In this document: piece after piece, positions 1-64,000 of the stretch
How positions within the stretch are numbered: the first letter of the stretch is position 1
Layout: every line of letters starts with the position of its first letter
Assembly: GCA_002708765.1 (NCBI GenBank)
Contig: PAPD01000013.1
Coordinates: 163,792-227,791 of the forward strand
Length of the DNA: 64,000 nt
From: Gammaproteobacteria bacterium
GTDB lineage: Bacteria > Pseudomonadota > Gammaproteobacteria > Pseudomonadales > Azotimanducaceae
Reading direction: 5' to 3'
Program-made: the position numbers and the translations under genes
Notes under the pieces: generated by a model
Databases searched by the model: none
What the model was told of the DNA's origin: nothing
Seen by the model: the letters and a program-made list of their open reading frames with translations, nothing else

Positions 1-888
1 AAAAAGAAAACGATGATCATAACGATCGGCCATTAATCCAAAGAAAATTTTTCCCAAAATCATTACCGATGCAAAAACGGAAACCAGAAAAGCAGCCTGC
101 ATCGAACTCACACCTAGATCAGCAGCAAAAGGGCGCAGATGTTGCTGAATACTGCCGAAGACCGTAATCAGTGGTAGAAAAGAAAGGACTATAATCCAGA
201 AATTAGGTTGCCGTAGAATCTCCTGAACAGTCCAGATTTTTTCTTTCATTTTGCCTAAATCCGGTTCAAGTGAATTAGAATCTGTATCATCTGGATTAAC
301 CAGATCAGGTCCATTGCTAACAACAAACCAGACCAGAGGAATAATTAACAAGCAAAAAACAACTCCGAGAACAAAATGCGCATCCCGCCAGCCCACAGAC
401 TCATAGAGCAAAGTTACCGTAGGTGCCATTATGACACCACCGATTGATGTGCCGGTCGTAGATAGACCTATGGCCAAACCCCTTTTGTCAATAAACCATC
501 GAGCGGCAAGAGTCTGGGCTGCAAGGGGTCCGGCTAAAGAAACCCCGGCGACAATCAGAGTTCCATAGATCAAAATTATCTCCCAAAAGGCAGTAGCATA
601 AGAGATCGATATGTATCCAAGCGATACCAGCGCCGTGCCAATACATATCATTGCCCTTATCGAATAGCGATCCATAGCGTAACCGACCATGGGGGCAACA
701 ACCGCTTGGCAAAGAGTCAATGTCGTAATCGGCACCATCACGTAAGTTAAAGAAACTTCAAGGCTCTGGTCAGCCAGCCATTCACCAACCCACAGGGTAT
801 AGGAGAAAAAAACTGACCCTATAATCAAGGCCTGAAAAACTAGACAAACGCCGACAATGTTCCAGCCCTTATACCAACGGGCCTTCAA
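1..888 (-). CDS. MFS transporter, partial (N-terminal 296 codons)
   Basis: The minus strand is open from about 888 to the left edge and reads as a hydrophobic, multi-span major facilitator superfamily protein. The N-terminal part has a KGWN-type start common in MFS carriers of the oxalate/formate or monocarboxylate kind. A first helix follows, then a loop with MDRYSIR (a motif-A-like cytoplasmic loop). A central hydrophilic linker lies near residues 205-225. No ATG lies in frame near the start; I placed it at a TTG at 886-888, but an upstream CTG is also possible and an in-frame TAG lies just before. The C-terminal half is outside the window. Substrate cannot be told. It is divergent from the alcohol dehydrogenase at 1090, so it may move a related small organic acid (inference). 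Confidence 0.75.
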   Translation of the reverse strand, partial: MKARWYKGWNIVGVCLVFQALIIGSVFFSYTLWVGEWLADQSLEVSLTYVMVPITTLTLCQAVVAPMVGYAMDRYSIRAMICIGTALVSLGYISISYATAFWEIILIYGTLIVAGVSLAGPLAAQTLAARWFIDKRGLAIGLSTTGTSIGGVIMAPTVTLLYESVGWRDAHFVLGVVFCLLIIPLVWFVVSNGPDLVNPDDTDSNSLEPDLGKMKEKIWTVQEILRQPNFWIIVLSFLPLITVFGSIQQHLRPFAADLGVSSMQAAFLVSVFASVMILGKIFFGLMADRYDHRFLF

Positions 889-1089
889 AAGCGATTCCAG
901 ACAAAGAGGCTATCCATCACCTTCCTTCTATAGTTACTAGATCCTAAGTTATTATAAATGAAGATAGCTCTAATTTTCTGTTCTCCAAGATCCAATAGAA
1001 ATTTAATTATCAGACCTCCAAAATCAAAAAGCGGCATCGGACAATTAGATGTTGTAATATCCCTTAATTAAGTCATTCCAGAGAGATTA

Positions 1090-2184
1090 ATGCTAATAGA
1101 TGCCGCCTTAGCCACTTCCCCCGAGCTTCCTTTTGAAATAAGGCAATTCAAAATAGAAGATCCAAGGCAAGACGAAGTTCTTGTCAAAATAGTTGCCTCC
1201 GGTATATGCCATACAGATATTGCGGTTAAAGATCAAAAAGTGAAACTCCCTCTCCCGATGGTCCTAGGTCATGAAGGCTCAGGCATTGTAGAGTCGATCG
1301 GAAAAAATGTTTCTGGTCTAGCTATCGGAGATCACGTGGTGCTATCGGGAGATTTCTGTGGGCATTGTAAACGCTGCATAGGCAAATTGCCTTCATATTG
1401 TGATGAATTTGTGGAGAGGAACCTGACCGGTAAAAGAATTGATGGCAGTTCTCCTTTGAGTCTAGGAGATCTGGTCACGGGTGGAAGGTTCGTGGGACAA
1501 TCTTCATTCGCCTCATATAGTGTAGTGTCTCAGCACTCTGCGATAAAAATCGACGATTCATATCCTTTGCACCTTATGGGCCCTCTTGGCTGCGGGCTCA
1601 CGACCGGTGTCGGGACTATCATTCACGCTCTCGAAGTATCCGAGCATGATCGCATCGCTATATTCGGAGCGGGAACAGTTGGTCTCGCCGCAGTTATGGG
1701 TTCAGTATTAAGTAATTGCTCCAGCATAGTGGTCATTGACCCTATCAACCATCGACGAGAACTAGCTCTTGAATTAGGAGCCACTCATGTCCTCGACCCG
1801 GAAGAAGATCGAGTCGTCGAAGGAATCCTGGACATCACCGAAGGAGGCGCTGACTTTTCCATAGAAGCCTCGGGAAATCCAGCAGCGGTTAAAATGTCGA
1901 TAGAGTGTCTAGCCCGCCCAGGATGGTGCGCTCAAGTAGGAGCAACACCAGCCCAAACTTTCCATTCTCTGGATATGGATCACCTAGGTTTCGGAAGAGG
2001 AATCAAAGGTGTCGTAATGGGAGACGCTTACGCCAAAGAATTCGTTCCATATCTGGCAGAACTTCACTCTCAGGGAAAACTTCCTTTCGAGAAACTTGTA
2101 AAAGAATATAAGTTTGATGATATCAACCTTGCAATAGCAGACAGCAGAAATGGCGATGTCATAAAACCGATATTGATCATGTAA
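1090..2184 (+). CDS. Zinc-dependent alcohol dehydrogenase (aryl-alcohol dehydrogenase-like)
   Basis: A medium-chain dehydrogenase/reductase of 364 residues, normal for the family. Catalytic zinc ligands are visible: C40 (GICHTD), H61-E62 (GHEGSG) and C168 (LGCG). The structural zinc lobe has four cysteines, C90, C93, C96 and C104. The Rossmann fingerprint GAGTVG is at 193-198, with an acidic residue (D217) at the end of the next strand, which favours NAD over NADP. It oxidises a primary or aryl alcohol, or reduces the aldehyde, in the cytoplasm; the general sequence resembles the benzyl/aryl-alcohol dehydrogenase group. It stands divergent from an MFS transporter and is followed 33 bases later by the MORN gene. 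The exact substrate is unknown. Confidence 0.88.
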   Translation: MLIDAALATSPELPFEIRQFKIEDPRQDEVLVKIVASGICHTDIAVKDQKVKLPLPMVLGHEGSGIVESIGKNVSGLAIGDHVVLSGDFCGHCKRCIGKLPSYCDEFVERNLTGKRIDGSSPLSLGDLVTGGRFVGQSSFASYSVVSQHSAIKIDDSYPLHLMGPLGCGLTTGVGTIIHALEVSEHDRIAIFGAGTVGLAAVMGSVLSNCSSIVVIDPINHRRELALELGATHVLDPEEDRVVEGILDITEGGADFSIEASGNPAAVKMSIECLARPGWCAQVGATPAQTFHSLDMDHLGFGRGIKGVVMGDAYAKEFVPYLAELHSQGKLPFEKLVKEYKFDDINLAIADSRNGDVIKPILIM

Positions 2185-2217
2185 ATCGTAAATCGCCGAA
2201 TTAAGGAGGACAGATCA

Positions 2218-2859
2218 ATGGATGAACACACCTCGGACCAGGGCATTTGGGAAGGACCATTAGATGATTCTGAAAAACCTGTTTTTGACGGACCGGGCAC
2301 TTTTACCTGGACTAACGGCGACAAGTACGTCGGCGAATGGCGGGATGGGAAATTTCATGGAGAAGGAGAATTAGCTTACGCTGATGGAGATCGATATGTC
2401 GGAAAATGGGAAGACGGGATGTATCACGGACAAGGGACACTAACTTCATCCAACGGATTCAAATACACAGGGGATTGGGAAAAGGGCAGTCCTCACGGCC
2501 AGGGAAACATGCACTTTGCCAATGGAGACGAATATATCGGGCAATTTCATGAAGGAAAGCAATCTGGACAAGGGACCACTGTTTACGCTGATGATGACAA
2601 ATATGTGGGGGAGTGGAAAGACGGGATGTATCACGGGCAAGGGACACTAACTTCGCCCAACGGATTCAAATACACAGGGGATTGGGAAAAAGGAAATCCG
2701 GATGGACAAGGGACAATGAGCTTTCCAAATGGAGATAAACATATCGGAGACTTTCGGGAGGGGAAGCGGCACGGACATGGAACAACAATATACTCCGATG
2801 GCAAAAAAGAAACTGGTGAATGGAAAGAGGGAGAACTAGACCAGGATTCCGGAAGTTGA
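2218..2859 (+). CDS. MORN-repeat protein
   Basis: This 213-residue protein is almost entirely MORN repeats of 23 residues (pattern YxGxWxxGxxHGxGxxxxxxGxx), about eight of them from residue 24 to 205. There is no signal peptide or membrane segment. A strong ribosome binding site (AAGGAGG) precedes the ATG. MORN repeats form an elongated beta-hairpin ribbon that often binds lipid or partner proteins; no enzymatic domain is attached here. A three-repeat block is duplicated: bases from about 2413 and from about 2620 are nearly identical for about 75 bases, a shift of 207 bases (69 residues, three repeats), which suggests recent internal expansion. Function unknown; the dehydrogenase just upstream may be cotranscribed. 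Confidence 0.9.
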   Translation: MDEHTSDQGIWEGPLDDSEKPVFDGPGTFTWTNGDKYVGEWRDGKFHGEGELAYADGDRYVGKWEDGMYHGQGTLTSSNGFKYTGDWEKGSPHGQGNMHFANGDEYIGQFHEGKQSGQGTTVYADDDKYVGEWKDGMYHGQGTLTSPNGFKYTGDWEKGNPDGQGTMSFPNGDKHIGDFREGKRHGHGTTIYSDGKKETGEWKEGELDQDSGS

Positions 2860-2918
2860 GCGAGATCTAACCCGTCAGAGATCGACAAAGCCTATATTCG
2901 TCATAATTATCAACGAAT

Positions 2919-4178
2919 CTAGAAAAAAACGTAGGAACGAACAACAATATTTTTTCGGCACCTAGCTTCTGGCAGAGCTGTAGGATCTATACAGGCAGTG
3001 TGAAATGACCACCGAGAGACCGATCCATCCAGAACCGAATCGTAGCATTTGAGCATCGATATCTCAGTCGAGCCTTGCTGAGGCAGCCAATACCAATCAT
3101 GTTCTGAGCGATGAGTAAAACGGGTCGTTTCACCAACCCGATCATCGTAAACCCGATAATTGGTTATGTAAGGCTGTTCCGAAAAAGAGGGCCAGGCACA
3201 AAGCACAAAAGGGTTTTGTTCTACCGTCTCCATAGGTTTAGCAAGATTGATAGACATAAATCTCGCGGACATTTTGGCCTCCACTTCACTGACACTATAA
3301 CTCTGAGTTCTACCAAAATTTCTCAAATTCTGTGTTAATAGTTCCCTGCACCTGACTCTCCCGCTGTTATCATTCAGGTCATTGTGAACGAGGTTCGCAT
3401 AATTCGTGTTAACCCCTGGATTCTTTTTTTCCTGATCTTCGGTACAATCACCTTCGTAATCTTTGTCAAAAATATCGTGGTTAAAAACCAGAGCATCGCT
3501 GGCACCGGGAAAAAATTTCAACAAAAGCTTCTCCATCTCTGGATAAAACACTCCCTCTACTTCACTAGGATCGTAAAAATTTTTGCATTCAGAATCGCAA
3601 TGGGCTAATGCGATACCCAATTTATCCATAGAAAGCGAGGTATACGGTGAGATGCCCGGGTGATATTCTTCAATCCGCCTCGCATCTCTAAGCACTTTCG
3701 GAAAGTAAAGCCTTCGCCTACCGGCATCGTACTCCTCTTTTCTTAGTATTTTTGAATCGTCTTTCCTGGATGGATCATTCCATAGTTGATTTGAAGGGAC
3801 TATTGAGTATGACGGAAACTCATCGACAGTGTAAGGCAGAGGCAGTGCCACGCCGCCCTCCGGAACAGCCATATTGGTGGATTCAATATACTCTAAGCAT
3901 TGTGAATATCGCTTAAAACCTTTACCCCATTTGGTCTCTATGGGACCGGAAACATTCTCGAGTGTTTCCATAAATTTTCTTCCCTCACCTTTGACCGCCT
4001 GAGAAATAGCGTCCTCGGTCGCGGCTTCGGTTCCAGCATCTCCTCCTCTATCAAACGAAAGATAGGACAAGCCCTCATTAGCAGCTATTGGTGGTGCTTG
4101 GCCAATAGTCAATTCACGATCAGGAACGTAAACTGATCGGGTTCTAGGTGCATCTCCGATATCAGAATTTTCAGGCAT
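2919..4178 (-). CDS. CmcJ/NvfI-family (GA4 desaturase-like) oxidoreductase
   Basis: A 419-residue protein with no signal peptide. The C-terminal half carries the pattern I associate with the CmcJ/AsaB/GA4-desaturase family. It has VHND near residues 264-267, then an NLAKP segment near 311-315. Next comes a W-x-x-P-Q-x-G-S-T-E-I-S-M-L-K-C-Y-D-S stretch (364-381), then FHTACIDP (392-399), and a closing R-x-x-I-V-V-R with YVFF at the end. In characterised members this fold belongs to Fe(II)/2-oxoglutarate-type oxygenases or relatives acting on natural products; the metal ligands here would be H265/D267 and H393. Residues 1-110 match nothing I recognise. The gene stands alone between the MORN gene (convergent) and the broken sugar dehydrogenase. 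Substrate unknown. Confidence 0.65.
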   Translation of the reverse strand: MPENSDIGDAPRTRSVYVPDRELTIGQAPPIAANEGLSYLSFDRGGDAGTEAATEDAISQAVKGEGRKFMETLENVSGPIETKWGKGFKRYSQCLEYIESTNMAVPEGGVALPLPYTVDEFPSYSIVPSNQLWNDPSRKDDSKILRKEEYDAGRRRLYFPKVLRDARRIEEYHPGISPYTSLSMDKLGIALAHCDSECKNFYDPSEVEGVFYPEMEKLLLKFFPGASDALVFNHDIFDKDYEGDCTEDQEKKNPGVNTNYANLVHNDLNDNSGRVRCRELLTQNLRNFGRTQSYSVSEVEAKMSARFMSINLAKPMETVEQNPFVLCAWPSFSEQPYITNYRVYDDRVGETTRFTHRSEHDWYWLPQQGSTEISMLKCYDSVLDGSVSRWSFHTACIDPTALPEARCRKNIVVRSYVFF

Positions 4179-4335
4179 TACGTAAACCGTACCTTAAGCA
4201 TTATTCCACAAAAAGAATTATTCTGGCACAGGTTTATTTGATGTTCCATCAAGCACGCCACCAGTTTCTCGGGTTATAAATTAATTTCCCCTGGTTTTTT
4301 CTGGTTAGTTAGTCTTTTCTTTCGGAGGCGGATTC

Positions 4336-5565
4336 CTAACCGGGCTCAGGCTGAGCAAGGCTCCATCGCTGTGATCGGTTAAAATATATCAATTCATCCG
4401 GACCTTCGGTGACATAGCGGATACGCTGATTCAAAAAGTTTAGTAACTCTTCGCGTCGAACTTCTCCATATTCGTTGAAAACTATTCTTTGCAGATGCCC
4501 GGTTCCGGGAATCCGTCCTTTGATCAGGGAGGTGACAAATAGATTCCCCGTCCAGGCCGGGAACCGAGAGCCCTGATAAAAACTCATGCTCCCCGCTGTG
4601 ATTGACGGAACCCATGATATCTCTGGTGGTTCGGTCCCCGGGATCTAGGGACGAGTTTCTAAAAGAGTTCCTCCATAATCACGGCCAAAGGTCGCCTGAG
4701 GCCAACCATAGTTTCGTCCCGGGCGAATTATGTTTATCTCATCTCCGCCTTGAGGGCCATTCTGAAGCTCCCAGAGATCACCTGTCGGTGCATGGGTAAC
4801 AAAATCCATAGAGGATCTTATGCCCAGGGCATAAATTTCGGGAAGCCCACCTTCAATTCCTACAAATGGATTATCTTCAGGAATAGAACCATCATCGTTA
4901 AGGCGCAGAATTTTTCCAATATCGGTACCTAAATCCTGGGGAGCTTCCAAATCGCAACAATGGCTCACTCCGATAACGAGTGTACCATCAACAAGAAAAT
5001 GCAATCTTGACGATGCACCGCATACAGGATTATCGGTCCAGGCATCAGCCACAAATAACTCCTCGAAATTTATCAGGCTCCGCCCTGACCAGACACCCCT
5101 AGAAAGTGCTGTGGTGGTCCACAGCTTCTCGGTCCCATCAGGATGAGGAAGTCTCTTTATCCAGGAAAAGTAGATATATTGATTGCTCGAGAACTGGGGG
5201 TGCAATTCGATATCGAAAAGCTTGTGAAGAGGTATTACCTGGCTAAGGTCGTTAACTGGGCTACTTAACAAATGTCCGTCACGAATAAGTCGCAGACTTC
5301 CTTCTCTCTCCGCGATCAGAACATCTCCAGCAGGATTGTCATCGGTTCCTGTCCCAGGCAGGTGAATAAGTCCAAAAGGATGCTTTAGACCTCTTTCCAA
5401 CAGGGTTATCTCAATATTGTCCCCTTCAAAAGTATTTATGATCCAGGGTCCGTTCCCAATAGGATCGCTTTCTGGTGGAGCTTCAATAGAGAGCCCCGGA
5501 ACAGTAATAGATATTGAAATCAGGAACAAAAGGAAATAGCGGTTTCTGATAAGCTTACTTTCCAA
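4336..5565 (-). pseudogene. PQQ-dependent sugar dehydrogenase-like (GSDH) gene with an in-frame TAG
   Basis: The reading frame encodes a secreted beta-propeller of the glucose/sorbosone dehydrogenase family. It has a signal peptide in the first 27 residues, then GLxHPFG, HPQF and GDLWELQNGPQGGDEIN, and RNYGWP shortly before a TAG at 4645-4647. The same frame continues after the TAG through EISWVPSI, MSFYQGSRFP, GNLFV and RIRYVTEGPDELIYF to a stop at 4336, giving 409 sense positions, the usual family length. A single nonsense codon therefore splits an otherwise intact gene. The left part would give a 306-residue product lacking the last propeller blade. Family members oxidise sugars in the periplasm with PQQ. 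The start is a TTG. Pseudogene is the simplest reading; readthrough or a base-call error are alternatives. Confidence 0.82.
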
Positions 5566-5705
5566 AAAATGCCAAGGCTTAAACCCTAAACCACGAGCTA
5601 ACCGATTGCAAAGAACAACGTAATGCGCGTCGGGACACTGATCTTTCGTTAGCCCCCGCGAATTTCTCCAAGGATTTGAAAGCGATAAATTCTCACTTAG
5701 CTCTC

Positions 5706-6395
5706 TTAATCGTCAAAGCCCAGGAAAACGGTCGCTTCTTCAATATTCTTGCGTTCTGAAACCACAGCATTAGCAGGAAAATTGTTATCTGGCCATCCCA
5801 ATGCAACGGCTTTCATAATAACCTGGTCCTCCGAGATTTGAGCATGCTCTCGAACCACCGGTGACTGCATAATACCCTGGCTATTAATCACTGCGCCCAG
5901 TCCCCGCGACCAGGCCGCGTTTACCAATGCCGTTGTTACCGCTCCACAATCAAATGCTGTGTCATCACTATCAGCTAGTACACGGTCATAAGTGATAATC
6001 ACACAAACCGGAGCATCAAACTGACGAAAACCACGCAACACCCAGTCCTGGCGGCCCTCTTTGTCCTCTCGCGCGATACCCATAGCGGTGAACAGCTGCT
6101 TGGCCACGCCAATCTGACGGTCACGATGCGCTCCAGCGAAGGGTTGTCCGATACGAAACTCCCGTGAATGCGGTACACCCGCCAGATTACGTTCCGTATT
6201 CCCGGCACGAATACGATCCAGGGGTTCCCCGGACACAATGGTAAAATTCCACGGCTGCGTGTTCATGGAAGATGGCGAACGCATTGCCAGTTCTAATACT
6301 TCTTTAATCAGTGCTTTAGGTACTGGATCAGGCTTATAACCACGAATACTCCGGCGACCAAGCAGGACATCATCGAATTGCACTTTGAACCTCAT
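5706..6395 (-). CDS. Nitroreductase family protein
   Basis: A 229-residue FMN-dependent nitroreductase-fold enzyme. The N-terminal RRSIRGYKPDPVP and the RSPSSMNTQPWNF segment (about residues 14-51) are the standard FMN-phosphate-binding stretch. A central DTAFDCGAVTTALVNAAWSRGLG helix follows, and the C-terminal GWPDNNFPAN motif (about 200) closes the flavin site. These cytoplasmic enzymes reduce nitroaromatics, quinones, enones or flavins with NAD(P)H. It lies in a minus-strand run with the P450, SDR and SnoaL-like genes, with gaps of 100-150 bases, so shared transcription is possible but not shown. Natural substrate unknown. Confidence 0.9.
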   Translation of the reverse strand: MRFKVQFDDVLLGRRSIRGYKPDPVPKALIKEVLELAMRSPSSMNTQPWNFTIVSGEPLDRIRAGNTERNLAGVPHSREFRIGQPFAGAHRDRQIGVAKQLFTAMGIAREDKEGRQDWVLRGFRQFDAPVCVIITYDRVLADSDDTAFDCGAVTTALVNAAWSRGLGAVINSQGIMQSPVVREHAQISEDQVIMKAVALGWPDNNFPANAVVSERKNIEEATVFLGFDD

Positions 6396-6509
6396 TGTCT
6401 GGATGTGAAGCTATTTTACGCTATTGCGGGCTTAAGTACCCAAGGTGTTCCTAATTCAGTGTCCGAACAGTAACAATTATCAATGAAGCGTTGAACTCTC
6501 ACTAACGAG

Positions 6510-7787
6510 TTAATGGATCGCATCAAATTCCAAATGTAATGAAGTTGGCCCATGAAGAAGAGCATTTGGCGCAAATTCCGGCGCTTTGACACCATCAGCT
6601 AACCTAAAGTTCTTCATGCGTTTAAAAATCTGATCGAACCCGATATTCATTTCGCGTCTTGCCAGAGCCGCACCTAAACAGTGATGGATACCTTTTCCGA
6701 ATGCAATATGTTCCTTCAGGTTATCACGCAGAATGTCGAAGCTCATTGCATCATTAAAGTGAGATTCGTCATGGTTCGCTGACGCGAAGCGAGCAAAACA
6801 AACTTTACCTTCCGGGATTACTTTGCCATGCAGAACCACTTCCCGAGTAGTGCGCCGGAAAGAATTAGCTGAAGGGCTGGAGAAACGCAGCACCTCTTCG
6901 ACAAAACGGCTCCTCATCTCAGGGCTTGGGTCACGATATATCAGATCGCACTGATCCGGATTATCAATCAGAAGCCACATACCTTCAGTCAACGCGCTGG
7001 CTGTCGTTTCATTACCCGCTACCAGGATCTGGCTGAGCATCGAAAGGCATTCTGAGTTATCCAGAGGCTGCTCGCCATCGATACTAGCATTGACGATCTT
7101 CGACAAGATGTCATCTGTCGGATTCTTTCGGCGCTCCTCTAGTTTCTTAACAAAGTAATGCTGGAACTCGACTACGCTAGTCGCGACCTTACACATACCT
7201 TCCAAATCGAGCTGCATACCCAGGTTGTCGACAAAGCTCTTCGTCCACTTCCGCAGCTTTGGTAAGTCCTCCATTGGAACCCCGATCTGGGATCCAATGA
7301 CCTTTAGAGGTAATTTCACACCAAACTCAGACATGAATTCACATGCTCCGCGATCAACAAAATCTTGGATCAGCTGTCGCGACGTCGCCTCAATGAACGG
7401 TTCAATGGATCTTAGGTTACGTGAAGAAAATGCGCCATCCACAAATTTACGATATCTGCGTTGTAATGGCGGATCCTGTGTCAGCATGGTCGGAACGCTC
7501 GGGTAACCTTCCGCCATTATCGCCTTGACTTCTGGCTCCGCTGAATGGATGGCTCGAGTTGATTTATTTCCAATGACACTCGAAAAGGTCTCGTGATCTC
7601 GGAGCATTGCTACCACGTCCGCGTATCGTGAGATGAAAAAAATCCCACTTTCCGGGTCCTCAAAAACCGGCTGGTCCTCCCTCAAACGCCTGTTCAAGGC
7701 TGCGGGATTACTAAGCGCCTCCGGATGCATTGGTTTGAGATCACCCACGGGACAGCGAGTAAAATCAATTTGTTCAACCGTTTCCAT
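6510..7787 (-). CDS. Cytochrome P450
   Basis: A soluble bacterial-type P450 of 425 residues. The I-helix oxygen-activation motif AGNETT is at 257-262, the K-helix ExxR at E298-R301, and the heme-thiolate signature FGKGIHHCLG at 363-372 with the ligand C370. I chose the ATG at 7787 because GAGG lies six bases upstream; an in-frame TTG at 7805 would add six residues. It would hydroxylate or otherwise oxidise a hydrophobic substrate with electrons from a ferredoxin system, but no ferredoxin or ferredoxin reductase gene is adjacent. The SDR gene upstream on the same strand could oxidise a hydroxylated product (inference). CYP family cannot be assigned by eye. Confidence 0.95.
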   Translation of the reverse strand: METVEQIDFTRCPVGDLKPMHPEALSNPAALNRRLREDQPVFEDPESGIFFISRYADVVAMLRDHETFSSVIGNKSTRAIHSAEPEVKAIMAEGYPSVPTMLTQDPPLQRRYRKFVDGAFSSRNLRSIEPFIEATSRQLIQDFVDRGACEFMSEFGVKLPLKVIGSQIGVPMEDLPKLRKWTKSFVDNLGMQLDLEGMCKVATSVVEFQHYFVKKLEERRKNPTDDILSKIVNASIDGEQPLDNSECLSMLSQILVAGNETTASALTEGMWLLIDNPDQCDLIYRDPSPEMRSRFVEEVLRFSSPSANSFRRTTREVVLHGKVIPEGKVCFARFASANHDESHFNDAMSFDILRDNLKEHIAFGKGIHHCLGAALARREMNIGFDQIFKRMKNFRLADGVKAPEFAPNALLHGPTSLHLEFDAIH

Positions 7788-7909
7788 AGTAAACCTCGCT
7801 CCCAAAGAGATTTTTGTTCAAGTCAGCAAAGAAAATATCCATTTCATTATCAGGCAACAATGTCCTACTCCATGATATATGTTTCCGGCCCGGATTGTGA
7901 TGACGCTCA

Positions 7910-8731
7910 CTAGTACTTGATGAACTTTGTGAAGCCGCCATCGATGACTACATTCTCACCGGTTACCCAGGAAGCCCGGGGACTCGCGAGAAAAGCAATT
8001 ACATCCGCTACTTCTTCCGGACGACCCAGCCTGCCCGAAGGCTGTTTATTAACGTTCTCGGAATAGTATTCTGGGAGCGCTCTCTCGATCTTGTCCCACG
8101 AACCACCTTTAACGAAAATGGGTCCCGGGGAGACGCAGTTCGCGCGAATGCCCTCGGCCATGTATTCATAAGCTAGCTGGCTCACGTAGTTAATCAAGGC
8201 ACCTTTAAATGCTCCATAACTCTGGCAGCCTTCTCCATAGGCATGATAATCAACCGCGGTAATGGTAGATACCTGTATAAAGGCACTCTCACCTGACTGT
8301 TTCAGAAAAGGATAAGCATTTTCCCAAAGCGTGACTGCAGACATCACGTCTACTTCGAACTGCTTGCGCCAGCCTTCTTCGGAGCGAGGTTGGCCGCCGA
8401 GCGCGCTTGTATTGGAAACAACCACGTCGATACCTCCCATAGTTTTACCCGCATCATTTACCCAACTAGCGAGTTGCTCGAGATCGGATGCATCAACCAC
8501 TGAACCGTATACCTCGCCAAGACTGCTCATGCTTTCTTGTGCCTGCTCAACCCCTTCAGTGCGCACTTCGCCATTCAGACGCGGATCTTCATCCTCTTCC
8601 GCAATCTTGGCTTTGCGTGAACAGAAAGACACGACTGCACCTTCTCGGAGAAATGATTCAGCCGCTGCTCGCCCTAAACCCCTTGAGCCGCCAGTAATAA
8701 TCACTCTTTTGCCATTAAGACCAAGATCCAT
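7910..8731 (-). CDS. SDR family oxidoreductase
   Basis: A classical short-chain dehydrogenase/reductase of 273 residues. The cofactor motif TGGSRGLG is at 13-20, the N-x-x-A segment at 107-110 replaces the common NNAG, and the catalytic residues are S155, Y172 and K176 (YGAFK). The C-terminal SPRASWVTGENVVIDGGF is typical of classical SDRs. AAGGAG lies six bases before the ATG. An unusual insert of about 20 acidic residues after the second strand (about 41-62) lengthens the protein slightly. It should interconvert a secondary alcohol and ketone with NAD(P). It is upstream of the P450 on the same strand, which suggests action on the same compound class (inference). Confidence 0.92.
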   Translation of the reverse strand: MDLGLNGKRVIITGGSRGLGRAAAESFLREGAVVSFCSRKAKIAEEDEDPRLNGEVRTEGVEQAQESMSSLGEVYGSVVDASDLEQLASWVNDAGKTMGGIDVVVSNTSALGGQPRSEEGWRKQFEVDVMSAVTLWENAYPFLKQSGESAFIQVSTITAVDYHAYGEGCQSYGAFKGALINYVSQLAYEYMAEGIRANCVSPGPIFVKGGSWDKIERALPEYYSENVNKQPSGRLGRPEEVADVIAFLASPRASWVTGENVVIDGGFTKFIKY

Positions 8732-9012
8732 GTAACGCTCCTTAAGAACCAGATAAAAGAAAAGCCAGCTTATTCATCGTTTTACGGTAACACGTTTTGA
8801 GATCAGAAAAACGGTGATTGTCTTCAGGTTCCAGTATAAAAAGGTGCTTGACGGGTTTATTGGCTATGGATCAACGGATTCATTTAAGAAAATCGGGGTA
8901 TATGCGAGCACGCCTATCCCTTTCCCCGAGAACCACAAAAGGGATAAGTCATCCCTGCATATGAAGATACGGCCTGTTAATTGACGGCACTGATGTTTAG
9001 TGTATTTTCTCT

Positions 9013-9432
9013 CTATTCGTCGCTTTGTATTCGCGTTCCGCGCCGGACCAGTTCGTGGCGCGTGATTTTCCATTCTCCATCAATTCGTCGGTAGTTCGTC
9101 AAGTAAACTGCCCATAGCGTCAGCGTCTCACCTGGTTTGTTCTTTAGGTAATGCAGGGCTTGCACGTCGGTGCGGGTCGAAGCGGTGTCCCCTTCGATGG
9201 TGATCATCTGAGGACCGAGCATGTGCTGGGTCGCATCAAAGGCGGCGAGCTTGCTCTTTACCTCTTCAGTCCAGGCATCGGCCCCTACCACGGCACCACC
9301 GCCGAATCCGACGATTTCTGCATCGTCAGCAAAACAGTCTCGGTACATCTGCAGGTCGCGATCATCAACGCCTGCGGCATAACGAGTCATGATATCCTGA
9401 ATTGCTAATCGATCAACCAGATTATTAGTCAC
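9013..9432 (-). CDS. SnoaL-like (NTF2-fold) protein
   Basis: A small cone-shaped NTF2/SnoaL-fold protein of 139 residues from the GTG at 9432, chosen because AGAGG lies six bases upstream. A TTG at 9453 would add seven residues without a site. The opening segment LVDRLAIQDIMTRYAAGVDDRD is the family hallmark. It is followed by FADDAEIVGFGGG, a THxMLGP-like segment (TQHMLGP), and a closing WKITRHELVRRGTR. Members include polyketide cyclases, steroid isomerase relatives, dioxygenase beta subunits and non-catalytic binders. Neighbouring P450 and SDR genes on the same strand suggest a part in lipid, terpenoid or aromatic metabolism, but the substrate is unknown. Confidence 0.82.
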   Translation of the reverse strand: MTNNLVDRLAIQDIMTRYAAGVDDRDLQMYRDCFADDAEIVGFGGGAVVGADAWTEEVKSKLAAFDATQHMLGPQMITIEGDTASTRTDVQALHYLKNKPGETLTLWAVYLTNYRRIDGEWKITRHELVRRGTRIQSDE

Positions 9433-9752
9433 AGGCCACCTCTTCGGTGCCAACGCACCTTCGCTCGCTTCAGTGAGTAAAGGGCTCTCCTATACTCTTT
9501 AAGAACCCCGTCTGCCCCGAGAAGATGTAAGGGGCTGACCATAATGAATCCTGAATTTTCCAATGCTTCGTCGCTTGAGGATAAAGGGAAGTTGCTCACA
9601 CTTCAACAGGGAACTCGGGCCAACCGACCGTGAACAGCTGCGGCCGATGGCGGAAAAAATGATCCTATCGCTCGCTAGAAAATGAGGCTTGCCATCTGCC
9701 CGCTGGCTCACGTAGATTGTGGGAAGGCACCCGACACAATTGAGAGGTCACC
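9433..9752. other. 320-base intergenic region between divergent genes
   Basis: No convincing gene is seen here. The right-hand third holds the first copy of the 34-base shared element (9685-9718). The left part is upstream of the SnoaL-like gene and should contain its promoter, but I could not pick a clear one. Base composition looks more GC-rich than the core region. A 29-codon open frame starting at 9544 has no supporting features. Confidence 0.4.
9685..9718 (+). repeat. Shared 34-base upstream element, copy 1
   Basis: This stretch matches 12033-12066 at 30 of 34 positions: the first 12 and the last 14 bases are identical, and the differences are confined to the middle eight. It ends 34 bases before the start codon of the exported protein at 9753. 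Short inverted ends (GCCA and TGGC) could pair across the variable centre. It may be a leader or operator shared by two genes, or a small dispersed repeat. Confidence 0.6.
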
Positions 9753-10049
9753 ATGAAAAAAATAATGTTGTTCCTGATTACACTGGGACTCGCTTGTGCG
9801 AGCCTCGCCGATGATAATCCGCCCCCCAAAACGGTGGTGAATCAGATTACGGAAGGAGTAAGCAGCACATCAGTAGCCGGAAGTATTACCGCAACTTTGA
9901 CGGCCTTTCCTGATAAATCCATCTGGTATGTTCAAAAAAATGTGAGCATTACTAAAAAAACAGGGGGATACGAATTTACCTACTGCTGGGTTGAAGAGCC
10001 CGATACGCCGCGATGCAGAGAAGTCCTTAGGGAAAAAGCTAAGAGGTAG
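9753..10049 (+). CDS. Small exported protein of unknown function
   Basis: A 98-residue protein with a clear Sec signal peptide: positive MKK, hydrophobic core, likely cleavage after the alanine near residue 19 (ASLADD). The mature part of about 79 residues is hydrophilic, with two cysteines (YCWVEE and RCREV) that could form a disulfide in the periplasm. GAGAGG precedes the ATG by five bases. No domain is recognised. It is preceded by the shared 34-base element also found before the 12099 gene. It could be a periplasmic or outer-surface small protein; no function is proposed. Confidence 0.7.
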   Translation: MKKIMLFLITLGLACASLADDNPPPKTVVNQITEGVSSTSVAGSITATLTAFPDKSIWYVQKNVSITKKTGGYEFTYCWVEEPDTPRCREVLREKAKR

Positions 10050-10119
10050 CCATCGTCCATGACGAAGCAAACCATCATCCATTTCTATACATGAAAGTAT
10101 ATGGCCGGAGCTAAAGAGG

Positions 10120-11052
10120 ATGACTATAACGAGAGAGGAGTTAGTAAATAACTCAAAAAGCGTAAAAGATAATGTTCCAAGGATCCCAATTCCGAACATG
10201 GAAGGAACTCTCATCCATTACAAAGATTTTCGGTCCGAATTTGTTCGAGGCCGTCCAGTCGACGTCTGGCTTCCTAATGGCTGCAACTTAAATTCGAGTG
10301 AAGAATATCCGGTCATCTACATGCATGATGGACAAATGATGTTTCATCATCGGGATTCGTCTTTGGCAGGAATGGATGTTTTCTGGAACGTGGATGAGGC
10401 GGTAACACGTCTGATCAATAAAAAGGAAATCAGACCGGCAATCGTTGTTTCTGTGTGGATGTCTGAATTCCCTACCGGTTCTCGTCTAGCAGAATACTTG
10501 CCCAAAAAAGCAATAACAAATGAAATCTGGAGAAGCATATGTGATGTAAATGCCTCAGACAGCGAGTTTACGGAAAAAGAAATTAACGGAGTTCTTTCTT
10601 CTGATAATTATTTGAAATTCCTTGTCGAGGAATTAAAACCATTTATTGACAAAACATATCCGACTTTAAAAGAAGCTGGTGATACCTTCATGATTGGATC
10701 AAGTATGGGTGGGTTAATCTCGGCCTACGCAATTGAGGAATATCCTTATATTTTTGGTGGAGTAGCATGCTTGTCTTCAGATTGGGCGATTGGAGAAGGA
10801 ATCTTGGTCGAATGGTTTAAGACTAATTGGCCTGCTGCTGGCAAGAATCGGATTTATTTTGATTATGGAACTGAAAGCTTCGACGCACTTTACGAGCCAT
10901 ATCAAAAACAGATGGACCAAGTAATGCGAAAATATGGCTATCGACAAGGCGAGGATTGGACAACACTTAGATTCGAGGGTGCTGACCACTCGGCAAAAGC
11001 CTGGCGTCAAAGACTGCATATACCCTTAAAATTCCTCTTAGGAAACACCTAA
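10120..11052 (+). CDS. Putative esterase (esterase D / enterochelin-esterase-like alpha/beta hydrolase)
   Basis: An alpha/beta hydrolase of the putative-esterase family, 310 residues and cytoplasmic (no signal peptide). The N-terminal beta-sandwich-like DVWLPNG and YPVIYMHDGQMMF (about 48-75) are typical, with the oxyanion region in HDGQ. The nucleophile elbow GSSMGG gives S195; the acid is probably in DYGTESFD and the base in GADHSAKAW. Family members hydrolyse siderophore esters, S-formylglutathione or short acyl esters. There are no siderophore genes next to it, so the substrate is open. The gene stands alone downstream of the small exported protein, 70 bases away. Confidence 0.85.
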   Translation: MTITREELVNNSKSVKDNVPRIPIPNMEGTLIHYKDFRSEFVRGRPVDVWLPNGCNLNSSEEYPVIYMHDGQMMFHHRDSSLAGMDVFWNVDEAVTRLINKKEIRPAIVVSVWMSEFPTGSRLAEYLPKKAITNEIWRSICDVNASDSEFTEKEINGVLSSDNYLKFLVEELKPFIDKTYPTLKEAGDTFMIGSSMGGLISAYAIEEYPYIFGGVACLSSDWAIGEGILVEWFKTNWPAAGKNRIYFDYGTESFDALYEPYQKQMDQVMRKYGYRQGEDWTTLRFEGADHSAKAWRQRLHIPLKFLLGNT

Positions 11053-11122
11053 CTCTGCTCAAATCAACTGCCTATCCAATCAGTTTTTATTTTTGCAACA
11101 CTAAGAATTTTGTCTGTTGCCA

Positions 11123-11266
11123 TTGCCCGAAAAGCACAAAACCCCGGATGGTTATAAGCTGGGGGCCTGGGTTGGCAAGCAACGCACGACAAAAGACACT
11201 CTACCAGAAGACCGTCGGAAGCGACTCGATGAACTCGGCTTTGAAGACCTTGACGCATTTAAGTAA
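11123..11266 (+). pseudogene. Fragment of a helicase-associated (HA) domain protein
   Basis: The frame from a TTG at 11123 to the TAA at 11264 encodes about 47 residues reading P-D-G-Y-K-L-G-A-W-V-G-K-Q-R, then L-P-E-D-R-R-K-R-L-D-E-L-G-F. This is the consensus of one helicase-associated repeat, normally found in tandem at the C terminus of large DEAD/SNF2-type helicases. The frame is closed upstream by a TAA at 11102, and no helicase motor lies in the window. I read it as the residual tail of a lost gene. Its stop lies in a hairpin that may be the old terminator. Confidence 0.6.
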
Positions 11267-11304
11267 GGACTCTTCCCGCGCGAGGGCGCGAGCCACTTAC
11301 TTTT
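11261..11304 (+). terminator. Imperfect hairpin followed by a short T run
   Basis: Outer arms AAGTAAG (11261-11267) and CTTACTT (11296-11302) pair. A CGCGC/GCGCG stem (11277-11281 and 11286-11290) with a GAGG loop forms the inner part, and TTTT follows at 11301-11304. It could terminate plus-strand transcripts from the esterase side; it overlaps the 3' end of the minus-strand gene at 11297. Confidence 0.4.
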
Positions 11305-11476
11305 CCAGATTCTGCCTTGTGGTTTCTATTTTTAAACGGATATCTTCAGCTTCTGACGAGAGAAAAGAGTACTCTCTGATTTTTCCGTTCCGTTGCATGT
11401 GCATCGCCTCTTGGAACTTAGCTTCATATTCATTCTGTAGCTTCTTCAAGGGGTCTTTCTTAAATAAACCAAACAT
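11297..11476 (-). CDS. DUF6435-type small protein
   Basis: A 59-residue protein beginning MFGLFKKDPLKKLQNEY and continuing with a KFQEAMHMQRNGKIREYSFL-type segment, the pattern of the short DUF6435 proteins of marine gammaproteobacteria. It is charged and mostly helical, with no signal peptide; the whole length is probably a helical hairpin. The frame is open further upstream to 11632, but those residues look non-coding and overlap the PPOX gene's 3' end, so I chose the ATG at 11476. Function unknown in the family. Confidence 0.75.
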   Translation of the reverse strand: MFGLFKKDPLKKLQNEYEAKFQEAMHMQRNGKIREYSFLSSEAEDIRLKIETTRQNLEK

Positions 11477-11529
11477 AGGATAACCTTTGCGATTAATGGT
11501 TATTACTACGTCTCTTTTAACTTGTTGGA

Positions 11530-11991
11530 TCAAGTTCGTGTTTGCTCCATCCGCCCGCCATAGTCCCAAGACGTTACCCACGTCGGGTGAAGCGTGAATT
11601 TTGTTTCGTGTTCCACCCGGCTGAGCAACCACAAAGCTAACTTTTGATTCGTCCCGCCGAGGTATCGTTCAATGACTCTTCTGAGAGTGTCTTCAGATCC
11701 CCCTACCTCTGCTAATACATCGGCTTTTCCTCTAACACCCTTGTAAGGGGGATCATTAGTAGCTATCTCAAAACCGCATTTTCGCTGACGCAAAAGCGTC
11801 TTTGCTAGTTTGCTCTCTTCATGACTTACGATAACGAGCTTCCCATCTACATATTCGAACCAAACCGAGCAAATCAACGGATACTCACCATCAAGCACAG
11901 ATATCCTAATAGGTATCTTGCTAGACACCAGAAAGTCTCGCAGCTCTTGCTGATTCCAAGCACTCTTTTTACTGAGATTGTCCATCTTCAC
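11530..11991 (-). CDS. Pyridoxamine 5'-phosphate oxidase-fold (PPOX) protein
   Basis: A 153-residue split-barrel flavin-binding fold protein. It opens with a helix (ELRDFLVSSKIPIRISVLDGEYPLICSVWF), then the strand pair with DGKLVIVSHEESKLAKTLLRQRKCGFEI, the usual FMN-phosphate area. KGVRGKADVL is the conserved fifth strand. Family members bind FMN, F420 or heme and reduce or oxidise small molecules, or protect against nitrogen or oxygen species. The gene lies directly upstream of the DUF6435 gene on the same strand, about 50 bases away. Substrate unknown. Confidence 0.82.
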   Translation of the reverse strand: MKMDNLSKKSAWNQQELRDFLVSSKIPIRISVLDGEYPLICSVWFEYVDGKLVIVSHEESKLAKTLLRQRKCGFEIATNDPPYKGVRGKADVLAEVGGSEDTLRRVIERYLGGTNQKLALWLLSRVEHETKFTLHPTWVTSWDYGGRMEQTRT

Positions 11992-12032
11992 CTCCTAAAA
12001 TAAAAGACCGCCCTTACGACTTGTCTCTAATA

Positions 12033-12066
12033 AGGCTTGCCATCCACCGGCGGGCTCACGTAGATT
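12033..12066 (+). repeat. Shared 34-base upstream element, copy 2
   Basis: Direct-repeat partner of 9685-9718 (30 of 34 identical, differences only in the centre). It begins 66 bases before the start of the membrane protein at 12099; copy 1 begins 68 bases before its gene. Both are also followed by CACAAT and an AGG-containing ribosome binding site, so the similarity extends loosely to the start codon. Confidence 0.6.
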
Positions 12067-12098
12067 TATACTACCCTTCCACAATGAAAGGAAACGTT

Positions 12099-12389
12099 AT
12101 GAGTGATTTTGGACTACTGACTTTATTGATTCTTGTTATTTTTGCAGTCTTAAACATCGTTTTATTTTTCAAGGTTTGGGCAATGACCAACAACGTAAAA
12201 TATATCCTGGAGTTTCTGCTGTTTAAATCGGGATATGTGCTCGAAGACACTTATCCCGGGAGCGGCACAAAAACATTCAAGGACGAAGAGGAACTCAAAC
12301 AAGATCCAGACGGGACCCGGTACTGGCAGAAAGAAGAAGCAACGGGAGATGAAGGTTCTGAAAAAAACTCGGAAGGAAAATCATCATGA
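12099..12389 (+). CDS. Small single-span membrane protein of unknown function
   Basis: A 96-residue protein with one hydrophobic helix at residues 5-24 (LLTLLILVIFAVLNIVLFFK), a short amphipathic stretch, and an acidic, disordered tail rich in E, D, K and G. I chose the ATG at 12099 because AGGAAA sits seven bases upstream; an in-frame ATG at 12084 and a TTG at 12021 lack comparable sites. Its stop overlaps the next start as ATGA, so the two are translationally coupled. It is likely an inner-membrane partner of the large exported protein that follows. No known domain. Confidence 0.65.
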   Translation: MSDFGLLTLLILVIFAVLNIVLFFKVWAMTNNVKYILEFLLFKSGYVLEDTYPGSGTKTFKDEEELKQDPDGTRYWQKEEATGDEGSEKNSEGKSS

Positions 12390-14047
12390 AAAAACTTATT
12401 TTTTTAGCCTTAGCTGCTACTTCACCGCTTATTGGTTTAACGAACACTTTCACGTTTGACGAAGCCGCGAAGGAAAACCTGTGTTTCCAAGACGTTCGTC
12501 ACGAATATGGAGGAGATGGTTTTTATACTGATTTTCAACTTTGCTGGGAAAACCGGTATGGCGGAAACGAGCATGAAAAAGGTTTCGGTTCCCTTGCCCT
12601 CAAAACACTGGGTCTCGAGCAAGAGTCCTCTAGTCCTTACATGCTAGTCCGTCGCATTCATGACGAAAGATTATTGTCTATTCCGTATAACGGTTATGAC
12701 GGCACCTACATAGGCCTTGCATTAAAAGGCGATCTGATTCAAGCATTGGGTGTCCTGCCTCCGAAAAAGCCTGAGGAGTCTGCGAACTATCCTAAACTCA
12801 ACGAATTTTTTGGTAAGTACTGTTCACCCGTTTTACCTGACATTGATCCAGCCACCGAAACGCTTTCAAAAAAAGCAATAAAATCGAGAGGAAAAGTCCA
12901 GAAAGAAATCGAGAAAGCACTTAAAAAAAATCAACGGCTGGAACTAAAAGATTGGGTCAAGGCAATCAGAAAAGGCACTGGGCAGCGTGTTTTCGATGAA
13001 TATGGTCGCCCCCAGTATTTTCAAAACATGACGTTTCTTTATACGGTTAAGCAACCATCAGAATTAAAAAACGACCTTAGCAATCTTCAAGCAGAGTGCC
13101 AACTCTGGTATCCCGAGGATCTGACACATTATGAACGTGGAAAGGTGGGAAGCTTACGGGTCAACAATGACAACGTCAAAGCTGCCTTATCCAGTCGATT
13201 CGATGAACTCGTCCGCGAAACCATCAACAAGCGAATAAAAGTTAAAGAAGAACTTGGAGGCAGTACTGACAGCGGTGGAGGGGCACAAAAAAAGAATCGA
13301 GAGATAACAAAAGACGTCGTGGTAAACCGAGGTAAATACGCAGCGTTCTATGCAAAACCCTACCCTATCGAGATTAAGACCATAACCCTGCCTGAAAAAA
13401 ATCGGTACGAGACCAGTGAAGAGCACGAAATCAGGCTCGAGGACTTTAAGAGACAGCAAAAAATAGAATACGTGTATGCGACGTTTGATGCGCCAAAATA
13501 TAACTTTGAAAATGAGGGTTTTAGGCCCTATTCTTTTTGTGATAGAGAAAACAGGCGACGTTTAGGGTTTAAAGGTACCGGCAGCTATGAAGCAGAAAAT
13601 GCGTTTGGCGCAAAAAGAAAGATCACTAAAAGAGAAATGGAAACAAGGGTTCATCGAATCGAGCGCAAATTCGAGGGATATGACATTTTCAAAGCTGTTT
13701 TTGGCAAAGCTGTTTTTCCTTACAAGCGCGAGGATGCAAAGCGCTTAGGCGAACTGGAGATCGTTTGCGTAGCCGAATTCCTTCCGGAGTGGCCTGAAAG
13801 TTTTTCGGATTACTCCAACTACACACGAGCTACTTATTCCGATCCATATGAGGACACCGAGAGCGTGACAAAGCTGCAAGCCTACGCATACTCTTGGTCT
13901 TTGGTTGAAAAAGGCACGAACAATATCTTAGTCAGTGTGCCCTTAAATATTGACCCTAAAAGCCTTGCTCAGGACAAGGAAACAGAAACTAATTTACGAT
14001 TCTTGGATAATGAAATTAACCGATTGCGAAAGAAATTTGTGAGATAA
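12386..14047 (+). CDS. Large exported protein of unknown function
   Basis: A 553-residue protein with a Sec signal peptide (MKK, hydrophobic core to about residue 18, then TNTF). The mature part is hydrophilic, rich in aromatic residues and K/E, with at least six scattered cysteines (C33 and C53 among them). A glycine/serine-rich linker near residue 297 (TDSGGGAQ) divides it into two halves. A 15-base tandem duplication at 13691-13720 yields the repeat KAVFG/KAVFP. No membrane segment follows the signal peptide. It starts within the stop of the small membrane protein (ATGA overlap) and ends about 50 bases before the tRNA-Thr gene. I recognise no family; a periplasmic or surface role is likely. 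Confidence 0.7.
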   Translation: MKKLIFLALAATSPLIGLTNTFTFDEAAKENLCFQDVRHEYGGDGFYTDFQLCWENRYGGNEHEKGFGSLALKTLGLEQESSSPYMLVRRIHDERLLSIPYNGYDGTYIGLALKGDLIQALGVLPPKKPEESANYPKLNEFFGKYCSPVLPDIDPATETLSKKAIKSRGKVQKEIEKALKKNQRLELKDWVKAIRKGTGQRVFDEYGRPQYFQNMTFLYTVKQPSELKNDLSNLQAECQLWYPEDLTHYERGKVGSLRVNNDNVKAALSSRFDELVRETINKRIKVKEELGGSTDSGGGAQKKNREITKDVVVNRGKYAAFYAKPYPIEIKTITLPEKNRYETSEEHEIRLEDFKRQQKIEYVYATFDAPKYNFENEGFRPYSFCDRENRRRLGFKGTGSYEAENAFGAKRKITKREMETRVHRIERKFEGYDIFKAVFGKAVFPYKREDAKRLGELEIVCVAEFLPEWPESFSDYSNYTRATYSDPYEDTESVTKLQAYAYSWSLVEKGTNNILVSVPLNIDPKSLAQDKETETNLRFLDNEINRLRKKFVR

Positions 14048-14065
14048 CTGCACGGAATGACTAAC

Positions 14066-14081
14066 GAAAACCTCGGCGAGG
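14066..14081 (-). terminator. Hairpin and T run after tRNA-Thr
   Basis: On the minus strand a CCTC/GAGG stem with a three-base loop is followed at once by TTTT, 17 bases beyond the tRNA's encoded CCA end. It is a plausible short terminator for the tRNA transcript. Confidence 0.45.
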
Positions 14082-14097
14082 AAATTCAATGGGAAGA

Positions 14098-14173
14098 TGG
14101 TGCCGGAAAGAGGACTCGAACCTCCGACCAATTGCTTACGAAGCAACTGCTCTACCACCTGAGCTATTCCGGC
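14098..14173 (-). tRNA. tRNA-Thr (anticodon CGU)
   Basis: A full 76-base cloverleaf on the minus strand. The acceptor arm is GCCGGAA with TTCCGGC, the D arm is GCTC with GAGC, and the anticodon arm is GTTGC with GCAAT around the loop TTCGTAA. The T arm is GGAGG with CCTCT around TTCGAGT, and CCA is encoded. The anticodon CGT reads ACG (threonine). In Pseudomonas a tRNA-Thr gene sits beside the pilin locus; here it sits between unknown exported genes and pilD. Confidence 0.97.
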
Positions 14174-14418
14174 GTAAAACTTTTTTCTTGGACATAAAGA
14201 CGTTGTCAGCAAGAAACAAAATAACAGAATTCTTGTCTGGATTGTTCAATATTCCAGGCAAATTCTCCCTTCTTTTGTATAGATAATCGAGCTAAGAAGC
14301 GTTATCGACAGAATCGGTGAAGGCCTGTAAAATAAGGCAACCCTGGAAAAAATCTGAAACTTCAATTTTGTAAAGAGCATTCGTATCAGAGAATGTCCTT
14401 TTTTGGAAAACCGCCACC

Positions 14419-15288
14419 ATGGTTTTATTCTTTTCGTTTCTGTTCGGATCAATAGTGGGAAGCTTTTTAAATGTAGTAATCTATCGGTTACCGATTATGA
14501 TTCGTAATTCTTGGCAGTCGGAAGCATTTCATATCACATCAGATTTCCTGACTAACTCAGCCGATGAAAAAAATCTTAGCGAAAAAATGTTGCCAGGGAA
14601 TAGCTCTTTCAATCTGGTTTTGCCGCGATCAAAGTGCCTCGGATGTGACTCCGACATCAGGCCATGGCACAACATACCAATTCTTGGGTACCTTATTCTC
14701 CGAGGGCGCTGTAACAATTGTAATATGAAAATTGATTTACGATATCCCATGGTTGAATTCTTGGCAGCAATAATAACGTTATATGTTGTTTACGCCTTCG
14801 GTCTGACACTTTCCGGAGCCAGCTCAGCTTTACTGGCTTATGCGCTGATTTGTTTGGCCTACATAGACTACGACACCGAATTACTGCCTGACTCGATCAC
14901 CCTGCCCTTCATCTGGCTCGGCTTAATTACGAATTACTTTGGAGCAATCACCTCGTTCGAAGACGCTTTCTGGGGAGCATGCTTCGGCTACGGGATTTTA
15001 TGGTCGGTATATCAGGTATTTAAGTTGTTAACAAAGAAAGAAGGGATGGGCTACGGCGATTTCAAGATGCTCGCAATGCTTGGCGCCTGGTTAGGAATAA
15101 CCTCAATTCCCGGAATCATTATGATAAGTTCCATTTCCTGTCTGATCATCTTCGGGATTTTGTCTCTAAAAGGGAGAGACCTCTCCGAACCGGTGAGATT
15201 TGGACCCTTTCTCGCGATAGCGGGCCTGATATTCATATTCTGGGGAGATGCAATTAACAACCTTTACCTGAAAAGCGTAATTTTGTGA
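14419..15288 (+). CDS. pilD: Type IV prepilin peptidase / N-methylase
   Basis: An inner-membrane aspartic protease that cuts and N-methylates type IV pilins and type II secretion pseudopilins. The N terminus has the conserved GSFLNVVIYRLP. The zinc-binding lobe has two CxxC pairs (CLGC and CNNC), followed by several membrane helices. The catalytic aspartates are in DYDTELLPD and in the GMGYGDFKM motif (GxGD). At 289 residues it is of normal length. It is followed by coaE (stop and start share one base) and yacG, the usual trio. The usual upstream partners pilB and pilC are not present in this window; a tRNA-Thr and unknown genes are there instead. Confidence 0.95.
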   Translation: MVLFFSFLFGSIVGSFLNVVIYRLPIMIRNSWQSEAFHITSDFLTNSADEKNLSEKMLPGNSSFNLVLPRSKCLGCDSDIRPWHNIPILGYLILRGRCNNCNMKIDLRYPMVEFLAAIITLYVVYAFGLTLSGASSALLAYALICLAYIDYDTELLPDSITLPFIWLGLITNYFGAITSFEDAFWGACFGYGILWSVYQVFKLLTKKEGMGYGDFKMLAMLGAWLGITSIPGIIMISSISCLIIFGILSLKGRDLSEPVRFGPFLAIAGLIFIFWGDAINNLYLKSVIL

Positions 15289-15887
15289 TGAAAAAATACG
15301 TTGTAGGACTGCGAGGAGGCATTGGAACAGGAAAATCTACGGTCTCCGCAATATTCGAGTCCTTCGGAGTAGACATTGCGGATGCGGATATATCTTCCAG
15401 AAACATTATGCAGCCCGGCAAAACAGCCTTCGAAAAAGTGATCCGGCATTTTGGAAAACAGGTACTTGATAATGATGGGATGATCGACAGAGCTAAATTA
15501 AGAACCATTATATTTTCCGACCCCGAAGCGAAAATCTTCTTAGAGAAAAATACGGTCTTTGCCATCATAGAGGACCTGACCACTGCGATAAGAAACTCTG
15601 AGTCAGAGTACGTGTTACTGGTACTATCAACCGGAGCAGGAAAAACCGATATGATGAACAGATTGCTGGTCGTAGACTCGCCAATTGAGCACCAGATCAG
15701 CCGGGTGATGAAAAGAGACAGGCACACAAGGAAGGAGGTAGAAGCAATTATAGCGGCCCAGCCATCTCGGAAAGAAAGGCTAAAAGATCTAGATGATCTT
15801 ATCGTTAATGACGGGGCAATAGAGAGGATTACGGACCAGGTATCTGAACTGCATGAAACTTATCTGAAATATGCAAGTCGAGCCTAA
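15288..15887 (+). CDS. coaE: Dephospho-CoA kinase, divergent
   Basis: Last enzyme of coenzyme A synthesis, phosphorylating dephospho-CoA at the ribose 3' position. The Walker A segment GGIGTGKST is at residues 10-18, DAD follows the second strand, and the lid region MKRDRHTRKEVEAIIAAQPSRKERL matches the family. The ATG at 15288 overlaps pilD's stop; a GTG one codon upstream is possible. Two conserved acceptor-site segments are missing: the HP pair of the LHPLI motif reads NTVFA, and the PLLxE motif is replaced by STGAGKTDM. Gene order (pilD-coaE-yacG) supports the assignment; activity may be altered. Confidence 0.88.
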   Translation: MKKYVVGLRGGIGTGKSTVSAIFESFGVDIADADISSRNIMQPGKTAFEKVIRHFGKQVLDNDGMIDRAKLRTIIFSDPEAKIFLEKNTVFAIIEDLTTAIRNSESEYVLLVLSTGAGKTDMMNRLLVVDSPIEHQISRVMKRDRHTRKEVEAIIAAQPSRKERLKDLDDLIVNDGAIERITDQVSELHETYLKYASRA

Positions 15888-15890
15888 ACT

Positions 15891-16073
15891 ATGTCAGGGA
15901 TAACCGTTGAATGTCCGACATGCAGAAAATCAGTCCAGTGGCTCTCATCTAATGAGTTCAGACCGTTTTGCAGCGATAGATGCAGGCTAATAGATCTGGG
16001 CGAATGGGCCCAGGAAAAAAGGTCCATTCCCTCTGATCGACATTATGGAAACATTGATCCGGAGCAGGAATAA
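15891..16073 (+). CDS. yacG: DNA gyrase inhibitor, small zinc protein
   Basis: A 60-residue zinc-ribbon protein with four cysteine ligands: C8 and C11 (CPTC) and C27 and C31 (CSDRC). The [11 protein letters not shown] segment and the closing IP motif are typical. YacG binds GyrB and inhibits gyrase in Escherichia coli. It sits three bases after coaE, in the standard pilD-coaE-yacG arrangement. It is convergent with argJ. Confidence 0.93.
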
Positions 16074-16082
16074 GACTAAAGA

Positions 16083-17288
16083 TCAGGTCCGGTACTCCGA
16101 ATTAATCTTCACATACTCATAGGACAGGTCTGTAGTCCAGACAGTCTCTTCGTATTCACCTAGGTTGAGGTTGACCCGAATTACTATCGAACCCTTTCGC
16201 ATCTCCCTGGCTCCTTTTTCCTCCGTGTAACTTTGATCTCTTTGCCCGACACTCATCAAACAAACATCGTTAACGAAGATATCAACTATCGAGCTATCGA
16301 TCTTTCCTTCGGCCTTACCTATCGCCATTACAAGCCGCCCCCAATTTGGATCATTCGCAAACAACGCTGTTTTTACGAGTGGCGAGTTAGCTATCGAATA
16401 AGCGACCGACAAACAGTCTTCTCTTTTATTTCCTCCAGTCACACGGACCTCAACAAATTTGGTTGCTCCCTCTCCATCCTTTACTATTGCATGGGCCAAG
16501 TCTCTCATTACCAGGGTTATTCCTTGCTTCAACTCGACAAGACCAGGGCCTTCATTACAATCAACCTCCGAGATCCCGGTAGAGACCAGCACAGAGGCAT
16601 CATTTGTAGAAGTATCTCCATCGATTGTTATTCTGTTGAAAGTTCTGGCGCTAACTTCAAAAAGAATTTCATCCAGTATTTTCTGATCAACAAGCGCATC
16701 CGTAGCAACAAAAGACAGCATCGTTGCCATATTTGGCTGAATCATTCCCGATCCTTTCGCTACCCCTGTGATATTAACTTCGCTCCCACTTATGTTGAAT
16801 TTGCAGGACGCTATTTTAATTTTCGTATCGGTCGTCATTATCGCTTCTGACAACGGCAACCAGTTCTTTTTGTGGAGGCCTTCGAACAAGTCAGGCAAAG
16901 CAGCTCGGATTTTGTCTACGTCTAGTGGTTCACCGATTACCCCGGTAGAAAACGGTATAATAGCCTCTTTCTTAACTCCCGCAATCTCTGCCAGTGCCTC
17001 ACAACACCTAAGGGCATCTCTCTCTCCTTCAAGGCCAGTCGCAGCATTAGCGTTACCGCTATTAATAAGGCAATACCTGCTGATTCTTTTTTTTAAGTGC
17101 TCTTTCGCGACCAAGACCGGCGCAGCCGCAAAATGACTTTGCGTAAAAACGGCCGAAAAAACACTAGAAGAAGCAAATTCAATAAGCGCCAGATCAAGCT
17201 TACTGTTCTTCTTAAGGCCAGAGGCTACAGCACTTGCCCGGACTCCGAGTACTTGGTTAAAACTATTATACTCATCGTCTTTCATCAC
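16083..17288 (-). CDS. argJ: Ornithine acetyltransferase / N-acetylglutamate synthase
   Basis: ArgJ moves the acetyl group from N-acetylornithine to glutamate in the cyclic arginine pathway. It cleaves itself at a threonine to give two subunits. The self-cleavage motif is seen as [13 protein letters not shown], with T189 as nucleophile, and the preceding GVAKG is conserved. The 401-residue length is normal. The start overlaps secA's stop by four bases (ATGA), so translation is coupled; secA-argJ adjacency is also found in Pseudomonas. Confidence 0.95.
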
Positions 17289-20008
17289 GAATCAAGCTTA
17301 CCATGACACCTCTTGAATTTTTCCCCTGAACCGCAAGGACAAGATTCATTTCGACCAACTCGTCTGTTAGTTCGCACAAAAGGGGTTTTACTCTCCTCTG
17401 GAGTACCCGAATCGGGGGAGCCACTCGATGGACCATGCAGCTTAATATCTGTCCTTTCTCGCCTCTCTTTACGTCTTTTATCCAACGCCTCAGAACCATC
17501 TTCTAGGTTCAAGTCCACCAAGGATAAAAACTTGATGAGTTCATACCTTATATTTCTCAATAAGTTCTCGAATAACTGAAAGGACTCACGCTTATATTCG
17601 CTTTTTGGTTGTTTTTGAGCATAAGCACGCAAATGAATTCCCTGCCTAAGGTAATCCATTGCAGCGAGATGCTCCTTCCACAAGTTATCCAGGAGGTCCA
17701 GCATGATTCTTTTCTCGAGAACACGCAAACCGGGACCGAACTTTCTATCTTTGATTCTGTAATTCTCTCTGACCTGATTAACGATACGATCCCTGATTCC
17801 TTTTTCATCAAGATCTTCTTCATTTTTTAGCCATTCCCGGATGGGCAACTTAGCGCCGAATTCCGTTAGCAAACTCTTCTCCAACCCCGTGACATCCCAT
17901 TGCTCCTCCAGGCTATCGGGGTAAACGAACCCATCAATAAACTCCTCTATGACCTCTGTCCAAAGCTCGTCAATAATATCGGAAATATCATCAGACTCGA
18001 TTAACTCATTTCTTTGAGAATAAATCATCTGCCTTTGATCATTCGCAACATCATCATACTCGAGCAACTGTTTCCTTATATCAAAATTTCGGCCCTCTAC
18101 TTTGCGTTGAGCTTTTTCTATCGCGTTATTAACCATGCGATGCTCTATAGCTTCTCCCTTTTCCATCCCAAGATTTTGCATAAAACCTCTCATTCGATCC
18201 GATGCAAATATTCTCATAAGACTATCTTCCAGCGAGAGATAAAAGCGTGAGTATCCTGGATCACCTTGACGCCCCGATCGCCCTCTCAATTGATTATCAA
18301 TTCTTCGACTCTCGTGACGTTCGGTGCCAACAACATGAAGACCGCCCGCATCTAAAACAGTCCTGTTATCTTCAACCCACTTTTCCTTGATTTTTCTTAC
18401 CTGTTCTTCTGAGGGATTTTTCAACTGGGCAACTTCGGCTTCCCAATTACCACCAAGTATAATGTCCGTTCCTCGTCCTGCCATATTGGTAGCTATGGTC
18501 ACTGAGCCGGGTTTGCCTGCCTGGGCTATTATCTCAGCTTCCTTCTCGTGAAACTTCGCGTTCAAAATCTTATGCTGGATTTTCTTCTTTTTCAGATAAT
18601 CCGAAACGCGTTCACTAGATTCGATAGAAGCGGTTCCCACAAGTATCGGTGCAGATTTGAGTAGACAGGCTTCTACTTCATCTGCCAGAGCTTCGTATTT
18701 CTCATCTTGTGTCATGAAAATAAGATCATTGTTATCTTCACGTATCATGGGAAGATTGGTTGGAATAACAACTACGTCCAGACCATAAATCTGCTTAAAC
18801 TCGGCAGCCTCAGTGTCCGCAGTGCCCGTCATGCCCGCCAGTTTTGTATAAAGACGAAAATAGTTCTGGAAGGTGGTGGATGCCAAGGTCTGGCTTTCGT
18901 TGGTAATCTTTACTCGCTCTTTCGCTTCAATAGCCTGGTGAAGCCCGTTACCCCAGCGACGGCCTGGCATGGTTCGACCAGTATGTTCGTCAACAATAAC
19001 TACTTCTTTTTCCGAAACTATGTAATCCACATCTCGTTGAAACAAAGTGTGTGCCTTTAAGGCCGCGGAGACATTTTGCAAAAGCGAAAGGTTACCCGCA
19101 CCGTAAAGACTATTTCCTTCCTGAAGCAGGCCCTTCTCTATTAAAGCTCTCTCAATCTTTTGATGTCCCTCCTCAGTTATTTCTACATCCTTTTGTTTTT
19201 CATCTACATAATAATCACCGGGCGGCTCAATCTCGTTAGTAATATCTTCAGGAGTCTTTATCTGCTGCTCCATGGAAGGAATAATACTATCTATAGTTTT
19301 ATAGATGTTCGCCGCATTTTCGACACTTCCCGAAATAATCAGAGGAGTGCGAGCTTCATCAATAAGAATCGAATCCACTTCATCTACGATCGCATAACGA
19401 AAACCTCTCTGAGTTCTTTCGTGTTCAGAAAACGACATGTTGTCCCGAAGATAGTCAAACCCGAATTCGTTATTGGTGCCATATGTAATATCCGAGTTGT
19501 AGGCGAATTTTTTTTCCTCTAGCGTTTGCCCAGAATAGACTACCCCCACGGTCACACCTAAAGCATCATAAAGCGGACCCATCCATTGAGCACCCCATTT
19601 CGCTAGATAATCATTTACGGTTACAAGATGAACACCGGAACCTTGAAGGCAGTTCAAATAAAGCGGAAGGGTCGCTACCAAAGTTTTACCTTCACCAGTA
19701 CGCATTTCAGCGATACGACCTTCGTGCAAGGCAATACCGCCCATGATCTGAACATCAAAAACCCGCATACCAAGAGCTCTTTTCCCGGCTTCTCTAACGG
19801 TAGCAAACGCCTCGGGAAGAATCGCGTCCAGAATCTCTCCCTTATCAAGTCTATCTTTTAGTTTATTTCTCTGATCACGGAGCTGATCGTCTGAAAGGTT
19901 TTCTAGACTTTCTTCTATCTCATTAATCTGATTAACGATCTTTTTGAAGCGTTTTAACTCTCGCGTATTTTTGCTTCCGAATATTTTGGTAAGTGCTGAC
20001 AATAACAT
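17285..20008 (-). CDS. secA: Preprotein translocase ATPase
   Basis: Motor of the Sec pathway, driving unfolded precursors through SecYEG. At 907 residues it has the family length. Visible elements include Walker A (MRTGEGKT, 102-109), [13 protein letters not shown] in the DEAD-box region, [10 protein letters not shown] and [11 protein letters not shown] in the second nucleotide-binding domain. The C-terminal zinc-binding SecB/ribosome motif [14 protein letters not shown] is also present. No secM-like gene lies upstream; instead an M23 peptidase gene ends 78 bases before. TTGACC at about 20 bases into that gap may belong to a promoter, but I could not fix a -10. Confidence 0.98.
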
Positions 20009-20086
20009 TTCTGAATTTCTCTTGACGAACTAATCGTCCATATTTTGAGAAGATAGTGAAAGGTCAATTCTATTTGCAGGCGTCAT

Positions 20087-21010
20087 TCATCTACTAGTTC
20101 GGTATATATATTTAGAAGGATCTACAACCTGTCCATTTTTTAATACTTCGAAATGCACGTGAGGACCAGTGGATCTTCCTGAACTCCCCATCAACCCGAT
20201 AACCTGACCTCGCCTTACGATGTCACCCGCCGTTACAGAAAGCTCAGCGTGGTGTCCGTACCTTGTCGCGTAGCCACCTCCGTGGTTTATCTCAACCATT
20301 CGACCATAACCGCTTCTCTGCCCGGAAAAAACCACAACCCCTGCCGCGACCGCGATAACATCAGCGCCTTGCTTTCCAGCGAAGTCGACTCCTTCATGCC
20401 ACGCTCGTTTCCCGGTGATAGGATCTATACGATTACCATAACGAGAGGACATCCATCCTTTTTTTACTGGCCTACCCGCAATGAATTTATCGCGGTCCAT
20501 TTTTTGCTGTGACATAAGAACCTGCAAAACGCCCAGTTGCTGTTCTCTATCTTCTATATCTTTCGCCAATTTATCTAACAAATCTATATATGCTGGTGGC
20601 TTATAAGCTGACACACCCGAAGGTTTCTCGGGCCCTCCCATCGCCGGGGCATTAGAGAAATCAAATTCTCCTTCTTTAAATCTACCAATTTTTGTCAATC
20701 TTTCACCTAGCGCATCCAACCGGACTATCCGAGCTTGTAACTGAGCAATTCGCACAGCCGAGGCTTCAAGCTTCAATTCGGCGTCCTGCTTGAGGCGCTC
20801 AACATATCTCCTCTGCACTTCCATCTCGTGACGCCACTTAACCACCATCTCGGACGTGAGAGCCGAATCTCCATTGAAAAATTTATAGGAGTAATATCCC
20901 AGAGCACCAGAACCAAGCAAAATGATTAGCGAAAAACCTATAATAAAGCCTAAGCTAGCTCTAAAAGACTGATGTCTTCCTGTCCTGTTGCTGACAATGA
21001 TAAAATTCAT
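20087..21010 (-). CDS. Membrane-anchored M23 (LytM) family metallopeptidase
   Basis: A 307-residue protein with a single N-terminal membrane helix (residues 21-42), a coiled-coil stretch (about 55-110) and a C-terminal LytM domain (about 180-300). All zinc ligands of an active M23 enzyme are present: H205 and D209 in WHEGVDF, and H286 in HVHFE, with H253/H254 in YGHH as further active-site residues. It should cut peptidoglycan cross-bridges in the periplasm. The same position between secA and dciA/lpxC is seen in Pseudomonas. Confidence 0.92.
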   Translation of the reverse strand: MNFIIVSNRTGRHQSFRASLGFIIGFSLIILLGSGALGYYSYKFFNGDSALTSEMVVKWRHEMEVQRRYVERLKQDAELKLEASAVRIAQLQARIVRLDALGERLTKIGRFKEGEFDFSNAPAMGGPEKPSGVSAYKPPAYIDLLDKLAKDIEDREQQLGVLQVLMSQQKMDRDKFIAGRPVKKGWMSSRYGNRIDPITGKRAWHEGVDFAGKQGADVIAVAAGVVVFSGQRSGYGRMVEINHGGGYATRYGHHAELSVTAGDIVRRGQVIGLMGSSGRSTGPHVHFEVLKNGQVVDPSKYIYRTSR

Positions 21011-21081
21011 ATACTATCTCTAGAAAGCTCTAACCAATAAATGACTTAACGCAATATACAGACTTTTTCAGAACAATAAAA

Positions 21082-21546
21082 ATGCCTAAGCCATCTAACA
21101 ACATACGATCTATCAGCCAGCTAATTACGGATTCTAATGATATACTGCAATCGCTTATAACCCAATCCCAACAGCTTAAATCAATTGAAGATATTATAAC
21201 CGATATTATACCGGTTATTTTCAATGTAGGCTCGATAAAGAGTCAGAAAATGACTCTGATTGTTTCAAAGGCTACCGATGCAACTAACATCAAGTACCAG
21301 GAAGAACAAATTATATCGACTTTAGCTAAAGCAAATATAGCGATTGAGGAGATAAAAGTTAAGGTAAGGCCAATCCTAGACACAATCAGGAAAAAACCTC
21401 CTTCACCCAAAATATCAGAAAACGCTTCGAAGATAATTTCTATTTACGCTAACGAAGTCAAAGACCAGGGGATCCAAGAAGCGCTCGTGAAACTATCTAA
21501 AACGCTGGGAAAAAATTCTCAAGGAGAAACAACAAACCCCTCGTAG
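21082..21546 (+). CDS. dciA: DUF721 / DciA-like protein
   Basis: A 154-residue protein of the DUF721 family. The N-terminal part (about 5-95) has the family pattern of a helix, a basic-residue-containing beta sheet and hydrophobic strand [23 protein letters not shown]. The C-terminal third is basic and likely disordered. In organisms lacking DnaC/DnaI, DciA loads the replicative helicase DnaB. The position between the M23 gene and lpxC matches the Pseudomonas arrangement. Its 3' end overlaps the convergent lpxC end by 28 bases. Sequence match is moderate; context carries weight. Confidence 0.7.
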
Positions 21547-22442
21547 GAAGGAGGTATTCCTTCTTTGGTACCAAAGACAACTATTTCCCATGCATCCGTT
21601 TCTTCCATAAGTTTTTTTACAAGAGCATGATTTTCAGCGTGACCAGACTTAAACCCTACAAATTCTCCGATCAAGCTACATCCAAGCAAATAAAGATCTC
21701 CTATAGCATCTAGGATCTTATGTCTAACAAACTCATCCGTCTGCCGCAGACCGTCTTCATTCAAGACTCCTGAATCGCCAACAAAGATAGCGTTGTCCAT
21801 ACTGCCACCCTGACCTAAGTTCTTTTCTCTCAAGTACTCAAAGTCCTGCACTAAACCAAACGTTCTGGCTCTGCTGACTTCTTTTACGAAAGATGTCGCT
21901 GAAAAATTAACTGTTGCTTGCTGCTCTTTTATGACTTCATTGTCGTAAACTATTGTATGACTAATCTTAAAGCCATCATAAGGTCGCAACTCAACATTCT
22001 GACCAAAAGAACGAGAAACTTCCCCTTCACAAATTTTTAGTGATTTTTTAATACGAATAAATTTCTTTAACGCTTCTTGTTCCTGGACCCCTGCTGATTG
22101 AATCAGAAAGACAAAATTAGCAGCGCTACCATCCATTATAGGCAACTCCGGGCCACTAACTTCAACGTATACATTATCAATGCCGAGACCGCTAAAAGCC
22201 GACATCAGGTGCTCTATGGTCGATATATGATGTCCTTCTCTAACGATAGTAGTCGCCAGAGTATTATCTCCAACAAAATTGGTTCTAGCCGGTATCTGCA
22301 CCACCGGATCTGCGTCCACACGAAGGAAGATTATACCTGTGTCCTGAGGAGCAGGCCGCAAAGTAAGGTATATCTTCTCACCAGTATGCACTCCTACACC
22401 AGTAGCCCTGATTACGTTCTTCAATGTCCTTTGATTAATCAC
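21519..22442 (-). CDS. lpxC: UDP-3-O-acyl-N-acetylglucosamine deacetylase
   Basis: First committed enzyme of lipid A synthesis, a zinc amidase. Zinc ligands are H78 (STIEHLMSA), H241 (VRHKILD) and D245; the general acid/base H268 is in KSGHAENHA. At 307 residues it has normal length. It follows ftsZ on the same strand after a 149-base gap holding a good -10 sequence, as at the end of the dcw cluster in many gammaproteobacteria. Degradation control by FtsH cannot be seen here. Confidence 0.97.
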
Positions 22443-22507
22443 ATTATTACCCGCTTTTCTGCACAGAACCGAGATAGCATTCCTAACTATCTTGACTCGA
22501 ATCTCTT

Positions 22508-22513
22508 ATTATA
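22508..22513 (-). promoter_or_regulatory. -10 box upstream of lpxC
   Basis: On the minus strand a perfect TATAAT lies about 65 bases before the lpxC start in the ftsZ-lpxC gap. No good -35 sequence is seen at 17 bases. A separate lpxC promoter here would fit the long gap. Confidence 0.45.
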
Positions 22514-22591
22514 TCTAAGTCCTTACCATGCCTTTTTTGACATCACGAACGCTAGAAAGTTTCTTTTTAAAATTTCCCTGGCCAAAAAAAT

Positions 22592-23755
22592 TTAATCAGC
22601 CTGCCGCCGCAAAAATGCAGGAATATCTAAATAATCCATATCCTTGCTCAGCGAATTTCCTGTTTCGGGATTGCTATTGTTTTTGGCTTCTCTTCTTCGA
22701 TGGGTAGGTTCTTCAAAAACCTTGTAATCCTTTTCGCCATCCCCTGCCGTAGCTATTTTAACTTCCTCCGGCACCTGGTAGGATTGTACCAATCCATCTT
22801 TATCACCAAGCCCGGTAGCTACTACAGTAACTCTCATTTCTTCATCCATCGATTCATCTATGACCGTTCCTACGACCACCGTGGCATTCTCTGAAGCAAA
22901 TTCCTGAACCGTAGACCCAACTTCAGAAAACTCTCCCATTGTAATATCACTGCTGGCCGCAATATTTACCAGGACACCTCTGGCTCCGGTAAAATCGATA
23001 TCCTCTAACAAGGGACTTCTTATAGCACTTTCAGCAGCCTCTCTAGATCTATTCTCACCTGCCGCTACTCCACTTCCCATCATCGCACTGCCTTTTTCAG
23101 ACATAACCGTTTTTACGTCTGCAAAATCAACATTAATCATTCCCGGTCTGATAATGAGATCGGCTTTTCCCTGAACCGCACTCGAAACCACATCATCAAC
23201 AGTTGCGAATGCTTCAAGCAACGGCGTTTTTTCACCGAGAATCGAAAGCAGTTTTTCGTTTGGTATCGTAATCAAGGAATCCACTCTTTTTGCCAGTTCC
23301 AGAATGCCTTCTTCGGCAACTTTCATCCTCTTCTTTCCTTCAAAGCTGAATGGCCTGGTTACTACAGCAACAGTTAAAATTCCTAGCTCCTTTGCCATAT
23401 CCGCAACAATCGGTGCCGCTCCCGTTCCCGTACCGCCCCCCATTCCAGCGGCGATAAAAACCATATCAGTTCCATCTAATACATCACGGATCCGATCTCT
23501 GTCCTCAAGAGCAGATTCTTTTCCAACCACGGGGTCAGCACCAGCTCCCAACCCTCTAGTAATTGTTCCTCCCAATTGCAAAAGCGTGGGAGCCCCAAGG
23601 CTTTTTAAGGCTTGTGCATCTGTATTCGCACATACAAATTCTACTCCCTCTATTTTTTGCTTCACCATGTGGTCTACTGCATTACCACCTCCACCTCCAA
23701 CTCCTATAACCTTTATAACAGCGTTTTGCGGAGCACTATCGACGATCTCAAACAT
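22592..23755 (-). CDS. ftsZ: Cell division protein FtsZ
   Basis: Tubulin-like GTPase that forms the Z ring. The GTP signature GGGTGTG is at 106-112; the T7 synergy loop region GMINVDFADVKTVM follows. A variable linker (about 315-370) leads to the conserved C-terminal peptide DIPAFLRRQAD that binds FtsA and ZipA. AGGAG lies before the ATG. It follows ftsA by 35 bases, the standard end of the dcw cluster. Confidence 0.99.
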   Translation of the reverse strand: MFEIVDSAPQNAVIKVIGVGGGGGNAVDHMVKQKIEGVEFVCANTDAQALKSLGAPTLLQLGGTITRGLGAGADPVVGKESALEDRDRIRDVLDGTDMVFIAAGMGGGTGTGAAPIVADMAKELGILTVAVVTRPFSFEGKKRMKVAEEGILELAKRVDSLITIPNEKLLSILGEKTPLLEAFATVDDVVSSAVQGKADLIIRPGMINVDFADVKTVMSEKGSAMMGSGVAAGENRSREAAESAIRSPLLEDIDFTGARGVLVNIAASSDITMGEFSEVGSTVQEFASENATVVVGTVIDESMDEEMRVTVVATGLGDKDGLVQSYQVPEEVKIATAGDGEKDYKVFEEPTHRRREAKNNSNPETGNSLSKDMDYLDIPAFLRRQAD

Positions 23756-23790
23756 AATTTTCTCCTATGAGGATAAATTGATTCTAGTAT

Positions 23791-25020
23791 TTAACTCCCG
23801 GTAAACCATCTCTTAAATCGGCTCAAGATATTTTCTGATCCATTCCTTGGCACGATAATAGGTGCTCGGGATGTTTTCCTTGCACCATAATGCAAAAGCC
23901 CTACTGCAGTTGAATAGATTGGATTTTTCACGATATCCGCAAGACCAGCCACATTTTTTGGATTCCCCAAACTTACTGGCATATGAAAAATTTCTTCCGC
24001 TAATTCTATTGCTCCTTCCATTTTTGAAGTCCCACCAGTGAGCACTATTCCGGCCCCAACCAGATCCTCGAAACCGCTTCGTCTGAGTTCCGCCTGAACC
24101 AAAGTAAACAGCTCTTCATATCTTGGCTCAACAACCTCCGCCAAAGCTTGTCTCGATAAATCTCTATCAGATCTATCTCCAACACTCGGAATTTTTATTG
24201 TTTCATTTTCTTTAGCTAGGCTGCCCAACGCGCAGGCATACTTGATTTTGATTTCTTCAGCATTTGGTGTGGGCGTTCTCAGAGCCATAGCGATATCATT
24301 TGTCACCTGATCTCCAGCAATAGGAATTACCGCTGTATGTCGAATAGCACCATCTAGAAAAATGGCAATGTCTGTTGTTCCACCACCAATATCGACCATG
24401 CATACGCCCAGGTCTTTTTCGTCTTCGGTCAACACAGCATCTCCTGAGGCTAACTGCTCCAAAATGACTTCCTCCACCTCAAGCCCACATTTTCGTATAC
24501 ATTTCTCAATATTTTGAAATGCGTTGACTGCACAAGTAATTAAATGAACCTTAGCCTCAAGGCGGACTCCGGACATTCCGAGAGGTTCTTTAACATCTTC
24601 CTGCGCATCAATTACATATTCTTGTGGGAGGACATGAAGAATTTTCTGGTCGGCGGGTATAGCAACCGCTTGCGCTGCATCAATAACTCTTTCAATATCG
24701 GGCTGGAAAACTTCTTTGTCACGAATCGCTACAATACCGTGAGAATTAAGGCTGCGAATATGGCTACCAGCGATTCCGACAAAGACTGATTCAATTGGAC
24801 ATCCAGCCATAAGTTCAGCTTCTTCTACAGCTCGCTGGATAGACTCGACAGTCGTTTCTATGTTAACTACAACTCCTTTTTTAAGGCCTTTAGAGGGGTG
24901 ACTTCCAATCCCTATAATTTCGATTTCTCCCTCCAGACCAAGTTCCGCTACTATCGCTACGACTTTAGAGGTTCCGATATCCAGACCCACCATGATCCGT
25001 CCACCAATTGGGTTGGTCAT
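23791..25020 (-). CDS. ftsA: Cell division protein FtsA
   Basis: Actin-like membrane tether of FtsZ. The phosphate-1 motif GLDIGTSK begins at about residue 12; [10 protein letters not shown] and TGGTSKMEG are the other nucleotide motifs. The C-terminal amphipathic helix ENILSRFKRWFTGS is the membrane-targeting sequence. The ATG overlaps ftsQ's stop by four bases. Confidence 0.98.
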   Translation of the reverse strand: MTNPIGGRIMVGLDIGTSKVVAIVAELGLEGEIEIIGIGSHPSKGLKKGVVVNIETTVESIQRAVEEAELMAGCPIESVFVGIAGSHIRSLNSHGIVAIRDKEVFQPDIERVIDAAQAVAIPADQKILHVLPQEYVIDAQEDVKEPLGMSGVRLEAKVHLITCAVNAFQNIEKCIRKCGLEVEEVILEQLASGDAVLTEDEKDLGVCMVDIGGGTTDIAIFLDGAIRHTAVIPIAGDQVTNDIAMALRTPTPNAEEIKIKYACALGSLAKENETIKIPSVGDRSDRDLSRQALAEVVEPRYEELFTLVQAELRRSGFEDLVGAGIVLTGGTSKMEGAIELAEEIFHMPVSLGNPKNVAGLADIVKNPIYSTAVGLLHYGARKTSRAPIIVPRNGSENILSRFKRWFTGS

Positions 25021-25739
25021 AAAACGTTCTCCTTCTGAACCAGATTGCTCAACGATTCTTGAGACTGGTCATCTTCAAATTTGACTGCTACTCCACTGGG
25101 ATAACGAGCATCAACATAGTTGATTTTTTGATAATCACCTCGTTCCCACAAGCGTTCCCGAACTTCAAGGAAACGCTCCAGTCTAGCTCTAAGCTTTTCT
25201 CTACCGAGAGAAATACTTACCCCATTTGTTGTTACCACAGACCACGAGCCAATATTAGAGAGCTTAAGTTCTTTAATTTGATAATCCCGCTTCCTCAGGA
25301 TCCCACCAACCTTTAGATAAAAATCAATGACCTTTTTTTCACTTCCAGCTGGGCCATAAAAATACGGTAATTTCCCTGCCTGGAAGAGAGAAGTCTTAAG
25401 AACCGAACCATCGCTAGAAATAAAAGCATCTTCGTTCCAATAAGCAATAACATCTCTTGGGAAAATTTCTAGCTCCCCTCCCTCTGACCATTTTTTCGTG
25501 AAGCTTACCTGACCAACCCAAGGCAAATCAGACAACGCCGATAAAATCTCTTGAGGTTTTGATCCTATTTCAGACACTGAGAAAACCACGTCTTTTGCAT
25601 CAGCATATTGATTCTCTGTTAGGTCACCAATTATCGACAAGGAACTTACAGAAAACCGGTCTACAGAGAAGACAGTAAAAGACATACTAGCTAACAAAAT
25701 CGAGCTCACCATCGTCACCTTTAAAAATCCTGTTCTCAT
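25017..25739 (-). CDS. ftsQ: Cell division protein FtsQ
   Basis: Bitopic divisome protein that joins FtsB/FtsL to the division site. From the ATG at 25739 it has 240 residues: a short cytoplasmic start, a membrane helix (about 7-25), a POTRA domain (FSVSSLSIIGDLTENQYADAKDVVFS) and a beta domain with WNEDAFISSDGSVL. I chose 25739 because GGAAG is eight bases upstream and the start overlaps murC's stop (ATGA); an open extension to 25835 runs through murC and is not likely used. No ddl or murB gene separates it from murC. Confidence 0.93.
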   Translation of the reverse strand: MRTGFLKVTMVSSILLASMSFTVFSVDRFSVSSLSIIGDLTENQYADAKDVVFSVSEIGSKPQEILSALSDLPWVGQVSFTKKWSEGGELEIFPRDVIAYWNEDAFISSDGSVLKTSLFQAGKLPYFYGPAGSEKKVIDFYLKVGGILRKRDYQIKELKLSNIGSWSVVTTNGVSISLGREKLRARLERFLEVRERLWERGDYQKINYVDARYPSGVAVKFEDDQSQESLSNLVQKENVL

Positions 25740-27193
25740 AGCGGCAACTTCCTTTCTCCCCATCTTAGAGTCAAATCCCGCGCAATCCCCGCGGTTACTC
25801 CAGCTCCCTGCGTTATTACAATATCTCCTGAGCAAATAACATCCTCGAGCAATATAGGAATTTCCTCAATTGAATCTACGAACTCGACGGATACAGATGT
25901 TTTTAATTTCAATTGGTTATAAAGGTCTTTGCTAGCAGCACCCTCTATAGGTTTTTCTCCTGCGGCATAAGTCTCGAGCAAGAAAAGCTGGTCTACCCTG
26001 GAAAGAATATCAACAAAATTTTCGAACATCTCCATCGTGCGGGTATACCTGTGCGGCTGATAAACCATGAGAATCCGCGAGTCAGGCCAACCTCCTCTCA
26101 TGGCAGCAACAACTGACCGGACTTCATTTGGATGATGGCCATAGTCATCAACCAGCATGAAATCGCCGCCATCTAGAGAAAATTTTCCGTGCACCTGAAA
26201 TCTTCTTGAGACCCCTTCAAAGGCCTCTAGGCCAGAAACAATATGTTGTGAAGAAATACCTTCTTCTGAGGCCACAGCAATGGAAGCGAGCGCATTCTGA
26301 ACGTTAACAGTGCCAGGCATGTTAAGCCTAATATTCGGAAAAACTTCTGATGAATTTTTCTTGATCGCAACAAAACTAGATGAAAATCCTTCCTGTCGAT
26401 ATTCAATCGCCTGGTAATCTGCTTCATCATCAAAACCGTAAGTAACCAAAGGCCGGCTAACCTGAGACAGCATTGCTTTTACAACTGGATCATCGATACA
26501 GGCAATCAATAGCCCGTAGAAAGGCAGGTTATGGACAAATTTCAGGAATGCTTTCTGAAGCTTGTCAAAACTTCCTTCATAATTTGTAAGATGATCCCTA
26601 TCAACATTTGTTAGCACAGATACCATAGGTTGAAGATGCAGAAAGGAAGCATCACTCTCATCCGCTTCCGCTATCAAGTAACGCGAACCACCCAATTTAG
26701 CGTTACTTGCCGAGCTGTTTAAAAGACCGCCGATGATAAATGTAGGGTCCAAATCAGCTTTAGCGAATATGGAAGCGATTAAGCTGGTAGTCGTTGTTTT
26801 TCCATGTGTTCCGGCGACCGCTATTCCGTATCGATATCTCATCAGTTCCCCCAACATTTCTGCTCTGGGGACAACCGGAATTCGTCTGGAAATAGCTGCC
26901 ATATATTCCGGGTTGTCTTCTGGAATCGCACTCGACACAACAACAACATCAGCATCAGCAATATGCACTGACTCATGTCCAATGGAAACCTTAACACCTA
27001 GCACACACAGTCTTTCCGTCACAGAGGTCGATTTGTTATCTGACCCTGACACTGAATAACCCTGATTAAACAAAACTTCGGCGATTCCACACATGCCAGC
27101 GCCACCAATCCCGACGAAATGAATTCGCTTTATGCGTCTCATCCCGGTAAGAGAAACATCAGACACGCGAACCCCCATATTTTTGGGTTCCAT
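25736..27193 (-). CDS. murC: UDP-N-acetylmuramate--L-alanine ligase
   Basis: Adds L-alanine to UDP-MurNAc, the first amino-acid step of peptidoglycan synthesis. The Rossmann start FVGIGGAGMCGIAEVL and the ATP loop GTHGKTT (128-134) are clear, and DDYGHHPNEV and YQPHRYTRT are the usual C-terminal motifs. The start at 27193 has GGAG seven bases upstream and overlaps the end of ftsW by 35 bases. A start at 27142 would also be possible. murG, which normally lies between ftsW and murC, is missing. Confidence 0.98.
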   Translation of the reverse strand: MEPKNMGVRVSDVSLTGMRRIKRIHFVGIGGAGMCGIAEVLFNQGYSVSGSDNKSTSVTERLCVLGVKVSIGHESVHIADADVVVVSSAIPEDNPEYMAAISRRIPVVPRAEMLGELMRYRYGIAVAGTHGKTTTTSLIASIFAKADLDPTFIIGGLLNSSASNAKLGGSRYLIAEADESDASFLHLQPMVSVLTNVDRDHLTNYEGSFDKLQKAFLKFVHNLPFYGLLIACIDDPVVKAMLSQVSRPLVTYGFDDEADYQAIEYRQEGFSSSFVAIKKNSSEVFPNIRLNMPGTVNVQNALASIAVASEEGISSQHIVSGLEAFEGVSRRFQVHGKFSLDGGDFMLVDDYGHHPNEVRSVVAAMRGGWPDSRILMVYQPHRYTRTMEMFENFVDILSRVDQLFLLETYAAGEKPIEGAASKDLYNQLKLKTSVSVEFVDSIEEIPILLEDVICSGDIVITQGAGVTAGIARDLTLRWGERKLPL

Positions 27194-28334
27194 TTCGCGT
27201 CTCCACCTCTATACGCAGCAGAATTGCAATCATCACTAGACAGACTACCAGGCTATTTCCTCCATAACTTATCAAAGGAAGAGTTATCCCTTTTGTCGGT
27301 AGCATCCCAAGATTGACTCCCAAATTAATGGCGGCCTGAACTCCCAGGATAATTGATAACCCGTATGCCAGATTGGCGTGGAAATACATTGTTTGCCTCA
27401 TAGCTAAATTCCCGATAGATAGTCCTCGGATAACTAATCCAAAGAAAAGAAAAACTACAACGGAAGCGCCAACAAAACCTAACTCCTCTCCAACAATAGA
27501 AAAGATAAAATCGGTATGCGCCTCCGGGAGAAAAAACAATTTCTGAATGCTATTACCCAGACCTAGCCCGAACCATTCTCCTCTGCCAAAGGCGATCAAA
27601 GCCTGGGTCAATTGATATCCACTACCGAAGGGATCATGCCATGGATCCGCAAAGGAGATTATTCTCTCTATTCTGTATGGCCGGACAACTGAAAAGACCA
27701 TAATAAATATGAACGCGAATATTGCAAAAGGAAAGAAAAACCTAATGGGAGTTCCTGAAAGGAATATTACAGTAGCACTTGCAACAATTAATACGATGGA
27801 TGCGCCAAAATCGGGCTGGCCAAGGAGGAGGAGAACCAACAAACCAAGAGATATAACGGGAATGACAAAACTTATCCCGGACTCCTGGATTTCTTCTTTT
27901 CTGGTAGCCAAATACTTTGACAGATAGACGAGAAAGAACAATTTGACTAACTCAGATCCCTGCAGGTTTATCGATCCTATTTGAATCCATCTCGTAGAAC
28001 CATTAACTGCTTTACCAACACCGGGAATAAGAACCGCGACCAGCAGAAATATGGAAAGAAACAGAAACAGCCAACTGAAACGTCCCCAAATTTTTATAGG
28101 CAAACCCAAAACAAACAAAAAAGATATTAATCCGATCACAATGTACAGATGATGAATAGTCGCAAGGTGAAGCGAGTTCCCATAGACTCGTGCACCTGTT
28201 TCCATGGAAGCCGAACCAACCATCACCGACCCGAAAAGCAAAAGAGCCAATGCAATTCCAGACAATATAGGATCAACCGGACATTCGATATTTCCTACGA
28301 AACGGCCTTTAGTTTTCTTCATAGCGATGCTCAT
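27159..28334 (-). CDS. ftsW: Lipid II polymerase FtsW (SEDS family)
   Basis: Polytopic SEDS glycosyltransferase of the divisome, 391 residues, about ten membrane helices. Recognisable segments are GSTRWIQIGSINLQGSELVKLFFLVYLSKYL, FSIVGEELGFVGA and the LPTKGITLPLISYGGNSL loop. The N terminus is a charged stretch of about 25 residues. The start overlaps murD's stop by four bases. It works with FtsI, which is encoded in the same run. Confidence 0.97.
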   Translation of the reverse strand: MSIAMKKTKGRFVGNIECPVDPILSGIALALLLFGSVMVGSASMETGARVYGNSLHLATIHHLYIVIGLISFLFVLGLPIKIWGRFSWLFLFLSIFLLVAVLIPGVGKAVNGSTRWIQIGSINLQGSELVKLFFLVYLSKYLATRKEEIQESGISFVIPVISLGLLVLLLLGQPDFGASIVLIVASATVIFLSGTPIRFFFPFAIFAFIFIMVFSVVRPYRIERIISFADPWHDPFGSGYQLTQALIAFGRGEWFGLGLGNSIQKLFFLPEAHTDFIFSIVGEELGFVGASVVVFLFFGLVIRGLSIGNLAMRQTMYFHANLAYGLSIILGVQAAINLGVNLGMLPTKGITLPLISYGGNSLVVCLVMIAILLRIEVETRNGTQKYGGSRV

Positions 28335-29650
28335 GAAATTACCTGCTGAACAGCTTCTCGGAAAACGTCACCTCTTTCTTCGAAATTATCAAACTGATCA
28401 GTGCTAGCACATCCCGGGGCAAGTAAAACCATATCTCCAGATTTCGAATTTTCATATGATCTGGAAACTGCTTCGTGAAGAGTTTGACAACTGATCGCGT
28501 CGCAAGGTGAAAACTCTCGCAAAATCTGGTCCTGATCATTGCCAATAACAAAGACAGAGTCCAGTAAAGGTGTTATTTGCTTTACTACTGAGTGAAAGTT
28601 AGATCCTTTGGTCTCCCCTCCAACGATTAAGTGTATTCTATGGTTCTTTGCCTGTCCCTCGACCGAAGCTAATAACGCTCCCGAATTAGTAGCCTTCGAA
28701 TCATTTACAAATAATATGCCGTCCTTCTCTCCGACTAATTCACTGCGATGAGGCAACCCTTCAAAATCTCTTACGGCCCGGATGATTTCATCAAGCTCAA
28801 TACCTAGAAGCCAACCTATAGCTATACTTGCCAAAACATTTTGAAGATTGTGATTGCCTTTCAGCTTTAATTGGCTCTCTGAAACCAGCTTCTCGGAACC
28901 GTGCATCAAAAAATATTCGTCTTCTTCTTTACGAATACCAAAATTCCCAATCCCATCTTTTTGATCCGAACCGAAAGTTGCTATTTGTTCAAAATCCCGA
29001 TGGACACGGTCAAGCAAAACACGATTTATTACAGCCTTCTTGCATTCCCTGTAAACCGATAATTTAGTCTTAAAATAAGCTGCCTGACTCTCATAGCGAT
29101 CCAGATGATCATCAGATAAATTCAAGAGCACCGCTACTTCTGATTTTATTTTGGGAGCCAATTCGAGCTGAAAGCTTGATAACTCCAGCACAGCAAGGCA
29201 TGGGTTAACACCTAGTGAGTCTAGAGCAGGTTCACCGATATTTCCTGCTAGCACTACATTCCTGAAGTGTTTCGACAAAATCAATTCGGTTAATTTTGAT
29301 ACCGTAGATTTTCCATTTGTTCCCGTTATTGCAATAATGGGGAACGTAGCGTTATTGCAAAATATTTCTATATCTCCATAAACCTTGACACCATTCCTGC
29401 GTGCTTCAGAAATTTTAGGATTAGATAAAGGAACCCCCGGGCTCAAATAAATTTCCGATACTTCCTTCAGAGATAGGCTATTTATTCTTCTTATCTCTAC
29501 TTCTGGTTTTATTTTATTCAGTTCGGACACGCAGGCGTTATTGGGATTGTCATCTAAGACCTTATAGTCAAGATTTCTTTCTGTAAGATATCTAGCGTAA
29601 CTCAGCCCTGTCTTGCCAAGCCCTACAATCACCCTGGAATTTTTAGACAT
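28331..29650 (-). CDS. murD: UDP-N-acetylmuramoyl-L-alanine--D-glutamate ligase
   Basis: Adds D-glutamate to UDP-MurNAc-L-Ala. The N-terminal Rossmann part starts VIVGLGKTGLSYARYL, the ATP loop GTNGKST is at 110-116, and LNLSDDHLDRY and DSKATN are standard central and C-terminal motifs. GGAGG lies eight bases before the ATG, and the first bases overlap murE's end by eight. In most gammaproteobacteria murF and mraY lie between murE and murD; here nothing does. Confidence 0.97.
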   Translation of the reverse strand: MSKNSRVIVGLGKTGLSYARYLTERNLDYKVLDDNPNNACVSELNKIKPEVEIRRINSLSLKEVSEIYLSPGVPLSNPKISEARRNGVKVYGDIEIFCNNATFPIIAITGTNGKSTVSKLTELILSKHFRNVVLAGNIGEPALDSLGVNPCLAVLELSSFQLELAPKIKSEVAVLLNLSDDHLDRYESQAAYFKTKLSVYRECKKAVINRVLLDRVHRDFEQIATFGSDQKDGIGNFGIRKEEDEYFLMHGSEKLVSESQLKLKGNHNLQNVLASIAIGWLLGIELDEIIRAVRDFEGLPHRSELVGEKDGILFVNDSKATNSGALLASVEGQAKNHRIHLIVGGETKGSNFHSVVKQITPLLDSVFVIGNDQDQILREFSPCDAISCQTLHEAVSRSYENSKSGDMVLLAPGCASTDQFDNFEERGDVFREAVQQVIS

Positions 29651-31097
29651 CTTCTAATCCTCCCAAAGCTCTGCTAATAACCTTGAAGTCCTCATAAGGA
29701 ATCTTTTTAGAAGAAATTTCCTGAAATGCTTCCCGACCCTTTCCGGCAATCAGTATCACGTCTTCTTGAGCTGCTTCGGAAATTGTTCGATGAATGGCCT
29801 TGCTTCTATCCAGTTCAGATCGATAATCCCCAAGAATCCCACTTGCTATATCACGGATAATAGTTTCGGGATCCTCTTGGCGAGGGTTATCATTTGTCAA
29901 AATTATTTCGTCTGCGATATCGCTAGCAATTTTTCCCATTACTGAGCGCTTAGAGATATCGCGGTCACCACCACAGCCAAAAAGACAAATCAACTTACGA
30001 TTCTTGTAGTGCTGACGAATAGCCGCAAGTGCTTGCTTTAATCCGTCAGGCGTGTGCGCATAGTCAAGAAATACCAATGGCTTGTCTTCCGCGGAAATCA
30101 GCTCCATTCTTCCTGAAACACAGGACACATGTTCCATCGCTTTCGAAATATCTTTGCCGTCCCAACCCATCGAATTCAAGGTCGCCACCACCGCTAAGAT
30201 ATTTTCTACATTAAAATTTCCGAACAAAGGGATGTCTGCCGAGAAAACAAAACCAGCGCACGAGATTTCTAATAGCATTCCTTCCTCGTGAAAATCACTA
30301 GAGAGCAAATAAACATCAGCAGAACTAACCCGGCTATAGGTCCTTATATCCACAGAAGAAGGCAAACGCTTTAGCAAATCATGAGCAAAACCATCATCCA
30401 GGTTTATTACTGCTCTGTTAACAGATTTCATAGCGAAGAGGCGTGCCTTAGTACAACGATACGTCTCCATGCTGTCATGATAGTCCAAATGGTCTTGCGT
30501 TATATTTGTCAAAACCGCGATGTCCACCTCGGTGCCTGATAATCGATCTTGGTCGATGCCGTGAGAAGAGGCCTCCATAAATACGTATCCACAACCTACA
30601 TCTAAGAGCTCTCTGAGAATTCGCTGAAGACTAACCGCATCAGGTGTAGTGAGTTCGGCATCTGAAAGTGTTTCTATTTCCCCATAACCCCTAGAACCAA
30701 TCAGCCCGCACCGGAAACGCATACTGCTTGCTAGCTCTGCCAATATGTGAGTAACTGTAGTTTTTCCATTAGTACCAGTTACAGCAATGATTTCCATCTC
30801 GGCTGAAGGTTTCCTATAAAATCTTGACGCGTATTCGCCTACCCGTTCTCTAAGATTAGAAACCTTAAAAACGGGAACGTCTGATGCTACCTCGGCCTCG
30901 CACGGTTTCTCCGAGATAACAGCCACTGCTCCTTTTGACATCGCTTCGTTTATAAAATCTCTTCCATCATATTCGCTTCCCGATAGACAGATGAAGAGGT
31001 CTCCCTCATTGATTTTTCTGCTGTCTAACGAAATACCTCTAAATCGAATTTCAGGTAAATCCTCTTGGGGTGCAAGTTCTGTTAAGCACATCTCCAT
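29643..31097 (-). CDS. murE: UDP-MurNAc-tripeptide synthetase (meso-DAP adding)
   Basis: Adds the third stem residue. The ATP loop GTNGKTT is at 108-114, NITQDHLDYH in the central domain, and the carbamylated-lysine region as YRCTKARLF. The DNPR motif (TNDNPRQEDP) predicts meso-diaminopimelate. The C-terminal motif that usually reads GKGHE is GKGRE; the glutamate that contacts the substrate is kept. The ATG shares one base with ftsI's stop. At 484 residues length is normal, with no sign of fusion to MurF. Confidence 0.96.
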   Translation of the reverse strand: MEMCLTELAPQEDLPEIRFRGISLDSRKINEGDLFICLSGSEYDGRDFINEAMSKGAVAVISEKPCEAEVASDVPVFKVSNLRERVGEYASRFYRKPSAEMEIIAVTGTNGKTTVTHILAELASSMRFRCGLIGSRGYGEIETLSDAELTTPDAVSLQRILRELLDVGCGYVFMEASSHGIDQDRLSGTEVDIAVLTNITQDHLDYHDSMETYRCTKARLFAMKSVNRAVINLDDGFAHDLLKRLPSSVDIRTYSRVSSADVYLLSSDFHEEGMLLEISCAGFVFSADIPLFGNFNVENILAVVATLNSMGWDGKDISKAMEHVSCVSGRMELISAEDKPLVFLDYAHTPDGLKQALAAIRQHYKNRKLICLFGCGGDRDISKRSVMGKIASDIADEIILTNDNPRQEDPETIIRDIASGILGDYRSELDRSKAIHRTISEAAQEDVILIAGKGREAFQEISSKKIPYEDFKVISRALGGLEDV

Positions 31098-32752
31098 CAG
31101 ACCGAACCTTTTACTTCAGGGGGAACGTTTAAAATTCTGAGAGCAGCCTGCATAACGCGCGAAAATACTGGAGCGGCTACCGCTCCCCCACCGCTGCTAA
31201 GAGCTTGCGGATCATTGATCAGAACCACCGCAACTAACCTCGGCTGACTAATCGGAGCCAACCCAGCAAAAAAAGCCAAATGATTAGTATCCTTGTAACC
31301 GCCTTTCCCCAACTTTCTCGCGGTGCCCGTCTTCCCTGCGACCTGGTATCCCCTAACAGCTGCTTTTCTTCCCGTTCCTTCATTTACGACCGCAACTAGC
31401 ATTTGTTTTATTTGCTTAGCCACAGATTTGGAAAAAACCCTACTGGTATCTGAAACACTACCTCTGACAAGAACTAAATCTTTTTTCAAGCCATCATTAG
31501 CTATCGTCATATATGCGCTTGCAAGATGCGCGGGGGTCAAAGACAGACCGTATCCGTAAGCAAAAGTAGCCCTTTCGATATCATTCCAACGCCTGCGATA
31601 AGGAAGAGAACCATTTTGTTCTCCGGGAAAACCCGTAGAAAGAGGTTTCCCGAAACCAAGTCGTTGAAACAAATCCCACATATCATGCTCATCTATGTCT
31701 AGAGCGAGTTTGGAAATTCCTACCTGACTTGAATGAGCTATAATTTGACGGAGACTCAAGATGCCTCGGTCCAAGGGATCCTGGATATGCAGGCTTCCAA
31801 TTTTTAACGCGCCAGGTGAGGTGTCAATAACTGAATCGGGCGAATACCTTCCACTCTCCAAGGCTGCAACTGCGGTAAACGGCTTAACCGTAGATCCAGG
31901 TTCGAACACATCGGTCAAGGCTCTATTCCTTGCCCTCTCAGGCTGATGATTCCTATGACCCCGAAAATTCGGATTGTACGACGGCTGGTTTACCATCGCT
32001 AACACTTCCCCATTTGAGACATCTACAAGGACAACTGAGCCAGACTCCGCGTTAAATGATTGAACCGCAGACTTTAATTCTTTGTAAGCTAAATATTGAA
32101 GACGCATATCGATAGTCAGTTGAAGATTTTTTCCCGGCTCAGCATGAATCAAAAACTTCTCGTCTTTCACTATTTCTCTGTGTGCATCTCTTAAAAACTT
32201 TTTCTCTCCAGGTACTCCCGCAAGCCAACTATCATGGCTCAATTCCAGACCTTCGATTCCTTTATCATCTGTATCTACAATTCCAACGACATGGGCAGCC
32301 ACTTCGCCTGCCGGATAGAAACGCTTGAAAGTTCGATCGGCTTGAAGACCTTTTATTCCCGAGCTTAATAACTCCCTAGCCTTAGAAGGAGGCACATCAC
32401 GCTTGAGATAATAACCTCGGCCCTTTATGTTTTCCTGCATTCTTTTCTTAAAAAACTCTTGATCCACTCCGAGATATTCGGTCAGTACCGAAAGGTCCTG
32501 ATCAGCAGCAAGTAGCTGTTTCGGGTCAACATGTAATGAAAAGGCAGGGGTACTGATCGCCAAAGGCTTACCTAAACGATCTTGGATTATCCCACGATGA
32601 ACACTAATTTCAGAAACCCCGATAGCTCTTTTATTGCCTTCCTCTTGCAGAAATTCTTTCTGGTCAAGGTTTAAAACAAGGAGTCTCGCGATAATCACCA
32701 GGACACAGATAAAAACACCGATCCCTACCAGATATGCTCTGACAAAATTCAT
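31097..32752 (-). CDS. ftsI: Peptidoglycan transpeptidase FtsI (PBP3)
   Basis: Septal class B penicillin-binding protein. It has one membrane helix (about 7-27), the HRGIIQDRLG start of the dimerisation domain, and a transpeptidase domain with the serine motif S287-x-x-K290 (STVK) and KTGT at 474-477. The second motif, normally SxN (SSN), reads SSQ at 341-343. The length of 551 residues is in range. Its start overlaps ftsL's stop by four bases. Its partner FtsW is encoded three genes downstream. Confidence 0.97.
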   Translation of the reverse strand: MNFVRAYLVGIGVFICVLVIIARLLVLNLDQKEFLQEEGNKRAIGVSEISVHRGIIQDRLGKPLAISTPAFSLHVDPKQLLAADQDLSVLTEYLGVDQEFFKKRMQENIKGRGYYLKRDVPPSKARELLSSGIKGLQADRTFKRFYPAGEVAAHVVGIVDTDDKGIEGLELSHDSWLAGVPGEKKFLRDAHREIVKDEKFLIHAEPGKNLQLTIDMRLQYLAYKELKSAVQSFNAESGSVVLVDVSNGEVLAMVNQPSYNPNFRGHRNHQPERARNRALTDVFEPGSTVKPFTAVAALESGRYSPDSVIDTSPGALKIGSLHIQDPLDRGILSLRQIIAHSSQVGISKLALDIDEHDMWDLFQRLGFGKPLSTGFPGEQNGSLPYRRRWNDIERATFAYGYGLSLTPAHLASAYMTIANDGLKKDLVLVRGSVSDTSRVFSKSVAKQIKQMLVAVVNEGTGRKAAVRGYQVAGKTGTARKLGKGGYKDTNHLAFFAGLAPISQPRLVAVVLINDPQALSSGGGAVAAPVFSRVMQAALRILNVPPEVKGSV

Positions 32753-33051
32753 CTTAAGACTACCAGTTCGTCTGGCGAAGGAGATCGCATGGCAAGGTCT
32801 GCTTCAGCAACTTCAGTGATCCTGGAATAATCAGCCCATGCACCTCTTTCTAACATCAATTTTTCGTATTCATGGTCCAGATCATCTTCTTCCTTTTGGA
32901 GAATCTGGAGATCACGATATGCCTGCCTCATGTTATGAGCAGAAAAAGATACAAAGAACGCCGAGATCGCTAACGTAATAACGAGAATCCCTGCCGGCAC
33001 CTGACGAGAAGAAAATAACCAGGATAGAAGGGCTGCACTTTCTTTTAACAT
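32749..33051 (-). CDS. ftsL: Cell division protein FtsL
   Basis: A 100-residue bitopic protein: membrane helix at about 18-38 followed by a periplasmic coiled coil (AYRDLQILQKEEDDLDHEYEKLMLERG) as expected for the FtsQLB complex. It overlaps rsmH by seven bases and ftsI by four. Sequence is poorly conserved in the family; size and position identify it. Confidence 0.92.
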   Translation of the reverse strand: MLKESAALLSWLFSSRQVPAGILVITLAISAFFVSFSAHNMRQAYRDLQILQKEEDDLDHEYEKLMLERGAWADYSRITEVAEADLAMRSPSPDELVVLR

Positions 33052-33977
33052 GGCATTTTTTCCGCTACACGCATAATAGCGCTTCTCGATCGCCTATTAA
33101 CCTGGATTTCTTCTTCTGAAGCTTTAACGGGCTTTCCTACGATTTTTAGAGGTCTATAAATATCAGCGTCTTTAATTGGAAATTTTCTAGGGAAATCATC
33201 TCCGGTCGCTTTGACTTTAAAAAAATGTTTCACGATCCGGTCTTCTAGAGAATGAAAACTTATGACAACTATCCGCCCTCCCGAATTCATAAGGCCCACT
33301 ACTTCTTCAAGGCACCGGGATAATTCATTTAATTCTTGATTAATCTGTATTCGAATAGCCTGGAAAACTCGGGTTGCTGGATGCTTGTTTCTATCTATCG
33401 AAGGCACTGATTTAACAACAATATCTGAAAGATTTTTGGTAGTCTCAATATCCGATGCATCTCTTGCAGCAATTAAGGCTCGAGAAATTCGTCGAGAAAA
33501 TCGTTCTTCTCCATAATTCTTCAAGACGTGTTCAATTTCTTTTTCCGAAGCATCCCGAAGCCATTCAGCTGCTGTAGTCCCTTCACTAGAGTCAAATCTC
33601 ATGTCGAGAGGTCCATTTAACTGAAAAGAAAAACCTCGAGCAGAATTATCCAGTTGTGGCGAAGATACCCCGAGATCTAGCAAGACGCCGTCAAGCCCTC
33701 TAAACTCATGTTTTTCTGTTAACTCCCTAATTTTTGAAAACCGACTATGCTCTACAACAACTCTCGAGTCATCCGTGAAAAAGTTTCTTGCATGACTAAT
33801 TGCTTCAATATCTGCGTCCAAGACCAGCAAACGCCCAGCACTCGCCAGCTTTAACGCTATGGCTCTACTGTGGCCACCGCGGCCATAGGTGCAATCGACG
33901 TAAGAACCATCACAACGAGTAATAAGTGCCTTCACTGCTTCCTCAAGTAAAACAGCCTTATGGACATAATTTTCCAA
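33045..33977 (-). CDS. rsmH: 16S rRNA m4C1402 methyltransferase
   Basis: SAM-dependent N4-methyltransferase for C1402 of 16S rRNA. The start region HKAVLLEEAVKAL, the SAM loop DCTYGRGGHSRAIAL, and LLDLGVSSPQLDNSARGFSF are diagnostic. I placed the start at the TTG at 33977 because AAAGGA sits six bases upstream, it lies just after mraZ's stop, and it gives 310 residues, the family size. An in-frame start at 34028 would overlap mraZ by 41 bases. The partner enzyme RsmI for the same base is encoded at 35152. Confidence 0.94.
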   Translation of the reverse strand: MENYVHKAVLLEEAVKALITRCDGSYVDCTYGRGGHSRAIALKLASAGRLLVLDADIEAISHARNFFTDDSRVVVEHSRFSKIRELTEKHEFRGLDGVLLDLGVSSPQLDNSARGFSFQLNGPLDMRFDSSEGTTAAEWLRDASEKEIEHVLKNYGEERFSRRISRALIAARDASDIETTKNLSDIVVKSVPSIDRNKHPATRVFQAIRIQINQELNELSRCLEEVVGLMNSGGRIVVISFHSLEDRIVKHFFKVKATGDDFPRKFPIKDADIYRPLKIVGKPVKASEEEIQVNRRSRSAIMRVAEKMPC

Positions 33978-33987
33978 TTTATTTCCT

Positions 33988-34440
33988 TTATAAAGAAAGC
34001 CCTGCCAGCTCATCTGGAATTCGAGCAACTTGGCCTTCTTCTACCCAAATATCTCGTTTATTAATCCAATCGGTTTCATCCCATAGTTCCATCTTTTTCC
34101 CCTGACCAATAAGCACTCCTTTTTTTTCTAGGTTTGCGTAAGATCTAAGCGGAGGGGGAAGCAAAACTCTTCCACTACCGTCCATCTGAACATCGGTCGC
34201 ATGGCCAATTAATAGCCTCTGCACCCTTCGAGTGATTGCATTGAAACTAGGCAAAGCCTCTACTCTTCTTTGAATATCATCCCAGTCCGGACGAGGATAA
34301 ATTAGCAAACATTTTTCTTCCGTATCTATCGTCACAACCATTTCTCCGCCACAGTGGGCTCCTAGAAACTCGCGGAAACGAGAAGGAATCGCAAAACGAC
34401 CCTTAACATCTACATTAATGTTCGTTACTCCTCTAAACAC
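33988..34440 (-). CDS. mraZ: Transcriptional regulator MraZ
   Basis: First gene of the dcw cluster, 150 residues, built of two SpoVT/AbrB-like halves: FRGVTNINVDVKGRFAIPSRFRE and ATDVQMDGSGRVLLPPPLR. MraZ forms a ring and represses its own operon by binding tandem repeats in the promoter. Four such 10-base repeats are seen at 34521-34560 next to a sigma70 promoter. Confidence 0.97.
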   Translation of the reverse strand: MFRGVTNINVDVKGRFAIPSRFREFLGAHCGGEMVVTIDTEEKCLLIYPRPDWDDIQRRVEALPSFNAITRRVQRLLIGHATDVQMDGSGRVLLPPPLRSYANLEKKGVLIGQGKKMELWDETDWINKRDIWVEEGQVARIPDELAGLSL

Positions 34441-34520
34441 TTTTTATCTTCCTTTCTTCGATATACAGACTCAAATGACATTCCAGAAATTCAAATGCGC
34501 AAAAGGTCATGTTGATGATA

Positions 34521-34560
34521 AATCCCCACATTATGACACTTTTATCCACTTTATTTCACC
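34521..34560 (-). promoter_or_regulatory. mraZ: Putative MraZ operator (four 10-bp repeats)
   Basis: On the minus strand four successive 10-mers each carry GTG at positions 2-4: GGTGAAATAA, AGTGGATAAA, AGTGTCATAA and TGTGGGGATT. The exact 10-bp period puts all four on one helix face, as in known MraZ boxes (TGGGN repeats with five-base spacers). They start just after the -10 box. Confidence 0.7.
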
Positions 34561-34564
34561 CTGC

Positions 34565-34593
34565 ACCTTAAAAAGCGAGAGACTAACTGTCAA
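34565..34593 (-). promoter_or_regulatory. Sigma70 promoter of the dcw cluster
   Basis: On the minus strand a consensus TTGACA (34588-34593) is followed after exactly 17 bases by TAAGGT (34565-34570). Transcripts would start inside the MraZ repeat block about 115 bases before mraZ, which fits repression by MraZ. Confidence 0.65.
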
Positions 34594-34734
34594 GAAAACA
34601 TATTCATAATTTATCTTTTAAACACAAGGACTTATGAAAGATACGATGAAAAGCAGTTAAGCATTAAGAAACTAAATAAATACAACAAGATACAATCAAT
34701 TTCTAATGTGGATTATTTTTATGTTCAGCTGCGC

Positions 34735-34756
34735 TAAAAAAAAACCAAAAGTTGGT
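34735..34756 (-). terminator. Rho-independent terminator of rnpB
   Basis: On the minus strand an ACCAA/TTGGT stem with a CTT loop (34744-34756) is followed by a run of eight or nine T. It lies 35 bases beyond the 3' end of RNase P RNA. Confidence 0.7.
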
Positions 34757-34790
34757 ATTTACGATCTAAGGGACAAAGATACCTATAATA

Positions 34791-35128
34791 GAGGGAGTCA
34801 GCCGATAAGCCGGGTTCTGTCGAGGACAATCATTCATCTATGATGTCTGTCACCAAACACCTTTAGCGACCTACCCAAATCCTTCCACGGGTCGCAGAAA
34901 ACGGATTTCTATTTGGTCTTGCTCCGAGTGGGGTTTACAATGCCACAATCGTTACCGATCGCGCGGTGCGCTCTTACCGCACCATTTCACCCTTACCTTC
35001 GATAGGCGGTATATTTTCTGTTGCACTTTCCGTAGGCTCGCGCCCCCCAGGAGTTACCTGGCACTCAACCCTATGGAGCCCGGACTTTCCTCTTCACCAA
35101 AAGAAGCGATTGCCTAGCTGACTCCCAA
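34791..35128 (-). ncRNA. rnpB: RNase P RNA (class A)
   Basis: Catalytic RNA that matures tRNA 5' ends. The two ends pair perfectly over ten bases (35117-35126 with 34793-34802, stem P1). The conserved GAGGAAAGTCCGGGC lies near the 5' end and ACAGAACCCGGCTTA near the 3' end, with the tRNA-contact and universally conserved core segments between. About 338 bases is slightly short for the type A form. It lies between rsmI and mraZ as in Pseudomonas; a terminator follows. Confidence 0.97.
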
Positions 35129-35151
35129 CTACAGATTAACCCCTTAATAGA

Positions 35152-35985
35152 TCAATTCTCAAGTTCCAAATTGCGTTTTAGTGTCAATGCTTTGTCATAA
35201 AAATTGGCCTTAGGTAAAGACAGAAACTTTGATACAACCGAGGCAGCGCGAGACGGTGACATTTCCTTGAGAAGGATATTCAAGAGACGGTCTTCATCAT
35301 AGTTTTTCTGAGCTTGTGTACCTCGGATTAATAATACAAATTCACCCTTCAAAGGTATCTCTCCAGCCATTAGCATGCTATCGATTTCCTCGACTGTAGA
35401 TAAAACTACCTGCTCAAAATTTTTTGTTAGCTCTCGACAGATCGTAATTTCTCTTCCTGGCATTATTTCTTTCATCTCCGAAATAGTGCTAGCTATCCTG
35501 TGGGGAACTTCAAAGAACACTTGTGTGATGTTTTTCGCTGCTAAAGATATAAGTAAAGACCGACGCTCATTTTTTTTTGGAGGTAAAAATCCCCGGAAAA
35601 CAAACTGATCTGTTGGCAATCCAGCAACACTAAGAGCTGCTATGACAGAACATGGCCCAGGAATCGGGCTGACTGCTATACCCAGACCACCGCATTCTCG
35701 GACTAAAATATACCCAGGATCGGAGATCAACGGTGTCCCCGCATCTGACACTAAGGCGATTTTTTTTCCTGCTTTCAACCTTTCAATAAGATCGGGAAGT
35801 GTCGACCTTTCATTATATTCGTGTAATGGAATCATCGATGTAGTGATTCCCCACCTGGAAAGAAGAATAGAACTGCGACGAGTATCCTCGGCGACAATCA
35901 AATCTACTTCACTCAAAATTCTTCGAGCTCGAGAACTAAGATCATCTAGATTCCCAATGGGAGTAGATACAACAAATAAAGTCAT
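35152..35985 (-). CDS. rsmI: 16S rRNA 2'-O-ribose C1402 methyltransferase
   Basis: Tetrapyrrole-methylase-fold enzyme that methylates the ribose of C1402. FVVSTPIGNLDDLSSRARRIL at the start, VAEDTRRS, and ALVSDAGTPLISDPGYILVR are diagnostic. 277 residues, normal. It is divergent from lpoA, as in most gammaproteobacteria, and completes the C1402 pair with RsmH. Confidence 0.97.
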   Translation of the reverse strand: MTLFVVSTPIGNLDDLSSRARRILSEVDLIVAEDTRRSSILLSRWGITTSMIPLHEYNERSTLPDLIERLKAGKKIALVSDAGTPLISDPGYILVRECGGLGIAVSPIPGPCSVIAALSVAGLPTDQFVFRGFLPPKKNERRSLLISLAAKNITQVFFEVPHRIASTISEMKEIMPGREITICRELTKNFEQVVLSTVEEIDSMLMAGEIPLKGEFVLLIRGTQAQKNYDEDRLLNILLKEMSPSRAASVVSKFLSLPKANFYDKALTLKRNLELEN

Positions 35986-36083
35986 TAACTATGTTTCCCC
36001 TAAAAAAATTTCTATTAAAGAAAAACCCTATTCGCGAAAGCAAAAAGTAGAAAAAAAACTGCTTTAGGTTCATATTACCCGAT

Positions 36084-37877
36084 ATGGAAAAAATCAGCCT
36101 AATATTATTAACAGCTTTTGTTTTTTTGAGCTCGGGTTGTTCTACCTCTGCGCCAATGAAAAAAGAAGAAGAAAATAAAGCAGATCTTAGGAATTATGAG
36201 AAAGAGATCGATCAGCTTCTTAATAGTGCTAACAGTTCTCAAATCGAGAATCCCGACATAATAAAACTCCGAGCTGCCAATATTGCAAGTAAAGCAAAAG
36301 ATTACGAAACCGTGGGTCGAATTCTAACAATTATTAAGGACCCCTCTAAAAATGATGGAATAAGACTGAACTACTCTATCCTAAAAGCCGAAAAAGCCCT
36401 CTATGACAAGGAACCAGCTAAAGCAATAACAATTCTAAAAGGTTTATCAGAAATTGAAGGGGGGGAAATTACAATAGCCAAGCTAAAAGCTAAAGCATAC
36501 GAGCTAATTGGAAGTCATATAGCTAGTGCAAGAGAATTAATATCAATTAATTCATTGCTTCCAGCTCCCTCAAGAAAATCGAACCAGGAAGCAATATTAA
36601 GTCGACTATTGTTTAAAGATAATGATTCACTTATTCAAGCCGCAAACGAAAGCATTTCCTTCGAAATCAGAGGATGGATCCTCTTAGCATCTCTTGTGAA
36701 GCGATATGAAGACGACTTGCTTGAACAGAAGAATGCATTTGATACTTGGAGAAAAAATTGGCCAAAACATCCAGCTTCACTGGACCCTCCGAAAAGACTC
36801 CAGCTATTGACTGAAATGATGGATAAGGCTCCAAAAAATATAGCCTTGATATTACCTTTGTCTGGCAATTTTGCCAAATTCGGAGAAGCGATTAGAGATG
36901 GATTTATAACTGCGCATTATGAATCAACAGGAAATAAGAAAATCAAAATATACGATTCCTCCTCGGACGATATTATGAACTTGGTAAACAGAGCTATTAT
37001 TAATGGTGCTGAAATAATCGTAGGCCCACTTGCTAGAGAAAAAGTTAAGGAACTATCCAGAAATGATCTACCGACACGTGTCCTTGCTTTGAACAGAACC
37101 GATAATAAACGAAAAAATTCAAAACTATATCAATTCGGCTTAGCCCCCGAAGATGAATCTATTCAAGTAGCAACCAAAACCTTTAATAGTGGATATAGAA
37201 GAGCTCTAGTGATCGCACCGCAAACAGAATGGGGTGATCGAAACTATCGAGCTTTCACCAAGAAATTTGAAGAACTTGGAGGAGAAATAGCTGATTCGGC
37301 CAGATTTACAACTCAAAAAGACTACTCTAGCCTTGTAAAATCGATCTTTCAGATAGGTTATAGTGAAGAAAGATCAAAAACTATCTCTAGACTTATCGGA
37401 GAAAAGTTAGAGTTCAAAGCTCGGAGAAGAAAAGACATTGACTTCGTCTTTCTCCTCGCTAGCACGACCCAAGCCAGAGGAATTAATCCTACCCTTTCAT
37501 TTTTTTACGGTGAGGATCTACCTGTTTACTCGACTTCTAACGTCAATCAAAATAGAGAAGACCGGTTAAGAAATATCGATCTCAATGGAATCTATTTTTG
37601 TGAAATGCCCTGGAAACTTAGTGAGACCAACAAACTACAGTTAAAAATTATGGAATCTTGGCCTGAGAAATCGGCCACATTAACTGCGTTCTTTGCCCTG
37701 GGAGCAGATGCTCACAAAGTTATTCAGCGACTTACCCAATTAGAAGAATTCCCTGACGAACGAATAGCAGGAGGTTCGGGTATTCTTGAAATGAATGAAA
37801 ATAAAGTTATTACCCGGACACTTTTTTGGGCAAATTTTGAAAATGCAAAGATCAAAACTTCCTATACTATAGAATGA
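36084..37877 (+). CDS. lpoA: Penicillin-binding protein activator LpoA (outer-membrane lipoprotein)
   Basis: A 597-residue lipoprotein (LppC family) with a type II signal peptide and lipobox LSSGC (C19). The N-terminal half is TPR-like helical repeats; the C-terminal half (about 250-597) resembles a periplasmic binding protein (IALILPLSGNFAKFGEAIRDGF, IVGPLAREKV). LpoA reaches from the outer membrane to stimulate PBP1a. Its stop overlaps dolP's start (ATGA). yraN and diaA, which usually follow, are absent. Confidence 0.92.
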   Translation: MEKISLILLTAFVFLSSGCSTSAPMKKEEENKADLRNYEKEIDQLLNSANSSQIENPDIIKLRAANIASKAKDYETVGRILTIIKDPSKNDGIRLNYSILKAEKALYDKEPAKAITILKGLSEIEGGEITIAKLKAKAYELIGSHIASARELISINSLLPAPSRKSNQEAILSRLLFKDNDSLIQAANESISFEIRGWILLASLVKRYEDDLLEQKNAFDTWRKNWPKHPASLDPPKRLQLLTEMMDKAPKNIALILPLSGNFAKFGEAIRDGFITAHYESTGNKKIKIYDSSSDDIMNLVNRAIINGAEIIVGPLAREKVKELSRNDLPTRVLALNRTDNKRKNSKLYQFGLAPEDESIQVATKTFNSGYRRALVIAPQTEWGDRNYRAFTKKFEELGGEIADSARFTTQKDYSSLVKSIFQIGYSEERSKTISRLIGEKLEFKARRRKDIDFVFLLASTTQARGINPTLSFFYGEDLPVYSTSNVNQNREDRLRNIDLNGIYFCEMPWKLSETNKLQLKIMESWPEKSATLTAFFALGADAHKVIQRLTQLEEFPDERIAGGSGILEMNENKVITRTLFWANFENAKIKTSYTIE

Positions 37878-38389
37878 TCAAGATAAAATATTCAATCTTA
37901 TTTGTTATAGCTCTTCAGTGCCTAGTTTTATCCGGGTGTTCTTCTAGAGGCTCATTTGATGATAATAGAAACGAACGGCTTTCAATGAAAAGGATCATTA
38001 ATGCCCACCCTAAGCTAGCTAGTGCCAATATAAATACTACTGGTTTCCAAGGAAACTTGCTTATCACGGGACAGGTTTCTTCTAAGGAACTGATAGCAAT
38101 AGCATCTAATGAAGTTAAAAAACTTCGGAATGTAAAAAAAATATACAATCAACTAGCAGTATTAGGCGAAACTTCGCTACTATCGAAAACAAATGATTTA
38201 TTAATCAACAATAGAGTTAAATCTGAGTTACGAAAACTCAATGATTTTGATCAAGAGAAAATTAAAGTCGTAACAGAATACGGAGTCGTCTACTTGATGG
38301 GTAAGCTGACCGCACAGGAGTCTAGAGAAGTGTTAAAGGCAGCTAAAAGTACTCGTGGAGCCCAAAATGTAATTTCCCTTAATAATTAG
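37874..38389 (+). CDS. dolP: Dual BON-domain lipoprotein
   Basis: A 171-residue lipoprotein with lipobox LSGC (C22) and two BON domains (about 35-100 and 108-171), each with the phospholipid-binding turn (NTTGFQGNLLITGQV; TEYGVVYLMGKL). The E. coli protein DolP (YraP) binds anionic phospholipid at the septum and supports outer-membrane integrity. It follows lpoA directly with a four-base overlap. Confidence 0.9.
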   Translation: MIKIKYSILFVIALQCLVLSGCSSRGSFDDNRNERLSMKRIINAHPKLASANINTTGFQGNLLITGQVSSKELIAIASNEVKKLRNVKKIYNQLAVLGETSLLSKTNDLLINNRVKSELRKLNDFDQEKIKVVTEYGVVYLMGKLTAQESREVLKAAKSTRGAQNVISLNN

Positions 38390-38394
38390 CATAG

Positions 38395-38772
38395 CTATTT
38401 AACTAACTTAAGGCTTGGAGGTCCTTTTGAGTCATCTTCGCGGGGTTCAGTGGGGGGAGTATGATCATCTTCCGAAAACCACATACCCTTTCCGTTTTCT
38501 TTAGCGAAGATACCCCTTATCGCACTAACCGGAGAAAAAATCTCTCGAGGAACTCCCGAAAATCTTCCACTAAAGAAAACTCCCTCGCTTCCAACACGAA
38601 AATCTCTTACAGCAGAAGGACTAATATTTAAGATTATCCGGCCATCTTTTACGTGCTCCAATGGGACATCGACCTCCCTTATGGTTGCATCTATTACCAA
38701 GTACGGCGTCAATCCGTTATCTAAAACCCATTCTTTAATTGCTCTTACAAGATAAGGAACAGAGGAATTCAT
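38395..38772 (-). CDS. sspB: ClpXP specificity-enhancing factor SspB
   Basis: A 125-residue adaptor that delivers ssrA-tagged proteins to ClpXP. The N-terminal substrate-binding core reads PYLVRAIKEWVLDNGLTPYLVID, the middle VSFSARFSGVP-like segment is here VFFSGRFSGVPREIF. The C-terminal LKLVK is the ClpX-binding tail after an acidic linker. It follows sspA on the same strand. Confidence 0.96.
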   Translation of the reverse strand: MNSSVPYLVRAIKEWVLDNGLTPYLVIDATIREVDVPLEHVKDGRIILNISPSAVRDFRVGSEGVFFSGRFSGVPREIFSPVSAIRGIFAKENGKGMWFSEDDHTPPTEPREDDSKGPPSLKLVK

Positions 38773-38810
38773 ATTGTTTTACCTTGCCAAATTGCGTCCT
38801 CTTATCAGAC

Positions 38811-39443
38811 TTAATCTCTGATATCTGACTCTACTTCGCTCAAAGAAGCCCTAAAAGATTCTCGATCGAATACTCGTTCCATATAGTCGTGAATCCCCTT
38901 ACCTTGTTTGGGAGGCAATTCAATACCTAAAAGAGGCAAACGCCAAAGTATCGGTGCTACGCAACAATCTACCAACGTGAATTCCTCACTCATAAAAAAG
39001 GGCTTTTCTGAAAATATTGGTGCTATAGCCAAAAGGCTTTCGCGAAATTCCTTTCGCGAACGATCGATAACCGTGTCTTTAGAGCGCCCGGCCAGAATAG
39101 TATCAACGTACCCACACCAATCTCTCTGGATCCTATAAACATATAACCTACTCTGAGCTCGAGCTACCGGATATACCGGTAGAAGAGGTGGATGAGGAAA
39201 TCTTTCATCGAGGTATTCCATAATTACTTGTGACTCGTAAAGAACTAACTCTCTATCCACCAAAGTTGGAAGAGAATTATAGGGATTCAAGGAAGCAATG
39301 TCTTCGGGCACTGCACCTGGATCCACATCAATTATTTCTACAGCGACTCCTTTCTCAGAAAGAACCAACCTAACTCTTTGACTATAATGATCACTCCCAT
39401 CTGAGTAAAAAACCATTGATGAATGTTTTGCTACAACGCCCAT
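38811..39443 (-). CDS. sspA: Stringent starvation protein A
   Basis: A glutathione-transferase-fold RNA polymerase-associated protein of 210 residues. The thioredoxin half starts [24 protein letters not shown], followed by [19 protein letters not shown]; the helical half has [17 protein letters not shown] prefer the ATG at 39443 (GGGAG eight bases upstream) over a GTG one codon earlier. Located between the petABC operon and sspB, as usual. Confidence 0.95.
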
Positions 39444-39503
39444 CACGCTATCTCCCTTCTAAGAAAAAACCAGCCAACCGATTGACCAACATGAAAATTA
39501 AGA

Positions 39504-40319
39504 TTAATGAAATTCCTTCAAGTATTCTCTACCTAGCAGCCAAGCAAAAACGTAGAAGAACGCAAGGAAGAGAAGCACGAACCCCCCCAGTCGCTCCCGC
39601 TCCAGACGGCTAGGATCACCGGAGTAGTATAAAAAATTGGTCAAATCATATATCAACCCGTCATAACTATCTGCTGAGAGTTCTCCCGAGCCCTCAACCA
39701 ACGAAAGGGGGCTTATCCCCCTGACCAAAAGATCATCACCACACCTTTCCTCTATAATAGATTCTCCTGAAAGGGGATCTCTCATTTCCCCTCCATTTTT
39801 AGCTATCTTTGGAACATTCTTACATACTTTTCTTTGAACTCCCTGCAAATGGACTAGCGGATGGGGCATTCCCACATTCTCATAGAGTAAATTGTTAACT
39901 CCAAACGGTCTCGTTGAGTCTTCGTAAAAGGAGCGCATATAAGTATAGAAATAATCTGGACCTCCCTTTAATTTGGTATACAAGGTGAGGTCGGGGGGGA
40001 CATTTCCGAACCATTGCTTAGCATTTTCGACTGACATAGAATTTTCCATATGTGATCCAAATTTCTTCGAAGGATCAAACACAAAGTTAGCCATCATTGT
40101 TTCCTGTGAAATACCCAGATCCTCAGCAACTCTCTGGAATCGCTGATATTTCATGGCATGACAGCCCAGACAATAGTTAACATAAGTTCTCGCTCCCCTT
40201 TGCAATGAAGCCTTATCAGACAAGTCGGGAGCAACACTATCCAGAGGGATAGGAGCACTAGAGCCCGCCGCCAGAATACATGACGGGACCATCAGAAAGA
40301 GGAAAACAAGAATCCTCAT
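39504..40319 (-). CDS. petC: Cytochrome c1 subunit of the bc1 complex
   Basis: A 271-residue c-type cytochrome: signal peptide (first 18 residues), heme-binding CLGCH (C50, C53, H54), probable axial methionine in NVGMPHPLV, and a C-terminal membrane anchor (FVLLFLAFFYVFAWLLGREYLKEFH). It passes electrons from the Rieske protein to soluble cytochrome c. It is the last gene of petABC, overlapping petB by four bases. Confidence 0.96.
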   Translation of the reverse strand: MRILVFLFLMVPSCILAAGSSAPIPLDSVAPDLSDKASLQRGARTYVNYCLGCHAMKYQRFQRVAEDLGISQETMMANFVFDPSKKFGSHMENSMSVENAKQWFGNVPPDLTLYTKLKGGPDYFYTYMRSFYEDSTRPFGVNNLLYENVGMPHPLVHLQGVQRKVCKNVPKIAKNGGEMRDPLSGESIIEERCGDDLLVRGISPLSLVEGSGELSADSYDGLIYDLTNFLYYSGDPSRLERERLGGFVLLFLAFFYVFAWLLGREYLKEFH

Positions 40320-41575
40320 CTCATTTGAACCCGATCAGGGACCTTTTTAGTTTTTTCGGCAGCGGTATACCATGGCATCAATAAGAAATAGGAAAAATAA
40401 ATAGCGGTACAGATTTGCGCAATAAATGTTTTTAAAGGGGTAGGATGCTGAACTCCAAGATAACCCAGAATAAAAAAAGCGACCACGAAAACAGCCAGGA
40501 AAACCTTGCTTGCCAATCCTTTGTAACGAATAGATTTAACTTTTGATCTATCGAGCCAGGGAAGAACAGCCGGAAGGAATATTGCTCCCGCCATAACGAC
40601 CAAACCCCAAAATTTTGCGTCTAAACCTAAAAAAGGAAATGTGGCCGCCCGAAGCATGGAATAAAAAGGGGTGTAGTACCAAACCGGAGCAATCAAATCA
40701 GGCGTTTTTAGCGGGTTAGCTTTTTCATAGTTCGGAGCTTCAATCAGATATCCACCCCCATCCGGAAAATAAAACATTACAATCGAAAAAATAAAGAAAA
40801 ATGCGACGATGGCAGGCAAGTCATGACCCAGAGTTAAATAAGGATGAAAAGGTATTCCATCGAGAGGCTTACCCTGCTCATCAGTATTCTTTTTGATATC
40901 TATTCCATCCGGATTATTTGATCCAACTTCATGCAAAGCAACAATGTGAAGAAAAACAAGAACTAAAAGTAGCATCGGCACCAAGACGACGTGCAATGCA
41001 AAAAACCTGTTCAGAGTGATTCCTGATATATTGAAATCACCTCGAACCCAAGTCGCTAGCCCATCCCCAACAATAGGGACAGCGCCTGCCAATGACACAA
41101 TGACTTGTCCTGCCCAGAAAGACATATTACCCCAAGGCAGCAAATAGCCCAAAAATCCTTCGGCCATCAGAGCAACAAAAATCACCATGCCAATTATCCA
41201 GACTAACTCTCTAGGCTTCTGGTAAGATCCATACATAAGTCCCCTGAACATATGCAGATATACCACAAGAAAAAAAGCCGAGGCTCCCGTTGAATGCATA
41301 TAACGCAGCATCCATCCATAATTAACATCTCGCATAATATATTCTATAGATGCGAATGCTCCATCAGCGGTAGGAACATAACTCATTGTCAACCAAATAC
41401 CTGTCAATAGTTGATTAACAAGGACCACTGTTGCCAAAACCCCCATGAGGTACCAAAAATTTGTATTTTTCGGGGCATAGTACTTAGACATATGCTTCTC
41501 ATACGTCTCTGTAACCGGCAATCGGGCATCAATCCAATTCATTATATTCTTCATAGACTGTTGCAACGATAACAT
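40316..41575 (-). CDS. petB: Cytochrome b subunit of the bc1 complex
   Basis: A 419-residue, roughly eight-helix membrane protein holding two b hemes and the quinone sites. Heme histidines lie in MHSTGAS and VVYLHMFRG, and in FFALHVVLVP and FLHIVALHE. The Qo-site motif reads PVWY, the form I know from gammaproteobacteria rather than PEWY. The ATG at 41575 shares a base with petA's stop; a TTG one codon upstream is in frame. Confidence 0.98.
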   Translation of the reverse strand: MLSLQQSMKNIMNWIDARLPVTETYEKHMSKYYAPKNTNFWYLMGVLATVVLVNQLLTGIWLTMSYVPTADGAFASIEYIMRDVNYGWMLRYMHSTGASAFFLVVYLHMFRGLMYGSYQKPRELVWIIGMVIFVALMAEGFLGYLLPWGNMSFWAGQVIVSLAGAVPIVGDGLATWVRGDFNISGITLNRFFALHVVLVPMLLLVLVFLHIVALHEVGSNNPDGIDIKKNTDEQGKPLDGIPFHPYLTLGHDLPAIVAFFFIFSIVMFYFPDGGGYLIEAPNYEKANPLKTPDLIAPVWYYTPFYSMLRAATFPFLGLDAKFWGLVVMAGAIFLPAVLPWLDRSKVKSIRYKGLASKVFLAVFVVAFFILGYLGVQHPTPLKTFIAQICTAIYFSYFLLMPWYTAAEKTKKVPDRVQMR

Positions 41576-42234
41576 CAAACCATTCCCTTCTCGTCTTCTC
41601 CAATCACCAGAATTCCATCATCTTCATAATAATGTGGAGGAACTTCAAGATTTGAAGGCGCTGGAACTCCTAAATACACTCTGCCCGCCATATCGAATTT
41701 TGATCCATGACAAGGACAGAAAAAACCTCCTATCCATTCTTGATCAAATTGTTCTGCCTGTATTTGAGGTCGGAATTTTGGAGCGCACGAGAGGTGGGTA
41801 CAAAGGCCAACTAGAACTAGGATTTCAGGTCTTATAGATCTGGTCTCATTTTTTGCATATTCTGGCTGCTGAAGCCTCTCCGAATTCGGATCAGCTAACC
41901 TTTCATTTTTAGAGTTCAATTGATCCAAAAGTTCTTGCGTACGTCTAATAACAAATATCGGCTTATCACGCCAAGCAGGTATGGGCCCCAACATTTCACC
42001 TTCAGCTAATTTACTAATGTCGATCTTTACTGGTGCACCTGCTGCTAATGCTTTTGCTCCAGGTTGCCAAGACCCCACAAAGGGAGTCGCCAGACCAGCT
42101 ACTCCTGCCACACCCACCAGCGAGGTAGCCCCTAAAAGGAACTTCCTTCTACTGTCATCTAGTTTAATTTCATCCAAACCGAGAACATCCCTAGCAAAAA
42201 TATCTAGATAGGCGCCAATAGATGATATTAGCAC
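41575..42234 (-). CDS. petA: Rieske iron-sulfur subunit of the bc1 complex
   Basis: A 219-residue protein with a twin-arginine type membrane anchor (SRRKFLLGATSLVGVAG, about 28-45). The Rieske cluster ligands are C145/H147 (CTHLSC) and C173/H176 (CPCHGS), with disulfide cysteines C150 and C175. The first box has S where many have G. The start is GTG, and about 25 residues precede the twin arginines, a little long, so a later start is possible. Confidence 0.96.
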   Translation of the reverse strand: MLISSIGAYLDIFARDVLGLDEIKLDDSRRKFLLGATSLVGVAGVAGLATPFVGSWQPGAKALAAGAPVKIDISKLAEGEMLGPIPAWRDKPIFVIRRTQELLDQLNSKNERLADPNSERLQQPEYAKNETRSIRPEILVLVGLCTHLSCAPKFRPQIQAEQFDQEWIGGFFCPCHGSKFDMAGRVYLGVPAPSNLEVPPHYYEDDGILVIGEDEKGMV

Positions 42235-42311
42235 ATTGACCCCTAGAAAAACTGATTACCAAACGGGGAAAACCCTCTTTTCTTATTACCGATCCTATAT
42301 ACCCGGGTTTT

Positions 42312-42698
42312 CTACCTCTTAGAGAATTGAGGTTTTTTCCTTGCCTTTCTCAAACCGACTTTCTTTCTTTCAACTGATCTCGCATCTCGTGTAACAAAGC
42401 CGGCACTTCTGAGAGTTGGTCTAAGCGTTTCATCATAGTCAATAAGAGCTCTTGTTATTCCATGCCTAATCGCTCCAGCCTGCCCAAATCCGCCGCCTCC
42501 AGTGACCGTGACCTTAAAATCAAACTTGGTCGCAGCATCTACCAACTCCAAGGGCTGCTTGACAATCATGCGCGCAGTTTCTCGCCCAAAGTATTCGTCC
42601 AGACTTTTCTTGTTAACCTTTATATCTCCAGTACCAGGGATCATAAATACCCTTGCCTTGGCAGATTTTCTTCGTCCCGTTCCATAATGCTGATTCAT
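42312..42698 (-). CDS. rpsI: 30S ribosomal protein S9
   Basis: A 128-residue ribosomal protein. [14 protein letters not shown] at the start, [18 protein letters not shown] in the centre, and the basic KKPQFSKR tail, which reaches the P-site tRNA, are diagnostic. It follows rplM by 20 bases in the conserved rplM-rpsI pair. Confidence 0.99.
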
Positions 42699-42718
42699 AT
42701 TGGTAATTCTTCTCTTTG

Positions 42719-43147
42719 CTACAAGTCAAGAACAGCAGGCTGCTGAGCTGAATGAGGGTGTTTGTCGCCCGAGTATACCTTTAATTTAGACAACATCGCT
42801 CGCCCCAGTTTATTTTTTGGCATCATACCTTTTATCGCGCTCTCTATGATTCTCTCAGGCGCTTTCTCCCGCAATTTCTCCAAGCTTATCGATTTTATAC
42901 CTCCAGGGTAGCCAGTATGATGGTGGTATATTTTATCGGTTTCCTTCTGACCCGTGACACGAATTTTCTCGGCGTTAACCACTACGATATAGTCGCCAGT
43001 GTCGACATGCGGAGTGTATTCAGGCTTATGCTTTCCGCGCAACCGATTGGCGATTTGAGTACTTAGTCGACCAAGTGTTTTCCCAGTTGCATCAACCACA
43101 TACCAACCATGAGAAGCGGCTTCCTTACTCACACTTTGTGTTTTCAT
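42719..43147 (-). CDS. rplM: 50S ribosomal protein L13
   Basis: A 142-residue ribosomal protein. [40 protein letters not shown] and [12 protein letters not shown] are family signatures. I set the start at 43147, where GGAGG lies seven bases upstream and the length equals the E. coli protein; an open extension to 43189 is probably leader. A good promoter lies at 43215-43243. Confidence 0.98.
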
Positions 43148-43214
43148 ATAGTTCCTCCGAACGCCTGACCTTAAAATGATTGGTAACATGCATCCTTAAA
43201 CCTAGAGAGCGCGA

Positions 43215-43243
43215 ATTCTACCTAAGCCTAACTTTCTATGCAA
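43215..43243 (-). promoter_or_regulatory. Sigma70 promoter of rplM-rpsI
   Basis: On the minus strand TTGCAT (43238-43243) and TAGAAT (43215-43220) are separated by 17 bases, about 70 bases before the rplM start, leaving a leader of about 60 bases. Confidence 0.6.
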
Positions 43244-43296
43244 CCAAGCTTTAAGAACCTAGCTTTCTTCGATCTACAAACCGATCCAGTTTCTCA

Positions 43297-44394
43297 TCAT
43301 GGCAGATGCTGCTTCATTAGGTAATCTGTGGACTGCATCTCTATTAACCTGCTGCGGGTTCGTTGGAACTCAAAGGTCAACTGTTGTCCTCGGTACAGAT
43401 TTTCGATCGGGACCTCTGCAGAAATAATCAACTTTACATTGGTATCATAAAATTCGTCTATAAGGCTGATAAAACGTCTTGCCTGATCGTCCTGCTCAGC
43501 TGCTAGTGAAGGCACATTACTTAGAATTATGGTCTGATAAATCTTAGCTAACTCGATATAATCATTCTGACTGCGAGCACCCTTGCAAAGCACAGAAAAA
43601 TCAAACCAAGCTATATCGTTACCTATTTCTTTTGCCACAATTTTTCGTCCATTTATTATTATCTCGGGGCTTTTCTGATGATTCCCCATACAGATTTTTT
43701 CAAAAGCCGTTTCTAAAGCATTATTACTTTCTTTATTCAAAGGATGGTGATAAACACCAGCATTCTCCAGCGCCCTCAATCGATAATCAACATCGTTGGC
43801 TAACTCATGTACCTTGGTAGAATTCTCTATTAATTCTATGGCCGGCAGAAATTTTCTTCGTTGCAATCCATTTTCGTATAAATGACTAGGAGGAACATTG
43901 GAAGTTGCCACTAGGATCATGCCCAGATTAATCATTTCGTCCAATAATCCACCAAGTAGCATCGCATCACCTATATCGGTCACGTAAAACTCATCGAAAC
44001 ACAATATCAACGCCTTCTCACGAAATTGAGAAGCGACTAACTTAAGTGGATTAGAGCTTCCTTGAAGATTTGCGAGCCGAGCATGGACTTCTTTCATGAA
44101 TCGATGAAAATGAAGTCGGACTTTTTCTTCAAAAGGCAGAGACTCAAAGAAAATGTCCATCAGCAAGGTCTTGCCGCGGCCAACACCACCCCACAAATAA
44201 AGTCCTTTGGGAACCTCAATATCTTTCTTTTTAAACAAGAACCTCAGAAAAAAATTTTTACTGTTTGGGAGTTTCTCCATTACGGATTCAAAAAGAGATT
44301 GAAGAATCATTATCACCTTAAGCTGTTCAGCATCGGAGTGGAAACGGCCTTCCTTTAAACCTGCTTGATAAATCTCAAGCGGACCCAAGGACAC
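43297..44394 (-). CDS. zapE: Cell division protein ZapE (AFG1-like ATPase)
   Basis: A 365-residue AAA-type ATPase. Walker A is GGVGRGKT (69-76), Walker B is LILCFDEFYVTDIGDAML, and the SNVPP and ENGLQRRKFLPAIELI segments are typical. ZapE destabilises FtsZ polymers at constriction in E. coli and is needed under stress. The start is a GTG two bases after hisD's stop. In other gammaproteobacteria it also neighbours rplM-rpsI. Confidence 0.95.
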   Translation of the reverse strand: MSLGPLEIYQAGLKEGRFHSDAEQLKVIMILQSLFESVMEKLPNSKNFFLRFLFKKKDIEVPKGLYLWGGVGRGKTLLMDIFFESLPFEEKVRLHFHRFMKEVHARLANLQGSSNPLKLVASQFREKALILCFDEFYVTDIGDAMLLGGLLDEMINLGMILVATSNVPPSHLYENGLQRRKFLPAIELIENSTKVHELANDVDYRLRALENAGVYHHPLNKESNNALETAFEKICMGNHQKSPEIIINGRKIVAKEIGNDIAWFDFSVLCKGARSQNDYIELAKIYQTIILSNVPSLAAEQDDQARRFISLIDEFYDTNVKLIISAEVPIENLYRGQQLTFEFQRTRSRLIEMQSTDYLMKQHLP

Positions 44395-44396
44395 GT

Positions 44397-45707
44397 CTAT
44401 TTCTCCACCCTCAAGCTTGCTGAACTTGAGTGAGAATGCAGTCCTTCAACTAACGCTAATACGGACGCTATTCGATTGAGCTCTATAGAACCTTCATCGG
44501 AGCATTTCACAACGGATGTCCGAGTCTGAAAATCATAGACTCCCAAAGGGGAAGCAAACCTTGCCGAACCATTCGTCGGCAACACGTGGCTGGGACCGGC
44601 AATATAATCACCAACGGCTTCGGTTGATCTGGCCCCCACGAAAACGGCACCAACATTCCTGATTCTATTAACGTAAGATGAAGCATTACGTATGGAGAGT
44701 TGGAGATGCTCTGGGGAAATTGAGTTAACTACAACAAAAGCCTCATCCAAATTGCGAACTTTTATTAACGCTCCTCTATTTTGGATCGCCTCTTTTATAA
44801 TATTCTTTCTTTTTTCCTCTCTCATCATAACCGGCAACATTTCATGCACTCTATCAAGAACACCCTGATTTGCTGATATAACAATGGCCTGAGCAAGCTC
44901 ATCATGCTCGGCTTGGGCGAACATATCCTGAACTACCCACCTGGGGTCTACGGTATCGTCGGCTACAATAACAACCTCCGATGGTCCGGCAATCATATCA
45001 ATGCCCACTTTGCCAAACACTAGCTCCTTTGCCTTTGCGACATAGATACTTCCAGGTCCCACGATCTTATCTACCCTCGGGACCGAGTCAGTCCCAAAAG
45101 CCAGCGCAGCGACCGCCTGCGCACCGCCAATTGTAAAAACATGATCCACGCCACACATATGAGCAGCAGCAAGTACCGTTTTATTAGATAAACCTTCTGG
45201 TGAGGGCACACAGAGTACAATTTCTTTAACCCCCGCTACTCGGGCAGGAATCGCTGTCATAATTACGGTGGAAGGATAGGCTGCTTTCCCACCCGGAACA
45301 TATATCCCTACTCGCTCCATTCCCCGAACTTGTTGCCCCAGGACATTACCTTTTTCGTCCTCATACGACCAATCACTTCCAGAACCAAGTGCTATTAACT
45401 GTTTCTCATGGTAAGTCTTAACTCTATCCAATGAACATTGAAGTGCCTCTCTTACATTTTCTTCTAGGTCAAGGTAAGCATCTTCAAGTGCTCGCTTATC
45501 AAGACTCAAGGCCTCTGCTTTTTCTAGGTAACGCCGATCATACAAATTAGTGTATTCAACAAGCTTAGTGTCTCCTAACGCCCTTACGTCATCCAGAATC
45601 TTTTTTACCTGGGATGAAACCTCCTCCAGATTCTTTTCTGCTATATCATTTAAAGCTTTTAAATCTTCAACGAAATTTTTTTCTCGGGAGTCTAAGTATA
45701 GAATCAT
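44397..45707 (-). CDS. hisD: Histidinol dehydrogenase
   Basis: Catalyses the last two oxidations of histidine synthesis (L-histidinol to L-histidine), NAD- and zinc-dependent. 436 residues. VPGGKAAYPSTVIMTAIPARVAGV, GPGSIYVAKAKELVFG, DMIAGPSEVVIVADD, AEHDELAQAI and SPEHLQL are all recognisable. Overlaps hisG by four bases. hisC, often next, is not here. Confidence 0.98.
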   Translation of the reverse strand: MILYLDSREKNFVEDLKALNDIAEKNLEEVSSQVKKILDDVRALGDTKLVEYTNLYDRRYLEKAEALSLDKRALEDAYLDLEENVREALQCSLDRVKTYHEKQLIALGSGSDWSYEDEKGNVLGQQVRGMERVGIYVPGGKAAYPSTVIMTAIPARVAGVKEIVLCVPSPEGLSNKTVLAAAHMCGVDHVFTIGGAQAVAALAFGTDSVPRVDKIVGPGSIYVAKAKELVFGKVGIDMIAGPSEVVIVADDTVDPRWVVQDMFAQAEHDELAQAIVISANQGVLDRVHEMLPVMMREEKRKNIIKEAIQNRGALIKVRNLDEAFVVVNSISPEHLQLSIRNASSYVNRIRNVGAVFVGARSTEAVGDYIAGPSHVLPTNGSARFASPLGVYDFQTRTSVVKCSDEGSIELNRIASVLALVEGLHSHSSSASLRVEK

Positions 45708-46330
45708 GCGAGACTTCCGAGATCATCGATGAACAATTTCATGGCAGTAAATTTTGTCTTGTATGAAGACTCGTTGACTATCAATTTAGTACTAATCCTC
45801 GTTATCTCCTCTAGTGGGATCAATCCATTAGCAGTTAAAGTCGCTCCCGTTTGCACGATATCTACGATCCTATGCGCTAAACCCATTACCGGAGCTAACT
45901 CCATTGCACCGTAGAGCTTTATGATGTCAACCTGTTGCCCCTTCGCTGCAAAATAACGTCTAGATGTATTAGTAAATTTAGTCGCTATTCTCAGACGACC
46001 AGAAGATTCTGTTTCATTTTTTAGTCCTGCTACCATTAATCTACATTTCCCAATTCCTAAATCTAGAGGCTCGTAATAGCTGTCGCTCTCATGCTCCAAA
46101 AGAATATCTTTGCCTACCATTCCCAAATCTGCGATTCCATATTGCACATACGTCGCAACATCTGAACCTCTGAGAACTATAACTGACAACTCTTTTCGAT
46201 TGGTCTCAAAAACTAGCTTCCTAGATCGCAACGGGTCTTCTATCGGATAAATGTTGATTTGGCCGAGCAAATCAAGCTCCTCCTGAAGCAATCTTCCTTT
46301 TGACAAAGCTAACAATATTTTCGTTTCCAT
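45704..46330 (-). CDS. hisG: ATP phosphoribosyltransferase, short form
   Basis: First enzyme of histidine synthesis. At 208 residues it is the short form without the regulatory domain, which needs the HisRS-like partner HisZ (not in this window). LALSKGRLLQEELDLL, DVATYVQYGIADLGMVGKDIL and the PRPP-binding IVDIVQTGATLTANGL are seen. It lies four bases after murA. Confidence 0.97.
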   Translation of the reverse strand: METKILLALSKGRLLQEELDLLGQINIYPIEDPLRSRKLVFETNRKELSVIVLRGSDVATYVQYGIADLGMVGKDILLEHESDSYYEPLDLGIGKCRLMVAGLKNETESSGRLRIATKFTNTSRRYFAAKGQQVDIIKLYGAMELAPVMGLAHRIVDIVQTGATLTANGLIPLEEITRISTKLIVNESSYKTKFTAMKLFIDDLGSLA

Positions 46331-46334
46331 TGCA

Positions 46335-47839
<1,505 letters not shown>

Positions 47840-47900
47840 GCTTTAGGGGTAATTATCATTAAATCAAACGAGAGCATACTAACACGCAACAGCTTCTTTC

Positions 47901-48188
47901 CTATAATGCAAAACAAATGAACTCTTCCAGTCCTGACAACCTAATCATTTCATAAATCTTTTCTGGGCAATCATGAAAAACCACGTTAGCGTTCAATTCC
48001 TTTTCTTTTCTTTTAATATGAATAATTAAAGCTAAAGTCGACGAACCACTTGGAATAAGAGCTTCCATCTTTATTGACACATTATCATTTAAAACCAAAA
48101 GACTATCGATCTCGTCGCAATATACAGATAGGTTTTCTAGATCGACTTTCCCTATCAAATCTATCTCGTTGCCCACTCTGTTAATCAT
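47901..48188 (-). CDS. mlaB: Phospholipid-transport STAS protein MlaB
   Basis: A 95-residue STAS-domain protein of the Mla ABC complex. GNEIDLIGKVDLENLSVY at the start and PSGSSTLALIIHI, containing the conserved serine/threonine loop, match MlaB. I used the ATG at 48188, overlapping mlaC's stop by eight bases; a TTG at 48200 is in frame. The sequence is diverged, but the position after mlaC is decisive. Confidence 0.88.
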   Translation of the reverse strand: MINRVGNEIDLIGKVDLENLSVYCDEIDSLLVLNDNVSIKMEALIPSGSSTLALIIHIKRKEKELNANVVFHDCPEKIYEMIRLSGLEEFICFAL

Positions 48189-48792
48189 TGGGGGGTTCAA
48201 ACTCCCACTGTTCTATTACCCTATCAATATCGCCCTTATTAGAACGGAAACTTGAGTTAAATTGAGAGCGATATTGTAGTCCCAAATTAATTCCGTTAAT
48301 TACTAAATTTCTCAACAACCATCGGCTATCTAAGGATATTAAAGAATATTGCACGGGGTAAACTTTTCCACTATTCGTTTCTAATTCAACATGGACTATT
48401 GCTCTATCGGTTCTTTTTCCTGACTCGGACGATTTTATAGAAATGCTATCACTATCCAGTTCGAGAAGAGCTTTACTATAGGAAACTGCCAAAGCTCCTT
48501 TAAATTTCTCGACAAAAGCCAATCTCTGACTAGCCGTTGCGAGACGGTAATATTTGGCCATTACTCCCTTAGCAAAACCTTGGAAATCAACATGGGGTTG
48601 AAGTACTTTGGTAACCGCTAAATGGAATTCAACAGGATCTTTTTCAAGAAGGTATTTCTTAGCTTTTGCTTCTTTCAAGAGGATCATAGTGGCTTTTCTT
48701 ACACTTTCTTCTGGAGACATCTCAGGTTGCTCAGCCAAACAGACAAAGGACAACGACGAAATTAGAAAATATCCGATAATAGACCGACGCAC
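48181..48792 (-). CDS. mlaC: Periplasmic phospholipid carrier MlaC
   Basis: A 203-residue protein with a signal peptide (first 20 residues) and the MlaC fold: VTKVLQPHVDFQGFAKGVMAKYYRLATASQRLAFVEKFKGAL is the typical core, then WLLRNLVINGINLGLQYRSQF. It ferries phospholipid across the periplasm between the OmpC-MlaA site and the MlaFEDB transporter. Nine bases after mlaD. Confidence 0.95.
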   Translation of the reverse strand: MRRSIIGYFLISSLSFVCLAEQPEMSPEESVRKATMILLKEAKAKKYLLEKDPVEFHLAVTKVLQPHVDFQGFAKGVMAKYYRLATASQRLAFVEKFKGALAVSYSKALLELDSDSISIKSSESGKRTDRAIVHVELETNSGKVYPVQYSLISLDSRWLLRNLVINGINLGLQYRSQFNSSFRSNKGDIDRVIEQWEFEPPND

Positions 48793-48800
48793 TTTATCTC

Positions 48801-49253
48801 CTAAAATTGGTCGAGAAGGAATTTGCCAATCAAATCTTCCAATATGACGGCAGACTGAGTATCAAAAATCTCATCGCCACTCATTAAAACCTCATCTTCG
48901 GCACCGAGACTAATGCTGACATATTTCGAGCCCAGAAGGCCTTCGGTCAAGATGGAAGCTGTGGAGTCGATAGGAATACTATCTATATAAGAGTCGATTT
49001 CAATTGTTACTCTTGCATTCAGAGTTTCTTCACTATATGCGACTGATGTAACCTGGCCAACCGCTACTCCAGATATAGCCACCTTTGACCTCTCCGATAA
49101 TCCTCCAACCTCCTCAAAATAACAATACAAAGGGTAACTATCGCTAGCGCTCTTTAAACTAAACCCGCTAACCCTTATGGCTAAAACAGCCAAAGAAAAT
49201 ATCGACGCAAGTAAAAAACATCCAACTAAAATTTCCACTTTCCTTGATTGCAC
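48801..49253 (-). CDS. mlaD: MCE-domain protein MlaD
   Basis: A 150-residue bitopic protein: one membrane helix (about 7-27) and an MCE domain (YPLYCYFEEVGGLSERSKVAISGVAVGQV, then LTEGLLGSKYVSISLGA). MlaD forms the hexameric periplasmic ring on MlaE. Nine bases after mlaE. Confidence 0.96.
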   Translation of the reverse strand: MQSRKVEILVGCFLLASIFSLAVLAIRVSGFSLKSASDSYPLYCYFEEVGGLSERSKVAISGVAVGQVTSVAYSEETLNARVTIEIDSYIDSIPIDSTASILTEGLLGSKYVSISLGAEDEVLMSGDEIFDTQSAVILEDLIGKFLLDQF

Positions 49254-49262
49254 ATGCCGCTC

Positions 49263-50039
49263 CTATAATTGAAACATCATTAAAGTAAGGAAAAAATCTA
49301 ATACCAAAACCCAAACACTTGAAAAAACCACTGTATTTGTAGTTGCCTTCGAAATACCTTCACTAGTCGGAAGTGAATCATAACCTTGAAAGAGCGCAAT
49401 CCAAATAACTACGAATCCAAAAACTACCGATTTCACAATTCCTTTCAGAACATGGTCAAAAAAATCCACTCCTTCTTCCATAACTGACCAAAAAGAACCC
49501 CCGTAAACTCCAAGCCAATCAACCGCTACCAGTGAAGCACCCCAAATCCCGACAACACTAAACATTAGAGCTAAAAGAGGCAAAGCAATAAAACCACCCC
49601 AAAACCTAGGGGCAAATATGCGTCTAAGCGGATCGACTCCCATCATCTCCATACTCGCTATTTGCTCAGTTGCCTTCATCAAACCAATTTCTGCAGTAAT
49701 CGCCGATCCTGCCCTGCCCGCAAAGAGCAAAGCAGAAACAACTGGTCCAATCTCCATTACAAGAACTAGAGCCACCCCCAAACCTAGAGCAGATTCCGAA
49801 CCCACTCTGGCCAGTTGAGCGTATCCTTGCAAGGCCAGCACTGCACCAATCGAAAAACCAGAGCAAACTATGATTAATACGGAGAGAACTCCTAGTTGAT
49901 AAATCTGCCGAACTACCAGAGGTATATTTTTTAACTGCGGAGAGCCAGCTAAGGCGAAAAAAAGCATTCTAACCGCTCGCCCCAAAGAAGAGACCATTTG
50001 AAGCGCGAATCTTCCAAGTCTCCATGCCAAAATATTCAT
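49263..50039 (-). CDS. mlaE: Phospholipid ABC transporter permease MlaE
   Basis: A 258-residue permease with five or six membrane helices; the GPVVSALLFAGRAGSAITAEIGLMKATEQIASMEMMGVDPLRRIFAPRF core is diagnostic of the MlaE/YrbE family. It is the inner-membrane part of the lipid asymmetry transporter, between mlaF and mlaD. Confidence 0.97.
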   Translation of the reverse strand: MNILAWRLGRFALQMVSSLGRAVRMLFFALAGSPQLKNIPLVVRQIYQLGVLSVLIIVCSGFSIGAVLALQGYAQLARVGSESALGLGVALVLVMEIGPVVSALLFAGRAGSAITAEIGLMKATEQIASMEMMGVDPLRRIFAPRFWGGFIALPLLALMFSVVGIWGASLVAVDWLGVYGGSFWSVMEEGVDFFDHVLKGIVKSVVFGFVVIWIALFQGYDSLPTSEGISKATTNTVVFSSVWVLVLDFFLTLMMFQL

Positions 50040-50065
50040 TAATCATTTGCCTCGTAATTTTTTCA

Positions 50066-50872
50066 CTAATCAACGACAGAGCTGATCAAATCCGCCATAT
50101 AATCGATAGCAGGATAATGAAAAGGCACTGGACCGTCCGGCAACCCATTCAAAAACTGTCTTAATCTTTTTGACTTATCATTCTTCAGTTCTGACGGAGT
50201 TCCATGTCCTATAATCTCTCCTTCTGAAAGCACGTAAAGATAATCGGCTATAGTCAAAGTCTCCTCGATATCATGGGAGACAATTATGCTAGTCGTGTCA
50301 TAAACCGCCCCAACATTTCTAATTAAATTAGAAATAACTCCCAACGCGATGGGATCTAATCCGGTAAATGGCTCGTCATACATTATCAGATCTGGATCCA
50401 ACGACATTGCTCGAGCTAGAGCCACTCTTCGTTGCATTCCTCCAGAAAGCTCTCTAGGAAAAAGATTAGCTGTCCCTCTCAAGCCCACGGCATTCAATTT
50501 TATTAGGACCAAATATCTGATTAATTCGGAATTCAGATCAGTATGCTCTCTTAGAGGGAAAGCTACATTTTCAAAGACACTCAAATCGGAAAACAACGCG
50601 CCGCTTTGAAACAGCATTCCCATATTCTTTCGAAGTCCAAAGAGTTCCTTTCTGCTTAGGGTTGATAAATCTTGCCCATATACAAAAATTTTTCCACGGT
50701 CCGGATGTATCTGACCACCTATAAGCTTCAACAAAGTTGTTTTCCCCGTACCACTAGGCCCCATTATCCCGATCGTCTTATTTACCGGAACTTCAATAGA
50801 AAGATCATGAAACACTGGCTTTCCGTTATAGCTATACGAAACTTTATCGAAGATAACCAAAGCTTCGCTCAT
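50066..50872 (-). CDS. mlaF: Phospholipid ABC transporter ATPase MlaF
   Basis: A 268-residue ATPase with Walker A GPSGTGKT (38-45), the signature LSGGMQRRVALARAM, and Walker B LIMYDEPFTGLDP. The C-terminal extension with HYPAIDYM is typical of MlaF, where it clasps the neighbouring subunit. First gene of mlaFEDCB-ibaG-murA. A TTGACA lies upstream at 50934-50939 on the minus strand, but its -10 is poor. Confidence 0.97.
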   Translation of the reverse strand: MSEALVIFDKVSYSYNGKPVFHDLSIEVPVNKTIGIMGPSGTGKTTLLKLIGGQIHPDRGKIFVYGQDLSTLSRKELFGLRKNMGMLFQSGALFSDLSVFENVAFPLREHTDLNSELIRYLVLIKLNAVGLRGTANLFPRELSGGMQRRVALARAMSLDPDLIMYDEPFTGLDPIALGVISNLIRNVGAVYDTTSIIVSHDIEETLTIADYLYVLSEGEIIGHGTPSELKNDKSKRLRQFLNGLPDGPVPFHYPAIDYMADLISSVVD

Positions 50873-51118
50873 GATAAAAAACCTCTTCTCCAGATTAATG
50901 TTAGGAAAAAACTCTTAGTCCAAGGCGTCGCTTTGTCAACCGCCGACACGACCAAATTTTGAGTGCTAACACTTCTCATCTCTAGCATAATATCGCCATA
51001 CAATTTTTTTCCATCAAGCTACTCTTAGCCCCTCGATTACATAATTCACTATAAAAAGATCAACAAGAACCATTTTACATGTCATACTAAAAATCTTCAC
51101 GGCTCAGAAAACGATAAT

Positions 51119-51697
51119 TTGATTAATAGATTTTTGATAATAACCTCTCTTCTAATCATCGTTCCTGCATTGAGCATGAATTTCTTCACTGCGGATGATA
51201 AACCGGACTCTTTTAAACAAAAAAACGACTCGTCCGATTTCTATATGCATAACGCTACCTTAAACAAGTTTAACGATCATGGGAAATTAGCCCACAAGTT
51301 GGAAGCCAAGAGTTTTTCCTACTACCCCGAAAAGAAACAAACAGATCTGATCCAACCGTCGCTAAATATAACAGGCGAAAAAATCAATGTGCTCTGGGAA
51401 ATCACTGCTAAAAAAGGGAAAATCACGTCAGGACGAAACGTTACGCAAGAAATAGTAGAATTTTGGGATAAGGTTTCCGCCACAACAAAAAATAATGGCC
51501 GAAAATTTACGAATGTTAAGACCGAAAAAATGATTGTATATCCCGAAAGGAGATATATAGAAACCTCCAGTAATGTCTATATAGATAATGAAATGGGACG
51601 AACTTCTGCCAGCGGCATGAAAGCCTTTTTGGATTCAGGGCACTATGTGTTCTACTCATCAGATAAACTAAGAGTTTCTACAATTTTTCTTCCGTAA
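51119..51697 (+). CDS. lptC: LPS transport protein LptC
   Basis: A 192-residue bitopic protein: an N-terminal membrane helix (about 4-20) then the periplasmic OstA-like fold (DFYMHNATLNKFNDHGKLAHKLEAKSFSYYPEKKQTDLIQPSL). It links the LptBFG motor to LptA. The start is a TTG with no clear ribosome binding site. kdsD and kdsC, normally just upstream, are absent. Followed by lptA, lptB and rpoN. Confidence 0.92.
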   Translation: MINRFLIITSLLIIVPALSMNFFTADDKPDSFKQKNDSSDFYMHNATLNKFNDHGKLAHKLEAKSFSYYPEKKQTDLIQPSLNITGEKINVLWEITAKKGKITSGRNVTQEIVEFWDKVSATTKNNGRKFTNVKTEKMIVYPERRYIETSSNVYIDNEMGRTSASGMKAFLDSGHYVFYSSDKLRVSTIFLP

Positions 51698-51739
51698 AGC
51701 CCTATGAGTTTAAATTATGCTTGAACCGGATATTATATT

Positions 51740-52246
51740 TTGAAGTTTCCTATATCATTTATAGCTTTTATAGCTTTTCTTGCATCGCCAATTGGAGTGG
51801 CGATCGAATCGGACCAAAAACAACCTATTCGGATTCAGGCAGATACCGCGGTAATCAAAGAAAACAAAGGAGTGTCGATTTATAAAGGAGATGTTCTTAT
51901 TGTGCAGGGAACACTAGAAATCCGCGCTGACAACGTTGAAATAACGACAATCAATGAGAATCTCTCAAAAATAGTAGCAAAGAGTACAAGCTTATCTGAA
52001 GGATTGGCTAAATATAAACAGAGACTAGATGAAAAAGAAGATATGGTTTTCGCCGAGGCCCAACAAATAAGCTATTTGGTCCAGGAAGGGTTACTGCATC
52101 TAAGCGGAAATGCTAAGTTAAAACAACGAAGCGATTTCTTTTCTGGTGAGCTCCTTTATTACGACATTAGACGAGGGATAGTAAATCTCGATTCTGGAGA
52201 AACTAAGGGAAGAGTCAATATGACTATTACCCCTAGGCAAAATTGA
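51740..52246 (+). CDS. lptA: LPS transport protein LptA
   Basis: A 168-residue periplasmic protein: signal peptide (about 20 residues) and a beta-jellyroll core IRIQADTAVIKENKGVSIYKGDVLIVQGTLEIRADNVEI, the OstA domain that makes the LPS bridge. The start is a TTG without a visible ribosome binding site; an 8-codon open frame (51717-51743) ends over it (TTGA overlap). Shorter than E. coli LptA by some 15 residues. Confidence 0.92.
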   Translation: MKFPISFIAFIAFLASPIGVAIESDQKQPIRIQADTAVIKENKGVSIYKGDVLIVQGTLEIRADNVEITTINENLSKIVAKSTSLSEGLAKYKQRLDEKEDMVFAEAQQISYLVQEGLLHLSGNAKLKQRSDFFSGELLYYDIRRGIVNLDSGETKGRVNMTITPRQN

Positions 52247-52252
52247 TAAAAA

Positions 52253-52978
52253 ATGACAACACTTAAAGCAAAAAATCTTGTCAAGAACTACAGAGGTATA
52301 TCTGCTGTAAAAGATATTTCTCTTGAAGTCTCTAGTGGAGAAGTGGTCGGTTTATTAGGTCCAAACGGTGCGGGAAAAACAACGTGCTTTTATATGATTG
52401 TAGGATCAATAAGACACGACAAAGGAGAAATATTCTTAGATAAAATGGAAATCACTAGACTTGCCGTTCACGAAAGAGGCAGGGCTGGAATTGGTTACCT
52501 ACCTCAAGAAGCTTCTATTTTTAGAAAACTAAGCGCACGAGATAATATCTTATCTATACTAGAACGAAGACCGGATTTAAATAAGAGAGAGCGAGAAGAA
52601 AAAGCGGTCGAATTGATAAACGACTTCAAGATAGGAAAGATCCAGGAAAATATGGGTAGCCATTTATCAGGCGGTGAAAGAAGGCGAGTTGAAATAGCGA
52701 GAGCGCTCGCCACCAACCCAAAGTTTATTCTACTAGATGAGCCTTTTGCAGGAGTAGATCCGATATCTGTAGACGACATCAAAGAAATAATAACTACCTT
52801 ATCAAGACGAAACATTGGAGTACTTATAACGGACCATAATGTGCGTGAAGCGCTGGATATTTGTCATAAAGCATATATAGTCAATGAAGGACAAATAATT
52901 GCGGAGGGGGACTCAGAGGTTATACTTAACAATAAAAGGGTTAGACAAGTATATTTAGGAAGCAATTTTAGGATGTGA
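52253..52978 (+). CDS. lptB: LPS export ABC transporter ATPase LptB
   Basis: A 241-residue ATPase, the same length as in E. coli. Walker A GPNGAGKT (36-43), signature [15 protein letters not shown], Walker [17 protein letters not shown], and the [15 protein letters not shown] coupling segment specific to LptB. Six bases after lptA and before rpoN. Confidence 0.98.
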
Positions 52979-52984
52979 TAACTA

Positions 52985-54532
52985 GTGGCTCTAAAACCTT
53001 CATTATCACTTAAGCTAGGACAGCAACTGCGAATGACACCGCAGCTGCAGCAGGCCATTCGTCTATTGCAACTTTCAAGCTCCGAACTCGAGCTAGAAAT
53101 ACAAGAAGCACTCGATTCTAATTTCATGTTAGAAAATTCTTATCCCGAGGAAGAAATAGAAGGTACAAATCCTCAAGATAATAATCAAAGAGAAAATTCG
53201 ACAGAACTAAAAGAGAACAATGATGACTATTTAGAATCAAGCACCTCTGAAAACACTGACCTTCAAACTGATTACGACGACGAAACCTCTCTTTACTCCA
53301 AAGACAACATGTCCTTAGAAAACATTCCAGAAGACCTCCCTGTGGACACTTCATGGGACGATTATTATGGAGAAAGCAACTTTTCTAATGGTTCCTTTGT
53401 GTCAGAAGAAGACGGAAATTATCTAGAGACTCGGAATTCTTCTAGCGAAACCATCCAATCTCACATGTCAGAGCAGATTAATTTAGTGAATCTTAGCGAG
53501 CAAGATCGATTCATATCGATTTCGATATTAGATGCCCTCGATGACGACGGAATGTTGCCTCTTGAGCTAGACGAAATTCTAGATACCTTGCCTCCAGACT
53601 GGGATGTCAGTATAGAAGAAGTTGAAGCAGTTCTGCATTTGATTCAACATCTAGACCCTTTGGGAATAGGATCCAGAAACCTTGGAGAATACCTAACAAT
53701 ACAATTAAATGAACTGCCTTATGATACTCCCTGCAAAAAAACAGCTCTAAGTTTAGTAAGGGATTATCTGCCAGTCCTAGGTAATCGTGATTATGCACAA
53801 CTTTCTCGTAAACTTCGAATAAATGACCGAGAATTGAGCACGGCAATATCACTCATACAATCTCTTAAACCCCGGCCTGCAAGCGAACTTAATATCGGAA
53901 GGATAGAATATGTAGAACCCGATGTTATCGTTTCCAAAAAAAATTCTGGATGGGCGGTTGAACTAAATTCAAAATCAGCTCCAAGAATACGAGTGAATAA
54001 CAAATATTCCGCTCTAATAAACAAAGAGAAATCGTCTAAAGATATGTTACAAATGAAGAGCCAACTCCAAGAGGCAAGATGGTTTATAAAATCGCTGCAA
54101 CAAAGAAATGATACTCTATTACGAGTCGCGACTAAAATCGTTGAACACCAAAAAGACTTCCTGGAAAATGGCGAAAGTTCCATGAAACCACTGGTGTTGC
54201 ATGACATCGCTGAAGCTGTCGAATTGCATGAATCCACGATAAGTAGAGTTACCACCCAAAAATACATGCTGACTCCTTCCGGAGTTTTCGAGCTAAAGTA
54301 TTTTTTCTCGTCACACGTTACTAACAACCTAGGAGGAGAAGTCTCTTCTACAGCGATCAAAGCCGTAATAAAGCAACTAGTTTCTGAGGAGAACCCCCAA
54401 AAACCCTTAAGCGACAACAAAATTTGCAAACTTCTAGAACAACAAAATATAACAGTGGCAAGACGAACAATAGCAAAGTATAGAGATATCTTAATGATAC
54501 CGCCTTCAAATGAAAGGAAACAGCTATTCTAA
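52985..54532 (+). CDS. rpoN: RNA polymerase sigma-54 factor
   Basis: A 515-residue sigma-54 starting at a GTG. Region I (LKLGQQLRMTPQLQQAIRLLQLSSSELE) is intact, followed by a very acidic region II of about 110 residues. Region III has the core-binding domain, a helix-turn-helix near VELHESTISRVTTQKYM, and the RpoN box ARRTIAKYR near the end. It drives enhancer-dependent promoters for nitrogen or motility genes. hpf, ptsN and rapZ, usual followers, are absent. Confidence 0.97.
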   Translation: MALKPSLSLKLGQQLRMTPQLQQAIRLLQLSSSELELEIQEALDSNFMLENSYPEEEIEGTNPQDNNQRENSTELKENNDDYLESSTSENTDLQTDYDDETSLYSKDNMSLENIPEDLPVDTSWDDYYGESNFSNGSFVSEEDGNYLETRNSSSETIQSHMSEQINLVNLSEQDRFISISILDALDDDGMLPLELDEILDTLPPDWDVSIEEVEAVLHLIQHLDPLGIGSRNLGEYLTIQLNELPYDTPCKKTALSLVRDYLPVLGNRDYAQLSRKLRINDRELSTAISLIQSLKPRPASELNIGRIEYVEPDVIVSKKNSGWAVELNSKSAPRIRVNNKYSALINKEKSSKDMLQMKSQLQEARWFIKSLQQRNDTLLRVATKIVEHQKDFLENGESSMKPLVLHDIAEAVELHESTISRVTTQKYMLTPSGVFELKYFFSSHVTNNLGGEVSSTAIKAVIKQLVSEENPQKPLSDNKICKLLEQQNITVARRTIAKYRDILMIPPSNERKQLF

Positions 54533-54712
54533 AATACTGAACAAAAAATTATTTGCAAAACCTCCTTCCCAATGAACAAAGCTATTATTCCAGTCTCCTT
54601 AGCAGGAGTCAGAAAAGATTTCGCACAATCAGGTCGAAGCAAGATGGTGGCAACTTAACGACGCTCTGTCTAAAATGATTTCCTTTCTTCTTCTGACCTC
54701 CATTTCCCATCT

Positions 54713-55213
54713 ATGAATAAAAACGAACAAGAAACAAGAACAAGCAAATCTCAACGAAAAAGAGATATGTCCGAGCTTTTGTCTCTAGTTAGAGAACTAG
54801 AATTATTGCCAATGAAACAGCTTGATAGAACAGTTAACCAAGAACTGAAGGAGAAACTTATCGAGTTAAAAAAAATAACAAAAGGCAATGCAAAAAAAAG
54901 ACAACGACAACACATCGTTAAAATTCTCTCCAAAAGTGACCTTTCAACTTTATTAAAAAAACTAAGTGAAATTAAAAACGGAACTGCCGAATTTGTCTCT
55001 AAATTCCACAAACTAGAAAAACTCCGAGAAGAGCTATTGAAAATGGGCGACGATGGAATCGGTTCTGTCTTTGAAAAATTTCCCAACATTGACAGAAAGC
55101 AACTTCGGCAACTTCTAACCCAGGCTAGAGCCGAAGCCAAGAAGGGAGTTGAAAAGACCTATTACAGAAAATTATTCCAATTCCTCCGTGAGACTGAAGA
55201 GGTATCTCGCTGA
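54713..55213 (+). CDS. darP: Ribosome biogenesis factor DarP (DUF615, YjgA)
   Basis: A 166-residue basic helical protein. KSQRKRDMSELLSLVRELELLPMKQLDR and QRQHIVKILSKSD are the DUF615 signatures, with the closing REDREALRQL-like stretch here FPNIDRKQLRQLLTQARAEAKK. DarP acts in 50S subunit assembly in E. coli. It is convergent with yhdP; its usual partner pmbA is not in the window. Confidence 0.93.
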   Translation: MNKNEQETRTSKSQRKRDMSELLSLVRELELLPMKQLDRTVNQELKEKLIELKKITKGNAKKRQRQHIVKILSKSDLSTLLKKLSEIKNGTAEFVSKFHKLEKLREELLKMGDDGIGSVFEKFPNIDRKQLRQLLTQARAEAKKGVEKTYYRKLFQFLRETEEVSR

Positions 55214-55235
55214 TTTTTCTTTATAAGTTCTATCA

Positions 55236-58200
55236 CTATGGGGGGGTATTTTGATTTCCAGTTCGACGAACATCATCATTAAATATTGAGACAAATTCAA
55301 AATCAGGATCTTCAATAGGGCCTGTAATTTTATATTTAGCGCTGCTAAACTGATCGAATCGATCTTCTAAAAAAAGTTTCTGAGTTGCCAACACTCCCGC
55401 CATCGAGATTGGCCCTCCAATAACCAAGCCAGCCCATGGAAACGTATTTCCAACTGGCAAAGTAACTATTAAATCGCTATCTATAATTTCGTTCTTCCAA
55501 TCGACAAACCCACCGAACTTGAACTTTCCCTCTGCTCCGCGCACGACAAGAGGATCCCGGATAACTAATTTATTTTCTTCTATAGTTATCGCTCCCTCTA
55601 TATCTCTAAAATCGAAACCTTCTTGGTTGGAATCAGATTCGCCTCGACCGATAAACTTCCTGAGGAGTGATGGCACATGAAATGACCCCAGGAAACTTAA
55701 AAATGGTTGATCTTGCTCCTGAATAAATCGGCCAGAACCTGAATTGAATACTATTCCCCCTTCGACTCGTTCGGGCTCCAAATCAAAAGGTAGCCCCTTC
55801 CAATAAAAATCTGCTGTTGCATCAAGCTGCCCTCGCTCTACAACTGAAATGAAGTCAAAAGTTTCCTTGAGATCGGTAATATCACCTATTTTAAAACGAC
55901 CCCTAAAATTTGTCTCATACTCCTCATCCTTAATCTGCCAACTTAGGGTGGATTCAAGAATCTGGATTGATCTCAACCTAGCTCTCAGGTTATTTAACTG
56001 GGTAATCGAAGGATCTTGACGATATTCAAAGAAAACATCCCTCAATTCGACGTTACCAATAACCATGAGGTCGCCCGCCAAATTATAGTTAGATATCGGT
56101 CCAATATCCTTAGAGCCAAAAAAAGAATCTTGGCTGTTACTGGGATCGATAATTAATCTTTCCAAAAAAATATCCAAAGGATTTGAATTATCTTCCCAGA
56201 TTCTAACTTGACCCTTGAGTCTTTGGTTTTCAAAATCTCCCGACCACAAAACGTCTTCTTTATAAATTTCTAAGTTGGTACGCGGGAAGCTATTACCAAT
56301 TGCAATAAATTGATCTGCAGAAATTTTAAAGCTACCAAAATTATCTCCGAATCCTAAATTTTTAATGCCATTTTCGGTTTTGGACATCTTTGTAGCGAAC
56401 GAAACCCACTCATCAACATTAAAATAGGAAAGCCGCCCAGCTATCTCAAGAGGTAGATGCGAGAGAAGCTTGCCCGGATCTTGGCCAAGGAAAACTTGAC
56501 CACCAACAACGGTATTATTCTCGAATTCTAAATTCGCGTGAACCCGTTTTCCAAACCCAGTCTGGAGAATATAACCCGAATTTGTAAAGGTTTGCTGATA
56601 TGAAAATGGAACCTCGAAATCTGCATTTTTCTTATCCAACGGGTGAGGTAATGATGACCGGAATCCTCTTAGGTCCGAAAAAATTTTTAGCTGTACGTCT
56701 TCATTCTCACCGCTCAAAAAAGGAACTCTCAAATTCAGGTCATAGTTAAATGTTCCTAATGCGCCATATAAAAGAGGCTGCTCGCTCCACTTATACAGAT
56801 CCACAGCATTGATTGTTCCCTCCGCTTGAAATAAAACAAAACGAGAATCTTGATAATTGACAGTGCGGGCAGAACCACTTATTGGTTCACCGAGAAACTT
56901 AGCTTCAAGGTTTTTCATAGAAAAACCGATTTCGTCATTGTAAATCAGTACTCCTTTCAAATCAGAGAAGCTCACGCCAAGATTCTTCATTTGCAACAGA
57001 TTATCTTTTAAAAAAACCTCTGTGTTTATCTGAACACGAGAGTTGCTATCAATTAAAGGAAGAACTAAGTCAATCCGGGATTTGATCTCACCAACCCCAA
57101 TCCAATGTGTTCCAACTTTTTTTGTATAGGAGGACAACGGGGTTTCATTCAAAAATCGAATCCCGTCTGCAAAAGGACCGACAGATTTAGCGGTGACCAG
57201 AATTCTTTCCACCCTGTTAGGCGCCTCCACAGGAATATTAAAAGATAGGTCTTTAAAGGAAGTTTCATAAGCACGCGCCAAGCCATTTCGCATGTTGACG
57301 AAGTAGCTATTAGCATGAAGGATGCCCTCGGCGCTGCGGAGTCGAGGCCATTCATTATGAAACTTTAGAGATGTCTCATTGATATCAAGAAACACATCAT
57401 GAGATTTTCCCACTGAAGACAGTTTCTTACCAAAAGCCCCGTGAACAGTAACACCGATTTGATTTCCTTTTCCGTAAACGCTCGCGTTTTTTAACCAACC
57501 CCTAAATCCGTCACCGACAGATTGCGGTATATATTTTAAGCTTTCTTCTAATTTGGCATTTCTAACTCCTAATGATAAGCCCCAAGTATTTTTCGAGTTA
57601 TCCGAATTTATATTCAAGCTGACCTTTCCCTGCGCCCTTGTGTCGCCTTCCAAGAGTTCGAGTAAACCACTGCGGACACTAAGATTTTTATCTTCTATGC
57701 TATATGCAATTCTTCCCCTCCCTCCAGAAAAACCCCAGGCGTTGGAGAAAACATTCTTAAATTCAATAGAAAACTCTTTATTGTAAAAATCCAAATAACC
57801 GTTGTTGGGAGCTAGACTGACAAATCCATTCAAGCCAACAATTTCTGGGAAGCCTTTAAATGACTTGATGTCTGCATCTACTATATTAGCTACCAGACTT
57901 GGCGACGAATAACCTACTCCAGGCAGAAAAAAAATATCTTCGAGACTTCCATTTACCTCAATCGAATCTAGAATTTCTAGCAACTTGCCTGAAAAAGGCT
58001 TGAATTGGTGGATCAAATCCAAACCTTTTCTTAATTCCTCAAAATCAATTGATCGCAAAAAAACCGATGCAACTCTAGAACCTTTCCTGTCTCTTGTTAA
58101 TATCTCTAAATCCTCCAGAGAAAAGTTATCTTTCAATCCCTCGAAATTAAGATGCACTAATTTAAATAGTCCATTAGAAAGATCTGACCCGATATAATGG

Positions 58201-59099
58201 AGCTCACCAGAAATTTGATCGAAGGAACTAAAATTAGACAATAGAAAGCTTTCTACCCCGAAATCGAAGGAAAAATTAACCCGGCTGCTTTTCCAAACAA
58301 ACCAAACCTTCGAATCCAATATTCCTGAAATAGGTAATACAGAAATTTCGGATATTAAATCAGCATAGCCTTCGATTTCGAAATCATTTATATCGGAGTA
58401 CCCAGAAATGACAGCGGAGGAATCTTCAAAATTTCCTGTATAGAACCCTTTTAAGGATATAGTTTCTTTTCCGAAATTTTTTCCTTGGTATTTTCTCTCG
58501 AACATCACGGGAAAAGAAAAATGACGCTTGTCCTTCTTCTCACTCAAAAACCAAGATTCATTAGCACGTGTGCTTATCTTCCAGCTATCCTCTGAACGAA
58601 TGATTTCGATATTTACGTTATTCATTTCTAGATAGTCCAGGTTATCTAGAACCCTAAAGAGATGGCTTTTTTGTCTCTCTCTTTCTTCTCTATCGTAAGT
58701 GAAATTCTTTTGGTCGAAATCAACATCTAGATAAGCCTTTAGATCCTCTGCAACTATCTCAGAAAAGACCACATTTCCTTCTTGTAAAGTTGCGAAAGAA
58801 CTAATCCGAAGATCTAATTTCTCGACTTTAATCGAAAGCCCAGATTCTGTTCCAATTTCCAAGTCATCTATCGTTAGCTTTGGATCGTAGCCTTCCCAGC
58901 CCGTATGAACGTAACCAATTTTTGCTATCGAAAAACCGTTTTCGAGGAACAATTTTTCTAAATTTACTCCTATGGATTCAATCCTTTCGAAATATAATCT
59001 AAACACTGAAAGATATAACGCTAAAATGAACACAAAGAAGCACAGAAGTCCCATAATAAGATTGAAAGGAAAACTGTTAGGAACAAGGCGCGTTAACAT
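55236..59099 (-). CDS. yhdP: AsmA-like giant phospholipid-transport protein YhdP
   Basis: From the ATG at 59099 it has 1287 residues, close to E. coli YhdP. One N-terminal membrane helix (about 13-35) is followed by a very long periplasmic beta-rich chain. A DUF3971 segment (DGFRGWLKNASVYGKGNQIGVTVHGAFG) lies near the middle, and a C-terminal AsmA-like part near WKNEIIDSDLIVTLPVG. YhdP and its homologues TamB and YdbH form hydrophobic grooves that carry phospholipid to the outer membrane. A start at 59138 would overlap rng by 35 bases; AGGT precedes the chosen ATG. Ends at a convergent junction with darP. Confidence 0.93.
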   Translation of the reverse strand: MLTRLVPNSFPFNLIMGLLCFFVFILALYLSVFRLYFERIESIGVNLEKLFLENGFSIAKIGYVHTGWEGYDPKLTIDDLEIGTESGLSIKVEKLDLRISSFATLQEGNVVFSEIVAEDLKAYLDVDFDQKNFTYDREERERQKSHLFRVLDNLDYLEMNNVNIEIIRSEDSWKISTRANESWFLSEKKDKRHFSFPVMFERKYQGKNFGKETISLKGFYTGNFEDSSAVISGYSDINDFEIEGYADLISEISVLPISGILDSKVWFVWKSSRVNFSFDFGVESFLLSNFSSFDQISGELHYIGSDLSNGLFKLVHLNFEGLKDNFSLEDLEILTRDRKGSRVASVFLRSIDFEELRKGLDLIHQFKPFSGKLLEILDSIEVNGSLEDIFFLPGVGYSSPSLVANIVDADIKSFKGFPEIVGLNGFVSLAPNNGYLDFYNKEFSIEFKNVFSNAWGFSGGRGRIAYSIEDKNLSVRSGLLELLEGDTRAQGKVSLNINSDNSKNTWGLSLGVRNAKLEESLKYIPQSVGDGFRGWLKNASVYGKGNQIGVTVHGAFGKKLSSVGKSHDVFLDINETSLKFHNEWPRLRSAEGILHANSYFVNMRNGLARAYETSFKDLSFNIPVEAPNRVERILVTAKSVGPFADGIRFLNETPLSSYTKKVGTHWIGVGEIKSRIDLVLPLIDSNSRVQINTEVFLKDNLLQMKNLGVSFSDLKGVLIYNDEIGFSMKNLEAKFLGEPISGSARTVNYQDSRFVLFQAEGTINAVDLYKWSEQPLLYGALGTFNYDLNLRVPFLSGENEDVQLKIFSDLRGFRSSLPHPLDKKNADFEVPFSYQQTFTNSGYILQTGFGKRVHANLEFENNTVVGGQVFLGQDPGKLLSHLPLEIAGRLSYFNVDEWVSFATKMSKTENGIKNLGFGDNFGSFKISADQFIAIGNSFPRTNLEIYKEDVLWSGDFENQRLKGQVRIWEDNSNPLDIFLERLIIDPSNSQDSFFGSKDIGPISNYNLAGDLMVIGNVELRDVFFEYRQDPSITQLNNLRARLRSIQILESTLSWQIKDEEYETNFRGRFKIGDITDLKETFDFISVVERGQLDATADFYWKGLPFDLEPERVEGGIVFNSGSGRFIQEQDQPFLSFLGSFHVPSLLRKFIGRGESDSNQEGFDFRDIEGAITIEENKLVIRDPLVVRGAEGKFKFGGFVDWKNEIIDSDLIVTLPVGNTFPWAGLVIGGPISMAGVLATQKLFLEDRFDQFSSAKYKITGPIEDPDFEFVSIFNDDVRRTGNQNTPP

Positions 59100-59103
59100 A
59101 ATT

Positions 59104-60522
59104 TTACCTGAAGAGCTCCGTAGCGATATGATACTCATGCGGTTTAAAGTGACTTTGTGCTTTTACCTTAATTACGATATCTAGCGAAGCTGAAAGAGCT
59201 GCCGAAAGAGGTCTCAATTCTCCTTCAATAAGATTTGCGACGGACCGCGAAGTCGAGACCAAGCATATTTTTTCCCTGTATCGTTTTTTCTTATCGAGGA
59301 TCTCGTCAAAAATTTCGAGGCATATAGATCTAGACGTCTTAATATACCCCGCCCCACCACAAGCGTCACAGCTCTCTCGGCATATCTCATCCAGACTCCT
59401 GCTCTCCCCACGGCGAGACATTTCTATAACACCGAACTCCGAAATTTCCGAGACCCGTCCTACTTTTTTATCCCTTGATCTAGCTCTCTCAATAGCGTCA
59501 CGAACCCTTTTTCGGCTCTCGATATCCTCCATGTTTATAAAATCAACCGCTATTAAGCCTCCAATATTTCGTAATCTCAGTTGTCGCATTATTTCTTCAG
59601 CAGCCTGCAGATTTATTTTGCGAACGAAAACCTTACGATCTTCATTTCCATTAAAAGATCCCGAGTTGACATCAATGACTGTCATCGCTTCGGTATGGTC
59701 GATAACTATTTGTCCTCCACCGCTTAGACCAATTTTTCGAGCGAAGACAGATTCGATTTGCCTTTCATAACCTTGAAATCCAATAAATTTGGGTCTAGCT
59801 GAAAATTTAAGGCAGTTTTCTAGATTAGGTATAAATTCAGATAGAAACTTTTTAATTTCTGAGAAAGTTCTTTTATCATTCACCCATACCGATGAGGCAC
59901 TTTCCCTCAGACATTCTCGGATGATCCGAATAGGCATCGACCTATCCTCAAACAGGAGCTCTGGAATCTTTGCCTCCTTAATCCGTGAAGAAATTGACAC
60001 CCAATTTTGCCGCAAACTTTTGGCTTCCTTTTGAATGAGGATTAAGTCATTCAGCTTAGCTCCAGTTCGAGCAATAAAATTGTGCTCAAGCTCCTCTATG
60101 TTATCGAATTCTTTCCCAAACTGTTTTTGCCCAGGCAGGACATGATACGTTTCCGATAAAGCGACGAGATCTTTTTGGGGATGATATACGAGGTGCCTTC
60201 CTACTATGCTTATATCCTGAGTAACTTTGGCACCCTTTTTCTTAGTAGGCTCACTAATTATCTGAACAACGATTTGATCCCCAATCCGATTTGAATTCCC
60301 AAGAAATGAATCATTTTTGATAAACGCGTTTTTCTCTAGCCCTATATCTACAAAGGCTCCTTCAAGCGCAGGTAAAATTCTAGCAATTTTACCAATGTAA
60401 ATATTTCCAAGCAGACTACCTTTTCCGACTTGCTCTAAAAAAACATCAGTAAGGGTTCCAGATTCAAAAACAAAAGCTCTAGTTTCCCAAGGAGAAACTC
60501 TTATGATAATTTCCTGTGTCAT
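59104..60522 (-). CDS. rng: Ribonuclease G
   Basis: A 472-residue RNase E/G family endonuclease. S1 domain near VGKGSLLGNIYIGKIARILPALEGAFVDIGLEKNAFI; catalytic aspartates in MTVIDVNSGSFNG and GGLIAVDFINMED; zinc-link CDAC in ESCDACGGAGY. No long scaffold tail, so RNase G rather than E. It matures 16S rRNA 5' ends. Located between maf and yhdP, the conserved mre-maf-rng-yhdP order. Confidence 0.96.
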   Translation of the reverse strand: MTQEIIIRVSPWETRAFVFESGTLTDVFLEQVGKGSLLGNIYIGKIARILPALEGAFVDIGLEKNAFIKNDSFLGNSNRIGDQIVVQIISEPTKKKGAKVTQDISIVGRHLVYHPQKDLVALSETYHVLPGQKQFGKEFDNIEELEHNFIARTGAKLNDLILIQKEAKSLRQNWVSISSRIKEAKIPELLFEDRSMPIRIIRECLRESASSVWVNDKRTFSEIKKFLSEFIPNLENCLKFSARPKFIGFQGYERQIESVFARKIGLSGGGQIVIDHTEAMTVIDVNSGSFNGNEDRKVFVRKINLQAAEEIMRQLRLRNIGGLIAVDFINMEDIESRKRVRDAIERARSRDKKVGRVSEISEFGVIEMSRRGESRSLDEICRESCDACGGAGYIKTSRSICLEIFDEILDKKKRYREKICLVSTSRSVANLIEGELRPLSAALSASLDIVIKVKAQSHFKPHEYHIATELFR

Positions 60523-60536
60523 TCTTTCTTTTCAGC

Positions 60537-61133
60537 TCAATAATTTTTATCAGGTTTCTTTAAAAAAAAAGTAAATCCAAAATCTTCCAAACAGTGGATC
60601 GTTTCCCTTATCGGCAAACCCATAACATTACTATAACTACCTACTATCTTATCTATAAGCAAACCACCCGCTCCTTGAATACCATATGCTCCTGCCTTAT
60701 CAAAAGACTCGCCTACTGACCAATACCAATCGATAACTTCTTCCGTGAGAACTCCAAAATAAACCTCTGTTACAACAGAAAAACTTTCGATCCTTTCACC
60801 AAGCAGAACACTAACGCCAGTGTGAACTTTGTGAGACCGCCCCGAAAGCCTTCTTAAAAAAGAAAAGCCTTCTCTTTTTGACCGCGGCTTACCAAATATG
60901 TTCCCATCTAACTCTACCGCAGTATCGGCCGATAAAATAAGAGAGTTACTATCACCTTGAATCGACTCTGCTTTCTTTTGTGACAAACGCCTTACCATGA
61001 ACTCTACTTTCTCATCAGGGAAAATACATTCGTCCACATCGGGGGGTCTTATTTCGAAGGGTATACCCAAATTTTCTAGTAATTCTCTTCTACGAGGAGA
61101 ACTGCTAGCAAGCACAAGCTTTATTGGTCTCAC
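60537..61133 (-). CDS. Maf-like nucleotide pyrophosphatase
   Basis: A 198-residue Maf/YhdE family protein from the GTG at 61133, which overlaps mreD's stop as GTGA. LVLASSSPRRRELLENLG and the catalytic LILSADTAVELDG are the family motifs, with KVHTGV and KAGAYGIQGAGG. The E. coli relative YhdE removes pyrophosphate from dTTP/UTP as a house-cleaning enzyme and slows septation. The frame is open to 61232 but that part overlaps mreD and is unlikely. Confidence 0.93.
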   Translation of the reverse strand: MRPIKLVLASSSPRRRELLENLGIPFEIRPPDVDECIFPDEKVEFMVRRLSQKKAESIQGDSNSLILSADTAVELDGNIFGKPRSKREGFSFLRRLSGRSHKVHTGVSVLLGERIESFSVVTEVYFGVLTEEVIDWYWSVGESFDKAGAYGIQGAGGLLIDKIVGSYSNVMGLPIRETIHCLEDFGFTFFLKKPDKNY

Positions 61134-61612
61134 GCTAATTGCAAACTTCTTCTTAGGGCCCTCAACAAAAGAAACACTAGAGGCCAAATTAAGGCGCTGG
61201 TAAGCAAAGGCATCAGATTCCACATCGTCCAAGTAACGCTATAAAAGAAATATTCTACCGAAAATGAAATCATTACATGTAAGAACAAGAAACCGAATAC
61301 AACAATTGCTTGCTGCACAACTGAAAACATTCTTAACCTTTGGTAAAACTTTAGTGAAATATAACTTATCAATAGAAAAGACAAAGAATGATGTCCGATT
61401 CCACTTCCTAACAGCACATCCATCAAGATTCCGACCCCCCAAGACATCATAACTCCAACGCGCTGGGGCAAAGCGATCATCCAATATATAAGCGTCATCA
61501 GAACCCACTCGGGTCGCAAAAAACCTATCTCAAGTGGAAAAGTTTTACTCAAATCAATAACTTCTAGTACCATCGCTATGAAAAGAGTCACCGAGATAGC
61601 AAAAAAACTCAT
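61130..61612 (-). CDS. mreD: Rod-shape protein MreD
   Basis: A 160-residue polytopic inner-membrane protein with five or six helices; the PEWVLMTLIYWMIALPQRVGVMMSWGVGILMDVLLGSGIGHHSL segment is typical. It belongs to the elongasome with MreB and MreC. The start adjoins mreC's stop; the end overlaps maf. Confidence 0.95.
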   Translation of the reverse strand: MSFFAISVTLFIAMVLEVIDLSKTFPLEIGFLRPEWVLMTLIYWMIALPQRVGVMMSWGVGILMDVLLGSGIGHHSLSFLLISYISLKFYQRLRMFSVVQQAIVVFGFLFLHVMISFSVEYFFYSVTWTMWNLMPLLTSALIWPLVFLLLRALRRSLQLA

Positions 61613-62442
61613 TATTCTACTTCCAAGGCTAGAAACTCGGATTTAATACTGCCCCGAGATAATACTGGCTTCTCGGATTTCGAAAAAACTAACAACACGT
61701 ATCTAGAACGATCTAATTTCGCTGAAGGCAAAGCAGTAACAGCAGCAAAAGGTTTCCCTTCTACGTATTCTATTTTCTCTATTAATCCAACTGGATAGCC
61801 CGGCAAAAACCTGTCACCCAGGCCTGAAGAAATTAATAGATCTCCAATTTTAATATCGGCAGTGGCGTTTACGTGCATCAGTTTGAGGGTTCGACTAATG
61901 CCCCCTCCCTGCAACATCAATCTCAAATTGTTTCTTGCGACCGAAACTGGAACAAAACTATTTGTATCAGAAACTAGCATTATTCGACTATATCTATCAC
62001 TTACTTCGATTATTTGACCTAAAAGACCCTGGGAATCAATAACAGATTGCTTTTCAAATACTCCGTGTATTCTCCCCTTGTTTATCAAAACACTCTGCTG
62101 CATTGGATTAGGGTCAGTTCCGATCACCTCTGCCACAAGAATATCCTCTTGGATTTTAGCAGCAGAACCCAGCAGCTGGCGTAGTCGATTATTTTCCGCG
62201 GCAAGACTAGCCATTTTTTGTATTTCAGCTTCTATAACTAAAACTTTCCCTTCCAAGAACAAGACTCGCTCCTGGAGATATTCTCGCGAGGCAAAAACAT
62301 TCTCAGTCATCTGAATAACTTTATGGGGAAGGTTAGCGGTGGCATGTATCGGATAAAGGATAGATGATATGAGAAATCTGGGTTTGTCTAAAAAATCTGC
62401 ATGCCTATCAGTGCTTAGCAAAACAAAAGATAACAAAACCAA
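61612..62442 (-). CDS. mreC: Rod-shape protein MreC
   Basis: Periplasmic scaffold of the elongasome: an N-terminal membrane helix, a coiled coil (YLQERVLFLEGKVLVIEAEIQKMASLAAENNRLRQLL) and a beta-domain with VEVIGTDPNPMQQSVLINKGRIHGV and DRYSRIMLVSDTNS. From the TTG at 62442 it has 276 residues, but then the membrane helix is cut short. The frame is open to 62502 with no ATG, GTG or TTG. An AGGAAA is set five bases before an ATC at 62493, and the following residues (KSLF) resemble the IKPLF start of Pseudomonas MreC as I recall it. The true start may be that ATC. Confidence 0.9.
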   Translation of the reverse strand: MVLLSFVLLSTDRHADFLDKPRFLISSILYPIHATANLPHKVIQMTENVFASREYLQERVLFLEGKVLVIEAEIQKMASLAAENNRLRQLLGSAAKIQEDILVAEVIGTDPNPMQQSVLINKGRIHGVFEKQSVIDSQGLLGQIIEVSDRYSRIMLVSDTNSFVPVSVARNNLRLMLQGGGISRTLKLMHVNATADIKIGDLLISSGLGDRFLPGYPVGLIEKIEYVEGKPFAAVTALPSAKLDRSRYVLLVFSKSEKPVLSRGSIKSEFLALEVE

Positions 62443-62568
62443 AACAATTGTTTTGTTAGAAAGATTTTTATTTTCATAAAAAAGAGATTTGATACTACTT
62501 TCCTACCTTTTCCAATTTGTGGATCCAAATTCAATATCGGTATTAGAGATCTCAAAAAATCTTTTTAA

Positions 62569-63618
<1,050 letters not shown>

Positions 63619-63694
63619 TCATTTTTTAGTTAAAACCATAGATTAGACTGAGGTAAAACTCCTCCGAAGACTAATCTTAAATTTACGAAGCAGT

Positions 63695-63700
63695 ATTATA
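63695..63700 (-). promoter_or_regulatory. -10 box upstream of mreB
   Basis: A perfect TATAAT on the minus strand about 85 bases before mreB; the -35 at 17 bases is weak (TGTTTT). Confidence 0.45.
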
Positions 63701-63805
63701 GTGATATTTAGGCATTAAAACATAAGATTTTGGCTAAAGAAAAATAGAAAAAAAAGAGAAACTGGCATCAATCTATGAGATCTTTTCGCGAACTGAGCTC
63801 AAGAT

Positions 63806-63834
63806 TTGCGTATGTTAAGAAAGCCAATTAGCAT
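63806..63834 (+). promoter_or_regulatory. Sigma70 promoter of gatC
   Basis: TTGCGT (63806-63811), a 17-base spacer and TAGCAT (63829-63834) lie 34 bases before the gatC ATG. Confidence 0.5.
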
Positions 63835-63868
63835 TCCCTAGCGCCAACAAATAATGGACTAGTAGAAA

Positions 63869-64000
63869 ATGACAGTTAACGAAAAAACAGTAAAGTTTAT
63901 TGCTGAACTTGCTAACTTCAGAATAGAGAACGAGGACATCCCGGGATTGGTGACTGGCATGGAAACTATATTGGAAATGGCGGCTTCAATGAATGAAGCC
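63869..64000 (+). CDS. gatC: Asp/Glu-tRNA amidotransferase subunit C, partial
   Basis: The first 44 codons to the right edge. TVNEKTVKFIAELANFRIENEDI is the GatC start (usually xxxVxxIAxLARL). GatCAB converts Glu-tRNA(Gln) or Asp-tRNA(Asn) to the amide. gatA and gatB would follow outside the window. Divergent from mreB, as in Pseudomonas. Confidence 0.88.
   Translation, partial: MTVNEKTVKFIAELANFRIENEDIPGLVTGMETILEMAASMNEA

Follow-up and report, generated by a model that had tools for sequence, protein, structure and literature searches.

The window analysed here, a 64,000-nucleotide stretch of contig PAPD01000013.1 from a gammaproteobacterium of the family Azotimanducaceae, contains two overlapping genes that encode a small one-helix membrane protein and a large, probably exported protein. 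The features needed to follow the argument are listed below in window coordinates, with the evidence on which each one is based.

9681..9718, + strand: first copy of a 38-nucleotide promoter-like block, before the gene for a 98-residue exported-looking protein (repeat search, promoter scan)
9753..10049, + strand: gene for this 98-residue protein, with a signal-peptide-like start by eye (it fails the export rule used below), left edge of a variable slot (open reading frame, conservation)
12029..12066, + strand: 38-nucleotide promoter-like block (TTGCCA, 18 nucleotides, TAGATT) before the small gene (repeat search, promoter scan)
12099..12389, + strand: gene for the small one-helix membrane protein, 96 residues (open reading frame, codon use, homology)
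12386..14047, + strand: gene for the large, probably exported protein, 553 residues (open reading frame, codon use)
13691..13720, + strand: 15-nucleotide tandem duplication within the large gene, giving KAVFGKAVF (repeat search)
14098..14173, - strand: tRNA-Thr(cgt), a neighbour that bounds the variable slot (tRNA call; the same tRNA precedes pilD in loci L003 and L004)

Both reading frames lie exactly where the earlier note had placed its two-gene module, and the start/stop overlap that it described was verified, since an ATGA is common to the two genes. An alternative in-frame ATG for the small gene exists at position 12084, but we prefer 12099, whose Shine-Dalgarno sequence (AAAGG, by eye) is better and which agrees with the homologues described below. 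A Shine-Dalgarno-like AAGGA can also be read upstream of the large gene, within the end of the small one. Codon use, scored with a model trained on seven neighbouring genes, singles out both frames (0.156 for the small gene vs at most -0.021 in the other five frames; 0.112 for the large gene vs at most 0.005). The GC3 of the pair (0.43 and 0.42) is close to that of secA (0.41) and, base composition being thus host-like, a recent transfer of the pair is not visible in it. The internal tandem duplication reported before is also present, with a period of 15 at position 13691 and the first 12 of 15 bases identical, and is a minor feature.

The pair indeed lies just beyond the 3' end of a tRNA, which is 50 bases from the stop codon of the large gene. 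Since the window holds no duplicated tRNA end and no integrase was noticed by eye among the open reading frames of 8-19 kb, this tRNA-Thr is a neighbour and not a demonstrated attachment site, and integration into the tRNA gene was rejected for lack of that duplicated end. No att copy was found in the window, and we recognised no prophage near the pair there.

The two copies of the 38-nucleotide block are identical at 33 of 38 positions (87%). The genome contains no third copy (a 17-nucleotide match at E 1.66 is due to chance) and the block was absent from the other loci then compared, where the best local score was 27 vs 51 between the two copies. The promoter scan found a -35/-10-like pair at 12037-12066 and another at 9689-9718. 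As the scan overall performed at chance (8 sites vs 7.0 in shuffles), the evidence for a promoter is the conservation of the block and not its match to a consensus. Each copy stops exactly where its -10-like hexamer does, leaving 34 and 32 bases to the respective start codons, which disfavours a role as attachment sites, and fold z-scores of +0.85 and -1.51 led us to reject an RNA element. These data are most simply read as an operon transcribed from a duplicated promoter and regulated jointly with the 98-residue protein.

The pair occupies a slot of variable content between the 98-residue gene and tRNA-Thr/pilD, as observed by comparison with three relatives. In L003 and L004, tRNA-Thr likewise precedes pilD and the content past the tRNA 3' end differs: L003 (positions 2-3728) carries a 226-residue lipoprotein-like protein without Pfam match, a 210-residue protein that looks exported by eye, and an aspartate-rich repeat protein of at least 716 residues, and L004 a 194-residue protein and a RidA-like protein. 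The slot of L044, where no tRNA was found, contains dioxygenase-like and sulfotransferase-like genes (by eye). The 98-residue gene is kept in L004 and L044, that is, in 3 of 17 genomes of the genus including our own. The nearest records of the prepilin peptidase come from two metagenome-assembled genomes of uncultured Gammaproteobacteria (65% and 63%), a single cell of the OM182 clade (62%) and a metagenome-assembled genome of the K189A clade (54%); a search of the open PMC library for the OM182 clade together with a genomic island yielded no match. Between the esterase gene and the pair, the minus strand of the window (11297-11991) encodes a DUF6435 protein (E 9.1e-24) and a protein weakly similar to pyridoxamine oxidases or F420-dependent proteins. 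A 45-residue open stretch at 11129-11263 (+ strand) corresponds to the end of a helicase-associated (HA) domain (PF03457, E 9.3e-10) and, as no intact gene is seen around it, is apparently a decayed remnant within the variable slot.

The large protein had been described as a cysteine-containing secreted protein. Its six cysteines (residues 33, 53, 146, 238, 385 and 461) and its N-terminal hydrophobic stretch are there, the latter following an initial MKK and spanning about 15 residues (1.61 from residue 4), but the protein fails a strict signal-peptide rule and, by eye, the usual cleavage site is missing; we consider it probably exported. Around residues 291-299 it is rich in Gly and Ser (by eye), and its C-terminal half may be reminiscent of some periplasmic domains whose function is unknown. 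That it belongs to no recognised family held up in all searches: nothing rose above threshold in Pfam, NCBIfam, PHROGs, PDB sequences or PADLOC, and no relative was credible. Sub-threshold matches in these databases included the NCBIfam model LptF (E 0.091) and two PDB sequences (E 0.32 and 0.82), all three taken as chance, and two Pfam models hit by fragments, namely Agro_virD5 (PF04730) by the C-terminal piece (E 0.0059, 15.7 bits, cut-off 25; 12.6 bits with the whole protein, under the Pfam gathering score of 25) and DUF7342 (PF24033) by the middle piece (E 0.0043, 17.5 bits, cut-off 31.6). We attribute the two fragment matches to chance, as they are below cut-off and the corresponding plasmid matches stand at E 9, the level at which the C-terminal part retrieved 11 plasmid records; the whole protein retrieved nothing from phages and plasmids at E 1 (tblastn).

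Genome searches with the large protein were equally barren. Within its own genome and among 97 relatives the protein's sole match was itself, and the 206 genomes of the family added one weak match (G203, E 0.004) that contains three stops and was judged chance. One other weak match appeared among 390 genomes of the order, and one more among 369 genomes of the class when the C-terminal 252 residues were used. Both were named by eye as OmpA-like lipoproteins (G565, E 0.0023, and G817, E 0.0014, each per genome) and resemble the large protein locally over a short charged stretch, and we regard them as chance matches too; by eye, the large protein is devoid of the OmpA-family peptidoglycan-binding motif. 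Peptide-pattern scans of viral and genome contigs, which detect close relatives only, found none. The structure prediction that the earlier note had proposed as a check gave no usable model for the large protein in two single-sequence runs (pLDDT 31.4 and 30.5, too poor for a fold search). The large protein is thus without detectable relatives in the genomes, phages, plasmids and viral contigs covered, although distant ones may exist in Bacteroidota.

The small protein was correctly described as a one-helix protein with an acidic tail: it has a single strongly hydrophobic helix (19-residue mean of 3.09 from residue 6), followed by a charged, mainly acidic tail (D+E 16, K+R 10). Two lysines (K25 and K34) lie just past the helix and an acidic residue precedes it so that, by the positive-inside rule, the protein is predicted to have its N-terminus outside and its C-terminal tail in the cytoplasm. 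The view that it lacks known relatives did not survive our searches. Its first ~38 residues (a module of about residues 4-38) recur in small proteins of two Bacteroides plasmids, of one phage of this genus and of viral contigs. In tblastn searches, which gave matches of 27-29 residues, they are 58.6% identical to a plasmid gene of Bacteroides finegoldii (WP_237924489.1, E 2e-3) and match the Bacteroides phage BS-TP2 at 66.7% (E 7e-3); the third match in the phage search (E 8) is due to chance. A pattern scan with the module added one further viral locus, and an alignment of three sequences retrieved 31 viral loci on 29 contigs, the same 31 places found by the single pattern FFK[VI]W[GA]M. A plasmid gene of Bacteroides ovatus (WP_004310961.1), reached with another homologue as query over residues 23-88 of the latter, carries the whole helix and motif.

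Across 19 aligned sequences, L22, F23, F24, K25, W27, M29 and T30 are invariant. The module consists of a helix followed by LFFKxWxMT(N), and the alignment, a profile and a masking test all place the small protein within it. A profile built without the window protein recovered the latter with 52.8 bits (E 1.3e-14) among 10,889 frames, comprising those of the window and of loci L003-L088, its sole other match being the same gene in L083. Because F, F, K, W and M belonged to the search pattern, the rest of the sequence was tested separately: with the seven pattern columns masked, and again without the window protein in the profile, the small protein scored 36.2 bits, a value reached by none of 2000 shuffles that kept the composition of each side (mean -0.44, maximum 8.4). 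Moreover, the B. ovatus plasmid protein alone, used as query, found the window frame (30.0 bits, E 3.7e-7) as its only match, together with the L083 copy, among the 10,889 frames. The viral homologues were kept only if confirmed by tblastn against the window protein and hence lean toward it, a bias that is small since 32 of 37 pattern-bearing stretches passed.

Past the module the homologues diverge. The two Bacteroides plasmid proteins have the helix and LFFKxWxMTN in common with the small protein but differ from it in tail sequence, and by eye the tails vary among homologues in general. PHROG 19110, a family of unknown function, is a 75-residue profile that runs from the internal methionine of MTND through the tail of the homologues and misses the helix; it matches several of ten module homologues from that methionine onward, and at E 0.01 it matches nothing in our genome or in 14 control genomes. 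Three homologues (L090 2483-2800, L157 3444-3758 and L117 5001-5306) have past the helix a second conserved region, about 60 residues long, covered by this profile. The two weak PHROG matches of the small protein concern other families, and its match to Pox_A28 is below cut-off (E 0.026) and was put down to chance. No Pfam or NCBIfam model reached its cut-off on the ten homologues, the sub-cut-off matches to MpPF26, DUF308 and ComGF being due to chance. The BS-TP2 gene (L091 2992-3170) is unannotated and has a stop codon just before the conserved helix; it may be either a remnant or a gene with an unusual start. The module has no name or description in Pfam, NCBIfam, PHROGs, PADLOC or our searches of the open PMC library, from which the string FFKVWGMTN is absent.

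The distribution of the module is patchy. Among 206 genomes of the family (three-row alignment, E 0.01), and among 369 genomes of the class and 319 of the phylum (19-row alignment, E 0.001; the samples overlap), it occurs in our genome only. Those carriers that have a name all come from Bacteroides (two plasmids and one phage), and the viral contigs probably belong to Bacteroidota as well, judging from similarity. The absence from relatives and the position in a variable slot beside tRNA-Thr suggest acquisition, and the simplest reading for the small gene is that it, and perhaps the whole pair, was acquired horizontally from a mobile element. It is possible, if somewhat unlikely, that the two genes instead serve routine upkeep of the envelope or a stress response in this lineage, the small membrane protein being paired with a periplasmic one that evolves fast, both co-regulated with the 98-residue protein and with no link to phages. 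The copy of the promoter-like block ties the pair to an exported-looking gene that two other members of the genus have kept, codon use is host-like, and PADLOC defence models match neither protein up to E 0.5, all of which would suit such a pair; by contrast, a slot of variable content and the lack of a credible match to either protein among the rest of the 206 genomes of the family are hardly what it would lead one to expect.

To examine the surroundings of the module, we used 30 loci, consisting of the 31 viral, two plasmid and one phage loci minus four near-identical copies (L097, L109, L115 and L120); L105 and L118 come from one contig, one of the two module genes of L100 was used, and the BS-TP2 gene, which has no usual start, was placed by hand. 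A same-strand gene lies within 250 nucleotides of the module in 22 of these loci (8 have none) and, by a simple rule, a close neighbour is exported in 12 of the 22 and in none of the other 10. Exported proteins are enriched among the close neighbours, with 13 of 31 vs 11 of 222 for the other genes of the same loci (Fisher p 1.1e-7, an optimistic value because the export rule was tightened after a first look; the first version gave 10/33 vs 14/237 with the copies still in, p 1.1e-4). The rule makes errors in both directions: the positive upstream of the module in L099 is doubtful (internal-Met call), the real-looking lipoprotein downstream in L111 is missed, and the large protein of the window itself fails it.

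The exported partners are diverse. Among the 13 compared (12 safe positives and the L111 protein), only those of L099 and L116 are clear homologues (E 5e-76), weak likeness of 13-21 bits links L095 with L114, L095 with L099 and L098 with L110, and no other pair reaches E 0.01. Ten partners were scanned against Pfam at E 0.001: eight belong to no family, one matches BDI_0842 and one SH3 plus DUF3761. When the 34 module loci were read in six frames, none of the 2769 resulting stretches matched the large protein, even with E values of up to 10 allowed. The check proposed in the earlier note, to look for the pair in other genomes, therefore has a mixed outcome: this very partner is absent from the module loci, but many module genes lie beside another exported protein, so that the arrangement recurs while the partner changes.

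These neighbourhoods bear on two further explanations. In the first, which we hold to be unlikely, the genes are merely adjacent: a small mobile-element gene would have landed behind a copied promoter, with read-through into an orphan that was already there and without any shared function. The lack of any frame like the large protein in the 34 module loci fits this, but the ATGA overlap with its internal Shine-Dalgarno sequence and the enrichment of exported-protein neighbours beside the module elsewhere speak against it. The second, more improbable still, is a toxin-immunity pair in which the large exported protein would be secreted to act against other bacteria, with its small membrane partner protecting the producer. 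One would indeed expect tight coupling of one small membrane protein to one large exported protein, the latter lineage-specific and encoded in a variable slot. Nevertheless, the small gene precedes the large one, whose product matches no family above threshold, and the homologues of the small protein stand beside varied exported proteins in which no toxin domain recurs.

Some module genes also have neighbours related to lysogeny and defence. S24 repressors are annotated within 2 kb of the module in L090 and L091 (BS-TP2); in BS-TP2 an integrase lies further from the module, beyond a transposase. Ten other nearby genes, picked by eye, comprised two S24 repressors, an AbiH, a GmrSD and a YbjQ protein, three proteins without match, one sub-threshold helix-turn-helix protein and one sub-threshold DUF7343 protein. 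Positions at the side of a repressor are a usual place for lysogenic-conversion and exclusion genes. Two further loci have peculiar layouts: L100 carries two different module proteins on one viral contig (2018-2362 and 5675-6061, ~3.3 kb apart), and in L103 (1985-6480) the module gene lies between an ATP-binding-looking protein and others in an arrangement that, by eye, resembles a defence island.

We favour the interpretation, with a probability of about 0.4, that the pair is an acquired accessory envelope operon in which a membrane adaptor is combined with an exchangeable exported partner, most likely a cassette akin to those for lysogenic conversion or phage exclusion. The small protein would sit in the inner membrane with its tail in the cytoplasm and serve as an anchor or adaptor for the large protein, made together with it and placed outside the inner membrane. 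The helix and LFFKxWxMTN would meet a fixed membrane partner, the large protein being a changeable exported client, and the unit would alter the cell surface or block phage entry. The phage-exclusion or conversion side of this interpretation comes from the homologues, which have S24 repressors, AbiH or GmrSD genes and a variety of exported proteins in their vicinity. The lysogenic-conversion and superinfection-exclusion genes found by prophage repressors, as a kind, also combine a small membrane protein with an exported protein or lipoprotein gene, and some module homologues lie within ~2 kb of S24 repressors; the window pair differs from them in having no recognised prophage nearby. The data show that the two genes exist and are coupled, that the module of the small protein has homologues, that the slot varies and that the distribution is patchy, whereas contact between the two proteins, export of the large one, phage exclusion and the joint work at the envelope proposed in the earlier note are what we infer.

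Small single-helix proteins such as this one are easily missed by annotation, as illustrated by the unannotated BS-TP2 copy and by a PHROG model that begins past the conserved helix. The large protein, for its part, offers a clear case of an orphan that looks expressed. That phages, plasmids and one distant bacterium have so strongly conserved a module in common, with partners that change, points to a specific membrane target. More speculatively, LFFKxWxMTN could be widespread among mobile elements as a membrane adaptor in which helix and motif stay fixed and both the cytoplasmic tails and the exported partners can be exchanged. Such a platform, into which envelope or anti-phage functions are plugged, would have passed from Bacteroidota to a marine gammaproteobacterium and would drive there a partner new to science. 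Should the partners serve phage exclusion or surface conversion, the motif would offer a simple handle for finding more of them.
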